A stretch of DNA of 64,000 nucleotides. Source: Bacteroidota bacterium. Its GTDB lineage: Bacteria; Bacteroidota; Bacteroidia; B-17B0; Aurantibacillaceae. The notes under the pieces were generated by a model. The model saw only the letters and a program-made list of their open reading frames with translations, was not told the DNA's origin and did no database searches. Where the stretch lies: NCBI GenBank assembly GCA_947450025.1, contig CANFTW010000002.1, positions 124,001 to 188,000 on the forward strand, written 5' to 3'. The position numbers were made by a program, and so were the translations under genes. The number at the start of each line of letters is the position of its first letter. Within the stretch, counting starts at the first letter, position 1. Below, one piece after another: positions 1 to 64,000 of the stretch.

Positions 1-664
1 TATCAGACATGCTTGATAGCGGAATCACCACTGAGCTCGCATACATTAATAATTGAACGCCAAAACCCACCAAAAAAGTTAAATCACGATACTTAGTGGT
101 TAAGGATGATATTAAAATGCCAAACCCAAATCCTAGGCCAGCCATCATCACTACCAAAATTGGTACTACCCACATTAACTCCCAATGCGGCATCACTTGA
201 TGATGGGATGTAAAAAAATACATCCAAATACCGATAAAAATTAAAAACTGTATCCCTAATTTAATAAGGTTTGATACTAATACCGATAGGGGAATAATTA
301 ATCGTGGAAAATACACCTTGCCAAAAACACCAGCATTGGCAATAAAGGTATTAGAGGTTTTGGTTAAACAATCCGAAAAATAAGACCACAAGGTAATCCC
401 AGCCATATAAAATAAAATCGGGGGATTATCATCGGTACTAATTTTAGCAACACTCCCAAAAATAAACGTAAAAGTAAGCGCTGTTAACACTGGTTGAATT
501 AAAAACCACAAGGGACCTAAAATCGTTTGTTTGTAAACGGATACAAAATCACGTCGTACTAACAAAAGTAACAAATCTCTATAGCGCCAAAGAGCTGCTA
601 AATCAAGATCGTACCATTTATTTTTGGGTTTAATAATTAAATCCCAATGTTCTTCAGATTGCAT
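1..664 (-). CDS. ABC-2 type polysaccharide export permease (Wzm-like), C-terminus beyond window
   Basis: Open frame on minus strand from ATG at 664 (MQSEEHWDLIIKPKNKWYDLDLAALWRYRDLLLLLVRRDFVSVYKQTILGPLWFLIQPVLTALTFT...), characteristic Wzm N-terminus; truncated by window edge. Confidence 0.85.
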   Translation of the reverse strand, partial: MQSEEHWDLIIKPKNKWYDLDLAALWRYRDLLLLLVRRDFVSVYKQTILGPLWFLIQPVLTALTFTFIFGSVAKISTDDNPPILFYMAGITLWSYFSDCLTKTSNTFIANAGVFGKVYFPRLIIPLSVLVSNLIKLGIQFLIFIGIWMYFFTSHHQVMPHWELMWVVPILVVMMAGLGFGFGILISSLTTKYRDLTFLVGFGVQLLMYASSVVIPLSSMSD

Positions 665-800
665 ATTGTTTTTTAATTCAATGATGTATTTATAGCTTCG
701 CCACCTTAGTCACAAGTAACTTAGTGGGTTATATTCAGTTTCAGTCATCGACTCCGTTCAGGCTAACACATTTCGACAAACTCAATGTGCTTACCTAAAT

Positions 801-1331
801 TTATTTACTCCACAACAACAAAGGATTAATACCAGGTTCTATAATGTTCCTGATATCAAACTCGGTTTCTGTATAATGAATGTAATGTATGCTTTTGTGT
901 ATTTTCTTTTCCGCCTTTGCAATTAATTCTTTTAAAAAGACTTCGTTAATATCTCCTACCAAAACCAAATCAATCACCTCACTATCTTGTCCTTTTGATA
1001 GATTGCCGACCAAGTATACTTCTTTTAAATCCCCCATTCGTTGCAGCACATCATCAATCACATGATCTAAACCCACTAATTTTAAAACAATACTATTAAT
1101 ATCCTTAAACAAAGGGTGAGAGGTGTTTACTGTAAATAATTTTTTATTGGCTTGATAATACGATTTTAAAAAACCAGCTTTCTCAAAGCGGTTTAATTCG
1201 ATACGAATAGAATTGGTTGATTCGCCAAACTCCTCTTCTAAACCTCGCAAATAAGCGATGGTATGACTGTTTATAAAAAATTTAAACAGCAACTTAATGC
1301 GCGTTTTGGATGAAATAAGCGTTTCAATCAT
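801..1331 (-). CDS. Winged-helix regulator with nucleotidyltransferase-like C-terminal region, EPS-locus associated
   Basis: N-terminal HTH-like segment; C-terminal 'VYLVGNLSKGQDSEVIDLVLVGD' resembles a degenerate NTase motif; sits in polysaccharide locus. Confidence 0.55.
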   Translation of the reverse strand: MIETLISSKTRIKLLFKFFINSHTIAYLRGLEEEFGESTNSIRIELNRFEKAGFLKSYYQANKKLFTVNTSHPLFKDINSIVLKLVGLDHVIDDVLQRMGDLKEVYLVGNLSKGQDSEVIDLVLVGDINEVFLKELIAKAEKKIHKSIHYIHYTETEFDIRNIIEPGINPLLLWSK

Positions 1332-1447
1332 GGTTGAGTAACAAATTTACTCAATTGTATGATTAAAACAAATAGGTTAAAGATTTTTTAAATCATAACC
1401 CCACAAAATGAATCTGAAAATGTTATATTAAAACAAATATTAAAAGC

Positions 1448-2440
1448 TTATTTTAAATGATTTTTATACCAAGCAATCGTTTGTTCGATACCAGATTGTA
1501 AATCCACTAAGGGTTCATAACCTAAAAGATCTTTCGCTTTATGAATGTTCGCTAAACTATTTTTAATATCCCCTTTTCGTTCAGGCTTATAATCTGGCAT
1601 GACATCGCTTTGTAAAGAATCTTTGATGAGGTGAAACAACTGATTTAAACTCGTTGAGGCGCCATAAGCCACATTATATACTTGATTAATCGCTTGTGGA
1701 TTTTGAGTAGAATAGGCTAAGACATTAGCATATACCACATTATCAATAAACGTAAAATCTCGGCTAGTGGAACCGTCGCCAAAGATAGATGGAACCTGGT
1801 TTTGAAGAACATTAGAAATAAAAATCGGAATCACAGCCGCATAAGCCCCATGAGGATTTTGTTTAGGTCCATAAACGTTAAAATAGCGTAAACCTATAAT
1901 TTCCATATCATAGGACTTTGCAAAAACATCGGCATACAATTCATCTGTTTTTTTAGACACCGCATAGGGCGATAAGAGCTTACCTGTTACAGATTCTTGT
2001 TTCTCAGAACTTGGATCATCTCCATACACCGATGAAGAAGAGGCATACATCACCCGTTTGACCTGGTTTTGTTTGGCAGCAAATAACACATTCACAAAGC
2101 CAGATACATTGGCTTGATTAGTAGCCATAGGATCTTGCATACTTCTTGAAACAGAACCTAAAGCCGCATTATGAAAAATGCCATCTACACCTTCCGCAGC
2201 ATTAAGACAGGTTTGAAAATCAGTGATATCTCCCTGAATAAATAAAAACTTTTCATTTGATTCATGCTCCTGAAGATTGGCTTTAAAGCCAGTGGATAAG
2301 TTATCTAATACCCGCACTTGTTTAGCGCCACCGGCCAATAAATAGGCAACTAAATGAGAACCGATAAAACCCGCTCCTCCTGTTACTAAAAACTGTTTGC
2401 CTTTAATGGCATCGATTTTTGGAATCATTGTATGTATCAT
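1448..2440 (-). CDS. NAD-dependent epimerase/dehydratase (UDP-sugar 4-epimerase, SDR)
   Basis: GGAGFIGSHL Rossmann motif, SSSSVYGD and YAVSK catalytic motif, GLRYFNVYGP. Confidence 0.9.
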   Translation of the reverse strand: MIHTMIPKIDAIKGKQFLVTGGAGFIGSHLVAYLLAGGAKQVRVLDNLSTGFKANLQEHESNEKFLFIQGDITDFQTCLNAAEGVDGIFHNAALGSVSRSMQDPMATNQANVSGFVNVLFAAKQNQVKRVMYASSSSVYGDDPSSEKQESVTGKLLSPYAVSKKTDELYADVFAKSYDMEIIGLRYFNVYGPKQNPHGAYAAVIPIFISNVLQNQVPSIFGDGSTSRDFTFIDNVVYANVLAYSTQNPQAINQVYNVAYGASTSLNQLFHLIKDSLQSDVMPDYKPERKGDIKNSLANIHKAKDLLGYEPLVDLQSGIEQTIAWYKNHLK

Positions 2441-2448
2441 CTATTTAT

Positions 2449-2946
2449 TTAATTAGGTATTTGTTTTAAAATTTGTGGTGGCAACTTGATGGTGATATTT
2501 TGGTGTAAACTCTCTAATTGTATTTGAACATAATGCATATTTTTGAACTCCACAACCGTTCCTTTTAATCCCTTTAAATGCCCTTGCGTAATTTCAACAC
2601 TACTATGTAGTTTCAAATCCCCTGACTCTTGAGAAACGTCGTAACCACTTAATTCAATTGATTTTAAAATATCAATTTCTGAGGCTCTCACCTTTGCTTC
2701 GACACCATTAAATTTAATATATGAAAATACTCCCGGACAATGTAATACTTTTTCTTTATCCTCCTCCAAAATATGAACAAATACGTATCCACTCAGCATA
2801 GGAAACTCCACCCATTTTTTTCGATCACTCCATTGCTGCAATTTTTTAACCACTGGCGAATAGGCTTGCAAGTTTTGATCTTGTAGTTTTTGAACCACTT
2901 TTTTTTCGTGTTTCACATTCACATATACCGCATACCAACTTAACAT
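2449..2946 (-). CDS. UpxY/NusG-family transcription antiterminator
   Basis: NusG N-terminal 'WYAVYVNVKHEKKV', 'FPMLSGYVFV', KOW-like 'ITQGHLKGLKGTVVEF'. Confidence 0.85.
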   Translation of the reverse strand: MLSWYAVYVNVKHEKKVVQKLQDQNLQAYSPVVKKLQQWSDRKKWVEFPMLSGYVFVHILEEDKEKVLHCPGVFSYIKFNGVEAKVRASEIDILKSIELSGYDVSQESGDLKLHSSVEITQGHLKGLKGTVVEFKNMHYVQIQLESLHQNITIKLPPQILKQIPN

Positions 2947-2978
2947 GATTTCAAATAATAAACTCTTTGGTAAATGCC

Positions 2979-5333
2979 TTATGATTTTTTATTGCCGTAA
3001 CCATAACCGTAACCGTAGCCATAACCGTAGCCATATCGCGAATAGTAATAGCGACTTCGTTTCCGCTTTACCCCATTTAACACTAAATACACATGTTCAA
3101 TGGAATTATCGTGGGCTAATTTATGAAACTGATTTAAGATTGATTTATTAGCATATTTAGTATTCAATACCAATAAATTAATATCGGCATATTGCATTAA
3201 ATAAATAGCATCTGATAACAAGCCTAAAGGAGGTGTATCAATTAACACATAGTCGAAGTTTTCTTTTGCATAAACCATTAGTTCCTTCAATTTATCCGAC
3301 AAGACAATATCGGAAGGATTAGGTGCAATTGGTCCAGATAAAATGGTATATAAATTGGATACCACGGTTGGCTTAACAATTTCATCTAAGGTATTTTGAC
3401 CAACCATAAAAGTACTAATACCAATATCGGCATTCATTTGCAAAGCCTTTTGAATTCGCGGTTTGTGTAAATCCAATTCTAACATCACCACTTTTTTGCC
3501 ACTTTTAGCTAAAATAGCTGCTAAATTAATGGCGGTGAACGTTTTTCCTTCACCTGGGGCATTAGACGTAACTAAAATGGTTTTTTTAGGAGAATTGAGT
3601 ATCACATATTGTAAATTAGTTCGCAAGGTTCTAAATCCTTCCGCAATATATGATGTTGGACTATCCTCTACAATAAAGCCTAATTGTGATACACCTTTTT
3701 GAAATGGTAAATCACCAATAATCGGCAAACTCGTATTTTCTTTGAGCTCCTCCACATTTTGAATAGTGGTAAAAAATAAAGTGCGCAGGACAATGATTAA
3801 AATTGAAATAGCTAAACCAATGGCCATAGCTGTTGACATAATTTTTTTCTTATCCGTACTCACTACCCCCTTATTTCTTGGGCTATCAATCACCTTAATT
3901 TCGGGAACAATTGAGGCTTTGGCAATTTTAGTGTTAGCGCGTTGTTGTAATAAGAAATTATAAAGTTCTTCATTAACCGCCACTTTCCTTGAAATATTGA
4001 GCATTTCGCGTTGTTTTGGAGGAATGGACTTAATATCAGAAACATAACTCGATATTTCATTATTAACATTTTCAATAATTTTATAAGTGGCATTACGGGC
4101 ATTATTTAGATAGACTAAAATATTTTGCTTTAGTTTTTTAATTTTTTGCCTAATTTCAATGACATTGGGATTGATTTCTTTTGAATAACTTAATTGACTA
4201 TTCACCTGCATTTGAAGTGTATATAAATCCTGAACTGATTTTGCCATAAACTCATCATCACCCACTAAGTAAATATTAGGAGGTAAAAACTCAGGATCTT
4301 TGTCTTCAATAATGTATTTTTCTAAATCATTAATCGCATCAACTTTTAATTTTAAACTTGATTTTTGTCCGTCAAAGGAGGCTAATTTTTTAAAAAAATC
4401 TTCTTTCTCCCAGCCAAGATCTAAAATATTATGCTGCTGTTTAAAATTCTGCATTGTATCTTCAATTTCATTTAAAGATAAACTCACATCACTTAATTGC
4501 TTATCAATATAATTTATAGTCCTCTCATTAATATCAAATCGAGAATTTAAAGATTTATTAATGTATACCTTGGATAAAGTATCTAAAATTAAAATGGCAC
4601 GTTCAGGGATAATGTCATCCATAGTTAATACCAGTACATTCGTGTAATCAGGGTTTTCTACCTTCAACACACTTTTAAATTGCCCCACTAAATTATCTAT
4701 CTGATGAATTTTTATTTGATAATTTAAAGCAGATAAAGGAGCCGCCATATTTCTTAAAAATCCAGCTTCACGATCAATCAAGATATTGAAATCAAGGTTT
4801 ACCAATTCTTGATTAAATTTACCAACTTTCGCCACCTCTGCTCCACCACTATTATAGCGCAATTCATACTCTTGATAATTTAAAATCTTAAACCCTATAG
4901 GTTGTTCATATAATTTATCATTAATGTATTTGACTGACACATTAAAAGGAGAGCCGGTAAATTGCTCGGTTGTTCGCACCCTCCCCACAATAAAATAAGA
5001 TACTTGCAAACGGTTTTTTAATTTATCAACTGTTTCCTTCATAATATCGTAAGATGTTATGATGCGGATTTCGTTAGAATTATCAACAAAAGACCGAGAG
5101 GCGCTGTAAAAACCATCATCCGTAATTAAACTCCCCTTATAATAAGCATCATTAGATTTTAATAATTCAATAGAGGCTTGATAGACATTTTCTATTTTAT
5201 AAGAATAGAAATAACCTAAAAGATAGAAAATTGGGATAATAAAAATAGGAATAAACCAGTTTTTTGAAATGATTCTCCAAATAACCTTAAAGTCATTAAT
5301 TTGAATAGGCGAATTATTTTTTTTAGGTTCCAC
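2979..5333 (-). CDS. Wzc-like polysaccharide co-polymerase / tyrosine autokinase (BY-kinase)
   Basis: Wzz-type N-terminus, Walker A 'TSNAPGEGKTFTAINLA', 'VVMLELDLHKPR', 'DYVLIDTPPLG', C-terminal Tyr-rich tail. Confidence 0.9.
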   Translation of the reverse strand: MEPKKNNSPIQINDFKVIWRIISKNWFIPIFIIPIFYLLGYFYSYKIENVYQASIELLKSNDAYYKGSLITDDGFYSASRSFVDNSNEIRIITSYDIMKETVDKLKNRLQVSYFIVGRVRTTEQFTGSPFNVSVKYINDKLYEQPIGFKILNYQEYELRYNSGGAEVAKVGKFNQELVNLDFNILIDREAGFLRNMAAPLSALNYQIKIHQIDNLVGQFKSVLKVENPDYTNVLVLTMDDIIPERAILILDTLSKVYINKSLNSRFDINERTINYIDKQLSDVSLSLNEIEDTMQNFKQQHNILDLGWEKEDFFKKLASFDGQKSSLKLKVDAINDLEKYIIEDKDPEFLPPNIYLVGDDEFMAKSVQDLYTLQMQVNSQLSYSKEINPNVIEIRQKIKKLKQNILVYLNNARNATYKIIENVNNEISSYVSDIKSIPPKQREMLNISRKVAVNEELYNFLLQQRANTKIAKASIVPEIKVIDSPRNKGVVSTDKKKIMSTAMAIGLAISILIIVLRTLFFTTIQNVEELKENTSLPIIGDLPFQKGVSQLGFIVEDSPTSYIAEGFRTLRTNLQYVILNSPKKTILVTSNAPGEGKTFTAINLAAILAKSGKKVVMLELDLHKPRIQKALQMNADIGISTFMVGQNTLDEIVKPTVVSNLYTILSGPIAPNPSDIVLSDKLKELMVYAKENFDYVLIDTPPLGLLSDAIYLMQYADINLLVLNTKYANKSILNQFHKLAHDNSIEHVYLVLNGVKRKRSRYYYSRYGYGYGYGYGYGYGNKKS
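2994..3035 (-). repeat. 6-bp-periodic coding repeat encoding (Gly-Tyr)7
   Basis: gccgtaaccataaccgtaaccgtagccataaccgtagccata reads on minus strand as YGYGYGYGYGYGYG. Confidence 0.9.
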
Positions 5334-5422
5334 TAGTTTAGATTCAAAAACAAATATAATTATTTAGCCGCAAAATAAAGTATTATTCTATGATAAATAT
5401 AGGTTATTTAGCTTTTATGTTT

Positions 5423-5430
5423 TATATTTG
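5423..5430 (+). promoter_or_regulatory. Candidate Bacteroidota -7 element (TATATTTG, matches TAnnTTTG)
   Basis: Exact match to TAnnTTTG in the wzc / PID-CTERM intergenic region; no clear -33 identified. Confidence 0.3.
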
Positions 5431-5551
5431 TCTACCTAAACAAGCTATACATCGCTAGATTTAATTAATGTTAAATCCTTTGTTGTAAAGTTTGTTTTAA
5501 GATAGTAAACGCATTTTTAAAGTCAATATAACCTTGCCGTTTTTTAAGCAA

Positions 5552-5767
5552 ATGAAAACAAAAATACTCTTAGTCATATTCTTTATACTTTGTTTTTGCG
5601 CTGATTTTGTATATGCAGGCGCACCACCTCCCCACCCTCCAACACCGGGATGTTGGCCTCCTCCTTGTATACCAATCGATGGAGGAATTTCCTTATTAAT
5701 TGCTGCAGGTGCCATTTATGGTGGTAAGAAATTATATAATCACAAAAAAGAAAAACATACCTTATAA
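5552..5767 (+). CDS. PID-CTERM sorting-signal micro-protein (exosortase substrate)
   Basis: MKTKILLVIFFILCFCADFVYAGAPPPHPPTPGCWPPPCIPIDGGISLLIAAGAIYGGKKLYNHKKEKHTL: signal peptide, short Pro-rich segment, PIDGG motif, TM helix, basic tail. ATG at 5552 preferred over the upstream TTG at 5534. Confidence 0.8.
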   Translation: MKTKILLVIFFILCFCADFVYAGAPPPHPPTPGCWPPPCIPIDGGISLLIAAGAIYGGKKLYNHKKEKHTL

Positions 5768-5774
5768 TTTATCT

Positions 5775-5801
5775 AACCCTCCATTATTTGGAGGGTTTTT
5801 T
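5775..5801 (+). terminator. Intrinsic terminator-like hairpin immediately before xrtX-like start codon
   Basis: AACCCTCC-ATTATTT-GGAGGGTT followed by T run; ATG at 5804. Confidence 0.75.
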
Positions 5802-5803
5802 GT

Positions 5804-6340
5804 ATGCTAAAACACCTTAAAAAAAATACATTTCAAGGATTCATTATAAAAGCAAGCGTTTTATACGGAATCTGTTATTTTTTGTACGAATTTATCATTA
5901 AACGCTACACGAAAGCTGATCAATTATTTATCAGAGAAATAATTAATTTTTGCCGTTGGTTAATCGAGCAGTTTGGTTATAAAACCTTTGCTAGTCGCGA
6001 TGTGAATGACATACAAGTATTTGGGATCGATGGCTCCAACGGTGTTTGGATTGGTGGGCCTTGTAACGGTATTACGCTCATGTTTTTATTTGCCATTTTT
6101 GTAATAGCCTATCCTGGAAATCTAAAAAACAAATTATGGTACATTCCCTTGGGTATTATCATAGTGCATACCATTAATATTATTCGCATTATCGCCCTAG
6201 CATTTATTGCCTATTACGACTACCATTATTTAGATTTTAATCACACCTATACCTTTACATTTTTAGCTTATATTGCCGTATTTGGATTATGGATGCTTTG
6301 GGTTAATAAATTTTCAACCTATCAACGCATTGAAAAATAG
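5804..6340 (+). CDS. Exosortase family protein (XrtX-like)
   Basis: Multi-TM protein with ordered C/R/H residues: 'GPCNGI', 'NIIRII', 'FNHTYTF'; adjacent to PID-CTERM substrate. Confidence 0.8.
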   Translation: MLKHLKKNTFQGFIIKASVLYGICYFLYEFIIKRYTKADQLFIREIINFCRWLIEQFGYKTFASRDVNDIQVFGIDGSNGVWIGGPCNGITLMFLFAIFVIAYPGNLKNKLWYIPLGIIIVHTINIIRIIALAFIAYYDYHYLDFNHTYTFTFLAYIAVFGLWMLWVNKFSTYQRIEK

Positions 6341-6806
6341 TTTTATTTATATCCTCTTTATATCCCTGTTTGCTTTACTTGGTTTTAGCAGAGAGTTTCT
6401 GTTCGTGAACATTAATACTCAACTGTTTCATTTATATTACCACAACTCTGATTACAGCCTGCCTAATAGATTATCTTTTTTAAGTGGGATTGATTATCTG
6501 ACACTGTACTACTTGAAATATCCACTCACCGTGTTATATTTTATGGCCTATTTAGGCACGAGTTATTATGCGGCGAAAGCAATATGTGCCATTAAAAAAA
6601 ATGCGCGATGGGTAGTATATATTTACGCATTATTATTAGTTTTGTCTAGTATTTCAATGGCATACAATTATGTAATCAATCATCAATTAAGCGGGGATGA
6701 ATATACGTTTAGCCGCTGGCTGATGGGTATTGCCCAATCGCCATTGGTTGCATTTTTTGTCATTGCTTCAAATAAGCTCTTTAATAACATTCAAACTGAA
6801 CAATAA
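6330..6806 (+). CDS. Exosortase-associated multi-pass membrane protein
   Basis: Hydrophobic multi-TM ORF overlapping exosortase end; in-frame TTG at 6330 is a more plausible start than the track's 6273. Confidence 0.6.
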   Translation: MKNSFIYILFISLFALLGFSREFLFVNINTQLFHLYYHNSDYSLPNRLSFLSGIDYLTLYYLKYPLTVLYFMAYLGTSYYAAKAICAIKKNARWVVYIYALLLVLSSISMAYNYVINHQLSGDEYTFSRWLMGIAQSPLVAFFVIASNKLFNNIQTEQ

Positions 6807-6818
6807 AACATTATTACT

Positions 6819-8093
6819 ATGAAAAAAGACACCGCCATTTTTAAACTTATCAAAGAAGAAAAAGACCGTCAAACTCGCGGGATAGAACTTATTGCTAGTG
6901 AAAACTACGTCAGCGACCAAGTGATGAAAGCAATGGGAAGCGTTTTAACGAATAAATATGCTGAAGGATTGCCTTCTAAACGTTATTATGGCGGTTGTGA
7001 AGTGGTAGATAAAGTTGAGCAATTGGCTATTGATAGAGCGAAAGAATTATTTGGTGCAGCTTGGGTAAATGTTCAGCCTCACTCAGGAGCACAAGCTAAT
7101 GCAGCAGTGATGTTGGCATGCTTAAAACCAGGTGATACCATTTTAGGATTTGATTTATCTCATGGAGGACATTTAACGCATGGTTCTCCTGTGAATTTTT
7201 CAGGAAAATTATACCGTGCTACATTTTACGGCGTAGAAGAAAAAACTGGTCGAGTGAATTATAATAAAGTAGAAGAAACGGCTAAAAAAGAAAAACCGAA
7301 AATGATTATCTGTGGTGCGTCTGCGTATTCTCGTGATTGGGATTATGCTCGCTTACGTAAAATTGCAGACAGCGTAGGAGCCTTATTATTAGCCGATATT
7401 TCTCATCCATCTGGATTAATTGCAAAAGGTATTTTGAATGATCCCCTACCTCACTGTCATATTGTAACTACGACAACTCACAAAACATTACGTGGACCAA
7501 GAGGAGGAATGATTATGATGGGTCAAGATTTTGAAAATCCAATGGGCGAAAAAACACCTAAGGGAGAATTAAAAATGATGAGTACATGTTTAGATATGGG
7601 CGTATTTCCAGGAACACAAGGCGGACCATTAGAACATGTTATTGCCGCAAAAGCAGTTGCTTATGGAGAATGCCTAAGTGATGAATATATGCACTATTGC
7701 GTTCAAGTAATTAAAAATGCTCAAACGATGGCTAAAGCCCTTGTTGAAAAAGGATACAAAATTATTTCAGGTGGAACTGATAACCACTGTATGTTAATTG
7801 ATTTACGTAGTAAAAAATTAACTGGTAAAGAGGCTGAAAAAGCATTAGGCGAAGCAGATATTACCGTTAATAAAAACATGGTGCCATTTGATGACAAGTC
7901 ACCATTCGTGACTTCAGGAATTCGTATTGGTACTCCTGCAATTACTAGCCGCGGTCTAAAAGAAAAAGATTGCTTAAAAGTGGTTGACTTTATTGACGCG
8001 GCTTTAAAAAACAAAGACAATCCAAAGGAATTAGCTAAGTTAAAATCAAAAATTAATACCATGATGAGTAAATATCCGTTGTTTAAGGATTAA
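6819..8093 (+). CDS. glyA: Serine hydroxymethyltransferase
   Basis: Strong family similarity: '[13 protein letters not shown]', '[16 protein letters not shown]', '[16 protein letters not shown]'. Confidence 0.97.
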
Positions 8094-8109
8094 TACCCAA
8101 CAATAAAAT

Positions 8110-8149
8110 CCATAAAAAAAGCTCACTAATTAGCGAGCTTTTTTTATGG
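8110..8149. terminator. Bidirectional intrinsic terminator between convergent genes
   Basis: Perfect 15-bp arms CCATAAAAAAAGCTC / GAGCTTTTTTTATGG. Confidence 0.9.
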
Positions 8150-8166
8150 AACCTACTTTTGATTTT

Positions 8167-11139
8167 TTAATATCCAAAAATATCTTTTAAGGTTAAATAT
8201 TTTACAGTACCATATTTCTCTAAGGTTTTGATATCTAATAAATCTTTTTTACCTAAAACTAAAATAGATGCTGGTTTGTTTTTGATTTTTTCATCTTGAA
8301 ATTTTTTCACATCTTCAAACGTCATCGTTGCTACTTTAGAAAAAACATCTTTTCTAATATCTGTTTTTAATCCAAATTTTTCGGCATTTAAATAATCAAA
8401 TAAAATATCTGCTTTATTAATGCGCTCGGTTTTAATGTTTTGGATAATCGCCTCTTTTGCAGCGCCAAAAGAAATTTCAGACTTTGGAACATTATTTAAT
8501 AAGTTCATCATACCAGCCATTGCTTCAGGCAATTTATCGGCTTGTGAACCGATATAAGAAAAATTATAAAAGGAATTTCTCGGATTTTTAGGTCCTCTAT
8601 AAATAGAATAACAAGAATAAGCTAATGCTTTAGATTCTCTCAAATCTTGAAACACCACCGAACTCATGCCTCCTCCAAAATATTCATTATACATATTAAT
8701 TAAAGGAATATTTTTCGCATCATATTTATCACCTTCCGTTAAAATAACAATTTCAGCTTGCTTCATGTCGTAATCTATAACGTAAACCGTATTATTAAAC
8801 ACTTGAGGTGTAAAATTCATTTCAGCTGGCACTGGTTTTAAGTTTGAAGCAGATATATTGTGAACGTGATTTAATACTTCTTTAACATCACCAATCATTT
8901 TTGGACCATAATATAAAATTTTGTGCTGATACGTTAATAATGATTGCACTAAATTGGCAATTTGTGAAGGCTGTAATTTATTTAAATCTTCTTCAGATAA
9001 AATATTAGTAGCAGGGTTAGAAGCACCATACTTAGCATAGCTCACTAACATTTTTTGAAGAATAGTTCGCTTATCTTGTTTAGCATCGCTGCGCTTTTTT
9101 AATATATCTGACACTAAATTTTTAAGTGTTTCTTCATCAATTTTTGGATCAGCAAATAAACTCTCAAACAAGCGTGTTGCTTTTTCAAAATTTTCATTTA
9201 AACCCGATAAACTCACCCATGTTTGATCGTCAGAATTAAACACATTAAATGAACATCCTAATTTGTAAAATTCTTGCTGAACCTCAGCAGGTGTCATTTT
9301 ACTCGTTCCTAAATAAGGGATATATTCAATTGCAATTGGCAACATCTTATCATTATTAGTTCCCATATCAAAGGCATAATACAAATCAAATAATTGGTTC
9401 TCGGTATTTTGACTGTAGATAACTGGTATGTTTCCATTCATACTCGTTTTCATCACATCTTTATCGTAATCAATAAATTTAGGTTGTATATCAGCTGCTT
9501 TAGCAGTTAAGATAGATTTCACAAAAGGTGACTGATCATCTCTATTCACTTCAACAGGTGTAATTTGAGGCTTTTCAACCTTTTGAATATTTTTATCTTC
9601 ACCAATACGTTTGTAGGCAACCACGTAGTTATTGGCATTGTAGTTAGCTTTCACAAAATCAATCACTTCTTGTTTTGTAATTTTAGATAAACGTTCAATA
9701 GAATTGACTGCAAATTGCCATTTCGTGTCGTTTACAAATGCATCTACAAAAGCCATCGCACGAGATTGATTATTCTCTAGCTCCTTGGTTTTTTGAAACT
9801 TCATATCTGTAATAACCGCATTCATTAACCAATCAGGGAATTCACCTTTTTTTAATAATTCTAATTGACCTAATAATAAAGCTTCTGCCTCTTCTAAAGA
9901 TTGTCCTTCTTTAGGTTCTGCAAATAAAATGTGAGTAGAATAATCTTTTAAGACATAGGCAAAACTTCCGCTACCTAAAACTTTTTGTTCTTGATTTAAA
10001 TTCAAGTCTAATAAGCCTGCTCTACCATTACTTAATAATAAATTAATTAAGGTAATCATATCCGCATCTTTACTTCCCGCGCCAGAAAAACGCCAAGCCA
10101 TTGCTAAATTAGCGGCATCTGGTCCTATAATTTCTTTGACAACTTTTTGAGTAATCGGTTCTTCATTTTCGAATTTATAGGCTGCAACAGGCTTTGACGG
10201 CATGGATCCGAAATTCTTTTCAATTAATTTAATCGTTGCATCTGGATCAAAATCTCCGCTTAAACAAATTGCCATATTATTAGGCACATAGTTCGCGTTA
10301 AAGTATTTCATAATTTCCTTCATCGAAGGATTTTTTAAATGGTCAATGGTTCCAATAGTAGTTTGTGTTCCGTAAGTGTGTTTTTTAAACAAGCCTTCAA
10401 ATACAGCTTCCCATAATTTGCTATTATCATTATCTAAACCTCTATTTTTTTCTTCATACACGGCTTCTAATTCGGTATGAAATAAACGCAATACTGGTTT
10501 ACGATATCTTTCTGATTCAATCTTTAACCAATTTTCTAATTGATTAGAAGGAATATCATTCACATAAACGGTTTGATCAAACGAAGTGAATGCATTGGTA
10601 CCTTGTCCACCAATACCTGCTAACATTTTATCATACTCATTCGCAATCGCATATTTAGCAGCTACTCCAGAGATACTATCAATTTGATGGTATATTTTTT
10701 TTCTTTGTCCATCATCCTTTGTTTGACGATACGTTTCATACAAGTTTTCGATTTTAGTAATCTCAACTGATTCTTTAGAGAAATCCTTAGTACCAAATTT
10801 ATCTGTTCCTTTAAACACCATGTGCTCTAAATAATGAGCTAATCCTGTAGCTGTAGAAGGGTCATTTTTACTACCAGCTTTCACTGCAATATATGTTTGA
10901 ATACGAGGAGCGTTTTTATAAACACTCATATATACTTTTAAACCATTTTTTAAGGTATAAATTCTTGCTTTAAATGGATCATTTAAGGCGTACTCAAAAT
11001 TAGTTGAAGCCACCTTAGAACCTTCTTTTAAAGTAGAAGAAGATGTTGCTGGTTTTGCAGTAGCTGTTTTAGTTTGAGCAATTGTATTAATCGCTGCAAA
11101 AGCTAATGCTATGGATACTATTTTTTTTAATTGAATCAT
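8167..11139 (-). CDS. M16 family zinc metallopeptidase (two-domain, secreted)
   Basis: Inverse zinc motif 'HYLEHMVFKG', signal peptide, duplicated M16 architecture. Confidence 0.92.
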   Translation of the reverse strand: MIQLKKIVSIALAFAAINTIAQTKTATAKPATSSSTLKEGSKVASTNFEYALNDPFKARIYTLKNGLKVYMSVYKNAPRIQTYIAVKAGSKNDPSTATGLAHYLEHMVFKGTDKFGTKDFSKESVEITKIENLYETYRQTKDDGQRKKIYHQIDSISGVAAKYAIANEYDKMLAGIGGQGTNAFTSFDQTVYVNDIPSNQLENWLKIESERYRKPVLRLFHTELEAVYEEKNRGLDNDNSKLWEAVFEGLFKKHTYGTQTTIGTIDHLKNPSMKEIMKYFNANYVPNNMAICLSGDFDPDATIKLIEKNFGSMPSKPVAAYKFENEEPITQKVVKEIIGPDAANLAMAWRFSGAGSKDADMITLINLLLSNGRAGLLDLNLNQEQKVLGSGSFAYVLKDYSTHILFAEPKEGQSLEEAEALLLGQLELLKKGEFPDWLMNAVITDMKFQKTKELENNQSRAMAFVDAFVNDTKWQFAVNSIERLSKITKQEVIDFVKANYNANNYVVAYKRIGEDKNIQKVEKPQITPVEVNRDDQSPFVKSILTAKAADIQPKFIDYDKDVMKTSMNGNIPVIYSQNTENQLFDLYYAFDMGTNNDKMLPIAIEYIPYLGTSKMTPAEVQQEFYKLGCSFNVFNSDDQTWVSLSGLNENFEKATRLFESLFADPKIDEETLKNLVSDILKKRSDAKQDKRTILQKMLVSYAKYGASNPATNILSEEDLNKLQPSQIANLVQSLLTYQHKILYYGPKMIGDVKEVLNHVHNISASNLKPVPAEMNFTPQVFNNTVYVIDYDMKQAEIVILTEGDKYDAKNIPLINMYNEYFGGGMSSVVFQDLRESKALAYSCYSIYRGPKNPRNSFYNFSYIGSQADKLPEAMAGMMNLLNNVPKSEISFGAAKEAIIQNIKTERINKADILFDYLNAEKFGLKTDIRKDVFSKVATMTFEDVKKFQDEKIKNKPASILVLGKKDLLDIKTLEKYGTVKYLTLKDIFGY

Positions 11140-11270
11140 ATGTGATTTTTTAGGATACTAAGATATATAAAATATGCTGTTTTAGGATGTAAGGAACTAA
11201 ATTATTTAGTAATAATAATGGTTTGTGGTTTTAGTTAATAATTATATATTTATAGCTAAACAAAAAAATT

Positions 11271-12227
11271 ATGGAAAATACATCTTTTAAAAAATTAATG
11301 AAATTCAATGGAGATCATGGCCAATTAGTTGGGCTTCGTATCATCAATAACCTATTAACAGCAATCACCCTTGGCATCTATTATCCTTGGGCAAGAGCAG
11401 CTTACTTACAATACATTTATGGTGAAACAGAATACATGGGAACTCGTTTTGTATTTCATGGCACTGGGAAAGAAATGTTTATTGGATTTATTAAAGCAAT
11501 TGGAATTATTGTTGGCTTGTATATTTTCATGCTTATCTGTTTTTTCTCTCAGGTGGCTGTTATTGCCATATTGGGTGTCATCGTTTTTTATATTGCCATC
11601 CTCGTCATCATTCCTATAGCCATTCATGGCTCAAACAAATACCGTTTATCTAGAACATCTTGGAGAGGTATCCACTTTGGCTATAGAGGTATATTAGGAG
11701 AATTTCTAAAAATGTATTTAGTAGAAATTTTATTAACTGCTGTAACCTTTGGTATCTATAGTTCATGGATGCATGTTAAAGTCAATAAATACATTAAAAG
11801 TCACATTCGTTTTGGAAATATTGAATTTTCATTTGAAGGAGAAGGGACAGATTTATTTTTAATCAAATTAAAAGGAGCTTTTTTAACCATTCTGACTTTA
11901 GGAATTTATTCCTTTTGGTATTATAAAGAATTAGTTGCTTTTGAGTTAAACCATACTAAGATCATTCAGAATGGAAAACAAATCAATATTCGTTCTTCCA
12001 TTACAGCAGGCCAAATTTTTAGCCTACTCATTACAAATTATTTAATAATTATTTTCACATTAGGTATCGGAACAGGTATTGCAATCAATCGAGTGATGCG
12101 CACAGCGATTGAAAATATTGAGTTTGACACAGAAATAGATCCTAATACTTTAGTACAAACAGAAGACGAATACAAAAATGCAGCTGGGGATGATTTAGCA
12201 GATATGTTAGATATTTCTATCATCTAA
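11271..12227 (+). CDS. DUF898/YjgN-family membrane protein
   Basis: Repeated 'TLGIYYPWARAAY', 'TFGIYSSWMHVKVNKYIKSH', 'TLGIYSFWYYKEL' segments. Confidence 0.8.
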   Translation: MENTSFKKLMKFNGDHGQLVGLRIINNLLTAITLGIYYPWARAAYLQYIYGETEYMGTRFVFHGTGKEMFIGFIKAIGIIVGLYIFMLICFFSQVAVIAILGVIVFYIAILVIIPIAIHGSNKYRLSRTSWRGIHFGYRGILGEFLKMYLVEILLTAVTFGIYSSWMHVKVNKYIKSHIRFGNIEFSFEGEGTDLFLIKLKGAFLTILTLGIYSFWYYKELVAFELNHTKIIQNGKQINIRSSITAGQIFSLLITNYLIIIFTLGIGTGIAINRVMRTAIENIEFDTEIDPNTLVQTEDEYKNAAGDDLADMLDISII

Positions 12228-12234
12228 AAAGTAT

Positions 12235-13311
12235 ATGGCAAGTCAATGTTTTTATTATGATGGCTTAACTGCTCAGAGATATGAATGCACAATTCATATC
12301 TCTGATGAATGTGTATATGTTTATATAAATAGCAACACAAATCATCCCATTATCTGGAACAGAAATCTTATTAATCACTTTGACTTAAACGGCTCACAAC
12401 TCATTATAAAATATGGTGCTTATCCTCATCAAACCATTGAATGCAATGGTGAGGATAGCATCTTATTTTTTGATCAATTAAGTAAATCCAATATTGTTAA
12501 GCAAACCAAAAGTATTTGGATAAAAAATAAAATCACTTTTGCGATTTCCCTATGCTTTGCCTTCGTTATTATCTGTCTAACATCTTATTTCTTTATTTTA
12601 CCATGGATAGGTGAACAATCCGTTGCTTTAATTCCAAAAAACGCAGAAACAGAATTAGGCAATAGTATTGCTGAATCTATTTTACAATCAAGCACCGAGG
12701 AAGATTCTGCAACCTATTATACAAATAGATTTTTATCAAAACTTCAAACAAATACCTCTTATTCTATCCAAATCACTGTTATTGATTCAAAGGAAATTAA
12801 CGCCTTTGCATTACCTGGTGGAAGAATATTTATTTATTCAGGTATTATTAAAAAAATAAACTCTTACCAAGAATTGGTTGCTTTAATTGGCCATGAAACA
12901 TCGCATGTGACAGAACAACATTCCTTAAAGAGTATTTGCCGTTCGGCAGCTTCAAGTATTTTTATTTCATTTTTATTTGGCGATATCACGGGTATATCAT
13001 CAGGGATTTTGGCGCAAGCTGATCAATTTAAACAACTTAATTATTCGAGGGAACTAGAAACAGAAGCCGATAATAAAGGATTTGAGTTTATGATTCAAAA
13101 TAAAACATCGCCTGAAGGAATGGTCAATCTGCTAACCTTACTGAAAACAGAAAATGAAACGTCTCCAAGTTATATGAAATATTTTAGCACTCACCCTGAA
13201 ACGGATGAACGAATAAAAAACATCCAATCAAAAGCTAACGTATCTCTTGTATTTGATAAAAACGAAGAACTAATTCAAATTTTCAATAAAATTAAAAATC
13301 ATTTAGATTAG
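12235..13311 (+). CDS. M48 family metallopeptidase
   Basis: 'LIGHETSHVTEQHSLK' HExxH, 'NAFALPGGRIFIYSG', 'SRELETEADNKGFE'. Confidence 0.9.
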   Translation: MASQCFYYDGLTAQRYECTIHISDECVYVYINSNTNHPIIWNRNLINHFDLNGSQLIIKYGAYPHQTIECNGEDSILFFDQLSKSNIVKQTKSIWIKNKITFAISLCFAFVIICLTSYFFILPWIGEQSVALIPKNAETELGNSIAESILQSSTEEDSATYYTNRFLSKLQTNTSYSIQITVIDSKEINAFALPGGRIFIYSGIIKKINSYQELVALIGHETSHVTEQHSLKSICRSAASSIFISFLFGDITGISSGILAQADQFKQLNYSRELETEADNKGFEFMIQNKTSPEGMVNLLTLLKTENETSPSYMKYFSTHPETDERIKNIQSKANVSLVFDKNEELIQIFNKIKNHLD

Positions 13312-13313
13312 CA

Positions 13314-15830
13314 TTATTTGAAATCAAGACCATCTTGGTTTCCTTCTTGACCTCCCATTCCTTTCATTTGCTTACCACGTTTAAAAATAGAAGCATCCAT
13401 TTTTCCGAATAAATAAGTCACTGTAAAACGCACATATCTAGATTCTCTTCGACGAGATAAATCCTGATTATAGTATGGTGTTTCGTAATGTGTTCCCATT
13501 CTTCTTGTATTAAACACATCACTTAAGGTGGCGTTAAAAATCCATTTGGTTTGGTACATATAATTTAACGACACATCCATCGAATAAATCTCGTTAGCAA
13601 CTCCTAATAATAATATTTTAGGAGACTCGTAGTTTCCGTTGACTTGCAACGTAATGTTTTTTGGAAATTTATAAGAGAGGGTAGTTTTAGCATTCCAAGC
13701 ATACCCTTCTGCTTTAACTTCAGGCTGTGCAGGAACAATTTTACCTCTCATGTAAATATAGTAAGCATTAGCATTAACGGTCCAATCTAAATTTTTAAAG
13801 AACGTCCATTTAAAGGTATTTTCGATTCCATAACGAATGGCATCTCTACCGTTTATAGAAGTATTAATTAATACATTTGATTCACTTGGGACTTCGCTAA
13901 AATATGCTACGTCAGTTATTGGCTGCTCTTCATATCTAAAGTATCCAGATGCTAAATAACTTCCTTTAGACATAATTTTATTATAATTTAGTTCAGCTAT
14001 GTTTTTAAACTCAGGCTTTAACTGAGGGTTTCCAATTCTTTTATTTTGCTTATCAGCAAACATTGTAAATGGCATTAATTGGAAGAAATTTGGTCTGTTA
14101 ATTTTTCGACTAAAATTTAATTGGATTTCTTGTCCTTTCTTTAACTTTTTAGAAAAATATAATGCTGGAAATAATGATTTTAAAATATCATTTGAGGTAG
14201 AAGGGTAATTGTAATAAAAAGATTGATTTTTATCTGTAATATTTCCTTTATAATATGATTGCTCGAAACGTAAGCCTGCTTGATAACCAATATCCCAAAA
14301 TGTTTTTGCATTATAATTGACATAAGCGGCACTAATCATATCATCAATGACATAACGATTACTAATACTATCGCTTTTTTTATAATTATCTTCGTTGCCT
14401 GAGGCATTTGAAGTATTATTAGCGCTTATAGATTGCTTATAATAAAACTTAACGCCAGCTTCAAATTTTTTAGTATCAGAAATCGGATTAACATAATCTG
14501 CTTGAAAAATATATTGATTTGCATTAGTTCCTCCGATATTTTTTTGATAACTATTTGGTAGTGAAACAGTATCGTTTAAGGTTGAAGTCCTGGCAAATAA
14601 ATAACCGTTTTTTGAAGTCGTATAATTATAATTGGCATCAACGGTTAATTCCTTGCCAATTTTTGGAAATGTTTTTTTATACAATAGTTGTCCGTTATAA
14701 TTTTGAAAAGCCGCCTTTTGATCATTAATCTGATCTCCTTTTGAGGAATAATTTAACCCATAAATTCCTGCTGAATAATTTTGCACATCATTGGTTTTAA
14801 ATTCCCCGCCAACAATCATTCCATTAAAAGAAATCGTGTTTCTATTATCAATATTATAATCAACGCCTAATCTACCAAAATTAAACAAATTCATCATTTG
14901 CGTTTTATTGTCTTGATTAAAAAATCCTGTTGCAACACCACTATCTAATTGTGTTCTTCTGGTATAACCCTTCGTATTATTAATCCCTTGATTATATGAA
15001 TACATTAAAGAGAAATTCCATTTAGATCCTTCTTTAATGTTAATATTCGCCATCCCGCCATACCGATCGCCAGTGCCAACATAAGCCATTAACATGCCAT
15101 TATAACCAGGTTTATTATTCTTTTTCATCACCACATTTAAAACACCACCTGTGGTACTTGCATCAAATTTTACGGATGGATTTGTAATAATTTCTACACG
15201 ATCAATTTGATCCGCTGGAATTTGCTGAAGGGTTAAAGTCGTTGGTCGTCCATCAACGTAAATCATGGGCGATTGATTTCTTAATTGAACATTACCGTCA
15301 GCATCGACTGTTAAGCCTGGGATATTTTTCATGACATCAACCGCAGTTCCCCCTTTTACTGACAAATCTTTTTCGACATTATAGGTTCGTTTATCAATGC
15401 TCAATACAACAGCACTTTTTTCGGCAACCACATCAACTTCTTTTAATAATTTATCATCTACAGATAATTTAATATCTCCCAAGTCTTGATCAATCTTGTC
15501 TGGCGGAACGATATACACTTTTTGTAAATAATCCTTATAACCAATAAATTTTATCTTCACGCGCACCTGACCAAAAGATGGTAACCCATCCACTGCAAAA
15601 TCGCCATTTTCTTTTACTAAAGTACCACCTAATAAACTATCCTTACTAAACCATAATACTTGCACAGAAGCGTATTCAACAGGCTTTCCAGTTGATGCAT
15701 CCAGTACCTTACCAAATACACGGCCTAATTTAGGGTCTTTCATTCCCTTTCCCATACCTCCCATACCTGGCATTTGGGCAAACGAAACAACACTTATTGC
15801 AAAGAGGAAAACGATATATAGATTTTTCAT
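13314..15830 (-). CDS. TonB-dependent receptor-like outer membrane beta-barrel protein with carboxypeptidase-regulatory-like N-domain
   Basis: GRVFGKVLDASTGKPVEYASVQV..., plug-like 'DVMKNIPGLTVDADGNVQLR', barrel C-terminus. ATG at 15830 gives a signal peptide. Confidence 0.88.
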   Translation of the reverse strand: MKNLYIVFLFAISVVSFAQMPGMGGMGKGMKDPKLGRVFGKVLDASTGKPVEYASVQVLWFSKDSLLGGTLVKENGDFAVDGLPSFGQVRVKIKFIGYKDYLQKVYIVPPDKIDQDLGDIKLSVDDKLLKEVDVVAEKSAVVLSIDKRTYNVEKDLSVKGGTAVDVMKNIPGLTVDADGNVQLRNQSPMIYVDGRPTTLTLQQIPADQIDRVEIITNPSVKFDASTTGGVLNVVMKKNNKPGYNGMLMAYVGTGDRYGGMANINIKEGSKWNFSLMYSYNQGINNTKGYTRRTQLDSGVATGFFNQDNKTQMMNLFNFGRLGVDYNIDNRNTISFNGMIVGGEFKTNDVQNYSAGIYGLNYSSKGDQINDQKAAFQNYNGQLLYKKTFPKIGKELTVDANYNYTTSKNGYLFARTSTLNDTVSLPNSYQKNIGGTNANQYIFQADYVNPISDTKKFEAGVKFYYKQSISANNTSNASGNEDNYKKSDSISNRYVIDDMISAAYVNYNAKTFWDIGYQAGLRFEQSYYKGNITDKNQSFYYNYPSTSNDILKSLFPALYFSKKLKKGQEIQLNFSRKINRPNFFQLMPFTMFADKQNKRIGNPQLKPEFKNIAELNYNKIMSKGSYLASGYFRYEEQPITDVAYFSEVPSESNVLINTSINGRDAIRYGIENTFKWTFFKNLDWTVNANAYYIYMRGKIVPAQPEVKAEGYAWNAKTTLSYKFPKNITLQVNGNYESPKILLLGVANEIYSMDVSLNYMYQTKWIFNATLSDVFNTRRMGTHYETPYYNQDLSRRRESRYVRFTVTYLFGKMDASIFKRGKQMKGMGGQEGNQDGLDFK

Positions 15831-15951
15831 ATTAAAAATTAAAACATAAATGTATAAACAATACCTACTCTTTTGTAACAAATTATATGAGCGGTAGTTT
15901 AGCTTGACATAAAATAAAAAAAGGCTAAAAAGCGACTAATCTCGCACAAAA

Positions 15952-15971
15952 AAGCCCTCAACAGAGGGCTT
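15952..15971 (-). terminator. Intrinsic terminator (minus strand)
   Basis: AAGCCCTC/GAGGGCTT followed on minus strand by T-rich tract. Confidence 0.8.
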
Positions 15972-15975
15972 ATAT

Positions 15976-16224
15976 TTATTCAGGTTTTTTAGAATTTTTC
16001 TTTTCAGCTCCAGAATCCTCATTTTTTGGTGAACCTAGATTAGGTTCTGTTGTTTTAGCATTAGATTTAGACTTTGGTTTTGTTTTAACTGAAATTCCAG
16101 TTTCATTAATAGCTCGTTGCTGTTTGGTTGAAGTCGATTTTACTTCTTTCTTCTTTTGAGGCTCTTGAGCATGAATTGACATACATGCCATCATCACTAA
16201 ATATAATATGCTTATTTTTTTCAT
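15976..16224 (-). CDS. Small secreted Lys/Ser-rich hypothetical protein
   Basis: Signal peptide MKKISILYLVMMACMSIHAQ plus low-complexity body; followed by a terminator. Confidence 0.5.
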   Translation of the reverse strand: MKKISILYLVMMACMSIHAQEPQKKKEVKSTSTKQQRAINETGISVKTKPKSKSNAKTTEPNLGSPKNEDSGAEKKNSKKPE

Positions 16225-16260
16225 AACATTAATAATGGTTAATATAATAAAGGTAATACA

Positions 16261-18435
16261 TTATTTTAAAAGTTCTAGTGCTTCTTGAATAGAAATGACC
16301 TCTCCTTTAAAAACAGCAATCACAAATGCTTCAGCAAAGCCCTTATCTGATAATTCTTGTCGATATTGATCAGCTTTAGAGTATTCACTAAAAGTTCCTG
16401 ATGTATACCGAATCATTCCTGAACTAGTTGATTGTTTATCGACATTTTCAATGTCCTTTATTTTATCCTCCAAGTCATTACTTCCTAATTTTCTTAAAAC
16501 ACCTAACTGCACTTTAAAACTAACTAATGATTTATCAATTGTACTAAACGTTTCTAGTTTATTCACATCTTCTGTTTCTTCCGTTTCCATTGTGGCTTTT
16601 GTTGCGCTCATTGGAATTCGTTTACCATCCTTATAGGCAGTAATAAAAGCATCACCGTAGCCATCTAAAACCAAATCGGCTTTAGCTGCAGCAGCCTCTT
16701 CAATCGTTCGGTAACCTTTAGTGGCATATCTAAAATAATTATCATCCGTTTTAAGTTCAACGATTTTTCCAACATTTTTAAATACCCCTTTTGAAATTCT
16801 ATTTTTATATGCTCCTAATTGTACGCGATAAACAATATCTGTTTTTGAAAATTCATTTTCATCAGATGGTCCAAACTCATTTTCAAGATGACCAGAAATA
16901 GTGGTATTCGTTGTTTGATTAACGGCTATAATTTCCTTTTTATGTTTACCTATTAATTCATCAACTTGCTCATCTGTTAAGGTCACTAAATCTCCATTCT
17001 TAAAATAACCGACTTGAGATTTTTTATTACCCTCTGCTCTAAATTCATCTCTTCGTTTAGCTGCATTTTGAATTTCTTTATACGAACCTGCAGTATATAA
17101 AACAGTTGAATTATCAGGTAATACAGTTGACTGAACATCTCCAATACTTAGCAAATAAGCCATTTCATCATTTGGAACAGGCCCTACATATCTCATCAGT
17201 TCCACTGTATATTCCTGCTCTTTTTTAGATGTATTTTTTTTGCCTGATGAGGTGTCCTTTTTAATAGCATAAAAATTAGTGAGGATTTCAGTTTTGATGA
17301 CGTTTCCACTATCCATATACTGATTATACCAATTTTGCCAATACTCATCTGTTAACGCAACTCCTTTTGAATTGACTTCAAAACCTGGTGGTGATTCCAA
17401 CTCTTCATCTAATGGATTTGGAACTCCATCTTTATCATCATCAAAAGGACATCCAAACACATCTACCTTAGCTCCTTTTGGGGTGCCGTGGCATTTGTCA
17501 TCCAAATCACGAACACCATCTTCATCATAATCTAAATTATCAATCGCTAACCAATTTATATCATCAAAATAATCATCAGGCAAAGTATCAAACTTAGGTT
17601 TTCTATGAACAACTAAGTCATATTGCAATGAAAATGATGTGTAAACAAAATTATCTTTCTGTTTCGTACCAGCTCTTGTTCCAACACTCTTATTTGTAAT
17701 GCCATCAACATAATCTGTCGTTGTAAAATAATACTGAACTCCAATTTTAAAATCAACACGATCAGTGACTTTCATTAAAGCTCCCAAGCCCAAGGGGAAA
17801 GCCCAGGCACGCTCCTGATATTTCCCAAACCCATCTTTATTTAATTCTCTAATATCAGATTCATAAACATAATCCCTGTTCAAATTAACTGCTAAAGATG
17901 CTGTGGGCGCGCTTTCATCCATATTTTTAATAGAGCCATCACTCCAATAATAATATTTATTACCATAACGATCAAACAAATCGGTTTTAGATAAAAATTC
18001 AAATGAATTGATGCCTGCTGAAACCCAAGGCCGAATGCGATATCGATCAGGGATTATATTTCCAAAATCATACACTAAACTTAATCCACCAGATCTAATT
18101 TCAGATTGAAAATTTTCTTGACGATTATTAACCCACTCATTAGCTCCTAATTTCCCAAATAATATATTAAAATTTAATTGAAGAGGTTTATATAATCGTT
18201 GAGAAATATTTAAATCATACCCAATACGACCTGTCCAAGGTGCTTGATAATGTTTACTATATAAATCCCCATGAAAAGAAAGCATCCCTATCCCTAGAGA
18301 CATTTTAGGTTTAATAATATCTCCTAATGCGGGTGGCTCATTTTTAAAGGTTAGATTTTGTTTAGAAGAATCTGTTTGTGCTTTTGAATAAAAACAAAAT
18401 AAAACAATAGATATAAAAAGTACTTTTCTAAGCAT
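16261..18435 (-). CDS. Outer membrane protein: barrel-like N-domain + TSP3 Ca-binding repeats + C-terminal SPOR-like repeats
   Basis: 'DYDEDGVRDLDDKCHGTPKGAKVDVFGCPFDDDKDGVPN', then three 'VQLGAYKN.../VQLGVLRK.../EFRAEG' SPOR-like segments. Confidence 0.75.
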   Translation of the reverse strand: MLRKVLFISIVLFCFYSKAQTDSSKQNLTFKNEPPALGDIIKPKMSLGIGMLSFHGDLYSKHYQAPWTGRIGYDLNISQRLYKPLQLNFNILFGKLGANEWVNNRQENFQSEIRSGGLSLVYDFGNIIPDRYRIRPWVSAGINSFEFLSKTDLFDRYGNKYYYWSDGSIKNMDESAPTASLAVNLNRDYVYESDIRELNKDGFGKYQERAWAFPLGLGALMKVTDRVDFKIGVQYYFTTTDYVDGITNKSVGTRAGTKQKDNFVYTSFSLQYDLVVHRKPKFDTLPDDYFDDINWLAIDNLDYDEDGVRDLDDKCHGTPKGAKVDVFGCPFDDDKDGVPNPLDEELESPPGFEVNSKGVALTDEYWQNWYNQYMDSGNVIKTEILTNFYAIKKDTSSGKKNTSKKEQEYTVELMRYVGPVPNDEMAYLLSIGDVQSTVLPDNSTVLYTAGSYKEIQNAAKRRDEFRAEGNKKSQVGYFKNGDLVTLTDEQVDELIGKHKKEIIAVNQTTNTTISGHLENEFGPSDENEFSKTDIVYRVQLGAYKNRISKGVFKNVGKIVELKTDDNYFRYATKGYRTIEEAAAAKADLVLDGYGDAFITAYKDGKRIPMSATKATMETEETEDVNKLETFSTIDKSLVSFKVQLGVLRKLGSNDLEDKIKDIENVDKQSTSSGMIRYTSGTFSEYSKADQYRQELSDKGFAEAFVIAVFKGEVISIQEALELLK

Positions 18436-18467
18436 TTATCGTGTCTTGTATAGGGCGAAAATAATGG

Positions 18468-19856
18468 TTATTTAAACCACTTTTGACTAGTAATCATTAA
18501 GGCTTCTTGAACAGTAATTCGTTTTGCACCATTATAGGCAACCACAAATGCACTATTGCAACCACTTTGTTTCACATTTTCTCTATGTTGGCGTGCTTGT
18601 TTATATTCATTAAAGTTTCCTACCATAAACTTATTATATCCTTCTGCCATTTCACTCTTAATTGTTTCTGAAATCTTGAATTTTTTAGAAAGTACGTCTG
18701 ATTGTATGGCATTTCTAAAAGCACCGATTTGAACACTATATAACACATTTCCTTCTTTCTTAGCAACCGTTTCTTTCGCAACAGTTTTCAAAGGTTCAAC
18801 GGTCTTTGGTTCTTCTGTTTTAGAAGATGTGATGGCTGCAACAGATTGGCTATTTACTGAAGGCTCAGTAGTTGTTGAATTAGAGGGTACAGGTGTTGTT
18901 TCGACTTTTGCTATTTCCGGAACAGATGCCTTAGAATTTATTGCATCAATTGGTAATTTAATTTTTTTACTTTGATCATCTTCTAAATAAGAAAATTCTC
19001 CTTTATCTAAAATTGCATCCGCTATAGCGACATCCGTTTTTTCTAAAATATAAGAGACTACTAATTCCTCATCAGCTGGCAAAGTTACCCATACAAATTT
19101 TAATTTTCCATCTGAAACAGAGAAGGAACTACCGTTAGTTTTTCCTGCTTTTACATTATATCCTACAGGTAATACCTCTTGATATTTTGCAAATCCTTTA
19201 ACTCCACCTTTCTTAATTGTTACATCAATATTATATTCATTTGAATTAGACCCTGCTGTAATAACTCGTGAACATAAAATATTAGAATTAGGTTCTGCAT
19301 TATTCTCAAAACTTGCTGCTGCTTTAGCAACATTGGTTGTTTCAATAGATGCTACAGGAGAAGTGGTTTGTGTATTTGATATTAGCGTTTCCGTTGTTGC
19401 AGTGGCAACTGGTGTTTCAATGACATTATCTCCAATGGTTATTTCAACGGGAGTCATTTCAGCAATTTCTTTATTGTTATTATTAACGTATGAAAATTTA
19501 GAGGTTATCGTTTTTAATCCCGAGGCAGCAGCATCCGCAGTCATGGTAAACTTAACTACCATTTCAGGTTCACTTGGTAAAGATGTCCAAATTATTTTTG
19601 CAATATTACTAGCAAAGGAAAAATTCCCAGATTTGCTATCTAATTCTTTTACTGTAAAGCCCTGTGGGACTTCTAATTGCAATTTCCCGAAACCACCAAC
19701 GCTTCCTTTGTTTATTTTAATTTCTGCCGTAAACTCGGTGGCTACTTTCACATTTTGAGGAAACACACCAGTTAACGTTACTGGAGTATCTCCGAAGAAA
19801 AAACTAAACAAGAATACTGATACAGTATTAAAAAAAATAATCAATGGTTTTATCAT
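18468..19856 (-). CDS. Secreted protein with duplicated N-terminal domain and C-terminal SPOR-like domain
   Basis: Two 'KG.V.GF.K.Q...P.G..VK' domains; 'VLYSVQIGAFRNAIQSDVLSKKF...FNEYKQARQHRENVKQSGCNSAFVVAY' SPOR-like. Confidence 0.65.
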   Translation of the reverse strand: MIKPLIIFFNTVSVFLFSFFFGDTPVTLTGVFPQNVKVATEFTAEIKINKGSVGGFGKLQLEVPQGFTVKELDSKSGNFSFASNIAKIIWTSLPSEPEMVVKFTMTADAAASGLKTITSKFSYVNNNNKEIAEMTPVEITIGDNVIETPVATATTETLISNTQTTSPVASIETTNVAKAAASFENNAEPNSNILCSRVITAGSNSNEYNIDVTIKKGGVKGFAKYQEVLPVGYNVKAGKTNGSSFSVSDGKLKFVWVTLPADEELVVSYILEKTDVAIADAILDKGEFSYLEDDQSKKIKLPIDAINSKASVPEIAKVETTPVPSNSTTTEPSVNSQSVAAITSSKTEEPKTVEPLKTVAKETVAKKEGNVLYSVQIGAFRNAIQSDVLSKKFKISETIKSEMAEGYNKFMVGNFNEYKQARQHRENVKQSGCNSAFVVAYNGAKRITVQEALMITSQKWFK

Positions 19857-19865
19857 ATACTTGGG

Positions 19866-21140
19866 TTATTGTTCAAAGAAATAATCAATGAGTTTATTAA
19901 TCTTATCGACATTAAATGAATTTTCTCCTTCAAAGAATCCATCAATGGTTTTTGTAATTTCAGCAGCAGAGATAATACCATCTTTATTATAATCCGCCTC
20001 AATTAAATCAGCAGGTATATTAGATGCTTTACCAGTTAATTCTTTATTTTCTTTCAATTTAGATTCCACATTTTGCAAGTATGATAAACTTGGTGCATTA
20101 TTAAATCCTTCGCTTCGTTCGGTAGATAAGCTGTCCCATTCTAGCTGACGTTTCGCAAGAGCTTCTTTATCAATTGTAACTCCGTTGCCATCAACTAAAG
20201 CACCTCTTTTAGACGTTAATTCTTTATCCATATAATCATAAACACCATCATCATCTTTATCATCTGGACAACCTTTTCCGTCTACTTTTACTCCTTTTGG
20301 TGTTCCTAAACATCTATCATCTAAATCTTTAACTCCATCTTCATCAGAGTCAGAATTGTCAATCGCTGCAAAATCAACGCTACTATATGCATCTTTTGGT
20401 TTTTTACCAAAATGTAAATTAATTCCTACGTTAGCAGATGCCCAACTATCATTACCGCCTTTTTTATAATTATCAATATAATCGCTCAAACATAAATTAT
20501 AGGCAACACCAACTCTTAAACTTGTGCGAAAACCCATTTTAAATTTTGCTCCTACTCCAACTGGAATATAAAACGTATGACGCGTATAATTTGTAACGGG
20601 GTCTTTTAACTGAGTTTCATAAGTATAATCTCGTTTAATAACTGTAGATATAGGAGAATTAGCAGCTGATTCTTGTAAATTTCGAATAGATCCATCACTC
20701 CAATATTGATATAATGTGCTGTTTTTATCCCTCAAATCTCCGTAGGGATCAAACATTAAATAACCAAAACCAGCGTTTACAAATAGTGAAACATCTTTTT
20801 CTTTTTCGCCCATTTTATCGAAAAAAGCATAAAGATTAAGGCCCCCGCCCATAATTGTTGATTGAAAATTTAAATGAGAATCTTTATCATTATTAGTACC
20901 AGCTAGTTTGCCATACATACCATCAATTCCAATTCCTAAAATTTTTCCTATTCGGTATTCAATTCCTAAATTGTATCCCAAACGCATATCGCTAAAAAAA
21001 TTCGCATTATTTTTTTGACCAACATCTCCTAAAAACTTTAGGCCGCTAACTTGCCCGGTAACCGATAACTGAGCGTAAGATGCTTGTAAAACAACTAAAC
21101 TAATCGCTAATAAAGATAGTCTTGTAGAAATTCTATTCAT
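19866..21140 (-). CDS. Outer membrane protein: barrel + TSP3 repeats + EF-hand-like C-terminus
   Basis: Paralog of the 16261-18435 product over barrel/TSP3; EF-hand-like 'ADYNKDGIISAAEITKTID'. Confidence 0.75.
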   Translation of the reverse strand: MNRISTRLSLLAISLVVLQASYAQLSVTGQVSGLKFLGDVGQKNNANFFSDMRLGYNLGIEYRIGKILGIGIDGMYGKLAGTNNDKDSHLNFQSTIMGGGLNLYAFFDKMGEKEKDVSLFVNAGFGYLMFDPYGDLRDKNSTLYQYWSDGSIRNLQESAANSPISTVIKRDYTYETQLKDPVTNYTRHTFYIPVGVGAKFKMGFRTSLRVGVAYNLCLSDYIDNYKKGGNDSWASANVGINLHFGKKPKDAYSSVDFAAIDNSDSDEDGVKDLDDRCLGTPKGVKVDGKGCPDDKDDDGVYDYMDKELTSKRGALVDGNGVTIDKEALAKRQLEWDSLSTERSEGFNNAPSLSYLQNVESKLKENKELTGKASNIPADLIEADYNKDGIISAAEITKTIDGFFEGENSFNVDKINKLIDYFFEQ

Positions 21141-21279
21141 ATAATTTATCGTTTAATAATCGATTAAGTTAGTCGTTTTCTCGACAAAACAAAAATAAAG
21201 CAAAAAAAATCGAAGTTTTTTAGCGCAAAAACATAATTTTAAACAGAAGATTGTTAGTTATAGCCTGAATGTCAAATGA

Positions 21280-21894
21280 TTACCCATTAAACAAATAATG
21301 TTTTGTGATTTTATGGCCTTTTTTGAATTTAATTGCTTGACAAACATTGGGAATATCAGTTTGATTATTCTTAAGGATAATGGCAATCAGCAAAATTTCT
21401 AATTGTACAACTATGCCATACCAAAAAGCAATTTCAAAACTAAGTGTAGCTGAATTTTTAGAAATTAAGGTAACTACAAACCACAACAATAACAAAGCCC
21501 AAAATTTTGACAAAATTGTATGGTATGAAATACGTTCGTGGAATTTCAAAAAACCAAATAGCGTAATTAATAATTCAGAAAAAACAAGTATGCCAATTTT
21601 TAAAAGATGTGATTTCAAAAAATCAGCATGATTTAAACAAATATAAAACAAACAACTAAACCAAAAAATGGTGTCAATTTTTGTATCTAAACGACGCATT
21701 TCCTGTGATGATATTTTTAACTTCCTTGCAATAATTCCATCAAAAATATCGCTGATGATAGCATAAATAGTTAAAGCTATAATGATTGTGGGCGATATTT
21801 TTATGAACGAAAAAATCGTCATAAAAAAAGCAACAACCAATCTTGAATACAATAAAAAGAAAGGGATTTTAAAAAGAATACGATTTTTGATCAT
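21280..21894 (-). CDS. CDP-alcohol phosphatidyltransferase family protein (variant motif)
   Basis: 'DGIIARKLKISSQEMRRLDTKID' = DGxxAR-x8-M-xxx-D-xxx-D. Confidence 0.8.
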   Translation of the reverse strand: MIKNRILFKIPFFLLYSRLVVAFFMTIFSFIKISPTIIIALTIYAIISDIFDGIIARKLKISSQEMRRLDTKIDTIFWFSCLFYICLNHADFLKSHLLKIGILVFSELLITLFGFLKFHERISYHTILSKFWALLLLWFVVTLISKNSATLSFEIAFWYGIVVQLEILLIAIILKNNQTDIPNVCQAIKFKKGHKITKHYLFNG

Positions 21895-21903
21895 AATTTT
21901 TGA

Positions 21904-22533
21904 TTAAGTAACTTTTAATGCATTTACTTCATTAAACATATTTGTAACAATCTCTTTTGCGGTTTGACCTTTGCAATATTGTAAATCTCCAAATACCACT
22001 TTGCAATTAAATGGAATAGGAATAATGGCATTTTTAGGTAACACCTTACCAGTGTTTTCAATATAGGTAGGGATATAAGCGATATGTGGATATTTTAAAA
22101 GAATATGACCAATACCATTTTTAAACTCTTGCATTTCATTAGCTTTTCCCCTAGAACCTTCTGGATAAATAATCAAGGATTGTCCGCGTTTTAATGCTTT
22201 CATCATGATACGAAAAGGGTCTTTACTTTTATTTTTTAAAGAACAGCAACGCGGAATTAATAAAGCATTAGTCAATACTTTAGTAATAATTGATTTCCAT
22301 TTACTTGTCCCAAAATAATCTCCGGCTGCTACTGGTCTTATTTCAGTAATTTTATGGTTAGGCATAGCACTCATTAAAGCCAGTGTATCAATATGGCTAT
22401 TATGATTGGCGATGATAATAAATTGATCTGATTCAGATAATACTTTTGGGTTTTTATAATGAATACCAGTTAAAGGTTTTAAAATAAAAGGAACCACTCC
22501 TTTGTAAATCATATTTAAAAAAAATTGTCTCAT
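21904..22533 (-). CDS. 1-acylglycerol-3-phosphate acyltransferase-like (PlsC family)
   Basis: 'NHNSHIDTLAL' (NHxxxxD) and 'YPEGSRGK' acyltransferase motifs. Confidence 0.85.
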   Translation of the reverse strand: MRQFFLNMIYKGVVPFILKPLTGIHYKNPKVLSESDQFIIIANHNSHIDTLALMSAMPNHKITEIRPVAAGDYFGTSKWKSIITKVLTNALLIPRCCSLKNKSKDPFRIMMKALKRGQSLIIYPEGSRGKANEMQEFKNGIGHILLKYPHIAYIPTYIENTGKVLPKNAIIPIPFNCKVVFGDLQYCKGQTAKEIVTNMFNEVNALKVT

Positions 22534-22544
22534 ACTATTTTAAT

Positions 22545-23468
22545 TTATTTGATAAAAAAATACACTAAATGAAAAAATACTGGTGATGCAACAACAAGAG
22601 AATCTATTCGATCAAGAACTCCGCCATGGCCAGGTATAGCAGCTGAAGTATCTTTTAACTGCAAATCTCTTTTAACAGAACTGATAATCACATCACCAAT
22701 AAATCCAGCATTTGCAGTAAAAAAACTAATCATAATGATTTGACTGGTGGTACATGGCGTTAAGAATTTAAGAAAAAAACCTAAAGCAGTAGTCGTTAAT
22801 ACTCCTCCAATAAATCCTTCCCAAGTTTTATTTGGACTAACTTTTGGTAAAATTTTATGCTTTCCAAATGTCTTTCCCCATACAAATTGAAATACATCAT
22901 TCATCTCTACGATGAAAACTAAAAAAAACAACAAACTACGACCTCCGGGAATTGATAACAATAAACCCAAATGACTAAGTCCATATAATGCAATCATTAG
23001 AGTTGCCGGAATAACTGCCATAGATTGAATAATACCATCTGTTTGGCCTACTAATACTAATCGAAATGGCAAAGCCACAAACATAAACACTGGAATAAAA
23101 ACTAAACTAGAAATTAAATACCCTTGATAGGTAAAATAATATTGAATTGGAATTGCTAAATAACATAACAACATAGCACCTCTATCTTCTGGTCGTAATT
23201 TTAGAATAGAAAATAATTCACGTAAAGCAACAAATGATAATAATGCAAAAGCCAAATAAGAAATTTTAGTATTAAAAACAGTTGCCATTAAAAAAACAAC
23301 AGACATTATCCACCATGATTTACATCTAGTTTTAAGTTCGGATAGCTTAGCTTGCGGATTTAATTTTCCCCAAACAAAAAACAAGGTACTTGCAAAAGTT
23401 AAAACTGAAAATAAGATTAACACAAAGGTTAACATCTTAGAATCTATTTGATTAATCATATGATTCAT
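22545..23468 (-). CDS. Phosphatidate cytidylyltransferase (CdsA family)
   Basis: Multi-TM; C-terminal 'SVKRDLQLKDTSAAIPGHGGVLDRIDSLV' signature. Confidence 0.92.
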   Translation of the reverse strand: MNHMINQIDSKMLTFVLILFSVLTFASTLFFVWGKLNPQAKLSELKTRCKSWWIMSVVFLMATVFNTKISYLAFALLSFVALRELFSILKLRPEDRGAMLLCYLAIPIQYYFTYQGYLISSLVFIPVFMFVALPFRLVLVGQTDGIIQSMAVIPATLMIALYGLSHLGLLLSIPGGRSLLFFLVFIVEMNDVFQFVWGKTFGKHKILPKVSPNKTWEGFIGGVLTTTALGFFLKFLTPCTTSQIIMISFFTANAGFIGDVIISSVKRDLQLKDTSAAIPGHGGVLDRIDSLVVASPVFFHLVYFFIK

Positions 23469-23473
23469 GATAT

Positions 23474-24073
23474 TTATTTTAAAGAATTTGACAATCGTTT
23501 ATATGAGCTCATCACCATAAGAACAGAACCTATAATAAGTGTAGCGTTTAACAAAGTAATCATTGACGGTAATAAAAAAACCATAACGCACCACAATCCT
23601 ATCACTAATGCTCGATCACTTTTACCCATAGGTCCATCATAACGTCTTGTTCCTGAAATTACTTTTGATAAAACGCCTGAAAACTCACTGATGATAGATA
23701 ATACAACAAATAACCAAACAAAACTTTGATTCACTTGAGGTTGAGAAAATAAACCACAAAAAATAATGCTGTCAGAAATCACATCTCCCATCTCATTTAA
23801 AATTTCGCCTAGTTTACTTTGTTGAGCATAAATTCTTGCCATCATTCCATCTAAAGCATTTAATGCCATTCTTACTAATAATCCAAAAGCAACAACAACT
23901 AAATAGATTGGATGATTTGGAGACATAAATAATAATAGACCTAAAGCTGCGGACCAAATCATTGCAGCTATTGTAATTTTGTTCGCCGTCATTTGACATT
24001 GGTGCAATAAATTCAGAACAGGGAGTAATAGTTGCTGAAATTTTGGTTTAAGTTGATAGACTGAAATCATCAT
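23474..24073 (-). CDS. CDP-alcohol phosphatidyltransferase family protein
   Basis: 'ALDGMMARIYAQQSKLGEILNEMGDVISD' variant CDP-OH-PT motif. Confidence 0.85.
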   Translation of the reverse strand: MMISVYQLKPKFQQLLLPVLNLLHQCQMTANKITIAAMIWSAALGLLLFMSPNHPIYLVVVAFGLLVRMALNALDGMMARIYAQQSKLGEILNEMGDVISDSIIFCGLFSQPQVNQSFVWLFVVLSIISEFSGVLSKVISGTRRYDGPMGKSDRALVIGLWCVMVFLLPSMITLLNATLIIGSVLMVMSSYKRLSNSLK

Positions 24074-24150
24074 TTTATTTTTTAACTGAGATAAATAATA
24101 GAAATAAGAATCATTGATAGTGAATAATTTGCTTTTTCATTTTTATAGGG

Positions 24151-24315
24151 TTATTGAATCATATCAAAAAAACAAGTCATTCCGCTGCCAACAGGTTGCA
24201 ATCCATATAAATATTTTACATTATGTATAATGTTTTTGGTAATGATAACTGTTGTAAGGATTAACGCACTGATCATTACTATTTGTACGACATGTTTTAA
24301 AGTAATTGTTTTCAT
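24151..24315 (-). CDS. Small single-TM hypothetical protein
   Basis: MKTITLKHVVQIVMISALILTTVIITKNIIHN...; ATG at 24315 preferred. Confidence 0.35.
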   Translation of the reverse strand: MKTITLKHVVQIVMISALILTTVIITKNIIHNVKYLYGLQPVGSGMTCFFDMIQ

Positions 24316-24450
24316 GATTTTATATTTAAAATTATAGGTCAAAATTAGACCTAAGGCAAAGCCTAATGAAACGGCTTCATAGACCAACTCTTTACTTTTT
24401 TGCAATTATTCCAAAAAACTAAGAGCAAGCGAGGCCCTAAAAGTAAAAAT

Positions 24451-24500
24451 TTTGCAAATTTTCACCCATAATCAGATTTTATTTGCGTTTTTTGCAAATT
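24451..24500. promoter_or_regulatory. Two identical TTTGCAAATT sites (24451-24460, 24491-24500) 40 bp apart upstream of HTH gene
   Basis: Identical 10-mers with palindromic TTTGCAAA core; second lies within a candidate TTTG-N20-TACATTTA promoter (24482-24513). Confidence 0.45.
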
Positions 24501-24533
24501 ATTTTTACATTTATTAGTAATAAATACCAGAAA

Positions 24534-25541
24534 ATGGCGAGTAAGAAATCGGAGTTTGCAATGCAAGAAGTGTTTATTAAACACTTAAAACAAATAGTTC
24601 CGGCAAATGTATCTTTAGTGGATGATATTGCTGACTTATTAAACATTAGTAACGATAGTGCATACAGACGACTGCGTAATGAAACAGAATTAAGTTTAGA
24701 TGAAACTTATAAAATATGTAAGCATTATCGCATATCAGCGGATTCAATATTTTCAAACAAAGGCGATTCCGTGACCTGTAATTATATTAAACTTACTGAC
24801 TCTGCTGAGAATTTTGAAAGCTACCTAACTAGCTTATTAACTCAATTAATACGTTTACAAAAGTCTGAAGATGCAAAAGTGATTTATGCGGCAGAGGAAA
24901 TTCCAATTTTTCATTCCTTCTTTTCTAAAGAGTTAGCAGCTTTTAAACTATTTTATTGGCAGCGTTCTGTACTAAATATTCCTGAGTATCAAAGTAAAAA
25001 ATTTGACTGGGATTCTATTCCAGAAAAACAATTGCAATTAGCGGATGATATTCATCAAACTTATTTAAAAGTCCCTAGCACAGAAATATGGACAGATGAA
25101 ACCATACAAACAACGATTAAACAAATTGAATATTATTTTGAATCGGGAGCATTTAAAGAAAAAGATGATTGCATCATTGTCTTAAATGAATTAAAAAAAA
25201 TGATGCAAGCGATTAACCGTTATGCCGAAATTGAAAACAAAAACGAAAAAATAAAATCTAATAATATTCCTTTTAATTTATATAATAGTGATTTAGTAAT
25301 TGGGACTAACTGTATTCACATTAATGTTCAAGGTGCTGTATACTCATACATATCATTCAATACACTGAACTCTCTCACCACGGGCAATCAACAATTTTGT
25401 GAAGAAATAGAACATTGGACAAAAAACTTAATTAAAAAATCAACCTTAATTAGTGGGATTGCCGAAAAACAACGCTTTCAATTTTTTAGCAAAGCTTATA
25501 AAGCCATTGATGCCTGTATTGAACGTATTAAAAATTATTAA
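24534..25541 (+). CDS. HTH-domain transcriptional regulator (BetR-like N-terminus)
   Basis: 'DDIADLLNISNDSAYRRLRNETELSLDETYKICKHYRIS' helix-turn-helix; ATG at 24534 preferred. Confidence 0.7.
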   Translation: MASKKSEFAMQEVFIKHLKQIVPANVSLVDDIADLLNISNDSAYRRLRNETELSLDETYKICKHYRISADSIFSNKGDSVTCNYIKLTDSAENFESYLTSLLTQLIRLQKSEDAKVIYAAEEIPIFHSFFSKELAAFKLFYWQRSVLNIPEYQSKKFDWDSIPEKQLQLADDIHQTYLKVPSTEIWTDETIQTTIKQIEYYFESGAFKEKDDCIIVLNELKKMMQAINRYAEIENKNEKIKSNNIPFNLYNSDLVIGTNCIHINVQGAVYSYISFNTLNSLTTGNQQFCEEIEHWTKNLIKKSTLISGIAEKQRFQFFSKAYKAIDACIERIKNY

Positions 25542-25543
25542 TC

Positions 25544-26212
25544 ATGAATTCACAATATAACGTTATCATTGTTGCAGGCGGAACAGGTTCCAGAATGCAA
25601 TCAACCGTTCCAAAACAATTTATTGAAATAAAAGGAAAACCTATTTTAATTCATACCATTGAAAAGTTTATTGAATTTGATGAATTCATTAATATCATTG
25701 TTTGCGTTCATAAAGATTATATAACTGATGCTAACTTTATGTTAGCAGAATATTTTCCTGATAAAAATATTCAAATTGTTTTTGGCGGAGAAACACGTTT
25801 TCATTCGGTTAAAAATGGTTTAAATTGTATTAGTAATAAAAATGATGTCGTAGGCATTCATGATGCTGCCAGGCCATTTGTAAGCATAGAAACCATTAAA
25901 CGTTGCTTTGAAACAGCGGCTAAAAAAGGAAATGCAATTCCAATCTCACCAATTAACGAAAGTTTAAGAATGGTGACAAATGGCATTAATAAAGCCGTGA
26001 GCCGAGATGATTATAAAATAGTACAAACACCTCAATGCTTTATTGTTTCAAAAATCAAAGAAGCATTCGAACAAGATTACTCTCCATTTTTTACAGATGA
26101 CGCAACCGTGCTTGAAGGCATGGATGAGACCATCAATCTAGTAGAAGGTAATTTTGAGAATATAAAAATCACCAATCCTTACGATTTAAAATTTTCCGAA
26201 TTGTATTTATGA
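25544..26212 (+). CDS. ispD: 2-C-methyl-D-erythritol 4-phosphate cytidylyltransferase
   Basis: 'VIIVAGGTGSRMQSTVPKQFIEIKGKPILIHTIEKF', 'GIHDAARPFVS', 'QTPQCF'. Confidence 0.93.
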   Translation: MNSQYNVIIVAGGTGSRMQSTVPKQFIEIKGKPILIHTIEKFIEFDEFINIIVCVHKDYITDANFMLAEYFPDKNIQIVFGGETRFHSVKNGLNCISNKNDVVGIHDAARPFVSIETIKRCFETAAKKGNAIPISPINESLRMVTNGINKAVSRDDYKIVQTPQCFIVSKIKEAFEQDYSPFFTDDATVLEGMDETINLVEGNFENIKITNPYDLKFSELYL

Positions 26213-27810
26213 TGACTACCGAAGATATTGCTGATGCATTAGAAATCACCGCCAAGTTAATGGAACTTCATAATGAAAATCCATTCAAAATAAAATCCAT
26301 TAATAGTGCCGCCTATAAATTAAGCAAAACACGTATTGATTTAAGCGCTCCAACGGTTGAAGAATTAACTCAATTAGAGGGTATTGGCAAAAGTTTAGCT
26401 GAAAAAATTATTGAATTTAATACAACCGGAACCAGTAATGAGCTAAGAGAATTAATGTCTAAAACACCAGCTGGTGTAATTGATATGCTTGGTATTAAAG
26501 GACTAGGCCCTAAAAAAGTGCGTCAGTTATGGCATGAATTAGAAATTGAGAGTGTTACTGAATTATTATATGCTTGTCATGAAAACAGATTGTTGGAGCT
26601 AAAGGGTTTTGGTGAAAAAACACAAAATACCATTATTCAAAACATTGAATTTAAAATAAAAAATACGGGGTGGTTTCATTATGCATACGCTGAAAAAATT
26701 GGTCAACCTATTATCGATGCGATTAGAGAACAAACTGAATTAGTTAGTTTCACAGGTGCGATTTACCGTCGTTGCGAAGTGATTGAAGAGATTGATATTT
26801 TAGTCGGTAACGAAAATATTGATTTAGATGAATTAGTTTCTAAAACAGTTCCTTTAAATTTTATTCAATGTAACCCAAATGTATTTTACAGAAAACTAGT
26901 AGAGACCTCTTCTAATAAAGAACATTTGGAAGGTATTGGTTTTAAAGCATTAGAAACAAAAAAATATGATTCAGAAGAATCTATTTATTCAAATTTAAAC
27001 ATTCAATATTGCGAACCTGAATTACGTGAAGGCCTATTTGAATTAGAAAAAGCAAAAAACAATCAATTACCTAAATTAATTGAATTAAAAGATTTAAAAG
27101 GCATTCTACACAATCACTCGACCTACAGTGACGGTATGAATACCTTAGAAGAAATGGCAACCTATTGTAAAGAATTAGGTTATCAATATTTAGGTATTTG
27201 TGATCACTCACAAACTGCTGTTTACGCTGATGGATTGAAACCTGAAACTGTTTTGATTCAACATCAAGAAATTGAAAAATTGAATCAGAAATTATTTCCA
27301 TTCAAAATATTTAAAGGTATTGAAAGTGATATTTTAGGAAATGGCGATTTAGATTACGAAGAAGAGGTTTTAAAATCATTTGATTTTATAGTAGCATCTG
27401 TGCATGCTAATTTGAAAATGGATGAAGAAAAAGCAACGGCACGTTTATTAAAAGCCATCGAAAATCCTTACACCACTATTCTAGGTCATCCTACAGGTCG
27501 TTTATTATTAGGGCGCCCAGGTTATCCGATTAACCACAAAAAAATAATTGATGCTTGTGCTGCCAATAAGGTTGTGATTGAGTTAAATGCTCATCCTTAC
27601 CGTTTAGATATTGATTGGCGATGGATACCCTATTGTTTAGAAAAAGGTGTGATGATCTCTATTAATCCTGACGCTCATCAATTAAAGGGTTATCACGATA
27701 TGAGATATGGAACTTTAGTTGCAAGAAAAGGAATGCTTACTAAGGAACAATGCTTAAATGCTATGGATTTAAATAGCTTTGAATCATTTTTAAAAAATTA
27801 CAAAAAATAA
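26209..27810 (+). CDS. PolX-like protein: HhH + degenerate PolX palm + intact PHP domain
   Basis: HhH 'LEGIGKSLAEKIIEF', 'IKGLGPKKVRQLW'; PHP 'LHNHSTYSDG', 'ICDHSQ', 'GIESDI', 'SVHAN', 'GHPTGR', 'NAHP', 'PDAH'. Confidence 0.88.
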   Translation: MMTTEDIADALEITAKLMELHNENPFKIKSINSAAYKLSKTRIDLSAPTVEELTQLEGIGKSLAEKIIEFNTTGTSNELRELMSKTPAGVIDMLGIKGLGPKKVRQLWHELEIESVTELLYACHENRLLELKGFGEKTQNTIIQNIEFKIKNTGWFHYAYAEKIGQPIIDAIREQTELVSFTGAIYRRCEVIEEIDILVGNENIDLDELVSKTVPLNFIQCNPNVFYRKLVETSSNKEHLEGIGFKALETKKYDSEESIYSNLNIQYCEPELREGLFELEKAKNNQLPKLIELKDLKGILHNHSTYSDGMNTLEEMATYCKELGYQYLGICDHSQTAVYADGLKPETVLIQHQEIEKLNQKLFPFKIFKGIESDILGNGDLDYEEEVLKSFDFIVASVHANLKMDEEKATARLLKAIENPYTTILGHPTGRLLLGRPGYPINHKKIIDACAANKVVIELNAHPYRLDIDWRWIPYCLEKGVMISINPDAHQLKGYHDMRYGTLVARKGMLTKEQCLNAMDLNSFESFLKNYKK

Positions 27811-29322
27811 ATGGCCATTTTAAACTCCATCGCGTCTTGGCTCATGAAAAAACGCATGCACCAAATTGAGCTCTTCATGAAATACCCTCATGATGTGCAG
27901 GATGAATGGATGCATGAATTAATAAAATCAGCAAAGGATACAGAGTTCGGAAAAAAACATGGTTTTAAATTCATTAATAACTATGAGCAATTTAAAAAAC
28001 ATGTGCCTATTCAAGATTACGAAAGCCTAAAACCTTTCATTGAACGCACACGGAGAGGCGAACAAAACTTATTATGGAATACAGATATTAAATGGTTTGC
28101 TAAAAGCAGCGGAACAACTGATAAAAGTAAATTCATACCTATTAGTAAAGAGTTTTTAGATGGTTGCCATTACAATGGTGGCAGAGATATGATTACCTTC
28201 CAATGTATTAATAATGCTGATACTAAATTATTTACTGGAAAAAATTTAGCACTTGGTGGTAGTTTTAAAACAGATGATTTTGGAGATTATAAATCATATC
28301 ATGGTGATGTGAGTGCTATTATCATTCAGAATTTACCAATGTGGGCAGAATATTTTAGAGCGCCTGATGTTAACATTGCCTTAATGGATAATTGGGAAGA
28401 TAAATTGGAACAGATGGCCAACTCAATGGCTAATGAAAATGTAACCAGTTTAGCTGGGGTCCCAAGCTGGATGTTAGTTTTAATAAAACGAATTTTAGAA
28501 ATAAAAAAAACGGATAACTTAAAAGAAGTTTGGCCAAACTTAGAAGTATATTTTCATGGTGGAGTAAGTTTCACTCCCTATAAAGAATTATTTGATCAAC
28601 TATTCAATAATAACAAAGTAGCGTTTATGCAATTATATAGTGCATCAGAAGGTTTTTTTGGCATACAAGATGAGCGAGTAAGTGATGAAATGCTGTTAAT
28701 GTTAGACTATGGAATTTATTATGAGTTTATTCCTATATCTGAATTAGGAAAAGAGAATCCACGTATTTATAATCTATCTGAAGTACAAAAAGATAAAGAT
28801 TATGCCATGGTAATCACCACTAATGCAGGACTATGGCGCTACCAAATTGGCGACACAATTCGTTTTACTAATTTAAGTCCATACCGATTTATTATTACTG
28901 GACGAACCAAACAACATATCAATACCTTTGGTGAAGAGTTAATGATTCATAATGCTGAGCTAGCCTTAAAAACAGCTTGCGAAAAAACACACGCGCATAT
29001 TATTGATTTTACGGTAGCACCCATTTTTATGAATGAAAATACCGGTGCTCATGAATGGCTTATTGAATTTGAACAAGTGCCAACCAATATAGATTATTTT
29101 ATAAGCGTATTAGATGACACCTTAAAACAAATTAATTCTGATTACGAAGCTAAACGTTTTAACAACTACATCCTTCAATCACCAATAATTAAACCCTTAC
29201 CAAAAGGTTCTTTTTATAATTGGCTAAAAGTGAATAACAAGCTTGGTGGACAATTTAAAGTGCCTCGTTTAAGTAACGATAGAAAAATTATTGAGGAAAT
29301 CCTTTCATTTATCCACTCTTAA
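27811..29322 (+). CDS. GH3 auxin-responsive promoter family protein (acyl-adenylate-forming)
   Basis: 'KSSGTTDKSKFIP', 'YSASEGFFGIQ', 'GLWRYQIGDTIRF', 'ITGRTKQHINTFGEEL'. Confidence 0.9.
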   Translation: MAILNSIASWLMKKRMHQIELFMKYPHDVQDEWMHELIKSAKDTEFGKKHGFKFINNYEQFKKHVPIQDYESLKPFIERTRRGEQNLLWNTDIKWFAKSSGTTDKSKFIPISKEFLDGCHYNGGRDMITFQCINNADTKLFTGKNLALGGSFKTDDFGDYKSYHGDVSAIIIQNLPMWAEYFRAPDVNIALMDNWEDKLEQMANSMANENVTSLAGVPSWMLVLIKRILEIKKTDNLKEVWPNLEVYFHGGVSFTPYKELFDQLFNNNKVAFMQLYSASEGFFGIQDERVSDEMLLMLDYGIYYEFIPISELGKENPRIYNLSEVQKDKDYAMVITTNAGLWRYQIGDTIRFTNLSPYRFIITGRTKQHINTFGEELMIHNAELALKTACEKTHAHIIDFTVAPIFMNENTGAHEWLIEFEQVPTNIDYFISVLDDTLKQINSDYEAKRFNNYILQSPIIKPLPKGSFYNWLKVNNKLGGQFKVPRLSNDRKIIEEILSFIHS

Positions 29323-30209
29323 TAAAAAATATTAGGCGAGGTATGGGCGTTTAAAAATAATTTCGATTTTTTAATTTTTTGATTCTTTCTATACAAATAC
29401 TGATTGCCTTCGCGATCAATCATAGGAATATGGTGATTTTTTGGCAACACGTCGTGTAATGCTTTATTTTGAATTGTATTTCTCACCTGCTCTGCATCAA
29501 TTCCAGCGTTAGCTTGCATGTATTGTCCAAAATAATTTGCGTATTTAATTTGTGCGCTTAATAACCCATGAGATAATCCTTGATATATACCTCCATCAGA
29601 ATTCACATAACCATTACCTGGGAATAAAGAATCATTTTTAACTACCTGACCAAGTTGACCTGTCCACAATGTTGCATTGACAGCATATTGAAAGTGTTTA
29701 GATTGATATTGAATCAACACCGCTCCCGTTCGAAATCGATCTAAAATGGGTTTGGCGAAAATGTCATTTTCTGAAATCAAGGAAAAATGATTAAACTGAA
29801 ACGCAATAGTTCCTGTAACCTGAGAGGTTTTCATTTTATTCAAATAAAAATTATAACTATATGCGACTGAATTTTTATAGCCTGTTTGGTTACTAATAGA
29901 ACTCATAAACAAATTCTTTTCAGCAGATTTTTTTCCGTAACCTAAACATAAGCCTAATGAAGCATTCATTTCAGCATGCTCTCCTTTAGGTCCTAAACTT
30001 TTAAAATTATCATACACTCTAAAAGAGGCGTTTACTTGAGCAAATTGATAGACAGCATAACTTTGAATAACAATTCCAAAACGTTGAAAGTGAGTTCCAA
30101 ATGAACTTACTACCCCAACATTAAACCCGAAGTTTTTTTTAAGTGTTAGCTGCCCATATAACAATGAATAAAAACCAAAGAAAAATATGATAAAAAATTT
30201 ACCACGCAT
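29319..30209 (-). CDS. PorP/SprF family type IX secretion system membrane protein
   Basis: Overall PorP/SprF-like barrel with signal peptide; family typical of Bacteroidota. Confidence 0.65.
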   Translation of the reverse strand: MRGKFFIIFFFGFYSLLYGQLTLKKNFGFNVGVVSSFGTHFQRFGIVIQSYAVYQFAQVNASFRVYDNFKSLGPKGEHAEMNASLGLCLGYGKKSAEKNLFMSSISNQTGYKNSVAYSYNFYLNKMKTSQVTGTIAFQFNHFSLISENDIFAKPILDRFRTGAVLIQYQSKHFQYAVNATLWTGQLGQVVKNDSLFPGNGYVNSDGGIYQGLSHGLLSAQIKYANYFGQYMQANAGIDAEQVRNTIQNKALHDVLPKNHHIPMIDREGNQYLYRKNQKIKKSKLFLNAHTSPNIFY

Positions 30210-30737
30210 TTATTTCTTTATAAAGTTTAAAACAGTTTCTTTAAACTCATCTTCGTGTAAATTATTATGGTACACCGTTAAATCAGATTGCTCATAAAAA
30301 GGAGCTCGTTTTCCTAACAACTCTTCAATATAAGGAAGCATATCTTTTTCTTCTTGATTTGCTAATAGAGGTCTGTTTGCTTTAATACCAAAAACTCTTT
30401 TTAATAAAGCTTCGGCATCCATCTTAAGATAAATTAATTGACCACTTTGTTTCAAAAGTTCAATATTGTTATTAAAACAAGGCGTACCTCCACCCAAAGC
30501 AATGACTGTTTTTTGATTATCTCGAATGCATTCAGTTAATGACTCTGTTTCAATTTTTCTAAATTCATCTTCACCAACTTCAGCAAATAATTCAGTAATT
30601 GATTGGTCATATTTTTTTTCTGTATAATGATCCAAATCAATAAAATGATATCCGATATTTCTAGCCAATTTTTTACCATGGGTGGTTTTACCAGCGCTCA
30701 TAAAGCCACAGATGAACAATAATTTTTTATCTTCCAT
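30210..30737 (-). CDS. aroK: Shikimate kinase
   Basis: 'FICGFMSAGKTTHGKKLARNIGYHFIDLDHYTEKK', 'ALGGGTPC'; ATG at 30737 overlaps kdsB stop by 1 nt (TAATG). Confidence 0.9.
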   Translation of the reverse strand: MEDKKLLFICGFMSAGKTTHGKKLARNIGYHFIDLDHYTEKKYDQSITELFAEVGEDEFRKIETESLTECIRDNQKTVIALGGGTPCFNNNIELLKQSGQLIYLKMDAEALLKRVFGIKANRPLLANQEEKDMLPYIEELLGKRAPFYEQSDLTVYHNNLHEDEFKETVLNFIKK

Positions 30738-31483
30738 TACTTTATATTCATTAATCGTATGACTTTTTCTATATCTTCTGGTGTATCTATGCAATGACTA
30801 TCAAAATTAGTGATCGCACATTTTACTTTAAACCCATTTTCAAGCCAGCGCAATTGCTCTAATGATTCCGCTATCTCTAAAGAAGAAGGGCTAAGTTTAG
30901 TAATTTGTTCTAACACATCTACTCTGTAGGCATACATGCCAACATGCCTGTAATATTGATGATGCTTATGCCACTCTTCTTGTACTTTACCTTTAATAAA
31001 AGGAATAACCATTCTACTAAAATAAAGTGCTTCCATATTAGAGTTTAAAGTGATTTTAACTTCTCCCATATCAAATAACACTTCGTGAGAATCAACAGGA
31101 ATCATTAATGTAGCAAGTTCAGTTGTACCAGTACACACTTCACATAATAAATCAATTTGAGTCGGATCAATAAAAGGTTCATCGCCTTGTATATTAATAA
31201 CATAATCATAATCCTCTTCCATTTTCTGAAATGCCTCATAACAACGATCTGTCCCGCTAGGATGATCTTCTTTTGTATAAACAACTTTACCTCCAAACGA
31301 TTCCACATGTTTGTATATACGCTCATCATCAGTTGCTACAACAACATCGGTAAGCATAGCTGATTTAGTAGCTTGTTCATATACTCGCTGAATCATTGTT
31401 TTTCCAAGGATATCGATCAATGGTTTTCCTGGAAATCGGCTAGATCCATAACGAGCAGGAATTATTCCTAAAATTGGGTTCAT
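30737..31483 (-). CDS. kdsB: 3-deoxy-manno-octulosonate cytidylyltransferase
   Basis: 'GIIPARYGSSRFPGKPL', 'VINIQGDEPFI', 'IDTPEDIEK'. Confidence 0.96.
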   Translation of the reverse strand: MNPILGIIPARYGSSRFPGKPLIDILGKTMIQRVYEQATKSAMLTDVVVATDDERIYKHVESFGGKVVYTKEDHPSGTDRCYEAFQKMEEDYDYVINIQGDEPFIDPTQIDLLCEVCTGTTELATLMIPVDSHEVLFDMGEVKITLNSNMEALYFSRMVIPFIKGKVQEEWHKHHQYYRHVGMYAYRVDVLEQITKLSPSSLEIAESLEQLRWLENGFKVKCAITNFDSHCIDTPEDIEKVIRLMNIK

Positions 31484-31572
31484 GTTTATTATTTTGAATG
31501 AGAATATAAAAGTACAAAAAAGTACAAATACTTGTTTGTAATATCTTAGCGCATAACGTATCTTCGTATTAC

Positions 31573-32469
31573 ATGATTAAATACATTATATCGATATTCT
31601 TAGCTTTTTCTATTAACGCCTATTCTCAGCATTCTAAAAAACAAAAAAAAGAACAGGTTAAGGAAAATACTAAAGAATATTCCAGAGAGCATTTTAAAGA
31701 TTTCAAAATCATCACAGATATGATGGACTCTGTGAAAAAAATTAGTTTTTTACGTTTCAATATGAAATCTATTGAGAGAGTAGAAACAGGTTTCTCAACA
31801 GCTAGTACTAAAGTTAAATTACAAATTCATCCTCGAAAATCATACTTAATCAATCCTGAAAAAAAACTTGAGGTTCTGTATAACGAAGTAGAGCTAAGCA
31901 ATAAAGCGCTTATTAAACCACACGTCTTCCCCTATTTCACTGTTAGTTTGGATCCAAGAGGGAATTTAATGCGAAAAAATCAACACTTTACAATTCTTGA
32001 ATTAGGATTTGATTTTACAGTGCGAACTATTGCAGTGGCTTTAAGTAAAGAAAAGGAACAAATCGCTAAACATTTGACTTATGTTGGTAAAGTTGAAAAA
32101 AATAAAATGATGTGCTATTTACTCGTATACGAAAATCAAACATTTACATATACTGACTATACGGTTCAACATAAAGAAACCATTTCAAGTATCGCTGCAA
32201 AATTTACCGTAAATGATTATATGTTGCGCTGTAAAAACAAACTTTATGATGAATATGGTTATTTAAAAGAAGGCTCTATCATTAAAATCCCAACATTTTA
32301 TTGTAAAAAAGCCGTGTTTTATGTAGACGAAAAAACCATGCTACCAATTAGCATTAGTATTTATGATGATGTTGGTTTATTTGAAAGTTATGATTTTTCA
32401 GAAATTGAACTGAACAAACCAATACCAGCTAACGAATTCAAAAAAGATTATAAGGGATACGGTTTTTAA
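31573..32469 (+). CDS. DUF1571-like secreted protein with embedded LysM-like segment
   Basis: 'MLPISISIYDDVGLFESYDFSEIELN' DUF1571/LolA-like end; 'YTVQHKETISSIAAKFTVNDYMLRCKNKL...LKEGSIIKIP' LysM-like. Confidence 0.65.
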   Translation: MIKYIISIFLAFSINAYSQHSKKQKKEQVKENTKEYSREHFKDFKIITDMMDSVKKISFLRFNMKSIERVETGFSTASTKVKLQIHPRKSYLINPEKKLEVLYNEVELSNKALIKPHVFPYFTVSLDPRGNLMRKNQHFTILELGFDFTVRTIAVALSKEKEQIAKHLTYVGKVEKNKMMCYLLVYENQTFTYTDYTVQHKETISSIAAKFTVNDYMLRCKNKLYDEYGYLKEGSIIKIPTFYCKKAVFYVDEKTMLPISISIYDDVGLFESYDFSEIELNKPIPANEFKKDYKGYGF

Positions 32470-34571
32470 TACGTCATTCCAAGATTGTAGAAAACAAAAC
32501 TCCACATATCTGCAAATTCAGCAATTTGCTTATCAGTAGGCTTACCCGAGCCATGTCCAGCATTGACATCAATCCTAATTAATGTTGGATTTTTACTTGT
32601 ATTGTTTTTTTGAAGTGTTGCTGCAAATTTAAACGAATGAGCCGGAACTACTCTATCATCATGATCTCCAGTTAAAATTAAAGTTGCGGGATAATTTATT
32701 TTTTGAATATGATGTAAAGGCGAATATTTATACAAACATTCAAATTCCTCTTTGTTTTCGCTACAACCATAATCAACCGTCCAAGCACGGCCAATTGTAA
32801 ATAAATGAAACCTCAGCATATCTAACACGCCAACCGTTGGTATAGCCACCTTGGCAATATCAGGGCGCTGCGTTATTACTGCTCCAATTAATAATCCCCC
32901 ATTACTTCTTCCGTGTATGGCTAATTTATTATGTGAGGTATATTTTTGTTCAACTAAATAATCACAAGCCGCTATAAAATCATCGAACACATTTTGTTTT
33001 TTACATTTTGTTCCGCTCAAATGCCAATCTTCTCCGTATTCGCCGCCACCCCTTAAATTTGGAACACAATAAATTCCTCCTGCTTCTAAAAAAACCGCTC
33101 TATCTATTCTAAACTCGGGTGTATATGAAATATTAAACCCTCCATATCCAAATACAAAACATGGATTATTCCCATCTAAAACAATTCCCTTTTTATAGGT
33201 CATGAACATGGATATAGGTGTTCCATCCTTACTTTTATAAAACACTTGTTTTGTTTCGTACTTAGTAGATTCAAATGAACAATTCGGCTTAAAAATACGT
33301 CGACTTATACAAGCTCTTAAATCATAAAAATAAATTTCTTCTGGATTAGTGAATGAAACTGTAGAATAAAAAGCAAAATCATTTTCACGTGAAGCATTTA
33401 TTCCATTAACCTTACAAATACCTGGTAATTCAATTTCTTTTTCAACCTTACCATTTATCGCATGCAAAAACATCCTTGAAGAAACATTCACTAAATAATG
33501 AGATATAAGTTTATTGCCACAAAATGAAACACCTTCTAGTAAATCAGTTTTTTGGGGAATAACCTCTTCCCAGTTATCCATGGAAGGATTGTTTAAACTT
33601 ATTTTCACTAATTTATAACGAGGGGCTTTATAATTTGTATACACATAAAATTGATTGCCAATATTATCAATCACACTATAATTATTTGAAAAATCAGGCA
33701 CTATAGACACTAATTGACTTTGAGGATTTGACAAATCCTTAATGATTAAGCTTTGTCCACTTGTTGTTTCACTGCCATAGATAACTAAAAAATTCTCATC
33801 ATGAGTGACCTGAGCCGAAAAATTTCTATTAGCATGGGCTTTATCTTCGTAGATTAACTCATCTTCATTTTGAGGCTTTCCAATAGTGTGATAATACACT
33901 TTATGAAATTCATTTCTTTGAGTAAACGTTTTTTCATTAAGTGGTTCATCGTATCGACTATAATAAAATCCATTTCCTTTCCATGAAATATCTGAGAACT
34001 TAACCCATTTCACAACATCCACTAAATCTTTTTTTGTTAAAAGATCTTTTATATGGATTTCAACCCAGTCACTGCCTGATTTTGAAACCCCATAAGCTAA
34101 ATACTGTCCATCTTTTGAAATTTCCATGCCATTTAAAGAGGAAGTGCCATCATCTGATAATTTATTTGGGTCTAAAATAACTTCAGGTAAATCTTGAAGT
34201 GACAATTGAGAGCATAAAACAGACTGATTTTGTAAACCATTATTTCTAAATGAAAAAAAGAATTTTCCTTTCTTAAAAGGTGTACTCATTTTATCATAAT
34301 TCCACAAAGTAGTTAATCGATCTTTTACCTTATTTCGATAAGAGATTTGCGACAAATAATCATTAGTAACCTTATTTTCACTCTCTACCCAATTTTTAGT
34401 TTCCGATGATCGATCGTCTTCTAGCCAGCGATAAGGATCTTCTACTTTTATTCCATGATAAACATCTGTCTGATTAACTGTCTGTGTTTCGGGATACACG
34501 ATTTGACAATAGGTATTTAAACATAAAAATGTGAATAGAAGACTTAATAAATGAATATTTGATACTCGCAT
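32466..34571 (-). CDS. Prolyl oligopeptidase family serine peptidase (S9A)
   Basis: 'DPYRWLEDDRS', 'IHGRSNGGLLIGAV' nucleophile, 'TGDHDDRVVPAHSFK', 'NAGHGSGKPT'. Confidence 0.95.
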   Translation of the reverse strand: MRVSNIHLLSLLFTFLCLNTYCQIVYPETQTVNQTDVYHGIKVEDPYRWLEDDRSSETKNWVESENKVTNDYLSQISYRNKVKDRLTTLWNYDKMSTPFKKGKFFFSFRNNGLQNQSVLCSQLSLQDLPEVILDPNKLSDDGTSSLNGMEISKDGQYLAYGVSKSGSDWVEIHIKDLLTKKDLVDVVKWVKFSDISWKGNGFYYSRYDEPLNEKTFTQRNEFHKVYYHTIGKPQNEDELIYEDKAHANRNFSAQVTHDENFLVIYGSETTSGQSLIIKDLSNPQSQLVSIVPDFSNNYSVIDNIGNQFYVYTNYKAPRYKLVKISLNNPSMDNWEEVIPQKTDLLEGVSFCGNKLISHYLVNVSSRMFLHAINGKVEKEIELPGICKVNGINASRENDFAFYSTVSFTNPEEIYFYDLRACISRRIFKPNCSFESTKYETKQVFYKSKDGTPISMFMTYKKGIVLDGNNPCFVFGYGGFNISYTPEFRIDRAVFLEAGGIYCVPNLRGGGEYGEDWHLSGTKCKKQNVFDDFIAACDYLVEQKYTSHNKLAIHGRSNGGLLIGAVITQRPDIAKVAIPTVGVLDMLRFHLFTIGRAWTVDYGCSENKEEFECLYKYSPLHHIQKINYPATLILTGDHDDRVVPAHSFKFAATLQKNNTSKNPTLIRIDVNAGHGSGKPTDKQIAEFADMWSFVFYNLGMTY

Positions 34572-34591
34572 AGTGTTTACTTTTGATATAA

Positions 34592-35347
34592 ATGAAATCT
34601 GTTACTAACAAATATAACAAAGAAGTAGAAGATACGCTAAACCGTTTATGCTTAAAGCATAATCAAGAGAAAACTGAGAAATTAAAAAAATATATTGGAA
34701 CTGACTTAAATGTTCTAGGCATCATTACAAAAGATCAATTAAGTATTTGTAAAAAAGGATTTAGCTTTTATAGTGAACATAGAGAAGAATCATTTTATAC
34801 TTATCACGAAATATACAAAACAAGTTCATGTTTTGAAGTGAAAAATTTAGCATTTATATATTTGGAAATACACTACAAAAACATTCCTTTAAAAACTCAA
34901 TTAAAATTATTACCACAATGGGCAAAATACGTTGATAATTGGGCTCATTCAGACACATTATCAAAATACATAACACGATTAGTCGAAAATAAAGATACCC
35001 AGCAACCTATCCTTTCCATTATAAAAAAATGGAATGCATCTAAAAACTTATGGGAAAGAAGGCAGTCACTAATTGGCTTGTTTTATTATTCGCGTACTAA
35101 AAAATCACATGTGGAATTTGGACTAGCTAAACAATTACTACTTCCCCTTTTAAATGACAAAGAATATTTTGTTCAAAAAGCAGTTGGTTGGACGCTAAGA
35201 GAATGTTATAATGTTTATCCGAAATTAACCTATCAGTTTATTGAATCGCAATTAACTCATATCAATCCTGTTGCTTTTACAACCAGCATAGAAAAAATGA
35301 CTGAAAAAGAAAAAACAGCTTTAAAACTAAAACGCAAAAAACAATGA
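34592..35347 (+). CDS. DNA alkylation repair protein (AlkD-like HEAT repeat)
   Basis: 'WERRQSLIGLFYYSR', 'DKEYFVQKAVGWTLRECYNVYP' AlkD-family motif. Confidence 0.85.
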   Translation: MKSVTNKYNKEVEDTLNRLCLKHNQEKTEKLKKYIGTDLNVLGIITKDQLSICKKGFSFYSEHREESFYTYHEIYKTSSCFEVKNLAFIYLEIHYKNIPLKTQLKLLPQWAKYVDNWAHSDTLSKYITRLVENKDTQQPILSIIKKWNASKNLWERRQSLIGLFYYSRTKKSHVEFGLAKQLLLPLLNDKEYFVQKAVGWTLRECYNVYPKLTYQFIESQLTHINPVAFTTSIEKMTEKEKTALKLKRKKQ

Positions 35348-36249
35348 GATATATAAACCTATACCTTATTTTAATTTTAGTGCAAATTACTTGGGCTCAA
35401 AAAACAATGACTCCTGAAGAATATATAGCAGCCTACAAAGAAGATGCTATAAAAGAAATGTATTTACACAAAGTTCCAGCATGTATCACTTTAGCGCAAG
35501 GGATGCTAGAAAGTGGGAACGGGAATAGCCTTTTATGTAGAAATGCGAATAATCATTTTGGAATAAAATGTCATAAAGAATGGGGAGGAGAAACGTATAT
35601 TATGGATGATGATTCTGCCAATGAATGTTTTAGAAAATATGACAATGTATTAGATTCTTATAGTGATCATAGTTTGTTTTTATTTTCTCGTTCACGTTAT
35701 GCTCCATTATTTGAACTCCCTATAAACGATTATAAAGCTTGGTGTTATGGATTAAAAAATGCTGGATATGCCACAGATCCTAAATATCCACAAAGACTAA
35801 TTCATTTAATTGAAAAATACAAATTACAAGAACTCAATATTATTGAAAATGCGCCAATTCAAAATTTACCTCCTCGAGAGGCCATTACCTCTGATTTAAC
35901 TATTCGAGAAGTATATCGATTTAATCATATTCGCTTCGTTATCGCAAAAGAAAATGACTCTTTTTATAAAATTGCACATGATTTTAATATTGAATTAGAG
36001 AAAATTTTAGAATATAACGAACTCTCGAAATCTGAAAAATTAAATTACGGTCAAAAAATTTACATTGAAAAAAAACGCAGAAAGGCCCTAGAGCCAATTC
36101 ATGTTGTTCAAAAAAATGAAACCCTTAAATCCATATCTCAACTGCATGGAATTCGTTTAAGTAGTTTATGTAAAAAAAACAACTTAAAGCCTAGTGATCA
36201 ACTAAAGGTGGGAGACGTCCTTTACCTAAGACAAAAGAAAAATAAATAA
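35344..36249 (+). CDS. Glucosaminidase-domain protein with LysM repeats
   Basis: 'ITLAQGMLESGNGNSLLCRNANNHFGIKCH' glucosaminidase motif; C-terminal LysM. Confidence 0.9.
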   Translation: MRYINLYLILILVQITWAQKTMTPEEYIAAYKEDAIKEMYLHKVPACITLAQGMLESGNGNSLLCRNANNHFGIKCHKEWGGETYIMDDDSANECFRKYDNVLDSYSDHSLFLFSRSRYAPLFELPINDYKAWCYGLKNAGYATDPKYPQRLIHLIEKYKLQELNIIENAPIQNLPPREAITSDLTIREVYRFNHIRFVIAKENDSFYKIAHDFNIELEKILEYNELSKSEKLNYGQKIYIEKKRRKALEPIHVVQKNETLKSISQLHGIRLSSLCKKNNLKPSDQLKVGDVLYLRQKKNK

Positions 36250-36288
36250 TATTTTATAACACTATTAACTCTGTGAATCAAAAAAACA

Positions 36289-36316
36289 AAAAAGGCTCGC
36301 TAATGCGAGCCTTTTT
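36289..36316. terminator. Bidirectional intrinsic terminator
   Basis: AAAAAGGCTCGC-TAAT-GCGAGCCTTTTT perfect 12-bp stem between convergent genes. Confidence 0.9.
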
Positions 36317-36341
36317 ATGTGATTATTTCAACTTATATAAC

Positions 36342-39300
36342 TTAGTTTTTTACAACTTTAATAATACTTTGTTTACCCTCTGCTACAATTCTGATTGTAT
36401 ACATTCCGTTAGCATAGTTTGACAATGACACTTTAGTTGTTGTTTGTTTCGCTTTTTCTGAAACTACTAATTTACCAATAGCATCATATAATTCGATAGT
36501 TGCATAGTTTACTAACTCAGCATCCATCGTGATGTTAATCATGTCGTTTGTTGGATTAGGATACACTGAAACGGTATTATCATTTAATTCAAAAATACCT
36601 GTACATAAACTTACATTAACTACTTGATTTGCAGATGCTGAACATCCATTTCCATCGGTATAATTATAAGATGTTGTAAAGGTACCAGCTCCTGAAACTG
36701 AAGGGTTAAAAGATGAACCACTTACTCCAGTTCCTGAATATACTCCACCTACAGGGCTTCCTGATAATGTCACCGCAGCATCATTTACACAAATTGGACT
36801 TGCAATTGATGCTAATGAAACTATTGGTAAAGCATTAACCGCAACAGTCACTTGCTGTGAAGCTAATGTTGCACATCCTGTTAAATTACCATTTACTGTA
36901 TACACGGTTGTACTAGTTGGATTAACAAAAATAGTTGATGAATTAGATGTTGTACTCCAAGTATACGTTGTCACACCAGATGCAGCTAAAGTAGCTGTTG
37001 ATCCAGCACAAATGGTTGCAGAGTTTACTGAAATAGAAGGTGCAGAAACGACGTTCACTGTTGCAGTGGCGTAATTATTACAACCTTGCGCTGAAGTTCC
37101 AACAACAGTATATGACGTTGTAGAAACTGGGCTATCATTTATTGAAGAAGTATTAGCTCCTGTATTCCATGTATATGTTGATGCTCCTGATGCAGCAATC
37201 GTTGCAACTGAACCAGCACATATTGTAGAAGAACTTGCTGTAATAACAGGTAATGAATTAACTGTAACGCTAACCACTTGGGTATTTGAACATCCTGAGG
37301 TAGTACCAGTAACCGAGTAATTAGTTGACGAAGTTGGAGACACTGAAACAGATGCAGTTGTAGCTCCAGTATCCCAGCTATAGTTAGAAGCACCACTTGC
37401 TATTAAATTAGCCGAAGATCCTGAACAAATAGTTGCATTATTAACTACTACAGTTGGTGTTGCATTAACCAAAACACTCATCGTTTGAGTATTAGAACAT
37501 CCCGATGTCGTTCCTGTAACCGTATAATCTGTATTAGAAGAAGGTGAAACAGCTATTGCTGACGTTGTTGCTCCCGTATTCCAAACGTATGAAGTTGCTC
37601 CTGTTGCATTTAAATTAGCAGAATTACCTGAACATATTGTTGTGTTTGAAACAGCAACTGTAGGTGTGGTATTAACAGTAACGTTTGCTAATTGAGTGTT
37701 TGAACATCCGTTAGTTGTTCCAACCACGGTGTATGTTGAAGAAGTTGATGGAGAAACAGACACTGAAGATGTCGTTGCACCCGTATTCCAAACATAAGAA
37801 GTTGCCCCTGTTGCTGTTAAATTAGTAGCATTACCTGAACAAATAGTTGCACTAGATACAGCTACTGTAGGTGTTGCTTTTACTGTAACACTTAATGTTT
37901 TTGTATTAGTACATCCTGCTGTTATTCCTGTAACCGTGTAATTAGTGTTTACTGAAGGCGTAACAGAAATAGATGAAGTTGTTGCGCCTGTATCCCAAAC
38001 ATAAGACGTTGCTCCTGTTGCTATTAAATTAGCAGCATTACCTGAACAAATAGTTGCATCAGATACAGCTAACGTTGGATTAGGCGTTACTAATACGTTA
38101 ACTGTTTTAGTTGCCATAGCAACACAACCTGTTAAATTACCTGTTACTGTATAAACCGTTGTTGAAGCTGGGGTAACAGAAATAGAAGATGTATTAGCTC
38201 CGGTATTCCAAGTGTAGGTTGTTACACCACTTGCTGATAACGTTGCGGTTGAACCTGCACAAATAGAAGTTGAATTAACTGCTATCGAAGGAGCTGACCC
38301 TACAGATACAGAAGCTGTTGCTGTTTTAGTACAACCTGCCGTTGTTCCTGTTACTGTATAATTAGTAGTGACCGTTGGAGAAACTGCTAAATTAGCACTT
38401 GTTGCACCTGTATTCCATAAATAAGTAGTAGCTCCTGATGCGACTAAGGTTCCTGTTGAACCAGCACAAATTGTTGAACTACTAACCGCCACTGATGGCA
38501 AGGCATTAACCGTTACACTAACTGTTTTTGTGTTAGAACATCCTAATGTATTTGTACCAACTACTGAATAGGTAGTTGTAATAGAAGGTGTCACAGAGAT
38601 AGATGCAGTAGTAGCTCCTGTATTCCAAGAGTATGTAGTAGCTCCTGTTGCAGTAAGGGTTCTTGACGAACCAGCACAAATTGTAGCATTAGTAACAGCA
38701 ACAGTTGGAGTTGCTCTAACTGTAACACTGACAGTTTTTGTATTTGTACAACCAGATGTTGTACCAATTACGGTATAGTTTGTTGTTACTGTAGGGGTTA
38801 CAGATATAGAAGTGGTTGTAGCACCAGTATTCCATGAATACGAAGTTGCTCCTGAAGCTGTTAAATTTGCTGCTGTTCCATTACAAACAGTAGCATTAGA
38901 TACAGCTACCGTAGGGCTTGCATTTACAGTCACACTAATTGTTTTAGTATCTGTACAACCAGATGTTGTTCCTGTTACTGTATAATTTGTTGTTACGGAA
39001 GGTGTCACAGATATAGATGTTGTCGTTGCACCCGTATTCCATAAATAAGTAGTAGCACCAGAAGCAGTTAAACTAGCAGCTGATCCTGCGCATACGCTTG
39101 CATTACTAACCGCTACTGATGGACTAGCATTTACAGTAATTGTTTGAGAAACAGCTGTACTAGTTCCTGAAGAGTTTGCAGAAATTAATGTCGCTGTGTA
39201 GGTACCACTTGCTGTATACGTTACACTAGGATTTTGTGATGTTGAAGTCGCAGGAGTTCCTCCTGGGAAAGTCCAAGCCCAACTTGATGGTCCGTTTGTA

Positions 39301-41318
39301 GATTGATCAGAAAATGTAATTGCATTGCCAACGCATTTAGTAGCAGCTGTTGAGAAACTAGCTACTGGAGGTGCTGTAGCAGGAGTATATAAAACATTAA
39401 CGTTATCTAAATATACATTATTTCCCCAACCACTGCGCGATTCAAACTTAATATAAACACTAGATTGCCCTACATATGCAGCTAAACTTACACTGTCTCT
39501 TCTCCATTGAGCATTTGAAGTTGGTGTAAATGCTGTTTGAAGAGTACCTGTTACTGTTGATAATTGTGTTCCTCCTTTACTATATAATCGTGTCCATGTA
39601 CCACCACAATCTACAGATATATAAGCATTTAATGTATCAACATCAACGGTAGTGTTATACATTCTGTGAGATACATCAAATTTCAATCTCAATGTACTAT
39701 TAGCACCTGTTAAATTTAAAGCAGGAGTTTGTAATACATCTTTTTGTCCTGAAATATCCGTTGCACTTGAAAAGTTATCCATCTTAGCACATGCGGTTGT
39801 TGTAGGAACCACAGGAATACCAGTAGTATTAGCAAGTCTACTCCAAGTAGTTGCTGCATTAACCACATTGGTTGCATATTTAGTCCAACCTGTAGGAGGA
39901 AATGTAACAGCATCAAATCTTTCTGTAAAAGGAAGCGCTTGGCCCACTGGAGCTGCAACCACTGTAAATGAAGCTGATGCACTATTATTAGCTGCGTTTT
40001 GATCTGTTCCTCCGTTTGGAGCAGTTACCCATACAGAAAACGTATGAGCTGCTGCAGCTAAACCCGTATAAGCATTTAAGGTTAAAACCGTTGAAGTTGC
40101 AGATGCTAAAGAACCCGTCCAACTTAATGTTTGGGTCGCTAAAGCGTCCATTTTATAATTGACAATAGCAGAAGTTAAAGTTGTAGTTCCCGCATTATTT
40201 AAAGTGATTTTTGGAGTAATGCTTGTGTTACAAGTTGATGAGCCGTTTGTAGGATTAATCACACTTGTAATTCCAGCATCTAATGCCGAAACTGGAGTAC
40301 ATCCTAATGAAGTTTGCAATACGTTCCAAGGAGCTGTACTCACAACTGCCTCCATACGTGCTACTTGTTGCGCCGTAAACATATACATACAAGCATCATC
40401 TGTATAATCCATATAATTCATCCACATAACACCAGGACTTGTAGTTGTACAAGCATCTGTTTGAATAGATCCTTGAGCAAAACAACCATAGTGCTCACCA
40501 GCTTGGTTTGGCGTATCCGTGCATTGATCAGAACCAGTACATGCTGTACCATCATCTCCCCAAATGTGTAATAAGTTAAAACAGTGACCAAACTCATGAG
40601 TTCCTGTTCTACCTAAATTATAAGGAGCAATAGCAGTCCCACCACTACCTGTATATTTATAATGTAATACTAATCCATAAGTGTTACTTAATGCTGTTGT
40701 AGGAAACTCACCATAACCTAACAATTGAGCTCCTAAATCACAAATCCAAATGTTTACGTATTTTGTAACATCCCAAGCATTTGCTCCGCCTGTTGCTGCT
40801 GATTTTACAGCGTCATTTGTTCCAAACGTAGCCGTGGTTGTTAATTTATAATCAACACCCGTTGTTGGATTTCCGTTAGGATCACGTTGAGCCAAACAAA
40901 AACGAATATTTGCACCTGACGCAACTGTAGAAAAAGTTGGTTGAGTTACTTTACTAGCATCTGCATTTAATTTAGCGAAATCATCATTTAATACTTGAAC
41001 TTGAGAAGCCGCTTGTGCAATTGAAATACTCGTTGCAGGAGTTGCTGTATTATAGACAACGTGAACGACAACCGGAATAATTGTTGGTGTTAAAGCAGAG
41101 TTATTAACTCGTCCTGCAGCAATATCAGCTGCTCTATCTTGTAAATATTGATCAATTACCTGATTATACTGATTTAAATCATTCGAATAATTAGGTCGTG
41201 TTTGCATAAGATATTGATGGTGCTGAAGTGTACCACAATTTCTTTGAGGCGGAGCCTGAGCAATAAGTGCAACTGAAGTGAAAATTGTTGCAAAAAGAGT
41301 GAGTAATGTTTTTTTCAT
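36342..41318 (-). CDS. T9SS-targeted M43-like (pappalysin-type) zinc metalloprotease with PKD domain and 11 tandem Ig-like repeats
   Basis: 'GTHEFGHCFNLLHIWGDD' HExxHxxxxxH, PKD 'PVASFSTAATKCVGNAITFSDQSTNGPSSWAWTFPGGTP', C-terminal T9SS 'VYPNPTNDMINI...GMYTIRIV'. Confidence 0.92.
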   Translation of the reverse strand: MKKTLLTLFATIFTSVALIAQAPPQRNCGTLQHHQYLMQTRPNYSNDLNQYNQVIDQYLQDRAADIAAGRVNNSALTPTIIPVVVHVVYNTATPATSISIAQAASQVQVLNDDFAKLNADASKVTQPTFSTVASGANIRFCLAQRDPNGNPTTGVDYKLTTTATFGTNDAVKSAATGGANAWDVTKYVNIWICDLGAQLLGYGEFPTTALSNTYGLVLHYKYTGSGGTAIAPYNLGRTGTHEFGHCFNLLHIWGDDGTACTGSDQCTDTPNQAGEHYGCFAQGSIQTDACTTTSPGVMWMNYMDYTDDACMYMFTAQQVARMEAVVSTAPWNVLQTSLGCTPVSALDAGITSVINPTNGSSTCNTSITPKITLNNAGTTTLTSAIVNYKMDALATQTLSWTGSLASATSTVLTLNAYTGLAAAAHTFSVWVTAPNGGTDQNAANNSASASFTVVAAPVGQALPFTERFDAVTFPPTGWTKYATNVVNAATTWSRLANTTGIPVVPTTTACAKMDNFSSATDISGQKDVLQTPALNLTGANSTLRLKFDVSHRMYNTTVDVDTLNAYISVDCGGTWTRLYSKGGTQLSTVTGTLQTAFTPTSNAQWRRDSVSLAAYVGQSSVYIKFESRSGWGNNVYLDNVNVLYTPATAPPVASFSTAATKCVGNAITFSDQSTNGPSSWAWTFPGGTPATSTSQNPSVTYTASGTYTATLISANSSGTSTAVSQTITVNASPSVAVSNASVCAGSAASLTASGATTYLWNTGATTTSISVTPSVTTNYTVTGTTSGCTDTKTISVTVNASPTVAVSNATVCNGTAANLTASGATSYSWNTGATTTSISVTPTVTTNYTVIGTTSGCTNTKTVSVTVRATPTVAVTNATICAGSSRTLTATGATTYSWNTGATTASISVTPSITTTYSVVGTNTLGCSNTKTVSVTVNALPSVAVSSSTICAGSTGTLVASGATTYLWNTGATSANLAVSPTVTTNYTVTGTTAGCTKTATASVSVGSAPSIAVNSTSICAGSTATLSASGVTTYTWNTGANTSSISVTPASTTVYTVTGNLTGCVAMATKTVNVLVTPNPTLAVSDATICSGNAANLIATGATSYVWDTGATTSSISVTPSVNTNYTVTGITAGCTNTKTLSVTVKATPTVAVSSATICSGNATNLTATGATSYVWNTGATTSSVSVSPSTSSTYTVVGTTNGCSNTQLANVTVNTTPTVAVSNTTICSGNSANLNATGATSYVWNTGATTSAIAVSPSSNTDYTVTGTTSGCSNTQTMSVLVNATPTVVVNNATICSGSSANLIASGASNYSWDTGATTASVSVSPTSSTNYSVTGTTSGCSNTQVVSVTVNSLPVITASSSTICAGSVATIAASGASTYTWNTGANTSSINDSPVSTTSYTVVGTSAQGCNNYATATVNVVSAPSISVNSATICAGSTATLAASGVTTYTWSTTSNSSTIFVNPTSTTVYTVNGNLTGCATLASQQVTVAVNALPIVSLASIASPICVNDAAVTLSGSPVGGVYSGTGVSGSSFNPSVSGAGTFTTSYNYTDGNGCSASANQVVNVSLCTGIFELNDNTVSVYPNPTNDMINITMDAELVNYATIELYDAIGKLVVSEKAKQTTTKVSLSNYANGMYTIRIVAEGKQSIIKVVKN
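36840..39134 (-). repeat. Eleven tandem ~69-72 aa coding repeats
   Basis: Consensus V.A.P.VAV..ATIC.G..A.L.ASGAT.Y.WNTGATT.SISV.P...T.YTV.GTT.GC.NT...V; 2295 bp / 11. Confidence 0.9.
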
Positions 41319-41446
41319 TTTAAGACATTGTTTAGTTACGATGAAGTAATGGAAGTCAAATGATAAAACAAAATTTTAATAAAATTTTTAATAATTTTTT
41401 CTTAAAAATGTTAAAAATCAATTTTATCTAAAAAATAATGCCATTA

Positions 41447-41478
41447 ATCGAAATAAAATGAATAATTATCGAAATAAA
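41447..41478. repeat. Direct 11-mer repeat ATCGAAATAAA (41447-41457, 41468-41478)
   Basis: Two identical 11-mers, start-to-start 21 bp, upstream of the M43 gene. Confidence 0.5.
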
Positions 41479-41492
41479 CAACTGTTGAAATC

Positions 41493-42203
41493 TTAGAGGT
41501 AAATTCCAAATACTGTAGGCTTTTTGAAAAAATCTGGAACATTCGATTTTTTCCAAGCAGAAATTGGTTTAACTAAAATATTTTCGTCGACTAAAGTAAT
41601 ATTAGTCGCTACTAATAATTGTGTGCTAGATTGTAGTGTTTTTAATAAATCTTCAAACACATTTCCATTACGATAAGGTGTTTCTATGAAAAATTGCGCT
41701 TGTTTTGATTTGAGGCAAATTTGCTCTAATTCCTTAATCCGTTTAGCTCTGGCAATTTTATCAATAGGTAAATAACCATTAAAAGCAAAGTTCTGTCCAT
41801 TAAAGCCGCTTGCCATAATAGACAACACAATTGAACTAGGTCCAACTAAAGGCACCACCTTTATTCCTTTTTTATGCGCTAGTTTTATGATATCCGCTCC
41901 GGGATCAGCAATACCCGGACAACCCGCATCACTCATTAATCCCATATGATTGCCTGATAATAAGGGCTCTAAATACGCATTAAGCTCTTCAATTTTAACA
42001 TGCTGATTGATGAGGGATAATTGAGCTCTGCTTATTTCTGGATAAGCACATTGTTTTAAAAACGCTCTTGCTTCTTTTGCATTTTCTGCAATAAAATAGC
42101 TTAAGGTTTTAATCAGTTCGATGTTTCGTTTTGGCAAAACATCTTCCAACTGACATTCGCCTAGGCCAACAGGTAATAAATATAAAGTTCCGTATGAAGT
42201 CAT
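41493..42203 (-). CDS. SAM-dependent methyltransferase (tetrapyrrole methylase/RsmI-like superfamily)
   Basis: 'GTLYLLPVGLG', 'GLMSDAGCPGIADPGADIIKLAHKKGIKVVPLVGPSSIVLSIMASGFNGQ'. Confidence 0.88.
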   Translation of the reverse strand: MTSYGTLYLLPVGLGECQLEDVLPKRNIELIKTLSYFIAENAKEARAFLKQCAYPEISRAQLSLINQHVKIEELNAYLEPLLSGNHMGLMSDAGCPGIADPGADIIKLAHKKGIKVVPLVGPSSIVLSIMASGFNGQNFAFNGYLPIDKIARAKRIKELEQICLKSKQAQFFIETPYRNGNVFEDLLKTLQSSTQLLVATNITLVDENILVKPISAWKKSNVPDFFKKPTVFGIYL

Positions 42204-42206
42204 GTT

Positions 42207-44114
42207 TTATGTTATATAAATATTTTTTTCTGAATCAATTCTCAATACATCATCATCTATTAATTGATTGATAATTTGATGCAAACGCTTACTATTTATT
42301 GATGGAAACATACTTATTAAATCTGTTAAATTTAATGCATGTGTTCCCAATTCTATTTTGATATTTTCAATTAACCCCTCTTCAGTTTCGAGATTTCGTT
42401 TATATTTCTCAACACATACATCACAATATTGACAATCTTTAAAGTCAGTTTCGTTAAAATAAGACAGTAACAATCTACTTCTACAAATATTTTTTTCAGT
42501 CACATAATTCACAACACTATTAATGCGTGTTAATGCTTTTTCTTTTAGAATAGGATAATTAATTAATCGAATGGATTCAAACTTTAAATTAATTCGGTTT
42601 TGTAAAAAAATGAGTTTTGGTAAAGTTGTTTGAGGTATAAAAGAAATCACACCTTGTGTATTTAAGTTGTCGAGCTGAACAGATAATTCATGCTCAGATA
42701 TTTTTGCACGGTACGCAACCTCTTTTTCCTTTATGTGAGCATACTGTTCATACAAACCTCCATAGCTTCTTAATAACACTTTGATGACTGGCTCATACTT
42801 AGGAAATTTTATTTGAAAATTATATAAATCATCTTTACCCATTACCATCATAACTTTAGAGGGCTCGTATCCACCATCCAAAAATGAAAAATAGCCTTCT
42901 TTTTCGAGGCATTTAATCGCATTATAAACCATAACTGATTTCAGATTATAATTTCGAGTGACTTCATTGATATCAAAACTAACTGATAAGCCCTCTCCGC
43001 TTTCAACTGGAATTTGATAAAAATTAAAAATAGCCTGATAAGATTGTTTTATTTGCTCAATACTTGGTGTTTTTTCTTCATATTGTTCTTTTAAAGAAAC
43101 TACATCATAATTGTTACATAATAACACTGCATAAGCAGGCTTTTCATCTCGTCCTGCTCGTCCTGCCTCTTGAAAATAAGCCTCTAAACTTTCAGGCAAA
43201 TCTAAATGAACCACAAAACGAACATCTGGCTTATCAATGCCCATTCCAAATGCATTAGTGGCAACAATAACTTGCGATTTATTATCGATCCAATTTTGCT
43301 GAATAATAGCCCTATCATTAGAATTAATGCCCGCATGATAAAAAGAAGCTGTTATTTTATTTTGTATTAACCACTTGCTAATTTCTTCTGTCTTTTTTCG
43401 ATTCCGCACATAAACAATACCCGAACCACCAATATTATTGATGACCTTTAATAAGCGTTCATATTTATTTTCTTCCAATTGAACAACATACCTAATATTT
43501 TTACGTTCAAAAGATTGACGAAATACACTTTGCTTTTTAAAATTCAGTTTTAGTTGAATATCTTCTACCACCTCTTTTGTCGCGCTAGCAGTTACTGCAA
43601 TAATATTGACAGCTGGAAAATATTCTCGTAATTCAGCTATTTTTAAATAACTAGGTCTGAAATCATACCCCCATTGCGAGATACAATGAGCTTCGTCAAC
43701 AGCAATGAGTCCAATTGGCAAATACGATAAGCGTTGTCGAAATGTTTCATTCTCAATTCTTTCAGGAGAAACATATAAAAATTGTACGTGACCATAAGCT
43801 GCATTATTTAAAGCAATATCAATTTCTTTAAAATTCATTGATGAGGTAATAGCAACTGCACTGATTCCTTTACTTTTCAAATTTTGAACTTGATCATTCA
43901 TTAAAGCAATTAAAGGGGAAACAACCAAACAAGTTCCACCAATAACTAATGCTGGAATTTGAAAACAAATGGATTTTCCTCCACCTGTTGGTAATAAAGC
44001 TAAGGTATCTTTGTTTTCGAGAATAGAATTAATTATATCCTCTTGCAAAGGTCTAAAAGAATCATAGCCCCAATGCTTTTTTAAATAAAAATAAATATCT
44101 TGTTTATGAATCAA
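42207..44114 (-). CDS. RecQ-family ATP-dependent DNA helicase
   Basis: 'LALLPTGGGKSICFQIPAL', 'VDEAHCISQWGYDFRPSY', 'QEAGRAGRDEKPA', Zn-binding 'CQYCDVC'. Confidence 0.95.
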   Translation of the reverse strand: MIHKQDIYFYLKKHWGYDSFRPLQEDIINSILENKDTLALLPTGGGKSICFQIPALVIGGTCLVVSPLIALMNDQVQNLKSKGISAVAITSSMNFKEIDIALNNAAYGHVQFLYVSPERIENETFRQRLSYLPIGLIAVDEAHCISQWGYDFRPSYLKIAELREYFPAVNIIAVTASATKEVVEDIQLKLNFKKQSVFRQSFERKNIRYVVQLEENKYERLLKVINNIGGSGIVYVRNRKKTEEISKWLIQNKITASFYHAGINSNDRAIIQQNWIDNKSQVIVATNAFGMGIDKPDVRFVVHLDLPESLEAYFQEAGRAGRDEKPAYAVLLCNNYDVVSLKEQYEEKTPSIEQIKQSYQAIFNFYQIPVESGEGLSVSFDINEVTRNYNLKSVMVYNAIKCLEKEGYFSFLDGGYEPSKVMMVMGKDDLYNFQIKFPKYEPVIKVLLRSYGGLYEQYAHIKEKEVAYRAKISEHELSVQLDNLNTQGVISFIPQTTLPKLIFLQNRINLKFESIRLINYPILKEKALTRINSVVNYVTEKNICRSRLLLSYFNETDFKDCQYCDVCVEKYKRNLETEEGLIENIKIELGTHALNLTDLISMFPSINSKRLHQIINQLIDDDVLRIDSEKNIYIT

Positions 44115-44229
44115 CTAATTTTGTCTTTAGCAAAATGCTAATTTATCACATTCTTAAAGAAAAAACTAAACAAGCTTTGTTATTTGGTGTTATGTATGTT
44201 ATATGATATCTCAAAGATTCAATTAAATC

Positions 44230-44661
44230 ATGGAATTCCATAACCCTATAGATAAAGATAAAGTTGCTGAAAACCCCGGATTATTACCCTATCCTCATCA
44301 TGTAGGGGGATTGGTAATTAAACCAGAAGATAATGGCAAAATAAAATCTCGAGCTTTAACAGCGATGAGAGAACAAACTAATATTCAGATGACACAAATT
44401 CAAAAGCAAGTTGAATTATTAGCTCAACAAGCTAATGATCTTCAGAAAAGAATAGAGATGTCTGAAAAAATATATTTAGCGGATTTATCATTTGAGCCAT
44501 TAATAGGACATATCTATCATCTTTATATAAAAGAAGGTAGCTATAAGCTTCTGTTAATTGGGCCTGATGATTGGGGAAAACTACCAAAAACATTAGAATA
44601 TGTGGGTACTGTAAAAATGTTAGGGGATCATACCTGGGAAGTGATGAATAGTAATTTATAA
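44230..44661 (+). CDS. DUF2452-like conserved protein
   Basis: 'NPGLLPYPHHVGGLVIKPED', 'EPLIGHIYHLYI...LLIGPDDW'. Confidence 0.6.
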   Translation: MEFHNPIDKDKVAENPGLLPYPHHVGGLVIKPEDNGKIKSRALTAMREQTNIQMTQIQKQVELLAQQANDLQKRIEMSEKIYLADLSFEPLIGHIYHLYIKEGSYKLLLIGPDDWGKLPKTLEYVGTVKMLGDHTWEVMNSNL

Positions 44662-44713
44662 AAAAGTTAAACAAAACCTTTTAACCCTTGTTTACGTATG
44701 TAAGTTATTAATC

Positions 44714-45355
44714 ATGAAATCAATTTTTGCCTTTATTTTAGTGGTTTTGTCTTTTAGTTCATGTATGCTATTTCAGCCATCAGCTAAAACACTAACATCA
44801 CGTGCCTTAAAAACTAACAAACAGTATGACGCGGTTATTGTTCCTGGCGTGCCATTTTTAGAGCCTAAATGGGACAGAACCATGCAAATGCGTGTTATGT
44901 GGGCTATACATCTATACAAAAACGGTAGTACAAAAAAAATCATCATGAGCGGTAGCTCCGTATACTCTCCTTATGTGGAAGCTCAAATAATGAAATTATA
45001 TGCTATTGAATTTGGAGTGCCAGAAGATGACATTATTATTGAAGATAAAGCGCAACATAGTACTGAAAATGTTTGGTATGGTTATAAACTAGCAAAATCC
45101 CTAGGTCATCAAAAAATTGCCTTATGCACAGACCCTTTTCAAACTCGCATGATGTATCGTTTTGGGAAAAGGAGATTAAAAGATTTAAAATATCTGCCAG
45201 TTTTATTTGACACTTTACGTACCTTACCTCACAATGAGCCTAACATTAATTACCAAGCTCAAAAATTAGATAAATTCACTCCAATTACTGAAACACAAAG
45301 TTTTTGGTACCGATTTAGAGGAACCATGGGAAAGCATATAAATTTCAAGGAATAG
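44714..45355 (+). CDS. YdcF/DUF218-family protein
   Basis: 'YDAVIVPGVPFLEP', 'IIMSGSSVYSPYVEAQIM', 'EDKAQHSTENVWYGYKLAKSLG'; lipoprotein-like N-terminus. Confidence 0.8.
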   Translation: MKSIFAFILVVLSFSSCMLFQPSAKTLTSRALKTNKQYDAVIVPGVPFLEPKWDRTMQMRVMWAIHLYKNGSTKKIIMSGSSVYSPYVEAQIMKLYAIEFGVPEDDIIIEDKAQHSTENVWYGYKLAKSLGHQKIALCTDPFQTRMMYRFGKRRLKDLKYLPVLFDTLRTLPHNEPNINYQAQKLDKFTPITETQSFWYRFRGTMGKHINFKE

Positions 45356-45389
45356 TTTTATCTTTATCACGCATTACACAAAACATATT

Positions 45390-46397
45390 ATGCGGATTAT
45401 ACTAATTTTAATTACAGTTTTATTTTTTAATACAAATGTCTTTTCTCAAACGGAAGAGGGATTGGTAAAATGGCTATCTATTAAAGAAGCCCAAGAACTA
45501 AATAAAAAACAACCAAAACCTTTTTTAATTGATGTTTATACAGATTGGTGTGGATGGTGTAAACATATGATGAAAACTACCTACTCCAACCCAAATATTG
45601 CAGGTTATATAAATCAATATTTTTATCCGGTAAAATTTAATGCGGAGACAAAAGATACGATAGAATATAATGGAAAAATATACAAGCCAACGTCTCCAAA
45701 TCCAAAAACACCACACGAGTTAGCTATTAAGTTTTTAGGAACTAGTTTAAGCTATCCGTCAACGATCTTTGTAACCAACAATTTTGAATTTAATCTATTA
45801 TCGCAAGGTTATTTAGAAGATAAGAAAATTGAACCTTTATTGATTTATACTGTTGAAAACGTATACAAAAGTTCTAATTATGAAGATTTTGCAGCGCAGT
45901 TTAATCATACATTTTATGACACCACATTTGTTAAAGGAGTCATAAAAATACACTCTCTTAAAGAAATAGAAATTCTTCAGAAAAAGAAGCCTAAGAAAAT
46001 ATTAGTAAATATATATGCTAGTTTCTGTAATTCATGTAAAGTACAAACTGCCACAACATTTAAAGACACCTCTATTGTAAACTACATTAATAAGCATTAT
46101 TATTTAATGAATTTTGACGCAGAAAGTAATGACACTATAATATTTAGGGGAGAAAAATGTTTTAAAACACCTTTAAATGGATACCCGTTACATACATTTG
46201 CTCTGCGTGCTACCAATAATAGATTGCAATTTCCTTCGATAGCATTGCTAGATGATAAACAAAATACTTTAGATGCCCTTAATTCGTTTTTAACACCAAA
46301 AACATTACTACCAATCTTAAAATATTATGCCGAAGATAAATACAAAACAATCAGTTGGGCAGACTATATTAAAAACTATACTGAGCAAAAAAAATAG
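45390..46397 (+). CDS. Secreted tandem thioredoxin-like protein
   Basis: Two thioredoxin-like halves: 'DVYTDWCGWCKHM' and 'NIYASFCNSCKVQ'. Confidence 0.85.
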   Translation: MRIILILITVLFFNTNVFSQTEEGLVKWLSIKEAQELNKKQPKPFLIDVYTDWCGWCKHMMKTTYSNPNIAGYINQYFYPVKFNAETKDTIEYNGKIYKPTSPNPKTPHELAIKFLGTSLSYPSTIFVTNNFEFNLLSQGYLEDKKIEPLLIYTVENVYKSSNYEDFAAQFNHTFYDTTFVKGVIKIHSLKEIEILQKKKPKKILVNIYASFCNSCKVQTATTFKDTSIVNYINKHYYLMNFDAESNDTIIFRGEKCFKTPLNGYPLHTFALRATNNRLQFPSIALLDDKQNTLDALNSFLTPKTLLPILKYYAEDKYKTISWADYIKNYTEQKK

Positions 46398-46420
46398 CGA
46401 TAATTTCTTATCGCTATTTT
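46391..46420. terminator. Bidirectional intrinsic terminator overlapping the thioredoxin gene stop codon
   Basis: AAAATAGCGATAA-TTTC-TTATCGCTATTTT perfect 13-bp stem; stop TAG inside arm. Confidence 0.85.
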
Positions 46421-47113
46421 CTAAAACTCGAATTTATAACCAATTCCTTTGATAGTTTTGATATAATCATCCCCCAACTTTTCTCGGAGCTTTCTAATGT
46501 GAACATCAATGGTTCTATCACCAACCACTACTTCATCACCCCATACTTGTTCTAAAATAAATTCACGTGTAAATACCTTGCCTGGTTTACTAGCTAATAA
46601 AGACAATAATTTAAATTCTTTTTTTGGAAATGCGATTTCTAAACCTTCTTTATTATAAACGCAATATCTTTCTTTGTCTATTTTAATACCCCCTAAATCA
46701 ATTTCCGCTGATTTTTGCTGTTCTGGAGCATATCTTCTTAATAGTGCTTTTATTCTACTAATAAAAACTCTTGGCTTAATAGGTTTTGTAATATAATCAT
46801 CAGCTCCTACTTCAAAACCTGCAATTTGAGAATAATCTTCATTTCGAGCACTTAAAAAAGCAATCATCACATCTTTAAGATTTGCAATGTCTCTAATTTC
46901 TCTGCAAGTATCAATCCCATCCATTTCGGGCATCATCACATCTAAAACAATTAAATGAGGAATTTCTTTTTTAGCGATATTAATCGCATCTCTTCCATTA
47001 AGTGATGTGTAAACTTGAAATCCTTCTTTTTTAAGATTATAACTCAAAAAATCCAAAATATCTTGTTCATCATCAACAAGCAAAATCTTATATAAACTAT
47101 TTTCTGTACTCAT
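46421..47113 (-). CDS. OmpR/PhoB-family response regulator
   Basis: 'LLVDDEQD', 'LIVLDVMMPEMDGI', 'LSAR', 'DDYITKPIKP', C-terminal wHTH 'RTIDVHIRKLREKLGDDYIKTIKGIGYKFE'. Confidence 0.95.
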   Translation of the reverse strand: MSTENSLYKILLVDDEQDILDFLSYNLKKEGFQVYTSLNGRDAINIAKKEIPHLIVLDVMMPEMDGIDTCREIRDIANLKDVMIAFLSARNEDYSQIAGFEVGADDYITKPIKPRVFISRIKALLRRYAPEQQKSAEIDLGGIKIDKERYCVYNKEGLEIAFPKKEFKLLSLLASKPGKVFTREFILEQVWGDEVVVGDRTIDVHIRKLREKLGDDYIKTIKGIGYKFEF

Positions 47114-47285
47114 ATCTTTCTATCAACACAAAGTTAAGCTTAAACCTTGAGGTTAAAGTTAAATAAATATTAAGAAATAGCTGTATTTTATGCCTATTAT
47201 TAATATTTAGATAATATATATTAGAAAAATTATGTTTAATTTATTTTAATGACGAAATATCAAAAACAAACATAAATCATACGTA

Positions 47286-47324
47286 TTAACCTGTCATATA
47301 CTTTTAATTAACATTAAATTTACA
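47286..47324. promoter_or_regulatory. Array of four hexamers at 11-bp spacing (Pho-box-like)
   Basis: TTAACC 47286, TATACT 47297, TTAACA 47308, TTTACA 47319. Confidence 0.55.
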
Positions 47325-47348
47325 CGTAATTAGCTATTTTCACACTAT

Positions 47349-47753
47349 ATGACAACCACAATTAAGCAACTCATTGAGAAAAATAAAAAAGCATTTGATA
47401 ATAATTATTTGATTGAATCGATTAACTTATCTTATATTTTAATTAATAAAGCGCTTAAACAAATTATTAAAGATGAATTAAATCAAGAGGTGATTGATAA
47501 TAAAATCAAAACGTCTAATTTAATCAATCATATCAAAAAAGTTTTTGAAGTAAATCCTCAACTTAAAACAAAATTATCAAAAAAAGTAATCAAGGATATT
47601 GATCTGTTTATTGATTTATATAAATCAATTAGTAAAGAACTTAAATATCAATATCCTGAGAAAAAAATTTCAGAAACCGCTCAACTAGGCATAAACTGTA
47701 TCGTTATTTTAAATACCAGTCTATTAAAAATAAAAAACAACAAAGTTGATTAA
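47349..47753 (+). CDS. Hypothetical helical protein
   Basis: 134-aa ORF, Lys/Ile-rich, no recognised motif. Confidence 0.5.
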   Translation: MTTTIKQLIEKNKKAFDNNYLIESINLSYILINKALKQIIKDELNQEVIDNKIKTSNLINHIKKVFEVNPQLKTKLSKKVIKDIDLFIDLYKSISKELKYQYPEKKISETAQLGINCIVILNTSLLKIKNNKVD

Positions 47754-47885
47754 TTTTCAGGAAGTAATTATTATAAAACTTTCTTTTAAATCATCACAGC
47801 TAATATTAGTAATATAAAGCTAATATGAAATCACCCATGTATTAACATTAGGCAACGATATTTGTAGCGAACTTAAATCGCACTT

Positions 47886-48659
47886 ATGTTATTTGCCACT
47901 ATGACGGATCACGAAAACAGTTTAGTTTACGCCCAAACCATTCAAAATGGATTACTTCCTAAAGCCCGTCACTTTAAAAAGTTTTTCAAAGATTATTTTG
48001 TGTATTACAAACCACAAGATAAAATTGGAGGTGATTTTTACTGGTTAACACAAAAAGAAGATACTCTCTATTTTGCTTTAGCAGATTGCACAGGTCACGG
48101 CGTTTCTGGAGCTATGCTTTCGGTATTGGGGATTAGTTTATTAAACTATGTTATTCAAAAAAACTTTGACAAAGTTGGTGATTATTTGACAGAGCTAGAT
48201 AAAAAATGGTTAGAAACATTTAATAACGAATTACACGATTCAAGATTTAATAATGATTGGTTAGAAATTACCCTAATTTCTTTTAATACAAAAACCCGAG
48301 AATTTCAATATGCTAGTGGAGGAGGTGAATTTGCGATTCATCAAAATGACGTCATAACAATTCATAAAGGCAATAGCTATCCAATTGGAGGATGGCAAAT
48401 TGAAGAAAATAGATTATTTAATACATTTAATCTTACTTTAGAATATGATGCTAAACTCTATTTTTTCTCGGACGGCATCAAACACCAGTTTGACTCAACT
48501 AATCAAAAAAAATTTAGCAGAAAACGCTTATTAGATATTTTAAAACAACAGCATAAGGAGATGAATCATCAACAAGAATTCCTAGAATTCATTTTTGATT
48601 CTTGGAAAGGAGTCAATCATCAAACTGATGACATATCCATAATTGGATTAAAATTATAA
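47886..48659 (+). CDS. SpoIIE/PP2C-like serine phosphatase
   Basis: 'DKIGGDFYWL', 'FALADCTGHGVSGAMLSVLGISLLNYVI', 'FFSDGIKHQFD'. Confidence 0.88.
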   Translation: MLFATMTDHENSLVYAQTIQNGLLPKARHFKKFFKDYFVYYKPQDKIGGDFYWLTQKEDTLYFALADCTGHGVSGAMLSVLGISLLNYVIQKNFDKVGDYLTELDKKWLETFNNELHDSRFNNDWLEITLISFNTKTREFQYASGGGEFAIHQNDVITIHKGNSYPIGGWQIEENRLFNTFNLTLEYDAKLYFFSDGIKHQFDSTNQKKFSRKRLLDILKQQHKEMNHQQEFLEFIFDSWKGVNHQTDDISIIGLKL

Positions 48660-48668
48660 TTCAACCAA

Positions 48669-48696
48669 TGTTAATTTAATGTTAAATTAATGCAAA
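48669..48696. promoter_or_regulatory. Three hexamers at 11-bp spacing upstream of TonB receptor (Pho-box-like)
   Basis: TGTTAA 48669, TGTTAA 48680, TGCAAA 48691; further TTAACA at 48712. Confidence 0.5.
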
Positions 48697-48788
48697 AAAT
48701 TTTAATTCAATTTAACATTAAAGTAATATACAATTGACGCTAAACTTAAGTAGATGTTGTTTTTTTGCCTCGAAAATCACAACACGTT

Positions 48789-51716
48789 ATGTTCAAAAAA
48801 ATCATACTTACACTTTCTATATCGCTTATAGCAAATATAGCAAATGCGCAAACTGGAAAAATTATTGGTAAAATGATCGATGCCAAAACAGGTGAAACCT
48901 TACCAGGTGCAACCGTCTTAATTGAAGGGACTACTAAAGGAGCTTCAGCCGACTTTGATGGAAACTACACCTTAGCTGGACTTCAACCTGGCAAATATAC
49001 AATTATAGCAAGTTATATTACTTACGATAATAAAAAATTTGTTGGTGTGGTTGTTAAATCAAATGATGTTACCGAATTTAATATTAGCCTAGAGCAATCA
49101 AGCTCTCAAAATTTAAATGAGGTAGTTATTCAGGCAGAAATGAATAAAGAAAATACCAATACATTACTAGTCATGCAAAAAAATAACGCCAGTGTTAGTG
49201 ATGGAATCTCGTCTGAAAGCATTAAAAAAACGCCAGACAGAAGCACAGCAGATGTTATTAAACGTATTAGCGGGGCAACTATTCAAGATAATAAATTTGC
49301 AATTATTAGAGGAATGAGCGATCGATATAATGCTGGATTTATAAATGGAGCGCCATTACCAAGCTCTGAAAGTGATAAAAAGGCATTTTCATTTGATATG
49401 TTTCCAGCCAACATCTTGGATAATATTGTGATATTAAAAACTGGAAGACCTGATTTAACTGGAGAATTCGGTGGGGGTGTTATTGAGATTAACACTAAAA
49501 ATGTACCCGAAAAAAACTCACTATCTTTAGCTATTGGTGCGGGCGATAATTTTCAAACTACATTTAAAAATTTTCAAACTACCAAAGCAGGAAAATATGA
49601 TTGGATTGGATTTGATGATGGAACAAGAGCTCTTCCGAAAGGCTTGCCAAATCCTGCATTTACAATCGATAAAAATCAACAAATTGAGAATGCTAAAAAA
49701 TTTAATTACGATTGGACTCTTAAAAACAAACAAGCCTTACCTAATTTTAATTTTCAAGGAACATTATCAAATGTAGCAAAATTAGGTAAAAATGGAAGTT
49801 TTGGAAGCGTATTTGCCTTAAACTATAATTCGTTTAATACAACAACATTCTCTACTAGACGTACTTTTGATGATCCTGGTAGCAATTTTGATTTAAATAA
49901 ATTAACCGAATACCATGATACTACATATTCGAACGTGAAATTGGTAAGTGCTTTGTGGAATTTAGCATTTAAATTTAATCCAAAACATCAAATTACTTTC
50001 AAAAACTTATACAGCATCAATACCGAAAATAAAGTGATTACTAGAAATGGTGAATACGATATTCAAGGTGGCAATAGCTATGAAAAAACAAGCTTACGTT
50101 GGTTTACACAAAATAATATTTATTCAGCACAATTAGGTGGTGACCATTATTTTGAAAAATCAAAAATTAAAGTTAAATGGATTGGCGGTTATAGTAATAT
50201 TCTTCGAGATATACCAAATTTGAGTCGAATGAGACGTACTAGCATATCTGAAAACGGTCCTTATTACGCCACTTTTGGAACTTATGGAACTGACCCTACG
50301 GCGGCAGGATCAATGCTATTTTTAAATACTGTTGAACATATTAATAGTTTTAGAGCTGATGTGAGTCGTTCTTTTAATATTGGAAAAACTAAACATGAAT
50401 TTTCTTTAGGTGGAAGTTCCATTTACCGTGAAAGAACATTTACATCTCGTTTATTTGGATATAATCATTATTCAAAAGGCATTAGTATTTATCCAAATAA
50501 TAATTTAGACTATTTAGATGATTCGCAAATTTTTTCACAACAAAATATTGGCATTGTAGACGGGCCTGGAAACCACGACGGTGGATTTTTAGTGGTGGAA
50601 TCATCTACGCCTAAAGATTCTTACCGCGCTTATTCATATACTCATGCAGGTTATGTGATGGGTGATTCTCGCTTTTTTAATAGTAAATTACGCCTTATAT
50701 ATGGCTTAAGAGCAGAATCTTATCGTCAAGTGTTGGAAGGTGTTCTTTATGGAAAACCACAAACCAAAGACAGCACTGTATTAGACATTTTACCTTCTGC
50801 AAACATAGTTTACAGTCTTACTGATAAAATTAATGTTAGAGCGGCTTATTTTAGATCGGTGGCGCGTCCAGAATTTCGTGAGTTAGCCCCCTTTACATTT
50901 CTAGATTTTACAACTTCCATGTACCTAACAGGTAATCCTGATTTAATACGTTCAAAAATTGATAATTACGATTTACGTTTTGAATGGTTCCCTAATGCTG
51001 GGCAAATTGTTTCGGTATCTGGATTCTACAAAAAAATAGACAATGCTATTGAACAAGTACTAGATATAGGAACTATTGGTGCGGGTAATTATGGTATTAC
51101 ATTTGCCAACTCTAAATCTGCGCACAATATTGGAGCTGAATTAGAAATACGTTTTAAATTGAGCAGTTTTTCTCATAAACTAGATTCAATTAAATTTTTG
51201 AATAACACAAGTGTTTTTGCTAATTATGCTTATATCCAGTCTAGTGTAGATAATTCTAATATTTATGGAAGCGGAGTGCGTCCATTACAAGGCCAATCTC
51301 CATTCATGTTTAATGCAGGTATCCAATATCAAGAAAAAGGTTGGGGCGCAGCTATTTCGTATAATTATGTTGGCAAAAGAATCGTTATTGTTGGAGGGGA
51401 TGCTTATCCAAATATTTGGGAAAACCCTCGTCATATAATGGATTTACAATTATCTAAAACATTTTGGAAAAATCATTTTGAGGCTAAATTAAACTTACGT
51501 GACGGTTTTGCAAATGGAATTAAAATTGGAAAAAAACAAATGGTCACTTCGCAAAATCTAATTTGGTATCAAGACATTGATGGAAACGGAAAACTAACTA
51601 AAGGCTCTGTTGATGCTGGGCAAGGAACCACTCACTCTCACGCCTATGATAATGTATTCATCAATACTAAACTATCACCAAGTTTATCAATCTCTATAGC
51701 TTATAAAATATTTTAA
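48789..51716 (+). CDS. TonB-dependent receptor with carboxypeptidase-regulatory-like domain
   Basis: 'GKIIGKMIDAKTGETLPGATVLIEGTTKGASADFDGNYTL', plug 'IIRGMSDRYNAGFINGAPLPSSESDKKAFSFDMFP'. ATG at 48789 preferred. Confidence 0.92.
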   Translation: MFKKIILTLSISLIANIANAQTGKIIGKMIDAKTGETLPGATVLIEGTTKGASADFDGNYTLAGLQPGKYTIIASYITYDNKKFVGVVVKSNDVTEFNISLEQSSSQNLNEVVIQAEMNKENTNTLLVMQKNNASVSDGISSESIKKTPDRSTADVIKRISGATIQDNKFAIIRGMSDRYNAGFINGAPLPSSESDKKAFSFDMFPANILDNIVILKTGRPDLTGEFGGGVIEINTKNVPEKNSLSLAIGAGDNFQTTFKNFQTTKAGKYDWIGFDDGTRALPKGLPNPAFTIDKNQQIENAKKFNYDWTLKNKQALPNFNFQGTLSNVAKLGKNGSFGSVFALNYNSFNTTTFSTRRTFDDPGSNFDLNKLTEYHDTTYSNVKLVSALWNLAFKFNPKHQITFKNLYSINTENKVITRNGEYDIQGGNSYEKTSLRWFTQNNIYSAQLGGDHYFEKSKIKVKWIGGYSNILRDIPNLSRMRRTSISENGPYYATFGTYGTDPTAAGSMLFLNTVEHINSFRADVSRSFNIGKTKHEFSLGGSSIYRERTFTSRLFGYNHYSKGISIYPNNNLDYLDDSQIFSQQNIGIVDGPGNHDGGFLVVESSTPKDSYRAYSYTHAGYVMGDSRFFNSKLRLIYGLRAESYRQVLEGVLYGKPQTKDSTVLDILPSANIVYSLTDKINVRAAYFRSVARPEFRELAPFTFLDFTTSMYLTGNPDLIRSKIDNYDLRFEWFPNAGQIVSVSGFYKKIDNAIEQVLDIGTIGAGNYGITFANSKSAHNIGAELEIRFKLSSFSHKLDSIKFLNNTSVFANYAYIQSSVDNSNIYGSGVRPLQGQSPFMFNAGIQYQEKGWGAAISYNYVGKRIVIVGGDAYPNIWENPRHIMDLQLSKTFWKNHFEAKLNLRDGFANGIKIGKKQMVTSQNLIWYQDIDGNGKLTKGSVDAGQGTTHSHAYDNVFINTKLSPSLSISIAYKIF

Positions 51717-51737
51717 TTGAAAAATTAATGTTTTTCT

Positions 51738-51772
51738 AAAAAGGCTTTTATACTTTGTATAAAAGCCTTTTT
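51738..51772 (+). terminator. Intrinsic terminator after TonB receptor gene
   Basis: AAAAAGGCTTTTATAC-TTT-GTATAAAAGCCTTTTT perfect 16-bp stem. Confidence 0.9.
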
Positions 51773-51777
51773 TACTG

Positions 51778-51816
51778 TGTTAACAGATTGTAAAGTAAAT
51801 ACTAATTAAGTGTATA
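51778..51816. promoter_or_regulatory. Array of four hexamers at 11-bp spacing (Pho-box-like) upstream of T9SS surface protein
   Basis: TGTTAA 51778, TGTAAA 51789, TACTAA 51800, TGTATA 51811. Confidence 0.55.
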
Positions 51817-51908
51817 TTTTTAACTATTACTTAATCTATAATTAAAGTTATCGTAATCAAGCTCTAATGATAATCGAATACATTTGCTCATAAAAAAAAT
51901 AAAATAAA

Positions 51909-54900
51909 ATGAAAAAAATCTACTTAGCAGCAGCATTATTAGCTTCTTCGCTTATCAACGCTCAATCTCCGTACTCATGGACACCTACGACTTATAAAGG
52001 TGCATTCCCTGTAACTGACGGAAACACAGGTATTAACTCTAACGATTGGACAGCTGGTTGGACTAATTGGGACTGTGAAAATACAGTATACCCTGCTCCA
52101 ACAATGACTGTAACTGGTGACATTAATTCAAATACAACTTGGACTACAGGTAGTGTTGTATACTTAAATGGATTTGTACATGTCATAAACAATGCTGAAT
52201 TAACAATTCAACCTGGTGTAATCATTCGTGGTAAACAAACTGATGCAACTTTAACTCCTGGTATTTTGTGTATTTCTCCAGGTTCTAAAATTCATGCGAA
52301 TGGCACAGCTAGTGCTCCAATCGTATTTACTTCAATTCAAAGTCCCGGCAATCGTGCTGCACATGATTGGGGTGGATTAATGATATTAGGAAAAGCTCCT
52401 GTTAATCTTCATACAACTACTTTAGCAGCATTCACGCCTACTGCTACTGGATACTACTCTATGCGTTTAGAAGGTTTTACTTCGGAAAACCCTAATCGTG
52501 TATTTGGTGGAACTAATCCTAATGATAACTCAGGTGAGTTAACATATGTTCGTGTTGAATTTGGTGGAGTAGCATTAGATCCTACTCAATTAAATTCCGA
52601 AATCAACGCATTTACTTTTGGTGCAGTTGGAAACGGAACTACAATGCATCATTTACAAGCTTGCTTTAGTGGTGATGATTCATTTGAATGGTTTGGTGGC
52701 ACAGTGAACGCAAGATATTTAGTTGCCTACCGTGGTATTGATGATGATTTTGATACTGATAATGGTTACAATGGCAATGTGCAATTTGGTTTAGGAATAA
52801 AAGACCCCAACATCGCTGATGATTCACAACCTTCATACGAATCTAATGGTTTTGAAAGTGATAATAATGGTGTATCACCATATAATGGAAAAACTTATTC
52901 TGGTCAAATTTTGCATACTAATGCTACATTTTCTAATATGACTTTAATTGGTCCTTGGGCTGGAGGAAACGCGTATGGTTTAAACACTGTAAATGGGCAT
53001 CATGCTTCTGCGGCTCATTTACGACGTAATACAGCTCAATATGTTAGAAATTCAATATTTGTTGGATATAACCGTGGTTTGAGATTTCAAACAGCTTCTA
53101 CGAAAGACAACTTAACAGCTACTTCAGGTGATAGTACTAGCGCTTTCAAAACCAATGTTTTAAGCGGAAGTTTTCCTAACTATCTTACAACTAATAGCTT
53201 CTCTACAACTCCTACTGTAGGAACTGATGTTAATACTGCTTGGGTTCTTCAAACAGCAGATGGCTTTACTAGATCATTTTATGCGGGTTATGCAACAGCC
53301 AATCAAATTGATACTTTAACAACTGCATCTCAAATTAACTTTGTAAATTCAAACTTTAGTAGTACTTCAGGTTTAGATAATTCAAGTGGTGTAGCGTTAG
53401 TACCTGATTTTCGTTTGAATGCTAGTTCAAATGTTTCAACTGGAGCTGATTTTACAAATTTATGTTCAGGAGTATCAATTACAACTTCAACTGTGGCGCC
53501 AATTTGCGCAAATCAAACATTAAATTTACAATCTAACGCATTAGGAACTGCTCCTATTACATATACTTGGACTGGATTAGGAACTATTGCTAGCGCTAAC
53601 TCTGCAAGCACTTCTGTTACTGGAGCTTCTGGCAACTATACTTTATATGCAACAAATGCTTGTGGAACTTCTAGTTCGGTTGTAAATGTAACTGTTAATG
53701 CATTACCAACTGTTACTTTAGGAACATTTACTCCTTTATGTATATCAAATTCTAGCTTTACTTTAACTAGTGGATTACCTTCTGGTGGTACTTACTCAGG
53801 AAATGGAGTTACTGCTGGTGTGTTTAATCCTACTTCTGCTGGAGTTGGAACACACACTATTACTTATTCTTACACAAATGGAAATGGCTGTTCAAATTCA
53901 GCTTCAAAAAACATAACTGTTAATGCTTTACCAAATGTTACTTTAGGAACATTTTCTCCTGTTTGTTTATCAAATGCTAATATTACTCTTACTAGCGGAT
54001 TACCTACAGGTGGTTCCTACTCTGGTAATGGTGTAGCAAGTGGTGTATTTAGCCCAGCAAATGCTGGTGTTGGTGCGCAAACTATTACCTATTCATTTAC
54101 AGATGGAAATGGCTGTTCAAATTCAGCATCAAATAACATTACTGTTAATGCTTTACCAAATATTTCAATAATATCTAGTACAATATGTGCGGGTGCTACA
54201 GGTACAGTTTCAGCTAGTGGAGCTGCTACTTACACTTGGAATACGGGAGCTACAACAAATTCAATTATAGATAATCCTTCTACAACAACGGTATATACTG
54301 TTAGTGGCACATCTGCTGCGGGCTGTTTAGGATCTTCAGTTTCAGCAACAATTACAGTAGGCGCTGCGCCTAGTATTGTTGTAAACTCTGCTAGTGTATG
54401 TGCGGGAAGTTCTGCTACATTAACAGCAAATGGAGTTACAACTTACACTTGGAACACGGGAGATAACTCTGCTAGCATCATAGTTACACCAACAGTTAAT
54501 ACAGTATATAACGTAAGTGGAAATTTAATTGGATGTGGAGTTTCGGCTAGCAATACAGCTACAGTTACGATAAATACTTTACCAGTTATTTCCGTTAATT
54601 CAGGAGCTATTTGTTTAGGTCAATCATTTACAATAACGCCGAGCGGTGCAACAACTTATACTTATTCTAGCGGAAGTAATATAGTAAGTCCATCAGCAAT
54701 TCAATCATATACAGTAACTGGTACAAATGTTAACGGTTGTGTAAGTGCTTCAGGAGCAATAAGCACAGTATCAGTAAACGCTTTACCTAATGTTAGTATA
54801 GGAACATTTTCTGCGGTATGTTTAGCAAATGCAAGCTTTACTTTAAATAACGGATTACCTTCAGGTGGTTCTTACTCAGGCAATGGAGTTGCAACTGGAG

Positions 54901-55295
54901 TATTTAGCCCTGCATCTGCCGGAGTTGGAACACACACTATTACTTATTCTTACACAGATGGCAATGGTTGCTCTAACACAGCTTCAAATAATATCCTAGT
55001 TAATACTTGTACAGGTATTAATAATGTTGAAGTTCAAAATGAATTAGTTACAATGTATCCAAATCCAACTTCTAATCAAACTTCTTTAATCGTTAATTCA
55101 AATATTGTATCTAAAATTAATGTATTCATTTACGATTATACAGGTAAATTAGTTTTAAATCCAATTAATGAAAATGTCATTGAAGGTAACAATGAATTTA
55201 AAATCAATACTGAGAATCTTTCAAATGGAATTTATTTAGTAAGCATCATTACTAATTCTTTAAAAGAAACTAAAAAATTAGTAATCAATAAGTAA
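51909..55295 (+). CDS. T9SS-targeted surface protein with Ig-like repeat modules
   Basis: Signal peptide; 'AHDWGGLMILGKAPVN' N-domain; repeat modules; T9SS tail 'MYPNPTSNQTSLI...NGIYLVSII'. Confidence 0.88.
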   Translation: MKKIYLAAALLASSLINAQSPYSWTPTTYKGAFPVTDGNTGINSNDWTAGWTNWDCENTVYPAPTMTVTGDINSNTTWTTGSVVYLNGFVHVINNAELTIQPGVIIRGKQTDATLTPGILCISPGSKIHANGTASAPIVFTSIQSPGNRAAHDWGGLMILGKAPVNLHTTTLAAFTPTATGYYSMRLEGFTSENPNRVFGGTNPNDNSGELTYVRVEFGGVALDPTQLNSEINAFTFGAVGNGTTMHHLQACFSGDDSFEWFGGTVNARYLVAYRGIDDDFDTDNGYNGNVQFGLGIKDPNIADDSQPSYESNGFESDNNGVSPYNGKTYSGQILHTNATFSNMTLIGPWAGGNAYGLNTVNGHHASAAHLRRNTAQYVRNSIFVGYNRGLRFQTASTKDNLTATSGDSTSAFKTNVLSGSFPNYLTTNSFSTTPTVGTDVNTAWVLQTADGFTRSFYAGYATANQIDTLTTASQINFVNSNFSSTSGLDNSSGVALVPDFRLNASSNVSTGADFTNLCSGVSITTSTVAPICANQTLNLQSNALGTAPITYTWTGLGTIASANSASTSVTGASGNYTLYATNACGTSSSVVNVTVNALPTVTLGTFTPLCISNSSFTLTSGLPSGGTYSGNGVTAGVFNPTSAGVGTHTITYSYTNGNGCSNSASKNITVNALPNVTLGTFSPVCLSNANITLTSGLPTGGSYSGNGVASGVFSPANAGVGAQTITYSFTDGNGCSNSASNNITVNALPNISIISSTICAGATGTVSASGAATYTWNTGATTNSIIDNPSTTTVYTVSGTSAAGCLGSSVSATITVGAAPSIVVNSASVCAGSSATLTANGVTTYTWNTGDNSASIIVTPTVNTVYNVSGNLIGCGVSASNTATVTINTLPVISVNSGAICLGQSFTITPSGATTYTYSSGSNIVSPSAIQSYTVTGTNVNGCVSASGAISTVSVNALPNVSIGTFSAVCLANASFTLNNGLPSGGSYSGNGVATGVFSPASAGVGTHTITYSYTDGNGCSNTASNNILVNTCTGINNVEVQNELVTMYPNPTSNQTSLIVNSNIVSKINVFIYDYTGKLVLNPINENVIEGNNEFKINTENLSNGIYLVSIITNSLKETKKLVINK
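53693..55010 (+). repeat. Coding repeat modules of two types (A: WNTGATT type; B: GGSYSGNGV...TYSYTDGNGC type)
   Basis: Modules seen in translation; same two module types occur in the 36342-41318 ORF. Boundaries approximate. Confidence 0.8.
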
Positions 55296-55312
55296 TCTCA
55301 TCATTTAATAAG

Positions 55313-55340
55313 GGCACGAACACTGTTCGTGCCTTTTTTT
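55313..55340 (+). terminator. Intrinsic terminator directly upstream of the second response regulator
   Basis: GGCACGAAC-ACT-GTTCGTGCC + T run, 6 nt before ATG at 55347. Confidence 0.9.
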
Positions 55341-55346
55341 ATTACC

Positions 55347-56039
55347 ATGCTAAAAAAATTTAATATAGTCATTTGTTCAAATAACAATAGTTCATTAAAA
55401 AAGGTAGTCGAATATTTAGAAGAAAAAAATTATACCGTAACTCTAGCTAATTCAGATGAGCATTTATATTCCTTATTAAATAGCAAACTAGTTAATTTAG
55501 TTATTATAGAATTAGACTATAAATATAAGGATGGCATTACATTAACTTCCGATATCCGAAATTTAAAAGAAATTGAACAACCTTACATTATTATTTATTC
55601 AAGCAAACAAGATGATTATATTCAAATAACTGCCTTTAATTCTGGCGTAGATGATTTTATCATATCACCTATTAAACCCATTTTATTAGAAGCTCGTATC
55701 TCAACTCTAAAAAAACGATTTGATAATAGAGAAGCAGATACTATAGATGAAATAAAAGATCACAATTTTTTTGTAGATAAAGAGCAGTACTTAATCATTA
55801 CGAAGGCAGGAAAAATTAGTTTACCTAGAAAAGAATTTGAAATGGTCAGCTTAATGTATCAAAACACTCAAAAAACATTTACCCGTCAAGATTTTGCTAA
55901 ACTCATATGGAACTCTCCTGAGGTTGCAAATAGCAGAACTATTGATATTCATATCAGAAATATTCGCCGCACTCTAGGCAACGATATTATAAAAACCACT
56001 AAAGGTATTGGCTATACTATAAATAGAGATTTATTGTAA
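55347..56039 (+). CDS. OmpR-family regulator with pseudo-receiver domain (Asp->Glu)
   Basis: Aligns to the 46421-47113 product but with 'CSNN' for 'VDDE', 'IIELDYKYKDG' for 'VLDVMMPEMDG', 'IISPIKP' for 'ITKPIKP'; wHTH 'RTIDIHIRNIRRTLG' intact. Confidence 0.85.
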   Translation: MLKKFNIVICSNNNSSLKKVVEYLEEKNYTVTLANSDEHLYSLLNSKLVNLVIIELDYKYKDGITLTSDIRNLKEIEQPYIIIYSSKQDDYIQITAFNSGVDDFIISPIKPILLEARISTLKKRFDNREADTIDEIKDHNFFVDKEQYLIITKAGKISLPRKEFEMVSLMYQNTQKTFTRQDFAKLIWNSPEVANSRTIDIHIRNIRRTLGNDIIKTTKGIGYTINRDLL

Positions 56040-56054
56040 AAACTATCTTTATAA

Positions 56055-57086
56055 TTAAATAAATAAGAGGGGTTCCTCTCTTAAAATTTTGCTTTCACTA
56101 GGATACGTATCAAACAAAAATTCTAAAGTCTCATGAATCTGATTGGCTTTTATAGAAGGATTTTGATGTCTATTTGAATACCATTCATCAATAATTTCCG
56201 AAAAATTTTCATCAATTCCATCTAACACATTAACACCTAATTTCTTTAAAGCAGCGGCATTACATTGCTGTTCATAATGGTTTTTAATTGGGATGCTAAT
56301 TAATTTCTTACCAAGATATAAGGCTTCTGAAGGTGTTTCAAAGCCTCCGCCTGTAATCAATCCGTGACAATTTAATAAACTTTTATTGAATAAATCCTGA
56401 TTAATAGGATAGTAGGTAATATTATCTTCTATACGAATAGATTCAACTCCATCTAAAAACCAATGAAACTGAATGTGTTTCAATTTAGTAAAAGCATCAT
56501 ATAAACAATGTTGCTGAAAAGATGGTAAATAAACGGTCACATGTTTTAAATCTGTAGGCTTAGCATTTATAAATTCATCTTTAATAACAGGAGGTAAAAT
56601 AAAGTCATCATATTTATCAAAATGAAAACCTATATGATTTGTAGCATGTGCGTAATGTTTTAAAATTGTCTCACCAATTAAACTTTTTTTATCTGGACGA
56701 GGTGTAGCATTAGATTGAAAACTCGCCTGATGTCCAAGTTGAACAGAAGGTAGTTTCTTTAATTTACAAGCTAAAGATGTCACAAAATCAAAATCATTTA
56801 TGATCACATCATACTTTTCTAACGGTAAAGCTTGGGCATCTTTATACATCATCAATGGTTTAATGTTTTTAACCACATCAAAATAATTTAATCCGCCGCA
56901 TTTACTATAATGCAAGCTACAACCCTTACTACGATATTTAACAGGAAATTTAAAATTTAAATTGGCGTTATTACCGCTAATAAAAAAATCAACTTCTCCA
57001 TATTGTTTTAAATAGGGATATAATTGCTGAGCTCTGCTGATATGACCATTACCCGTAGCTTGAACTGCGTAAAATATTTTTGCCAT
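56055..57086 (-). CDS. Glycosyltransferase family protein (GT28/MurG-like fold)
   Basis: 'VQATGNGHISRAQQLYPYL', 'LITGGGFETPSEALYLGKKLISIPIKNHYEQQCNA'. Confidence 0.82.
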   Translation of the reverse strand: MAKIFYAVQATGNGHISRAQQLYPYLKQYGEVDFFISGNNANLNFKFPVKYRSKGCSLHYSKCGGLNYFDVVKNIKPLMMYKDAQALPLEKYDVIINDFDFVTSLACKLKKLPSVQLGHQASFQSNATPRPDKKSLIGETILKHYAHATNHIGFHFDKYDDFILPPVIKDEFINAKPTDLKHVTVYLPSFQQHCLYDAFTKLKHIQFHWFLDGVESIRIEDNITYYPINQDLFNKSLLNCHGLITGGGFETPSEALYLGKKLISIPIKNHYEQQCNAAALKKLGVNVLDGIDENFSEIIDEWYSNRHQNPSIKANQIHETLEFLFDTYPSESKILREEPLLFI

Positions 57087-57096
57087 GACTATAAAA

Positions 57097-57969
57097 CTAT
57101 TTTAAATGAGTTGAATGATGCTTATTATAGGATAGAAAAATTTCCTCCGTAACTGATACGGAAATTTTAGAAACAATATCTTGCTCAACAAAATTTTCTT
57201 TTGGATAAATCAAATCGAAATAATTTTTATCATAATGGAAAATTTCCCAATGACCATCATTATACTCCAGAGCTGTAAGATTTTCAATCCAATCACCACT
57301 ATTTAGATACATGATAGAACCCTTATCAGTATTTACTTCCTTTATTTGAGGCATATGAATGTGACCACAAACAACGTAATCATAATTTTTCTCAATAGCT
57401 AATTCAGCAGCTGTCGTTTCAAAATCATTTACAAAGGCTACTGCTTTTTTTACACTATCTTTCACTTTTTTTGAGAAACTCATTTTTTCTCTTCCAAGTA
57501 ATTGCAAAACCCAATTTATAAATCGATTAATAAGGATTAACAAATCATAACCCTTACCCCCTAGTTTTGCAAGAAATTTCCCATAACCTTTAGTGCTCGA
57601 ATCAAATACGTCTCCGTGAAAAAACCAAGTTTTTTTACCATCTAGGTTAAGTAAAAGTTTATCAACTATTTCTAAATTACCTAATTGCAAATCCGTATAC
57701 TTTCGCAACATCTCATCATGATTTCCGGTAATATAATAAACATGAGTGCCATGACTAGCCATTTTCATAATCTGACGTAACACATCCATATGAGAACTAG
57801 GAAAATAATTTTTACTAAAGTTCCACATGTCAATAATGTCGCCATTAAGGACTAAGGTTTGTGGATTAACTGTTTTTAAGTAATGAAGTAATTCCTTAGC
57901 GTGACAGCCAAACGTGCCTAAATGCACATCGCTGATGACTAAAAGTTGCAATTCTCGTTTGCTATACAT
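57097..57969 (-). CDS. UDP-2,3-diacylglucosamine diphosphatase-like metallophosphoesterase (LpxH-like)
   Basis: 'VISDVHLG', 'LNGDIIDMW', 'ITGNHDE', 'FFHGDVFD', 'VCGHIHMPQ'. ATG at 57969 preferred. Confidence 0.88.
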   Translation of the reverse strand: MYSKRELQLLVISDVHLGTFGCHAKELLHYLKTVNPQTLVLNGDIIDMWNFSKNYFPSSHMDVLRQIMKMASHGTHVYYITGNHDEMLRKYTDLQLGNLEIVDKLLLNLDGKKTWFFHGDVFDSSTKGYGKFLAKLGGKGYDLLILINRFINWVLQLLGREKMSFSKKVKDSVKKAVAFVNDFETTAAELAIEKNYDYVVCGHIHMPQIKEVNTDKGSIMYLNSGDWIENLTALEYNDGHWEIFHYDKNYFDLIYPKENFVEQDIVSKISVSVTEEIFLSYNKHHSTHLK

Positions 57970-58043
57970 GATTAGTTTTTTCAAAAATACAGACACATTA
58001 TTAAGTTAATGTATTTTGAATATTAAATAATATATAACAAAAC

Positions 58044-58066
58044 AGGCGCTTCTTAAAGAAGCGCCT
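58044..58066 (-). terminator. Intrinsic terminator
   Basis: AGGCGCTTCTT/AAGAAGCGCCT near-perfect hairpin, T-rich on minus strand. Confidence 0.75.
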
Positions 58067-58074
58067 ATTAAAAA

Positions 58075-60909
58075 TTATTTTCCCGCAGCGGCGGCACTTT
58101 TAATTTTAGCGTCTTCTAAAATTTTCTGGCTTTTAATTTCAGCCTCATCTAATAATTTCTGCGCTTGTTTATCAGCTTCCTTCTTAGCAATCTCTGCTAC
58201 TTTTTTAGCCGCAATTTTTCCTAAAGGATTTTTAACCTCTTCAACTTGTTTATCAGCAGCTGCATAAGCCTCTGCTTTTAATTTATCAGAAGCGGCTTGT
58301 GCATCTGCTTTAATTCTGGCCACTTGAGCTTGAGCGTCTGCTAAAATTTTCTGTGCCTCTTCATTCGCTTTATCTTTAGCAGTATTTACCAACTGATCCT
58401 TCACAGCTTCCGATGTTGATTTACCATCATTTTTTAAACCTGTTTTTACAGTAGGATTTGTAACTGTTCCTCCAAATCCAACATTAACCTTAATTGATTT
58501 TGGCATGCTAACTGTTGTTCCAAGAGCTGAACTTGCTTGACCTAATAAACCTGATACCATACTATTAGCTTGAGCACCAAACATCTCAGTTGGCACATCC
58601 ATCTTCCAATTATAATCAATAGTTTGATCAAAGCCTGTAGATCCAGTAATCTCGGCATTAATTTTATCAATTTTCACTTTCACAGGATTACGCAAATTTA
58701 CTCGCCCATCTTTAAACTCATATTCAGCCATAACATTTTGAATATTTAAATTTTTAAGTTGTTCGATTTTTAAAGCATCTCCTAATTTTACAAACGCCGG
58801 AAAGCCTCCAATTGAAACACTATTGGTTTTAAATACACCATTGCCATGAAGTGACGATAATATAGGCGACATAGTTTGATCTAAATCTGCTTTAAAGCCC
58901 TCTAGAGTAGCTGTAAACATTCCTTTTGCATATTGGCCAATTGGTGCTAGTTTTTGAACTGTATTAAATGCTGCAAATGTTTTTTGAATATCAAAATTAT
59001 CAACTTTGAAGGTTAAATCAACTGTAGGTTTTTTAGGATTAGTCGTCTCATAATATCCATTCATTAATACTTTCCCGCCTAATAATCCTAAGTTTAAATT
59101 AGTCATGTCTACTTTCTTTTGACGAACTACAATGTTACCTACCATATTATCGATGGTTAAATTATCATACAGTACTTTTACAAAGTTAGCATTCAAATTA
59201 AAGTCAATATTTCCAGGCACTTCGGCTACGGTCATAGCCGATGTATCTGTTGCCGAAGGTTGTGCAGCAGAAGTTTCGGTAGTGGATGAACTCATTAATT
59301 CATTTAAGTCCATAAATTTAGATTGCACATTAAAGCTTCCTTTAATTAAAGAATCTTTAAAGATATATTGTAAGAAATTATCAATTTTACCATTTGCTTT
59401 CACATCAGATTTACCCAGTAAAGCATCAAATCCAGCTAATTCTACATACTGATTAGTGAAATTTAATTTCATCATATTAAGCATGACTACATATGGTAAG
59501 GTTGAAGTTTTATAGTTCATTTTATCGATTTCTAAACTACCTGCCATTTTAAATTTATCGTATTCTTTTTTATCGATGCTACTCATTCTTCCAGCTGCAG
59601 AAACGTCTGCTTTAACAACACCACTCATTTCATCACCTTTTTCTAAAGGCACAAATTCTTTTACAGAAGCCATATTGATAATCCCTCTAATTTCAGCAGA
59701 TAAATCAGGGTCAGAAATAGGTGTTTTAACATGTGCCCACATATCAATTGGATTACCAGCCATTTCTAGATGAAATTTATTTACATCCACTACAGTAGCA
59801 TCTAAATAATCTTTTTTATTTTCAATATGAACATCAATGTTAATATTATTAACTGATTTAGGTAAAGAAGGGTATTTAAACATAGCATTAGCAATGCCTA
59901 AATTAATTTCAAATGATGGATAAGTGTCACTTTTGCCATCAGAACTTGTATGCATGGTTCCTGAAGCTTTTCCGTTCAATTTTAAACTTCCTTCAGTTTT
60001 TACACTTGCAAAATCTTTACTATAAACACTTGGTATTAATGATAAAATAGATTTGAATTCGGTTTGTTTGGACGCAAATTTCAAATCCATTGAAATATCT
60101 TCTTTAGGCATAGATACAAAACCATCAAATGATAATCCTAAGTCATTTAAACTCAATTCGTTTTCTTTAAAGGTAAATTTCATGTTAGGCATATCCATAT
60201 CAATATCGGCCTTAAAACGTGTTTTAGTTTTAATTAAATATCCAATACCTCCCATATCATAAGATAATTCAGCGATCTCTAATAAATTACTTAGCAAGAA
60301 ATTATCTTGAGTAAAATCGCCACTCAATTTATAATTCATATCTTTTAAAGTAGCCGACATATTACCTTGCATATCATTATAACTAATGTTAGCATGTTTA
60401 ATCTCTAGTGATTTTAATTTTAATGCAAATTTAGTGGCACTCGTATCTGCTGGTTTTGCCAAAGCGGTATCTGAACTAGCTTTAGCAATATCCCAATTTG
60501 CTTTGCCATCATGCATCACAATCCCATTAATTTTCGGCTCATCAATTATTAATGAATTTACTTGATACTTATCTCCACTAATGACACTTTTTATATTTAA
60601 ATCAAAAGATAATTCTTTAATATACGCTAAAGTATCCCCTTTAAAAGGTTCAATGTTAATTACGCTTACATTTTTAATTTTAAATCTGAAATCAGGAAAC
60701 GAACTAAACAGTGTTAAATCAAAATCGCCAAAATCAACTTTTGCATTTAAATTATTATTGGCTTCTTTCTTAACGATTTGGACAATTTTATCTTTAAATA
60801 TAAATGGAGCTATTATAATTAAAACTATAAGAAGTAAAAATGAAATGCCGCTCCATTTAAGAATTCTTTTTAATAAACTTTTTTTTGCTTTAGGTTGTGC
60901 TGTGCTCAT
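58075..60909 (-). CDS. AsmA-family protein with Ala-rich coiled-coil C-terminus
   Basis: N-terminal TM, AsmA-like body, C-terminal 'AQKILADAQAQVARIKADAQAASDKLKAEAYAAADKQ...' heptad-like. Confidence 0.85.
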   Translation of the reverse strand: MSTAQPKAKKSLLKRILKWSGISFLLLIVLIIIAPFIFKDKIVQIVKKEANNNLNAKVDFGDFDLTLFSSFPDFRFKIKNVSVINIEPFKGDTLAYIKELSFDLNIKSVISGDKYQVNSLIIDEPKINGIVMHDGKANWDIAKASSDTALAKPADTSATKFALKLKSLEIKHANISYNDMQGNMSATLKDMNYKLSGDFTQDNFLLSNLLEIAELSYDMGGIGYLIKTKTRFKADIDMDMPNMKFTFKENELSLNDLGLSFDGFVSMPKEDISMDLKFASKQTEFKSILSLIPSVYSKDFASVKTEGSLKLNGKASGTMHTSSDGKSDTYPSFEINLGIANAMFKYPSLPKSVNNINIDVHIENKKDYLDATVVDVNKFHLEMAGNPIDMWAHVKTPISDPDLSAEIRGIINMASVKEFVPLEKGDEMSGVVKADVSAAGRMSSIDKKEYDKFKMAGSLEIDKMNYKTSTLPYVVMLNMMKLNFTNQYVELAGFDALLGKSDVKANGKIDNFLQYIFKDSLIKGSFNVQSKFMDLNELMSSSTTETSAAQPSATDTSAMTVAEVPGNIDFNLNANFVKVLYDNLTIDNMVGNIVVRQKKVDMTNLNLGLLGGKVLMNGYYETTNPKKPTVDLTFKVDNFDIQKTFAAFNTVQKLAPIGQYAKGMFTATLEGFKADLDQTMSPILSSLHGNGVFKTNSVSIGGFPAFVKLGDALKIEQLKNLNIQNVMAEYEFKDGRVNLRNPVKVKIDKINAEITGSTGFDQTIDYNWKMDVPTEMFGAQANSMVSGLLGQASSALGTTVSMPKSIKVNVGFGGTVTNPTVKTGLKNDGKSTSEAVKDQLVNTAKDKANEEAQKILADAQAQVARIKADAQAASDKLKAEAYAAADKQVEEVKNPLGKIAAKKVAEIAKKEADKQAQKLLDEAEIKSQKILEDAKIKSAAAAGK

Positions 60910-60987
60910 GTTTTAATTGAATATAATTATAAGTTATAAATTTATAGAGAATTGTTTAATTCTAAGATTTAATTTTATGCAGAATTG

Positions 60988-62232
60988 TTAATTATTGTTG
61001 CTTATAAAAGACAATTCAAAACGAGTTCCATGATCATTCGTAAATTTAAAATCACCATCTAACTGTTCTGTTAAAGATGAAATGACCGTCATGCCCAAAG
61101 ATTGCTTTTTATCATAACCAGATGGTAGGCCGCATCCATTATCAGCTACAATCATTTTGAAGTGATCTTTTTCTTTCGAAAACGACACGAAAATTTCACC
61201 ATCTACCTTATCTTTAAAAGCATGTTTATAGATATTTGTTAAAAGCTCATTTAAAATTAACGCGCAAGGTATTGCTACATTAACATTTAAAACCAAATTA
61301 TTAATTTTTGTAGTAACGTTAACTATATTAGAAATTGTTGGATATGACGTGGTTATTTCCTCAATTAATTCTTTTATATACTCATCAAAATTAACATCAA
61401 TCAAACTGTCGCTTTTATAAAGTCGATTATGAATTAATGCCATCGATCTCACACGATTTCGACTTTCCAATAAAACACTTTTAGCATCTTCATGCAAATC
61501 ATCATTTATTTTCAAACTAAATAACCCAGATATTATTGCTAAATTATTTTTAACTCGATGATGTAATTCGGCAATCAATAGATTTTTTTCAGACAAAGCT
61601 TCTCTAATTGCTTTTTCCGACTGCTTTCTCTCTTCAATTCGCTGAATATAAAAATAACTTTCCTGCAAATTATTTTGAATAATCAAATAAACAAAAAAGC
61701 CTATCGCTGAGGCACTAAAAATTAAATTAAACATAAACATCTGAGAACGTTTATCATCAGTTAAATAACGACTACTAAACAAGCTATAGTTTGTAATAAC
61801 ATTGACAGTTAAAAATGTTATAATTAATAAAAAATGAAATAGCATCACCTTTCGATCTTCTCTCATATCAAAAACAAATGCAATGGCAAATATGAGAGGA
61901 AAATGATAAAGGTAGGTGCCAGATAAAATGCCTGAATAAGAATCAAAATAAAAAATAGCAATGCTAATTGTTGTAAACAAAAAAGAAATGGCAAAACGGT
62001 GATATGATAATTTGTTTAGATAAAACCCTATTAAACAAATAATAACTAACCCTTCAATTAATAAAGCAGAAAAAAAATCGCTTAACAAATAATTATTAAT
62101 TCCACTAAAAAGGAAAATGAAAATTGCAACAGAACTAAATTGATTAGTTAACTTAATGCGCTTTACTAAAATATCATCATACTCAGGCAGTATTCCAATT
62201 GAAGAAATATAATTCCATGTTTTTTTAAACAT
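60988..62232 (-). CDS. HWE/HisKA_2-type sensor histidine kinase, multi-TM
   Basis: 'LIAELHHRVKNNLAIISGLFSLKI', 'ILNELLTNIYKHAF', 'VADNGCGLP', 'LGMTVISSLTEQLDGDF'. Confidence 0.92.
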   Translation of the reverse strand: MFKKTWNYISSIGILPEYDDILVKRIKLTNQFSSVAIFIFLFSGINNYLLSDFFSALLIEGLVIICLIGFYLNKLSYHRFAISFLFTTISIAIFYFDSYSGILSGTYLYHFPLIFAIAFVFDMREDRKVMLFHFLLIITFLTVNVITNYSLFSSRYLTDDKRSQMFMFNLIFSASAIGFFVYLIIQNNLQESYFYIQRIEERKQSEKAIREALSEKNLLIAELHHRVKNNLAIISGLFSLKINDDLHEDAKSVLLESRNRVRSMALIHNRLYKSDSLIDVNFDEYIKELIEEITTSYPTISNIVNVTTKINNLVLNVNVAIPCALILNELLTNIYKHAFKDKVDGEIFVSFSKEKDHFKMIVADNGCGLPSGYDKKQSLGMTVISSLTEQLDGDFKFTNDHGTRFELSFISNNN

Positions 62233-62236
62233 ATCA

Positions 62237-64000
62237 TTATTTACTCAAAATTTTAAACTCGGTTCTTCGATTTTCCTGACGCCCTAATTCCGTATCATTG
62301 GTAGCAACTGGAACATATTCTCCATACCCTTTAGCTATTAATCGATCAGAGGAAATGCCTTTACCAATTAAATAGGTTACGACTGACTGGGACCGGGATT
62401 GAGATAATTTTTGATTATAATCATCACTTCCTTTATTATCAGTATGACTTCCTAATTCTATTTTTAACGTTAAATTTTCATTTAATAATTTAATTAATCG
62501 ATCTAACTCATTAGCAGACTCTGAGCGAATTGTTGCTTTATCAAAATCAAAGAATATATTTTTTAAAACAATAGATTGACCTACGTCTATTTGCTTTAAA
62601 GCTACATTTTTTTCAATTTCTTGAAATTCTTCAGATGCTTTTAAATCAAAATTTTCGGAGTGAAATAAATAACCATCTTTTTTAACAGCAATCCCATAAT
62701 TTTTTCCAGAAGGCAAGGACACTAAATACTTTCCAGTTGTACTGTTTGATTTAAAGGTGGCGATTACTTCATTTAATGAATTATCAATTAATTCAATTGA
62801 TGCCTCTAATAAATTATGAGTTTTGGCATCAGAAATAACCCCTTTTAATATTGTCATTTTAGGCCCAGAACTAACAATTTTATCAGCTTTAAATTCACTA
62901 ATAGGAGCGGTTACACTTGCTAATAAATTATCTTCATTCATTAATATGGGAGGTTTTTCTGGTCCTAAAAATGTGATTTTATAAATATCTTTATCTCCGT
63001 ATCCTCCTTGTTTTGAAGAGGCAAAATACCCGTGATTTCCACTTCCACTAATCACAAAAAACACGTCATCATCTGGGCCATTAATTGGGTATCCTAAATT
63101 TTGAGGGGTACTCCATTTGCCGTTTTCAAAAGTAGATTTAAAAACATCATAGCCTCCCATTGAACCATATCCCTTAGAACTAAAATAAATTGTTTTACCA
63201 TCTGGATGAATAAAAACTCCTTCTTCACCATATTTAGTATTTAATGCAGATCCAATATTTACTGAAGGCCCCCACTCTCCTTTTACATCTTTATCTGAAT
63301 AATAAATATCTCTGTCTCCTATGCCACCAACTTTATCACTAATAAAGTAAAGTCTCTTCGCGTCATACGATAAACTAACTGACGATTCATGATCTTTTGA
63401 GTTAATATTTTTATTTAAATGCTCTGGCTTTGTCCATGAATTTCCAACGAGATTACTAACATATAAATCTCCACCGTCTTTTTCCTTAAATTTATAAATA
63501 AATAAAATAGTTCCATCTGAAGATAATCCCGCAGTCGCATCATGTTCATCTGTATTTACAATTGATCCAAAATTTTGAGCTAACACCCAGTCTTTACCGT
63601 TTTTTTGAGAGACATATAAGTCTTCCATATACCCACTACTATGTTCGTCTAATTTACCTCCCGTGGTAGTATTTCTACATGCGGTAAATGCCAACATAGA
63701 TTCATCGGCTGAAATAAAAGCACTATACTCAGGATATGATGTATTAATATTTGGTCCTAAATTATCCACGAATACTCTTTGAGGATTTGCTGTTTCAATT
63801 TTCCCTACTTTACATTCACTAATTTTCTTGTATAGATCTTCAATTGATAAAGCATTTAATTTAGGATCTGTATTTAAAAAAGATAAATGTTTTTGGTAAT
63901 ACTTAATCGCATCATCCCATTTTAATTGAAATTGAAATGACCATGCAATAAAATAATTAACATCATCTGGAATTTTGGCATTTAAGGAAATTGCCTTCTC
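62237..64000 (-). CDS. OmpA-family protein with PD40/WD40-like repeats and TPR-like N-part (N-terminus beyond window)
   Basis: Repeated 'SxDGxTIYFSSKG' PD40 motifs, OmpA C-domain 'LKIELGSHTDNKGSDDYNQKLSQSRSQSVVTYLIGKGISSDRLIAKGYGE'; frame stays open to the right edge. Confidence 0.9.
   Translation of the reverse strand, partial: EKAISLNAKIPDDVNYFIAWSFQFQLKWDDAIKYYQKHLSFLNTDPKLNALSIEDLYKKISECKVGKIETANPQRVFVDNLGPNINTSYPEYSAFISADESMLAFTACRNTTTGGKLDEHSSGYMEDLYVSQKNGKDWVLAQNFGSIVNTDEHDATAGLSSDGTILFIYKFKEKDGGDLYVSNLVGNSWTKPEHLNKNINSKDHESSVSLSYDAKRLYFISDKVGGIGDRDIYYSDKDVKGEWGPSVNIGSALNTKYGEEGVFIHPDGKTIYFSSKGYGSMGGYDVFKSTFENGKWSTPQNLGYPINGPDDDVFFVISGSGNHGYFASSKQGGYGDKDIYKITFLGPEKPPILMNEDNLLASVTAPISEFKADKIVSSGPKMTILKGVISDAKTHNLLEASIELIDNSLNEVIATFKSNSTTGKYLVSLPSGKNYGIAVKKDGYLFHSENFDLKASEEFQEIEKNVALKQIDVGQSIVLKNIFFDFDKATIRSESANELDRLIKLLNENLTLKIELGSHTDNKGSDDYNQKLSQSRSQSVVTYLIGKGISSDRLIAKGYGEYVPVATNDTELGRQENRRTEFKILSK

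Follow-up and report, generated by a model that had tools for sequence, protein, structure and literature searches.

A tiny PID-CTERM protein with a near-invariant CWPPPC motif, paired with a single exosortase X and divergent from wzc in uncultured Bacteroidota

Exosortases and archaeosortases cut tripartite C-terminal sorting signals by means of a cysteine, and may transfer the new C-terminus to another molecule. To our knowledge one of these enzymes, exosortase F (XrtF), has no known substrates. In F. johnsoniae both XrtF (TIGR04128, Fjoh_1448) and its partner protein Fjoh_1449 are required for biofilm formation and colonisation (PMC10936215). In Nostoc, an exosortase encoded in a Wzx/Wzy locus is required for adhesion to polysaccharide (PMC12188702). 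For the archaeosortase ArtA, processing together with lipid attachment is the model (PMC7157517); this lipid-attachment model derives from archaeosortase and not from bacterial exosortases, for which no acceptor is named in the literature cited here. In the MYXO-CTERM system an invariant cysteine is needed for cleavage, and lipidation has been proposed (PMC11980579). The locus described here belongs beside the XrtX/PID-CTERM system, whose cargo, exosortase and partner families already carry NCBIfam models (NF046080, NF046081 and NF046082, respectively); a search of the open-access literature found no paper on XrtX or PID-CTERM.

The locus lies in a window (the whole stretch of DNA that was analysed) of 64,000 nucleotides, and its features are as follows.

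2449..2946, minus strand: UpxY-family antiterminator of the polysaccharide cluster (NF033644, 124.9 bits, cut-off 100)
2979..5333, minus strand: Wzc-type polysaccharide chain-length protein / tyrosine autokinase (NCBIfam and Pfam matches; conserved divergent neighbour)
5334..5551, no strand: divergent intergenic region, common to wzc (minus) and cargo (plus) (promoter-element scan)
5351-5358, minus strand: TATATTTG, wzc side, 25 nt before wzc
5423-5430, plus strand: TATATTTG, within the divergent intergenic region
5552..5767, plus strand: mini-cargo precursor, 71 aa (PID_CTERM profile match; conserved relatives; the sole one in the genome)
5651..5668, plus strand: CWPPPC codons, TGTTGGCCTCCTCCTTGT, near-invariant motif of the predicted exported peptide
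5775..5803, plus strand: terminator-like hairpin AACCCTCC-ATTATTT-GGAGGGTT with a T run (intrinsic type), in the cargo-xrtX gap (scan)
5804..6340, plus strand: xrtX, exosortase X, 178 aa (NF046081 match; putative catalytic C87, R128 and H147)
6330..6806, plus strand: divergent XrtX-associated membrane protein (TTG start; 11-base overlap with xrtX)

The 71-aa open reading frame is a PID-CTERM protein, scoring 46.3 bits against NF046080 PID_CTERM (cut-off 26). Its translation begins with an apparent signal peptide, MKTKILLVIFFILCFCADFVYA (about residues 1-22; by eye a lysine, a hydrophobic core and an end VYA/G), which is followed by the 18 residues GAPPPHPPTPGCWPPPCI and then by PIDGGISLLIAAGAIYGGKKLYNHKKEKHTL, where PIDGG, a short hydrophobic stretch and a basic tail make up the PID-CTERM sorting signal. 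A preliminary description of this DNA had proposed this architecture for the cargo, and beyond it an exosortase with ordered Cys, Arg and His residues and an overlapping membrane protein, all adjacent to a Wzc/UpxY polysaccharide locus; each of these elements was found, the signal peptide as an apparent one. It had also suggested comparison with the exosortase and PID-CTERM profiles, and enzyme and cargo both score above cut-off.

The xrtX product reached 176.5 bits against NF046081 exosortase X (cut-off 170), 55.7 against the TIGR04178 exo_archaeo signature (cut-off 23) and 27.3 against Pfam Exosortase_EpsH (cut-off 25.7). C87, R128 and H147 occur in that order and are invariant across 17 sequences. 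The enzyme resembles exosortase F in being a Bacteroidota exosortase with an adjoining partner protein, but at 84.7 bits it stays below the TIGR04128 cut-off of 90. It lies near the lower edge of the NF046081 family, whose cut-off is passed in 62 of the 88 genomes of the window's taxonomic family, which are also all the sampled genomes of its order. A tree built from 65 XrtX proteins places those with CW..C cargos in a single well-supported group (97/85), apart from canonical XrtX. One XrtX contig labelled Candidatus Saccharibacteria (L124) falls inside the Bacteroidota XrtX clade and is probably mis-binned. The predicted structure of XrtX is of moderate confidence (pLDDT 80, pTM 0.69), and no solved relatives were found by sequence or by fold.

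The third gene scored 25 bits against NF046082 XrtX-associated membrane protein, for which the cut-off is 75, and its equivalents in other family members gave 19-33 bits or no match; therefore it is taken here as a positional, weakly similar counterpart and is not classed as a member. It is present in nearly all family loci whose stretch extends that far. Its predicted structure is helical (pLDDT 92), and a fold comparison of the model with the PDB gave no match. The locus is thus like the XrtX/PID-CTERM system in that enzyme and cargo are above their cut-offs with a weak partner match in the expected place, and unlike the canonical form of that system in its below-cut-off partner, in the separate clade of its XrtX and in its cargo, which is single, adjacent and bears CWPPPC, whereas canonical cargos are dispersed and lack cysteine. 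In most XrtX loci a glyA gene (serine hydroxymethyltransferase, by eye from sequence; 6819-8093, plus strand, in the window) stands 3' of the partner; the linkage of glyA to xrtX is conserved, for a reason that is not obvious.

A cargo this tiny, which the preliminary description had stressed, is not exceptional: 128 of the 150 PID-CTERM matches listed for the phylum fall in open frames no longer than 120 aa (median 80), so that PID-CTERM proteins generally are small. A rare large cargo was also seen, as one match (G167:C1:2167132-2167203, minus strand) within a 995-aa open frame. What is special here is the near-invariant peptide, its single copy and its coupling to wzc. Typical cargos of other families, for example QPGLPSAPSQAPIDGG, are without cysteine and in many genomes there are several of them.

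A search of the window's genome found one PID-CTERM protein and one exosortase, as expected of the minimal system with one tiny cargo that had been proposed. Across the 88 family genomes a PID-CTERM match was present in 73, exactly one each, and three more carry the cargo as P[IA]DNG variants; an XrtX match was present in 81, and was strong in 80. The arrangement is looser in genus g182, where the cargo of three genomes (G462, G464 and G465) is on a different contig from xrtX and where three members kept XrtX with no cargo found; most of the relatives are incomplete metagenome assemblies, so that such absences are weak evidence. Among 398 genomes sampled across the phylum, an XrtX-like exosortase is present in 118, and these include every one of the 63 that carry PID-CTERM; the chance of such an overlap is about 1e-40, uncorrected for relatedness. 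The arrangement is seen again in dozens of genomes and so is not due to chance; across a large group of uncultured Bacteroidota, one XrtX seems to serve a single substrate in each genome.

The 80 loci closest by XrtX were then compared; they come from named genomes, nearly all of them metagenome assemblies and nearly all titled Bacteroidota, and as they were picked by likeness to the window's XrtX they do not gauge the extent of the motif. The cargo gene is directly 5' of xrtX in 74 of these (70 by pattern and four by eye), and in the other six neither pattern nor eye found a cargo adjoining xrtX. All 74 cargos have the same tiny design with two cysteines each, and 71 contain CWPPPC exactly, the remaining three having CWPPSAC, CWEPGPC and CFPPPC. 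In the alignment there is almost no variation between the start of CWPPPC and the end of PIDGG except at one I/V position, and CWPPPC stands one residue before the PID motif at a fixed spacing; the Pro/Gly stretch ahead of it varies in both length and content. Among the 67 genes counted, all four third bases are found at every proline codon of the motif and both cysteine codons are used. Synonymous change is therefore free, so that the conservation lies in the protein and not in the DNA, and selection acts on the peptide. In 68 of the 88 family genomes there is one copy, and no more, of the DNA pattern for CWPPPC-x-P[IV]D..G; its backwards control gave zero. CWPPPC as a common motif of the phylum was rejected, as the other matches to the CWPPPC DNA pattern in the phylum sample are chance frames without the PID signal.

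The cargo is also tied to the polysaccharide locus. In most loci wzc, often UpxY, a regulator and an epimerase run one way and cargo, xrtX, partner and glyA the other, the gap between wzc and cargo being mostly 80-120 bases. In the window's genome the cluster extends leftward beyond the window, with glycosyltransferases, sugar epimerases and an ABC transporter ATPase. The Bacteroidota-type element TAnnTTTG, which we take to be the -7 element of Bacteroidota promoters, is present on the wzc side of 46 of 56 loci, where 4.5 matches would be expected, and in most cases precedes the start by 24-27 bases. Its cargo-side counterpart, TAnnTTT[AG], was seen in 55 of 67 loci as against 17.3 expected; the window's own cargo has none within 52 nt. 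Elsewhere in the phylum PID-CTERM genes are dispersed and multi-copy, so that the coupling to wzc is not general. The membership of the cargo in a conserved, near-invariant CWPPPC family and the divergent promoter region that it has in common with wzc both go beyond the preliminary description. That a near-invariant CWPPPC peptide is kept under selection across many genera, and has its promoter region in common with wzc, suggests that bacterial surfaces have a peptide component not described before.

Our main reading, to which we give a probability of roughly one half, is that XrtX is a one-enzyme, one-substrate system in which the anchor of the cargo is removed and a peptide of about 18 residues is passed to an envelope acceptor, plausibly lipid- or polysaccharide-linked. 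Export, cleavage and transfer are inferred from the wider enzyme family, by analogy with ArtA, XrtF and the Nostoc exosortase. Against this reading stand the looser pairing in genus g182 and the six XrtX loci with no adjoining cargo. The cargo would be exported by Sec and its signal peptide then removed; the hydrophobic C-terminal stretch would keep it anchored in the inner membrane, the basic tail lying on the cytoplasmic side. XrtX and its overlapping partner would cut at or near PIDGG by way of Cys87 (with Arg128 and His147), removing the anchor, and XrtX would hand the Pro-rich peptide to the acceptor. Because the coupling to wzc is conserved, that acceptor would most plausibly be a lipid- or polysaccharide-linked molecule made by the adjacent cluster, and the product a surface glycan or glycolipid capped with the peptide. 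In this reading the constant motif CWPPPC might be the functional end (a disulfide loop, a crosslink or a docking site), with the variable Pro/Gly stretch serving as a spacer; the identity of the acceptor and the role of the cysteine pair are speculative. We hold only tentatively, as rather doubtful, the narrower proposal that the XrtX clade transfers the 18-residue CWPPPC peptide onto the polysaccharide or lipid carrier of the Wzc cluster to make a peptide-capped surface glycan. If that is true, an exosortase would be making a peptide-glycan conjugate instead of anchoring a protein.

The locus is like archaeosortase A/PGF-CTERM of Haloferax volcanii in its related enzyme family and tripartite C-terminal signal (PMC7157517), but the archaeal cargos are complete surface proteins, the S-layer glycoprotein among them, and here the predicted product is a peptide of about 18 residues. 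With PEP-CTERM/EpsH (XrtA) it has the exopolysaccharide-gene association in common (PMC1569441, PMC12188702); that system differs in having many varied cargos per genome and a PEP motif in place of PID. Since each genome has a single enzyme with a single partner and a single substrate, and the predicted peptide is small enough for mass spectrometry or synthesis, the acceptor question is testable, which makes this an unusually small and clean case for learning what exosortases attach their cargo to.

It is possible, though we think it unlikely, that CWPPPC[IV]PIDGG is an extended sorting signal in which the cysteine beside the cut site carries a lipid or some other modification, the rest being a spacer. 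As the distance from CWPPPC to PIDGG is fixed at one residue, recognition or modification of such an extended signal is favoured by the spacing, and the invariant cysteine of MYXO-CTERM is a precedent (PMC11980579); that system is like the present one in having an invariant cysteine at the sorting motif, but myxosortase is an unrelated CPBP-family protease with dozens of cargos, whereas the enzyme paired with the window's cargo is an exosortase. On the other hand, canonical PID-CTERM cargos have no cysteine, so that it is not required across the whole family, the Trp and three Pro residues are as constant as the cysteines, and the signal is found once per genome, so that nothing else is sorted by it. 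That CWPPPC is missing from canonical cargos and occurs once per genome speaks for its being the working end of the peptide.

XrtX could also act in maturation, as a protease that frees a soluble signal peptide (a pheromone) or another secreted peptide. The predicted product is small, with a possible Cys loop, and the region between cargo and xrtX bears on the same point: a strict scan found the terminator-like hairpin in 15 of the 19 loci from the window's own clade, with two more seen by eye, and in 0 of 56 loci of other lineages, where cargo and xrtX nearly touch. The stems differ in sequence and their pairing is kept. This conserved hairpin suggests that in the window's clade the cargo transcript can end before xrtX and the peptide is probably made in excess over the enzyme, which would fit release. 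Cell-cell signals usually diversify, whereas this motif is constant across many genera; furthermore no receptor gene recurs beside the cargo in XrtX loci, and the cargo is coupled to wzc. Release is thus improbable. In the relatives that lack the terminator (L080-L117), AAGGC...GCCTT inverted repeats often surround the xrtX start; an RNA hairpin across that start was considered for them and rejected (synonymous shuffles gave a mean z of -0.49 and no locus had p<=0.01).

Quite as unlikely is that the 71-aa protein stays uncleaved and serves XrtX, the partner or Wzc as a small membrane subunit or regulator. Its tiny size, its place beside xrtX and divergent from wzc and its occurrence once per genome would all fit, but its PID-CTERM score is well above cut-off, it has an apparent signal peptide as well as a basic tail, and the presence of PID-CTERM tracks that of XrtX across the phylum. 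Finally, the idea that the cargo decayed from a longer PID-CTERM protein, as its very short length might suggest, was rejected and is to be given almost no weight: the same size and motif are kept under purifying selection in 74 cargos, and the genome search found no full-length PID-CTERM protein elsewhere, the circumstance in which the preliminary description would have taken this for a decayed copy.

An Rfam search of positions 1-12000 of the window gave no match. The window also encodes a 176-aa winged-helix-like protein (801-1331, minus strand) with a nucleotidyltransferase-like stretch, YLVGNLSKGQDSEVIDLVLVGD; it has no NCBIfam match and a weak PaaX match. It adjoins UpxY and wzc in many XrtX loci and may have a regulatory role in the polysaccharide cluster.

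Follow-up and report, generated by a model that had tools for sequence, protein, structure and literature searches.

Tandem 11-bp repeats in the promoters of a PhoB-like response regulator (RR1), a TonB-dependent receptor and a T9SS-secreted surface protein very probably represent the Pho boxes of a flavobacterial PhoB-PhoR system, with the mechanism and the target genes described below. The Pho box itself is a known kind of operator; its resolution for a phylum is new. So far, omics and single EMSAs have described how Bacteroidota respond to phosphate, and no operator was found in the literature searched. A defined Pho box of 11-bp units with a fixed promoter geometry allows regulon prediction across Bacteroidota, and makes the little-defined phosphate switch of this phylum directly testable.

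Tandem repeats in the window

The window, i.e., the whole 64-kb stretch of DNA that was analysed, has a GC content of 32%. The sequence-only reading had listed 11 hexamers in three intergenic arrays (arrays 1 to 3 in Table 1), all of which were verified letter for letter, each at an 11-bp step and at the right coordinates. The list was correct in what it contained, but it overlooked the gene-proximal forward arrays of the T9SS and TonB genes and lacked both the regulator's own two-unit box and the conserved forward array next to it. In the whole window, TTAACA triplets at 11-bp steps with up to three mismatches were confined to the listed arrays, and three of the four TTAACA pairs at 11 bp with at most one mismatch fell at them. 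A matrix trained on sites from distant Bacteroidota only gave four window matches of at least 15 bits, all in the RR1, TonB and T9SS promoters, compared to 0.2 expected in Markov sequence; the top window match (19.8 bits) was the largest array, that of the T9SS promoter. The arrays in the window are real and lie far above chance.

The RR1 promoter array is kept in the alignment of RR1 upstream regions, and autoregulation of RR1 is predicted from it. Relatives also retain TTAATAATAAGTTTACA at the place of array 1 and conserve the TonB proximal array as TTTAATATTAAGGTAATATA...TTGACA, while the layout of the phosphoesterase/glycosyltransferase promoter recurs in four relatives. The forward array at 47200..47216 may be functional, or it may have been left over from an ancestral divergent promoter. 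A box of the E. coli CTGTCAT type was dropped as a candidate, as a lone CTGTCATA lies in array 1 (47290-47297) without a repeat.

Table 1. Features of the locus, with positions in the window.
Feature	Position	Strand	Remarks
RR1, OmpR/PhoB-type response regulator	46421..47113	-	receiver PF00072 and winged helix PF00486
-7 promoter element TAACTTTG of RR1	47129..47136	-	kept in relatives; 26 bp unit-to-box
RR1 promoter Pho-box array, TTAATA + TTAACT	47157..47173	-	15.8 bits (distant-trained matrix)
Conserved forward array TTAATATTTAGATAATA	47200..47216	+	11.7 bits; counterpart of TonB proximal array
Array 1: TTAACC, TATACT, TTAACA, TTTACA	47286..47324	+	5' of 134-aa gene; exact core match
134-aa protein, function unassigned	47349..47753	+	conserved at the locus within the genus
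SpoIIE/PP2C-type phosphatase	47886..48659	+	PF07228; without array of its own
Array 2: TTTGCA-N5-TTAACA-N5-TTAACA	48669..48696	-	distal, reverse-oriented, upstream of TonB gene; 16.9 bits; conserved
TonB promoter proximal array: TTAACA-N5-GTAATA-N5-TTGACG	48712..48739	+	15.5 bits
TonB-dependent receptor	48789..51716	+	PF00593, PF07715, PF13715
Array 3, four units	51778..51816	-	reverse-oriented, upstream of T9SS gene; site retained in relatives
Main T9SS-promoter array: TTAACT, TTAATC, TTAAAG, GTAATC, CTAATG	51820..51869	+	five units, exact 11 bp
T9SS-gene -7 element TACATTTG	51879..51886	+	last two unit starts 15 and 26 bp away
T9SS-secreted surface protein, 1128 aa	51909..55295	+	PF18962; model pLDDT 75.7
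RR2, second PhoB-like protein, degenerate receiver	55347..56039	+	no acid pair or Lys; Glu in place of the acceptor Asp
MJ1255/VC2487-type glycosyltransferase	56055..57086	-	PF13528; TIGR00661 below cut-off
Metallophosphoesterase	57097..57969	-	PF12850, PF00149; LpxH models below cut-off
Weak predicted Pho-box promoter, phosphoesterase/glycosyltransferase pair	57982..58026	-	TTAATA units 15 and 37 bp upstream of TATTTTTG

Motif, spacing and conservation in relatives

The motif, its spacing, its conservation and its target genes were computed from the sequences. The repeat unit is cTTAAYAT followed by 3 bp. In the module promoters of 20 relatives and the window, TTAACA pairs with at most one mismatch occurred 22 times at 11 bp versus 0.6 expected (~35-fold), and no other spacing exceeded 5. 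Upstream of the same genes in distant Bacteroidota loci, 11-bp pairs numbered 21 and 43 against 0.7 and 1.2 expected, respectively, and in pst promoters across the phylum 7 against 0.1 (21 against 1.4 at two mismatches); as the sequences are related, these counts are not independent. The pst-promoter site CTTAACAGTAAGTTAACACTG is present in a genome of 61% GC. Direct repeats with an 11-bp period and a position upstream of phosphate-uptake genes (PiT, pst operons), both of which characterize a Pho box, were thus found.

The arrays also held up beyond the window. A genome scan found the exact core TTAACATTAANTTWACA four times in the genome that holds the window and not once with a reversed-pattern control; across 20 genus genomes it occurred 15 times, compared to 3 in the control. 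Of these 15 cores, 13 are found at this locus, with PiT phosphate transporters or with a pair of genes that have orthologs inside this locus in relatives, and six PiT genes carry the exact core upstream. In the orthologous promoters, arrays are conserved 5' of the TonB, T9SS and regulator genes. The loose two-mismatch pattern was barely above noise in the genome scan (62 versus 51 in the control). When this genome was searched with the distant-site model, the CarboxypepD/MORN, TonB, PiT and T9SS promoters were within the top 11 of 39 matches, with individual genome-wide matches not significant one by one (best E 0.1). Several other model matches fall inside genes, and the top match (C5:190078), which overlaps a predicted ORF start beside a methyltransferase-like gene, was taken as chance. 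The searches of this genome covered patterns, the model and chosen stretches only.

Geometry of the promoters and proposed mechanism

The distance from the units to a TAnnTTTG -7 box is 15+11n bp, and such a constant placement relative to the core promoter is typical of a Pho box. In distant promoters, 23 of the 33 first boxes share one residue modulo 11 (binomial p 4e-17), with -7 boxes assigned by consensus and start sites predicted rather than mapped; this phasing was computed for first boxes, and reverse-oriented sites in distant promoters show no modulo-11 phasing. The TonB promoter has no perfect -7 box, and the kinase gene has no TAnnTTTG box within 140 bp upstream.

We infer binding by RR1, phosphate as the signal, and activation rather than repression. 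When Pi is scarce, the PhoR-type kinase would phosphorylate RR1, and RR1~P would bind the cTTAAYAT repeats head-to-tail, 11 bp apart, with each unit taking one protein and the forward units lying on one face of the DNA in the 15+11n register. Since the forward units are phased to the -7 box, bound RR1 would replace the -33 element and recruit RNA polymerase, and the geometry hints at how activation could work on the unusual promoter of Bacteroidota.

The regulator, its kinase and a degenerate paralog

RR1 is the likely array-binding protein. Its acid pocket, acceptor Asp and Lys are intact, a receiver plus a winged helix is present, and judged by sequence it is the most PhoB-like protein of its genome. 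Its best NCBIfam model is PhoB TIGR02154 (219 bits, below the cut-off of 296), and it is the genome's best match to the Bacteroides PhoB model NF053854 (204 bits, below the cut-off of 270); the kinase of genome G024 reached 231 with TIGR02966 (cut-off 334). These scores of RR1 and the kinase, all short of the curated NCBIfam cut-offs for PhoB and PhoR, weigh against the assignment.

As expected for PhoB, RR1 is paired with a PhoR-type histidine kinase. The RR1 ortholog adjoins this kinase in other families, and in this genus the kinase is separate but conserved, lying in the genome of the window at G000:C15:18809-19852 and not next to RR1, its ancestral position. The gene order in G024 is kinase-RR1-TonB-T9SS; among 80 distant loci, most have the TonB and T9SS genes as neighbours, an RR1-type regulator is near the pair in 32 of the 80, and a PstS-like protein is encoded beside RR1 in two relatives. 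A search of the window's own genome found neither PstC nor PhoU, so the classical Pi-sensing complex of Pst and PhoU is missing; this, too, weighs against the assignment and raises the question of how PhoR senses phosphate.

A second regulator may be involved. RR2 is retained at the locus in most relatives, consistently with loss of the acid pair, acceptor Asp and Lys and with a conserved DNA-binding domain, and the promoters hold two arrays in opposite orientation; RR2 could share the arrays and tune or antagonise RR1 without phosphorylation, reverse and forward arrays serving two regulators. However, RR1 and RR2 have different winged helices, and the TonB reverse arrays can be read as what is left of a divergent RR1-TonB promoter like that of loci L058, L061, L062 and L064. 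We regard this role as rather unlikely and, in any case, as a compatible addition to binding by RR1. The broadest proposal, a phylum-wide Bacteroidota Pho box with tandem cTTAAYATnnn units in the 15+11n register and PhoB replacing the -33 contact, operating in this genus without Pst or PhoU and with a non-phosphorylatable PhoB paralog reading the same arrays, is put forward only tentatively.

Comparison with known operators

The PhoP box of Bacillus subtilis consists of TTAACA-like hexamers every 11 bp. Repeat units of 11 nt are also given in a review (PMC4415409). By description the B. subtilis box resembles the present arrays, with a different phylum, sigma factor and targets. The Pho box of cyanobacterial SphR, with tandem 8-bp units, a 3-bp linker, the core CTTAAC and usually at least three units (PMC1906773), shares unit length, linker and core with the window arrays; it differs in its unit sequence (CTTAACCT versus CTTAAYAT here) and target sets, and the register to the Bacteroidota -7 box TAnnTTTG is found here.

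In Riemerella anatipestifer (Flavobacteriales), the available part of a DAP-seq report gives TTTAACA as the most conserved bases of the PhoP motif and shows PhoP binding to its own promoter and to that of a TonB-dependent receptor (PMC9603813), as proposed here for RR1; the likeness is by description, not by alignment with RR1. In that part, however, the motif is likened to that of ArcA and connected with redox and virulence, and an 11-bp array, -7 phasing or a phosphate regulon is not described (PMC9603813). Another OmpR/PhoB-family regulator could accordingly bind the arrays in response to a signal such as redox, given that 11-bp repeats are common to OmpR-family sites and that this genome has several other OmpR-type regulators. 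We consider this improbable, because the motif stands at PiT and pst promoters and is conserved in RR1's own promoter among aligned relatives, and RR1 is the genome's most PhoB-like protein. AT-rich chance or structural A-tract periodicity, to which the low GC content and the almost equal frequency of two-mismatch near-matches in the control might point, was ruled out by the spacing and phasing tests with a negligible residual probability, as only 11 bp and its multiples stand out and sites occur in GC-rich genomes, at conserved places and phased to the -7 box. The published data on relatives, i.e., the Riemerella DAP-seq, the F. johnsoniae omics under Pi starvation and an EMSA in which B. fragilis PhoB bound the pst promoter (PMC3547664), agree with the Pho-box reading.

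Predicted regulon and its relation to known phosphate-starvation loci

RR1~P would activate its own gene, the TonB receptor, the T9SS surface protein, PiT and the CarboxypepD/MORN gene pair, and probably also the 134-aa gene and the phosphoesterase/glycosyltransferase pair, with predicted roles in surface capture of organic phosphate, Pi import and sparing of membrane phosphate. The co-regulated, Pi-starvation-responsive module of the sequence-only reading is largely supported by the conserved arrays and by the PiT and pst sites, except that a search for a separate array of the SpoIIE gene found none; its co-regulation would therefore need read-through from the 134-aa gene. Beyond that module, autoregulation is predicted, PiT belongs to the regulon and a lipid-remodelling operon probably does. 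The domains and gene order of the latter pair fit a PlcP-glycosyltransferase remodelling operon, making the glycosyltransferase a candidate lipid-remodelling enzyme and the metallophosphoesterase a candidate PlcP-type, or else LpxH-like, enzyme. The TonB/ElpS-like surface system and PiT, and possibly lipid remodelling as well, would thereby come under one switch.

The N-terminal domain of the T9SS protein is a probable beta-helix. Neither a PDB sequence search nor Foldseek produced a significant match for it; the Foldseek matches were weak, to the beta-helix enzymes pectate lyase and polygalacturonase, none with E <0.001. From gene pairing and published fold modelling, the protein appears ElpS/FII-like. 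In the F. johnsoniae phoBR/PUSIV locus (Fjoh_0541-0549), phoB and phoR stand beside a TonB receptor and the beta-helix-type FII, and the phoBR-linked receptor and FII are strongly Pi-induced; the term "Pho box" is absent from the main text of that paper (PMC8115612). G024 has a similar layout, whereas in the window the kinase is no longer part of the locus and the T9SS protein is 1128 aa long. ElpS/FI-FIII-type pairing with a TonB receptor is seen for the T9SS protein, Pi induction being known for F. johnsoniae only. In Caulobacter, the pair of ElpS (CC0170) and the TonB receptor CC0171 is tied to Pi starvation (PMC2996285); by gene pairing, not direct alignment, it resembles the window pair, whose TonB receptor would be the counterpart of CC0171. 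Caulobacter ElpS is a lipoprotein released through the T2SS, whereas the window protein is T9SS-sorted.

Conserved hexamer arrays in the module promoters

The sequence-only reading had described three intergenic arrays of TTAACA-like hexamers beside the PhoB-like regulator gene (RR1), and all of its hexamers were found in place and stepping by 11 bp. TTAACA triplets at 11-bp steps with up to three mismatches occurred in the window at these three places only, and three of the four TTAACA pairs with at most one mismatch also fell there. However, the list had missed an array in the promoter of RR1 itself, a proximal forward array at the TonB receptor gene, and five forward units in the T9SS promoter. 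Alignments of relatives showed conserved arrays in the RR1 promoter, as well as conservation of the TonB proximal forward array as TTTAATATTAAGGTAATATA...TTGACA.

Genes and predicted sites of the module (window positions)
Feature	Position	Strand
RR1, OmpR/PhoB-type response regulator	46421-47113	-
134-aa protein	47349-47753	+
SpoIIE-type phosphatase		+
TonB-dependent receptor	48789-51716	+
T9SS-sorted protein	51909-55295	+
RR2, second PhoB-like gene	55347-56039	+
Metallophosphoesterase and glycosyltransferase	56055-57969	
T9SS promoter forward units (n=5)	51820, 51831, 51842, 51853, 51864	+
Matrix match, at least 15 bits	47141-47176	-
Matrix match, at least 15 bits	48653-48688	-
Matrix match, at least 15 bits	48709-48744	+
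Matrix match, at least 15 bits	51817-51852	+
Phosphoesterase promoter, weaker predicted phased Pho box	57982-58026	

The genome of the window, with 3.2 Mb in 28 contigs, is from a flavobacterial genus, and the module order, with the genes from the 134-aa protein to RR2 following to the right of RR1 on the forward strand, is common to much of that genus. In four relatives (loci L058, L061, L062 and L064) the TonB gene directly adjoins RR1 in divergent orientation, and both array sets of the divergent species lie in a single shared region; the doubled layout of the window would fit an insertion of the 134-aa and SpoIIE genes together with a duplication of the promoter. Loci L053 and L055 carry an additional gene between RR1 and the 134-aa gene, which in L053 encodes a PstS-like binding protein. 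The 134-aa protein had no match in Pfam or NCBIfam, and its family stays beside phoB across much of the genus.

The 11-bp spacing in near and distant relatives

Allowing at most one mismatch in total per pair, the module promoters of 20 relatives and the window held 22 TTAACA-like pairs at 11 bp compared to 0.6 in dinucleotide shuffles, with orthologous, non-independent sequences included in this and the following pair counts; the highest count at any other spacing was 5. An alignment of the T9SS domain was used to fetch 80 distant loci, in which a TonB receptor gene (74/80), an RR1-type regulator (32/80) and a PhoR-type kinase (22/80) were found. Upstream of their module genes, 21 pairs at 11 bp were counted where RR1 was linked (0.7 expected from dinucleotide-level shuffles) and 43 where it was unlinked (1.2 expected), with extra peaks at 21-22 bp, while the remaining genes on the same contigs gave 12 (2.1 expected). 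Locus L151 (CP034120.1) is titled as the gammaproteobacterium Glaciecola amylolytica, and its gene neighbourhood resembles that of Fluviicola (L143, L171), so the organism is possibly misnamed.

Boxes at phosphate genes outside the locus

The pst operons across the phylum yielded 7 pairs at 11 bp where 0.1 were expected; at two mismatches the figures were 21 and 1.4. Clear boxes were present even in a genome of 61% GC. Since pst was picked independently of the window's locus, this result is the strongest ground for reading the arrays as Pho boxes. The exact core TTAACATTAANTTWACA was found at 4 places in the own genome and at 15 in a set of 20 genus genomes; its reversed counterpart gave 0 and 3, respectively. 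Six of the 15 sites lie upstream of the phosphate transporter PiT (PF01384), several with another gene upstream (in L065, a phosphate-selective porin), five at a CarboxypepD-domain/MORN gene pair, and two belong to the window. The presence of the motif upstream of PiT in the genus and of pst across the phylum supports the phosphate-starvation response that the sequence-only reading had suggested as possible.

The refined motif was cTTAAYATTaaSTTAAYATnaa. A matrix whose members came entirely from distant loci and pst promoters (the starting seed had also held genus sites) gave four matches of at least 15 bits in the window, where the Markov sequence expectation was 0.2. A scan of the own genome, using a sequence-only model of 42 distant-locus and pst sites, ranked 39 matches, among which were the CarboxypepD/MORN pair (2 and 3), TonB (4), PiT (7), T9SS (11), the 134-aa gene (16) and RR1 (24), single E-values not being significant.

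In the own genome, contig C10 carries the CarboxypepD-domain and MORN-repeat genes with an array upstream of each (L104, 7452-8388), and the matching pair lies within the phoB locus in several relatives, such as L047, L048, L049 and L052. Contig C3 carries two tandem PiT genes, and a box was found only before the first, upstream one (L103, 6279-9188). TTWACA pairs also lie before a nadA-like gene (distance 56 bp; L007, 1501-1517) and before a peptidase S51 (cyanophycinase-like) gene (distance 14 bp; L005, 1501-1517), and may be due to chance.

Register with the core promoter

Bacteroidota promoters carry TAnnTTTG at -7 plus a -33 element (PMC2483708). In the RR1, T9SS and PiT promoters of the own genome, one unit starts exactly 26 bp before TAnnTTTG, a distance with 21 counts in the genus set. 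The distant set peaked at 15, 26, 37, 48 and 59 bp, and a reversed-box control was flat. When the single best forward site of each of 33 distant promoters was taken, 23 first boxes fell on one residue modulo 11 (p about 4e-17; 29 with one base of tolerance), and reverse-oriented sites showed no such peak. This phasing to the -7 box places the units on one helix face and in register with the core promoter, the arrangement to be expected if a bound activator were to replace the -33 contact.

Regulators and phosphate sensing

RR1 was the top match of a Bacteroides PhoB model in the own genome, yet below the model cut-off, and it likewise scored under the curated PhoB cut-offs. In other families the RR1 ortholog adjoins a HisKA/HATPase kinase, and the nearest models of the kinase from genome G024 were PnpS and PhoR; the own-genome ortholog of this kinase lies on contig C15, away from RR1. 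The own genome lacks a pst operon, and neither PstC nor PhoU was detected in it, though PhoB/PhoR-type proteins and PiT are present. With the usual phosphate sensor missing, phosphate must be sensed in another way than the Pst/PhoU model describes.

Most relatives keep RR2 at the locus end. In every relative examined, its degenerate receiver lacks the acid pair and the conserved Lys, the acceptor Asp is replaced by Glu within the genus and by Asn in more distant relatives, and the winged helix is retained; RR2 may act without phosphorylation. The adjoining metallophosphoesterase and glycosyltransferase genes resemble the PlcP/Agt lipid-remodelling operon, a pairing known for phosphorus-sparing lipid remodelling (PMC4796936). 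As read from the sequences, their predicted site has KTAAYR units 15 and 37 bp from TAnnTTTG in the window and four relatives.

Relation to known systems

We have filed the arrays as Pho boxes. Nearly the same form is known from the SphR boxes of cyanobacteria, in which CTTAACCT is repeated with a linker of 3 bp (PMC1906773). In the DAP-seq motif of R. anatipestifer PhoP, a protein that binds its own promoter, the best-conserved bases are TTTAACA; the authors of that study called the motif ArcA-like (PMC9603813). Binding of B. fragilis PhoB to the pst promoter has been reported, with no defined site in the portion of that report consulted (PMC3547664). Pho boxes are a known class; judged against the open-licence papers searched, what is new is their definition across the phylum and their register with the -7 box.

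Beside phoBR of F. johnsoniae, the TonB-dependent receptor Fjoh_0545 and the surface protein FII (Fjoh_0546) are among the strongly phosphate-starvation-induced products. The proteins FI-FIII are relatives of ElpS, a phosphate-starvation protein of Caulobacter (PMC8115612), which is paired with a TonB receptor (PMC2996285). The T9SS domain model (pLDDT 75.7) weakly resembles beta-helix polysaccharide enzymes, in line with the published FI/FII modelling. The T9SS protein of the window has 1128 aa, whereas most relatives in the genus have one of about 550-585 aa; the additional part, which follows the N-terminal domain and precedes the sorting tail, looks repetitive.
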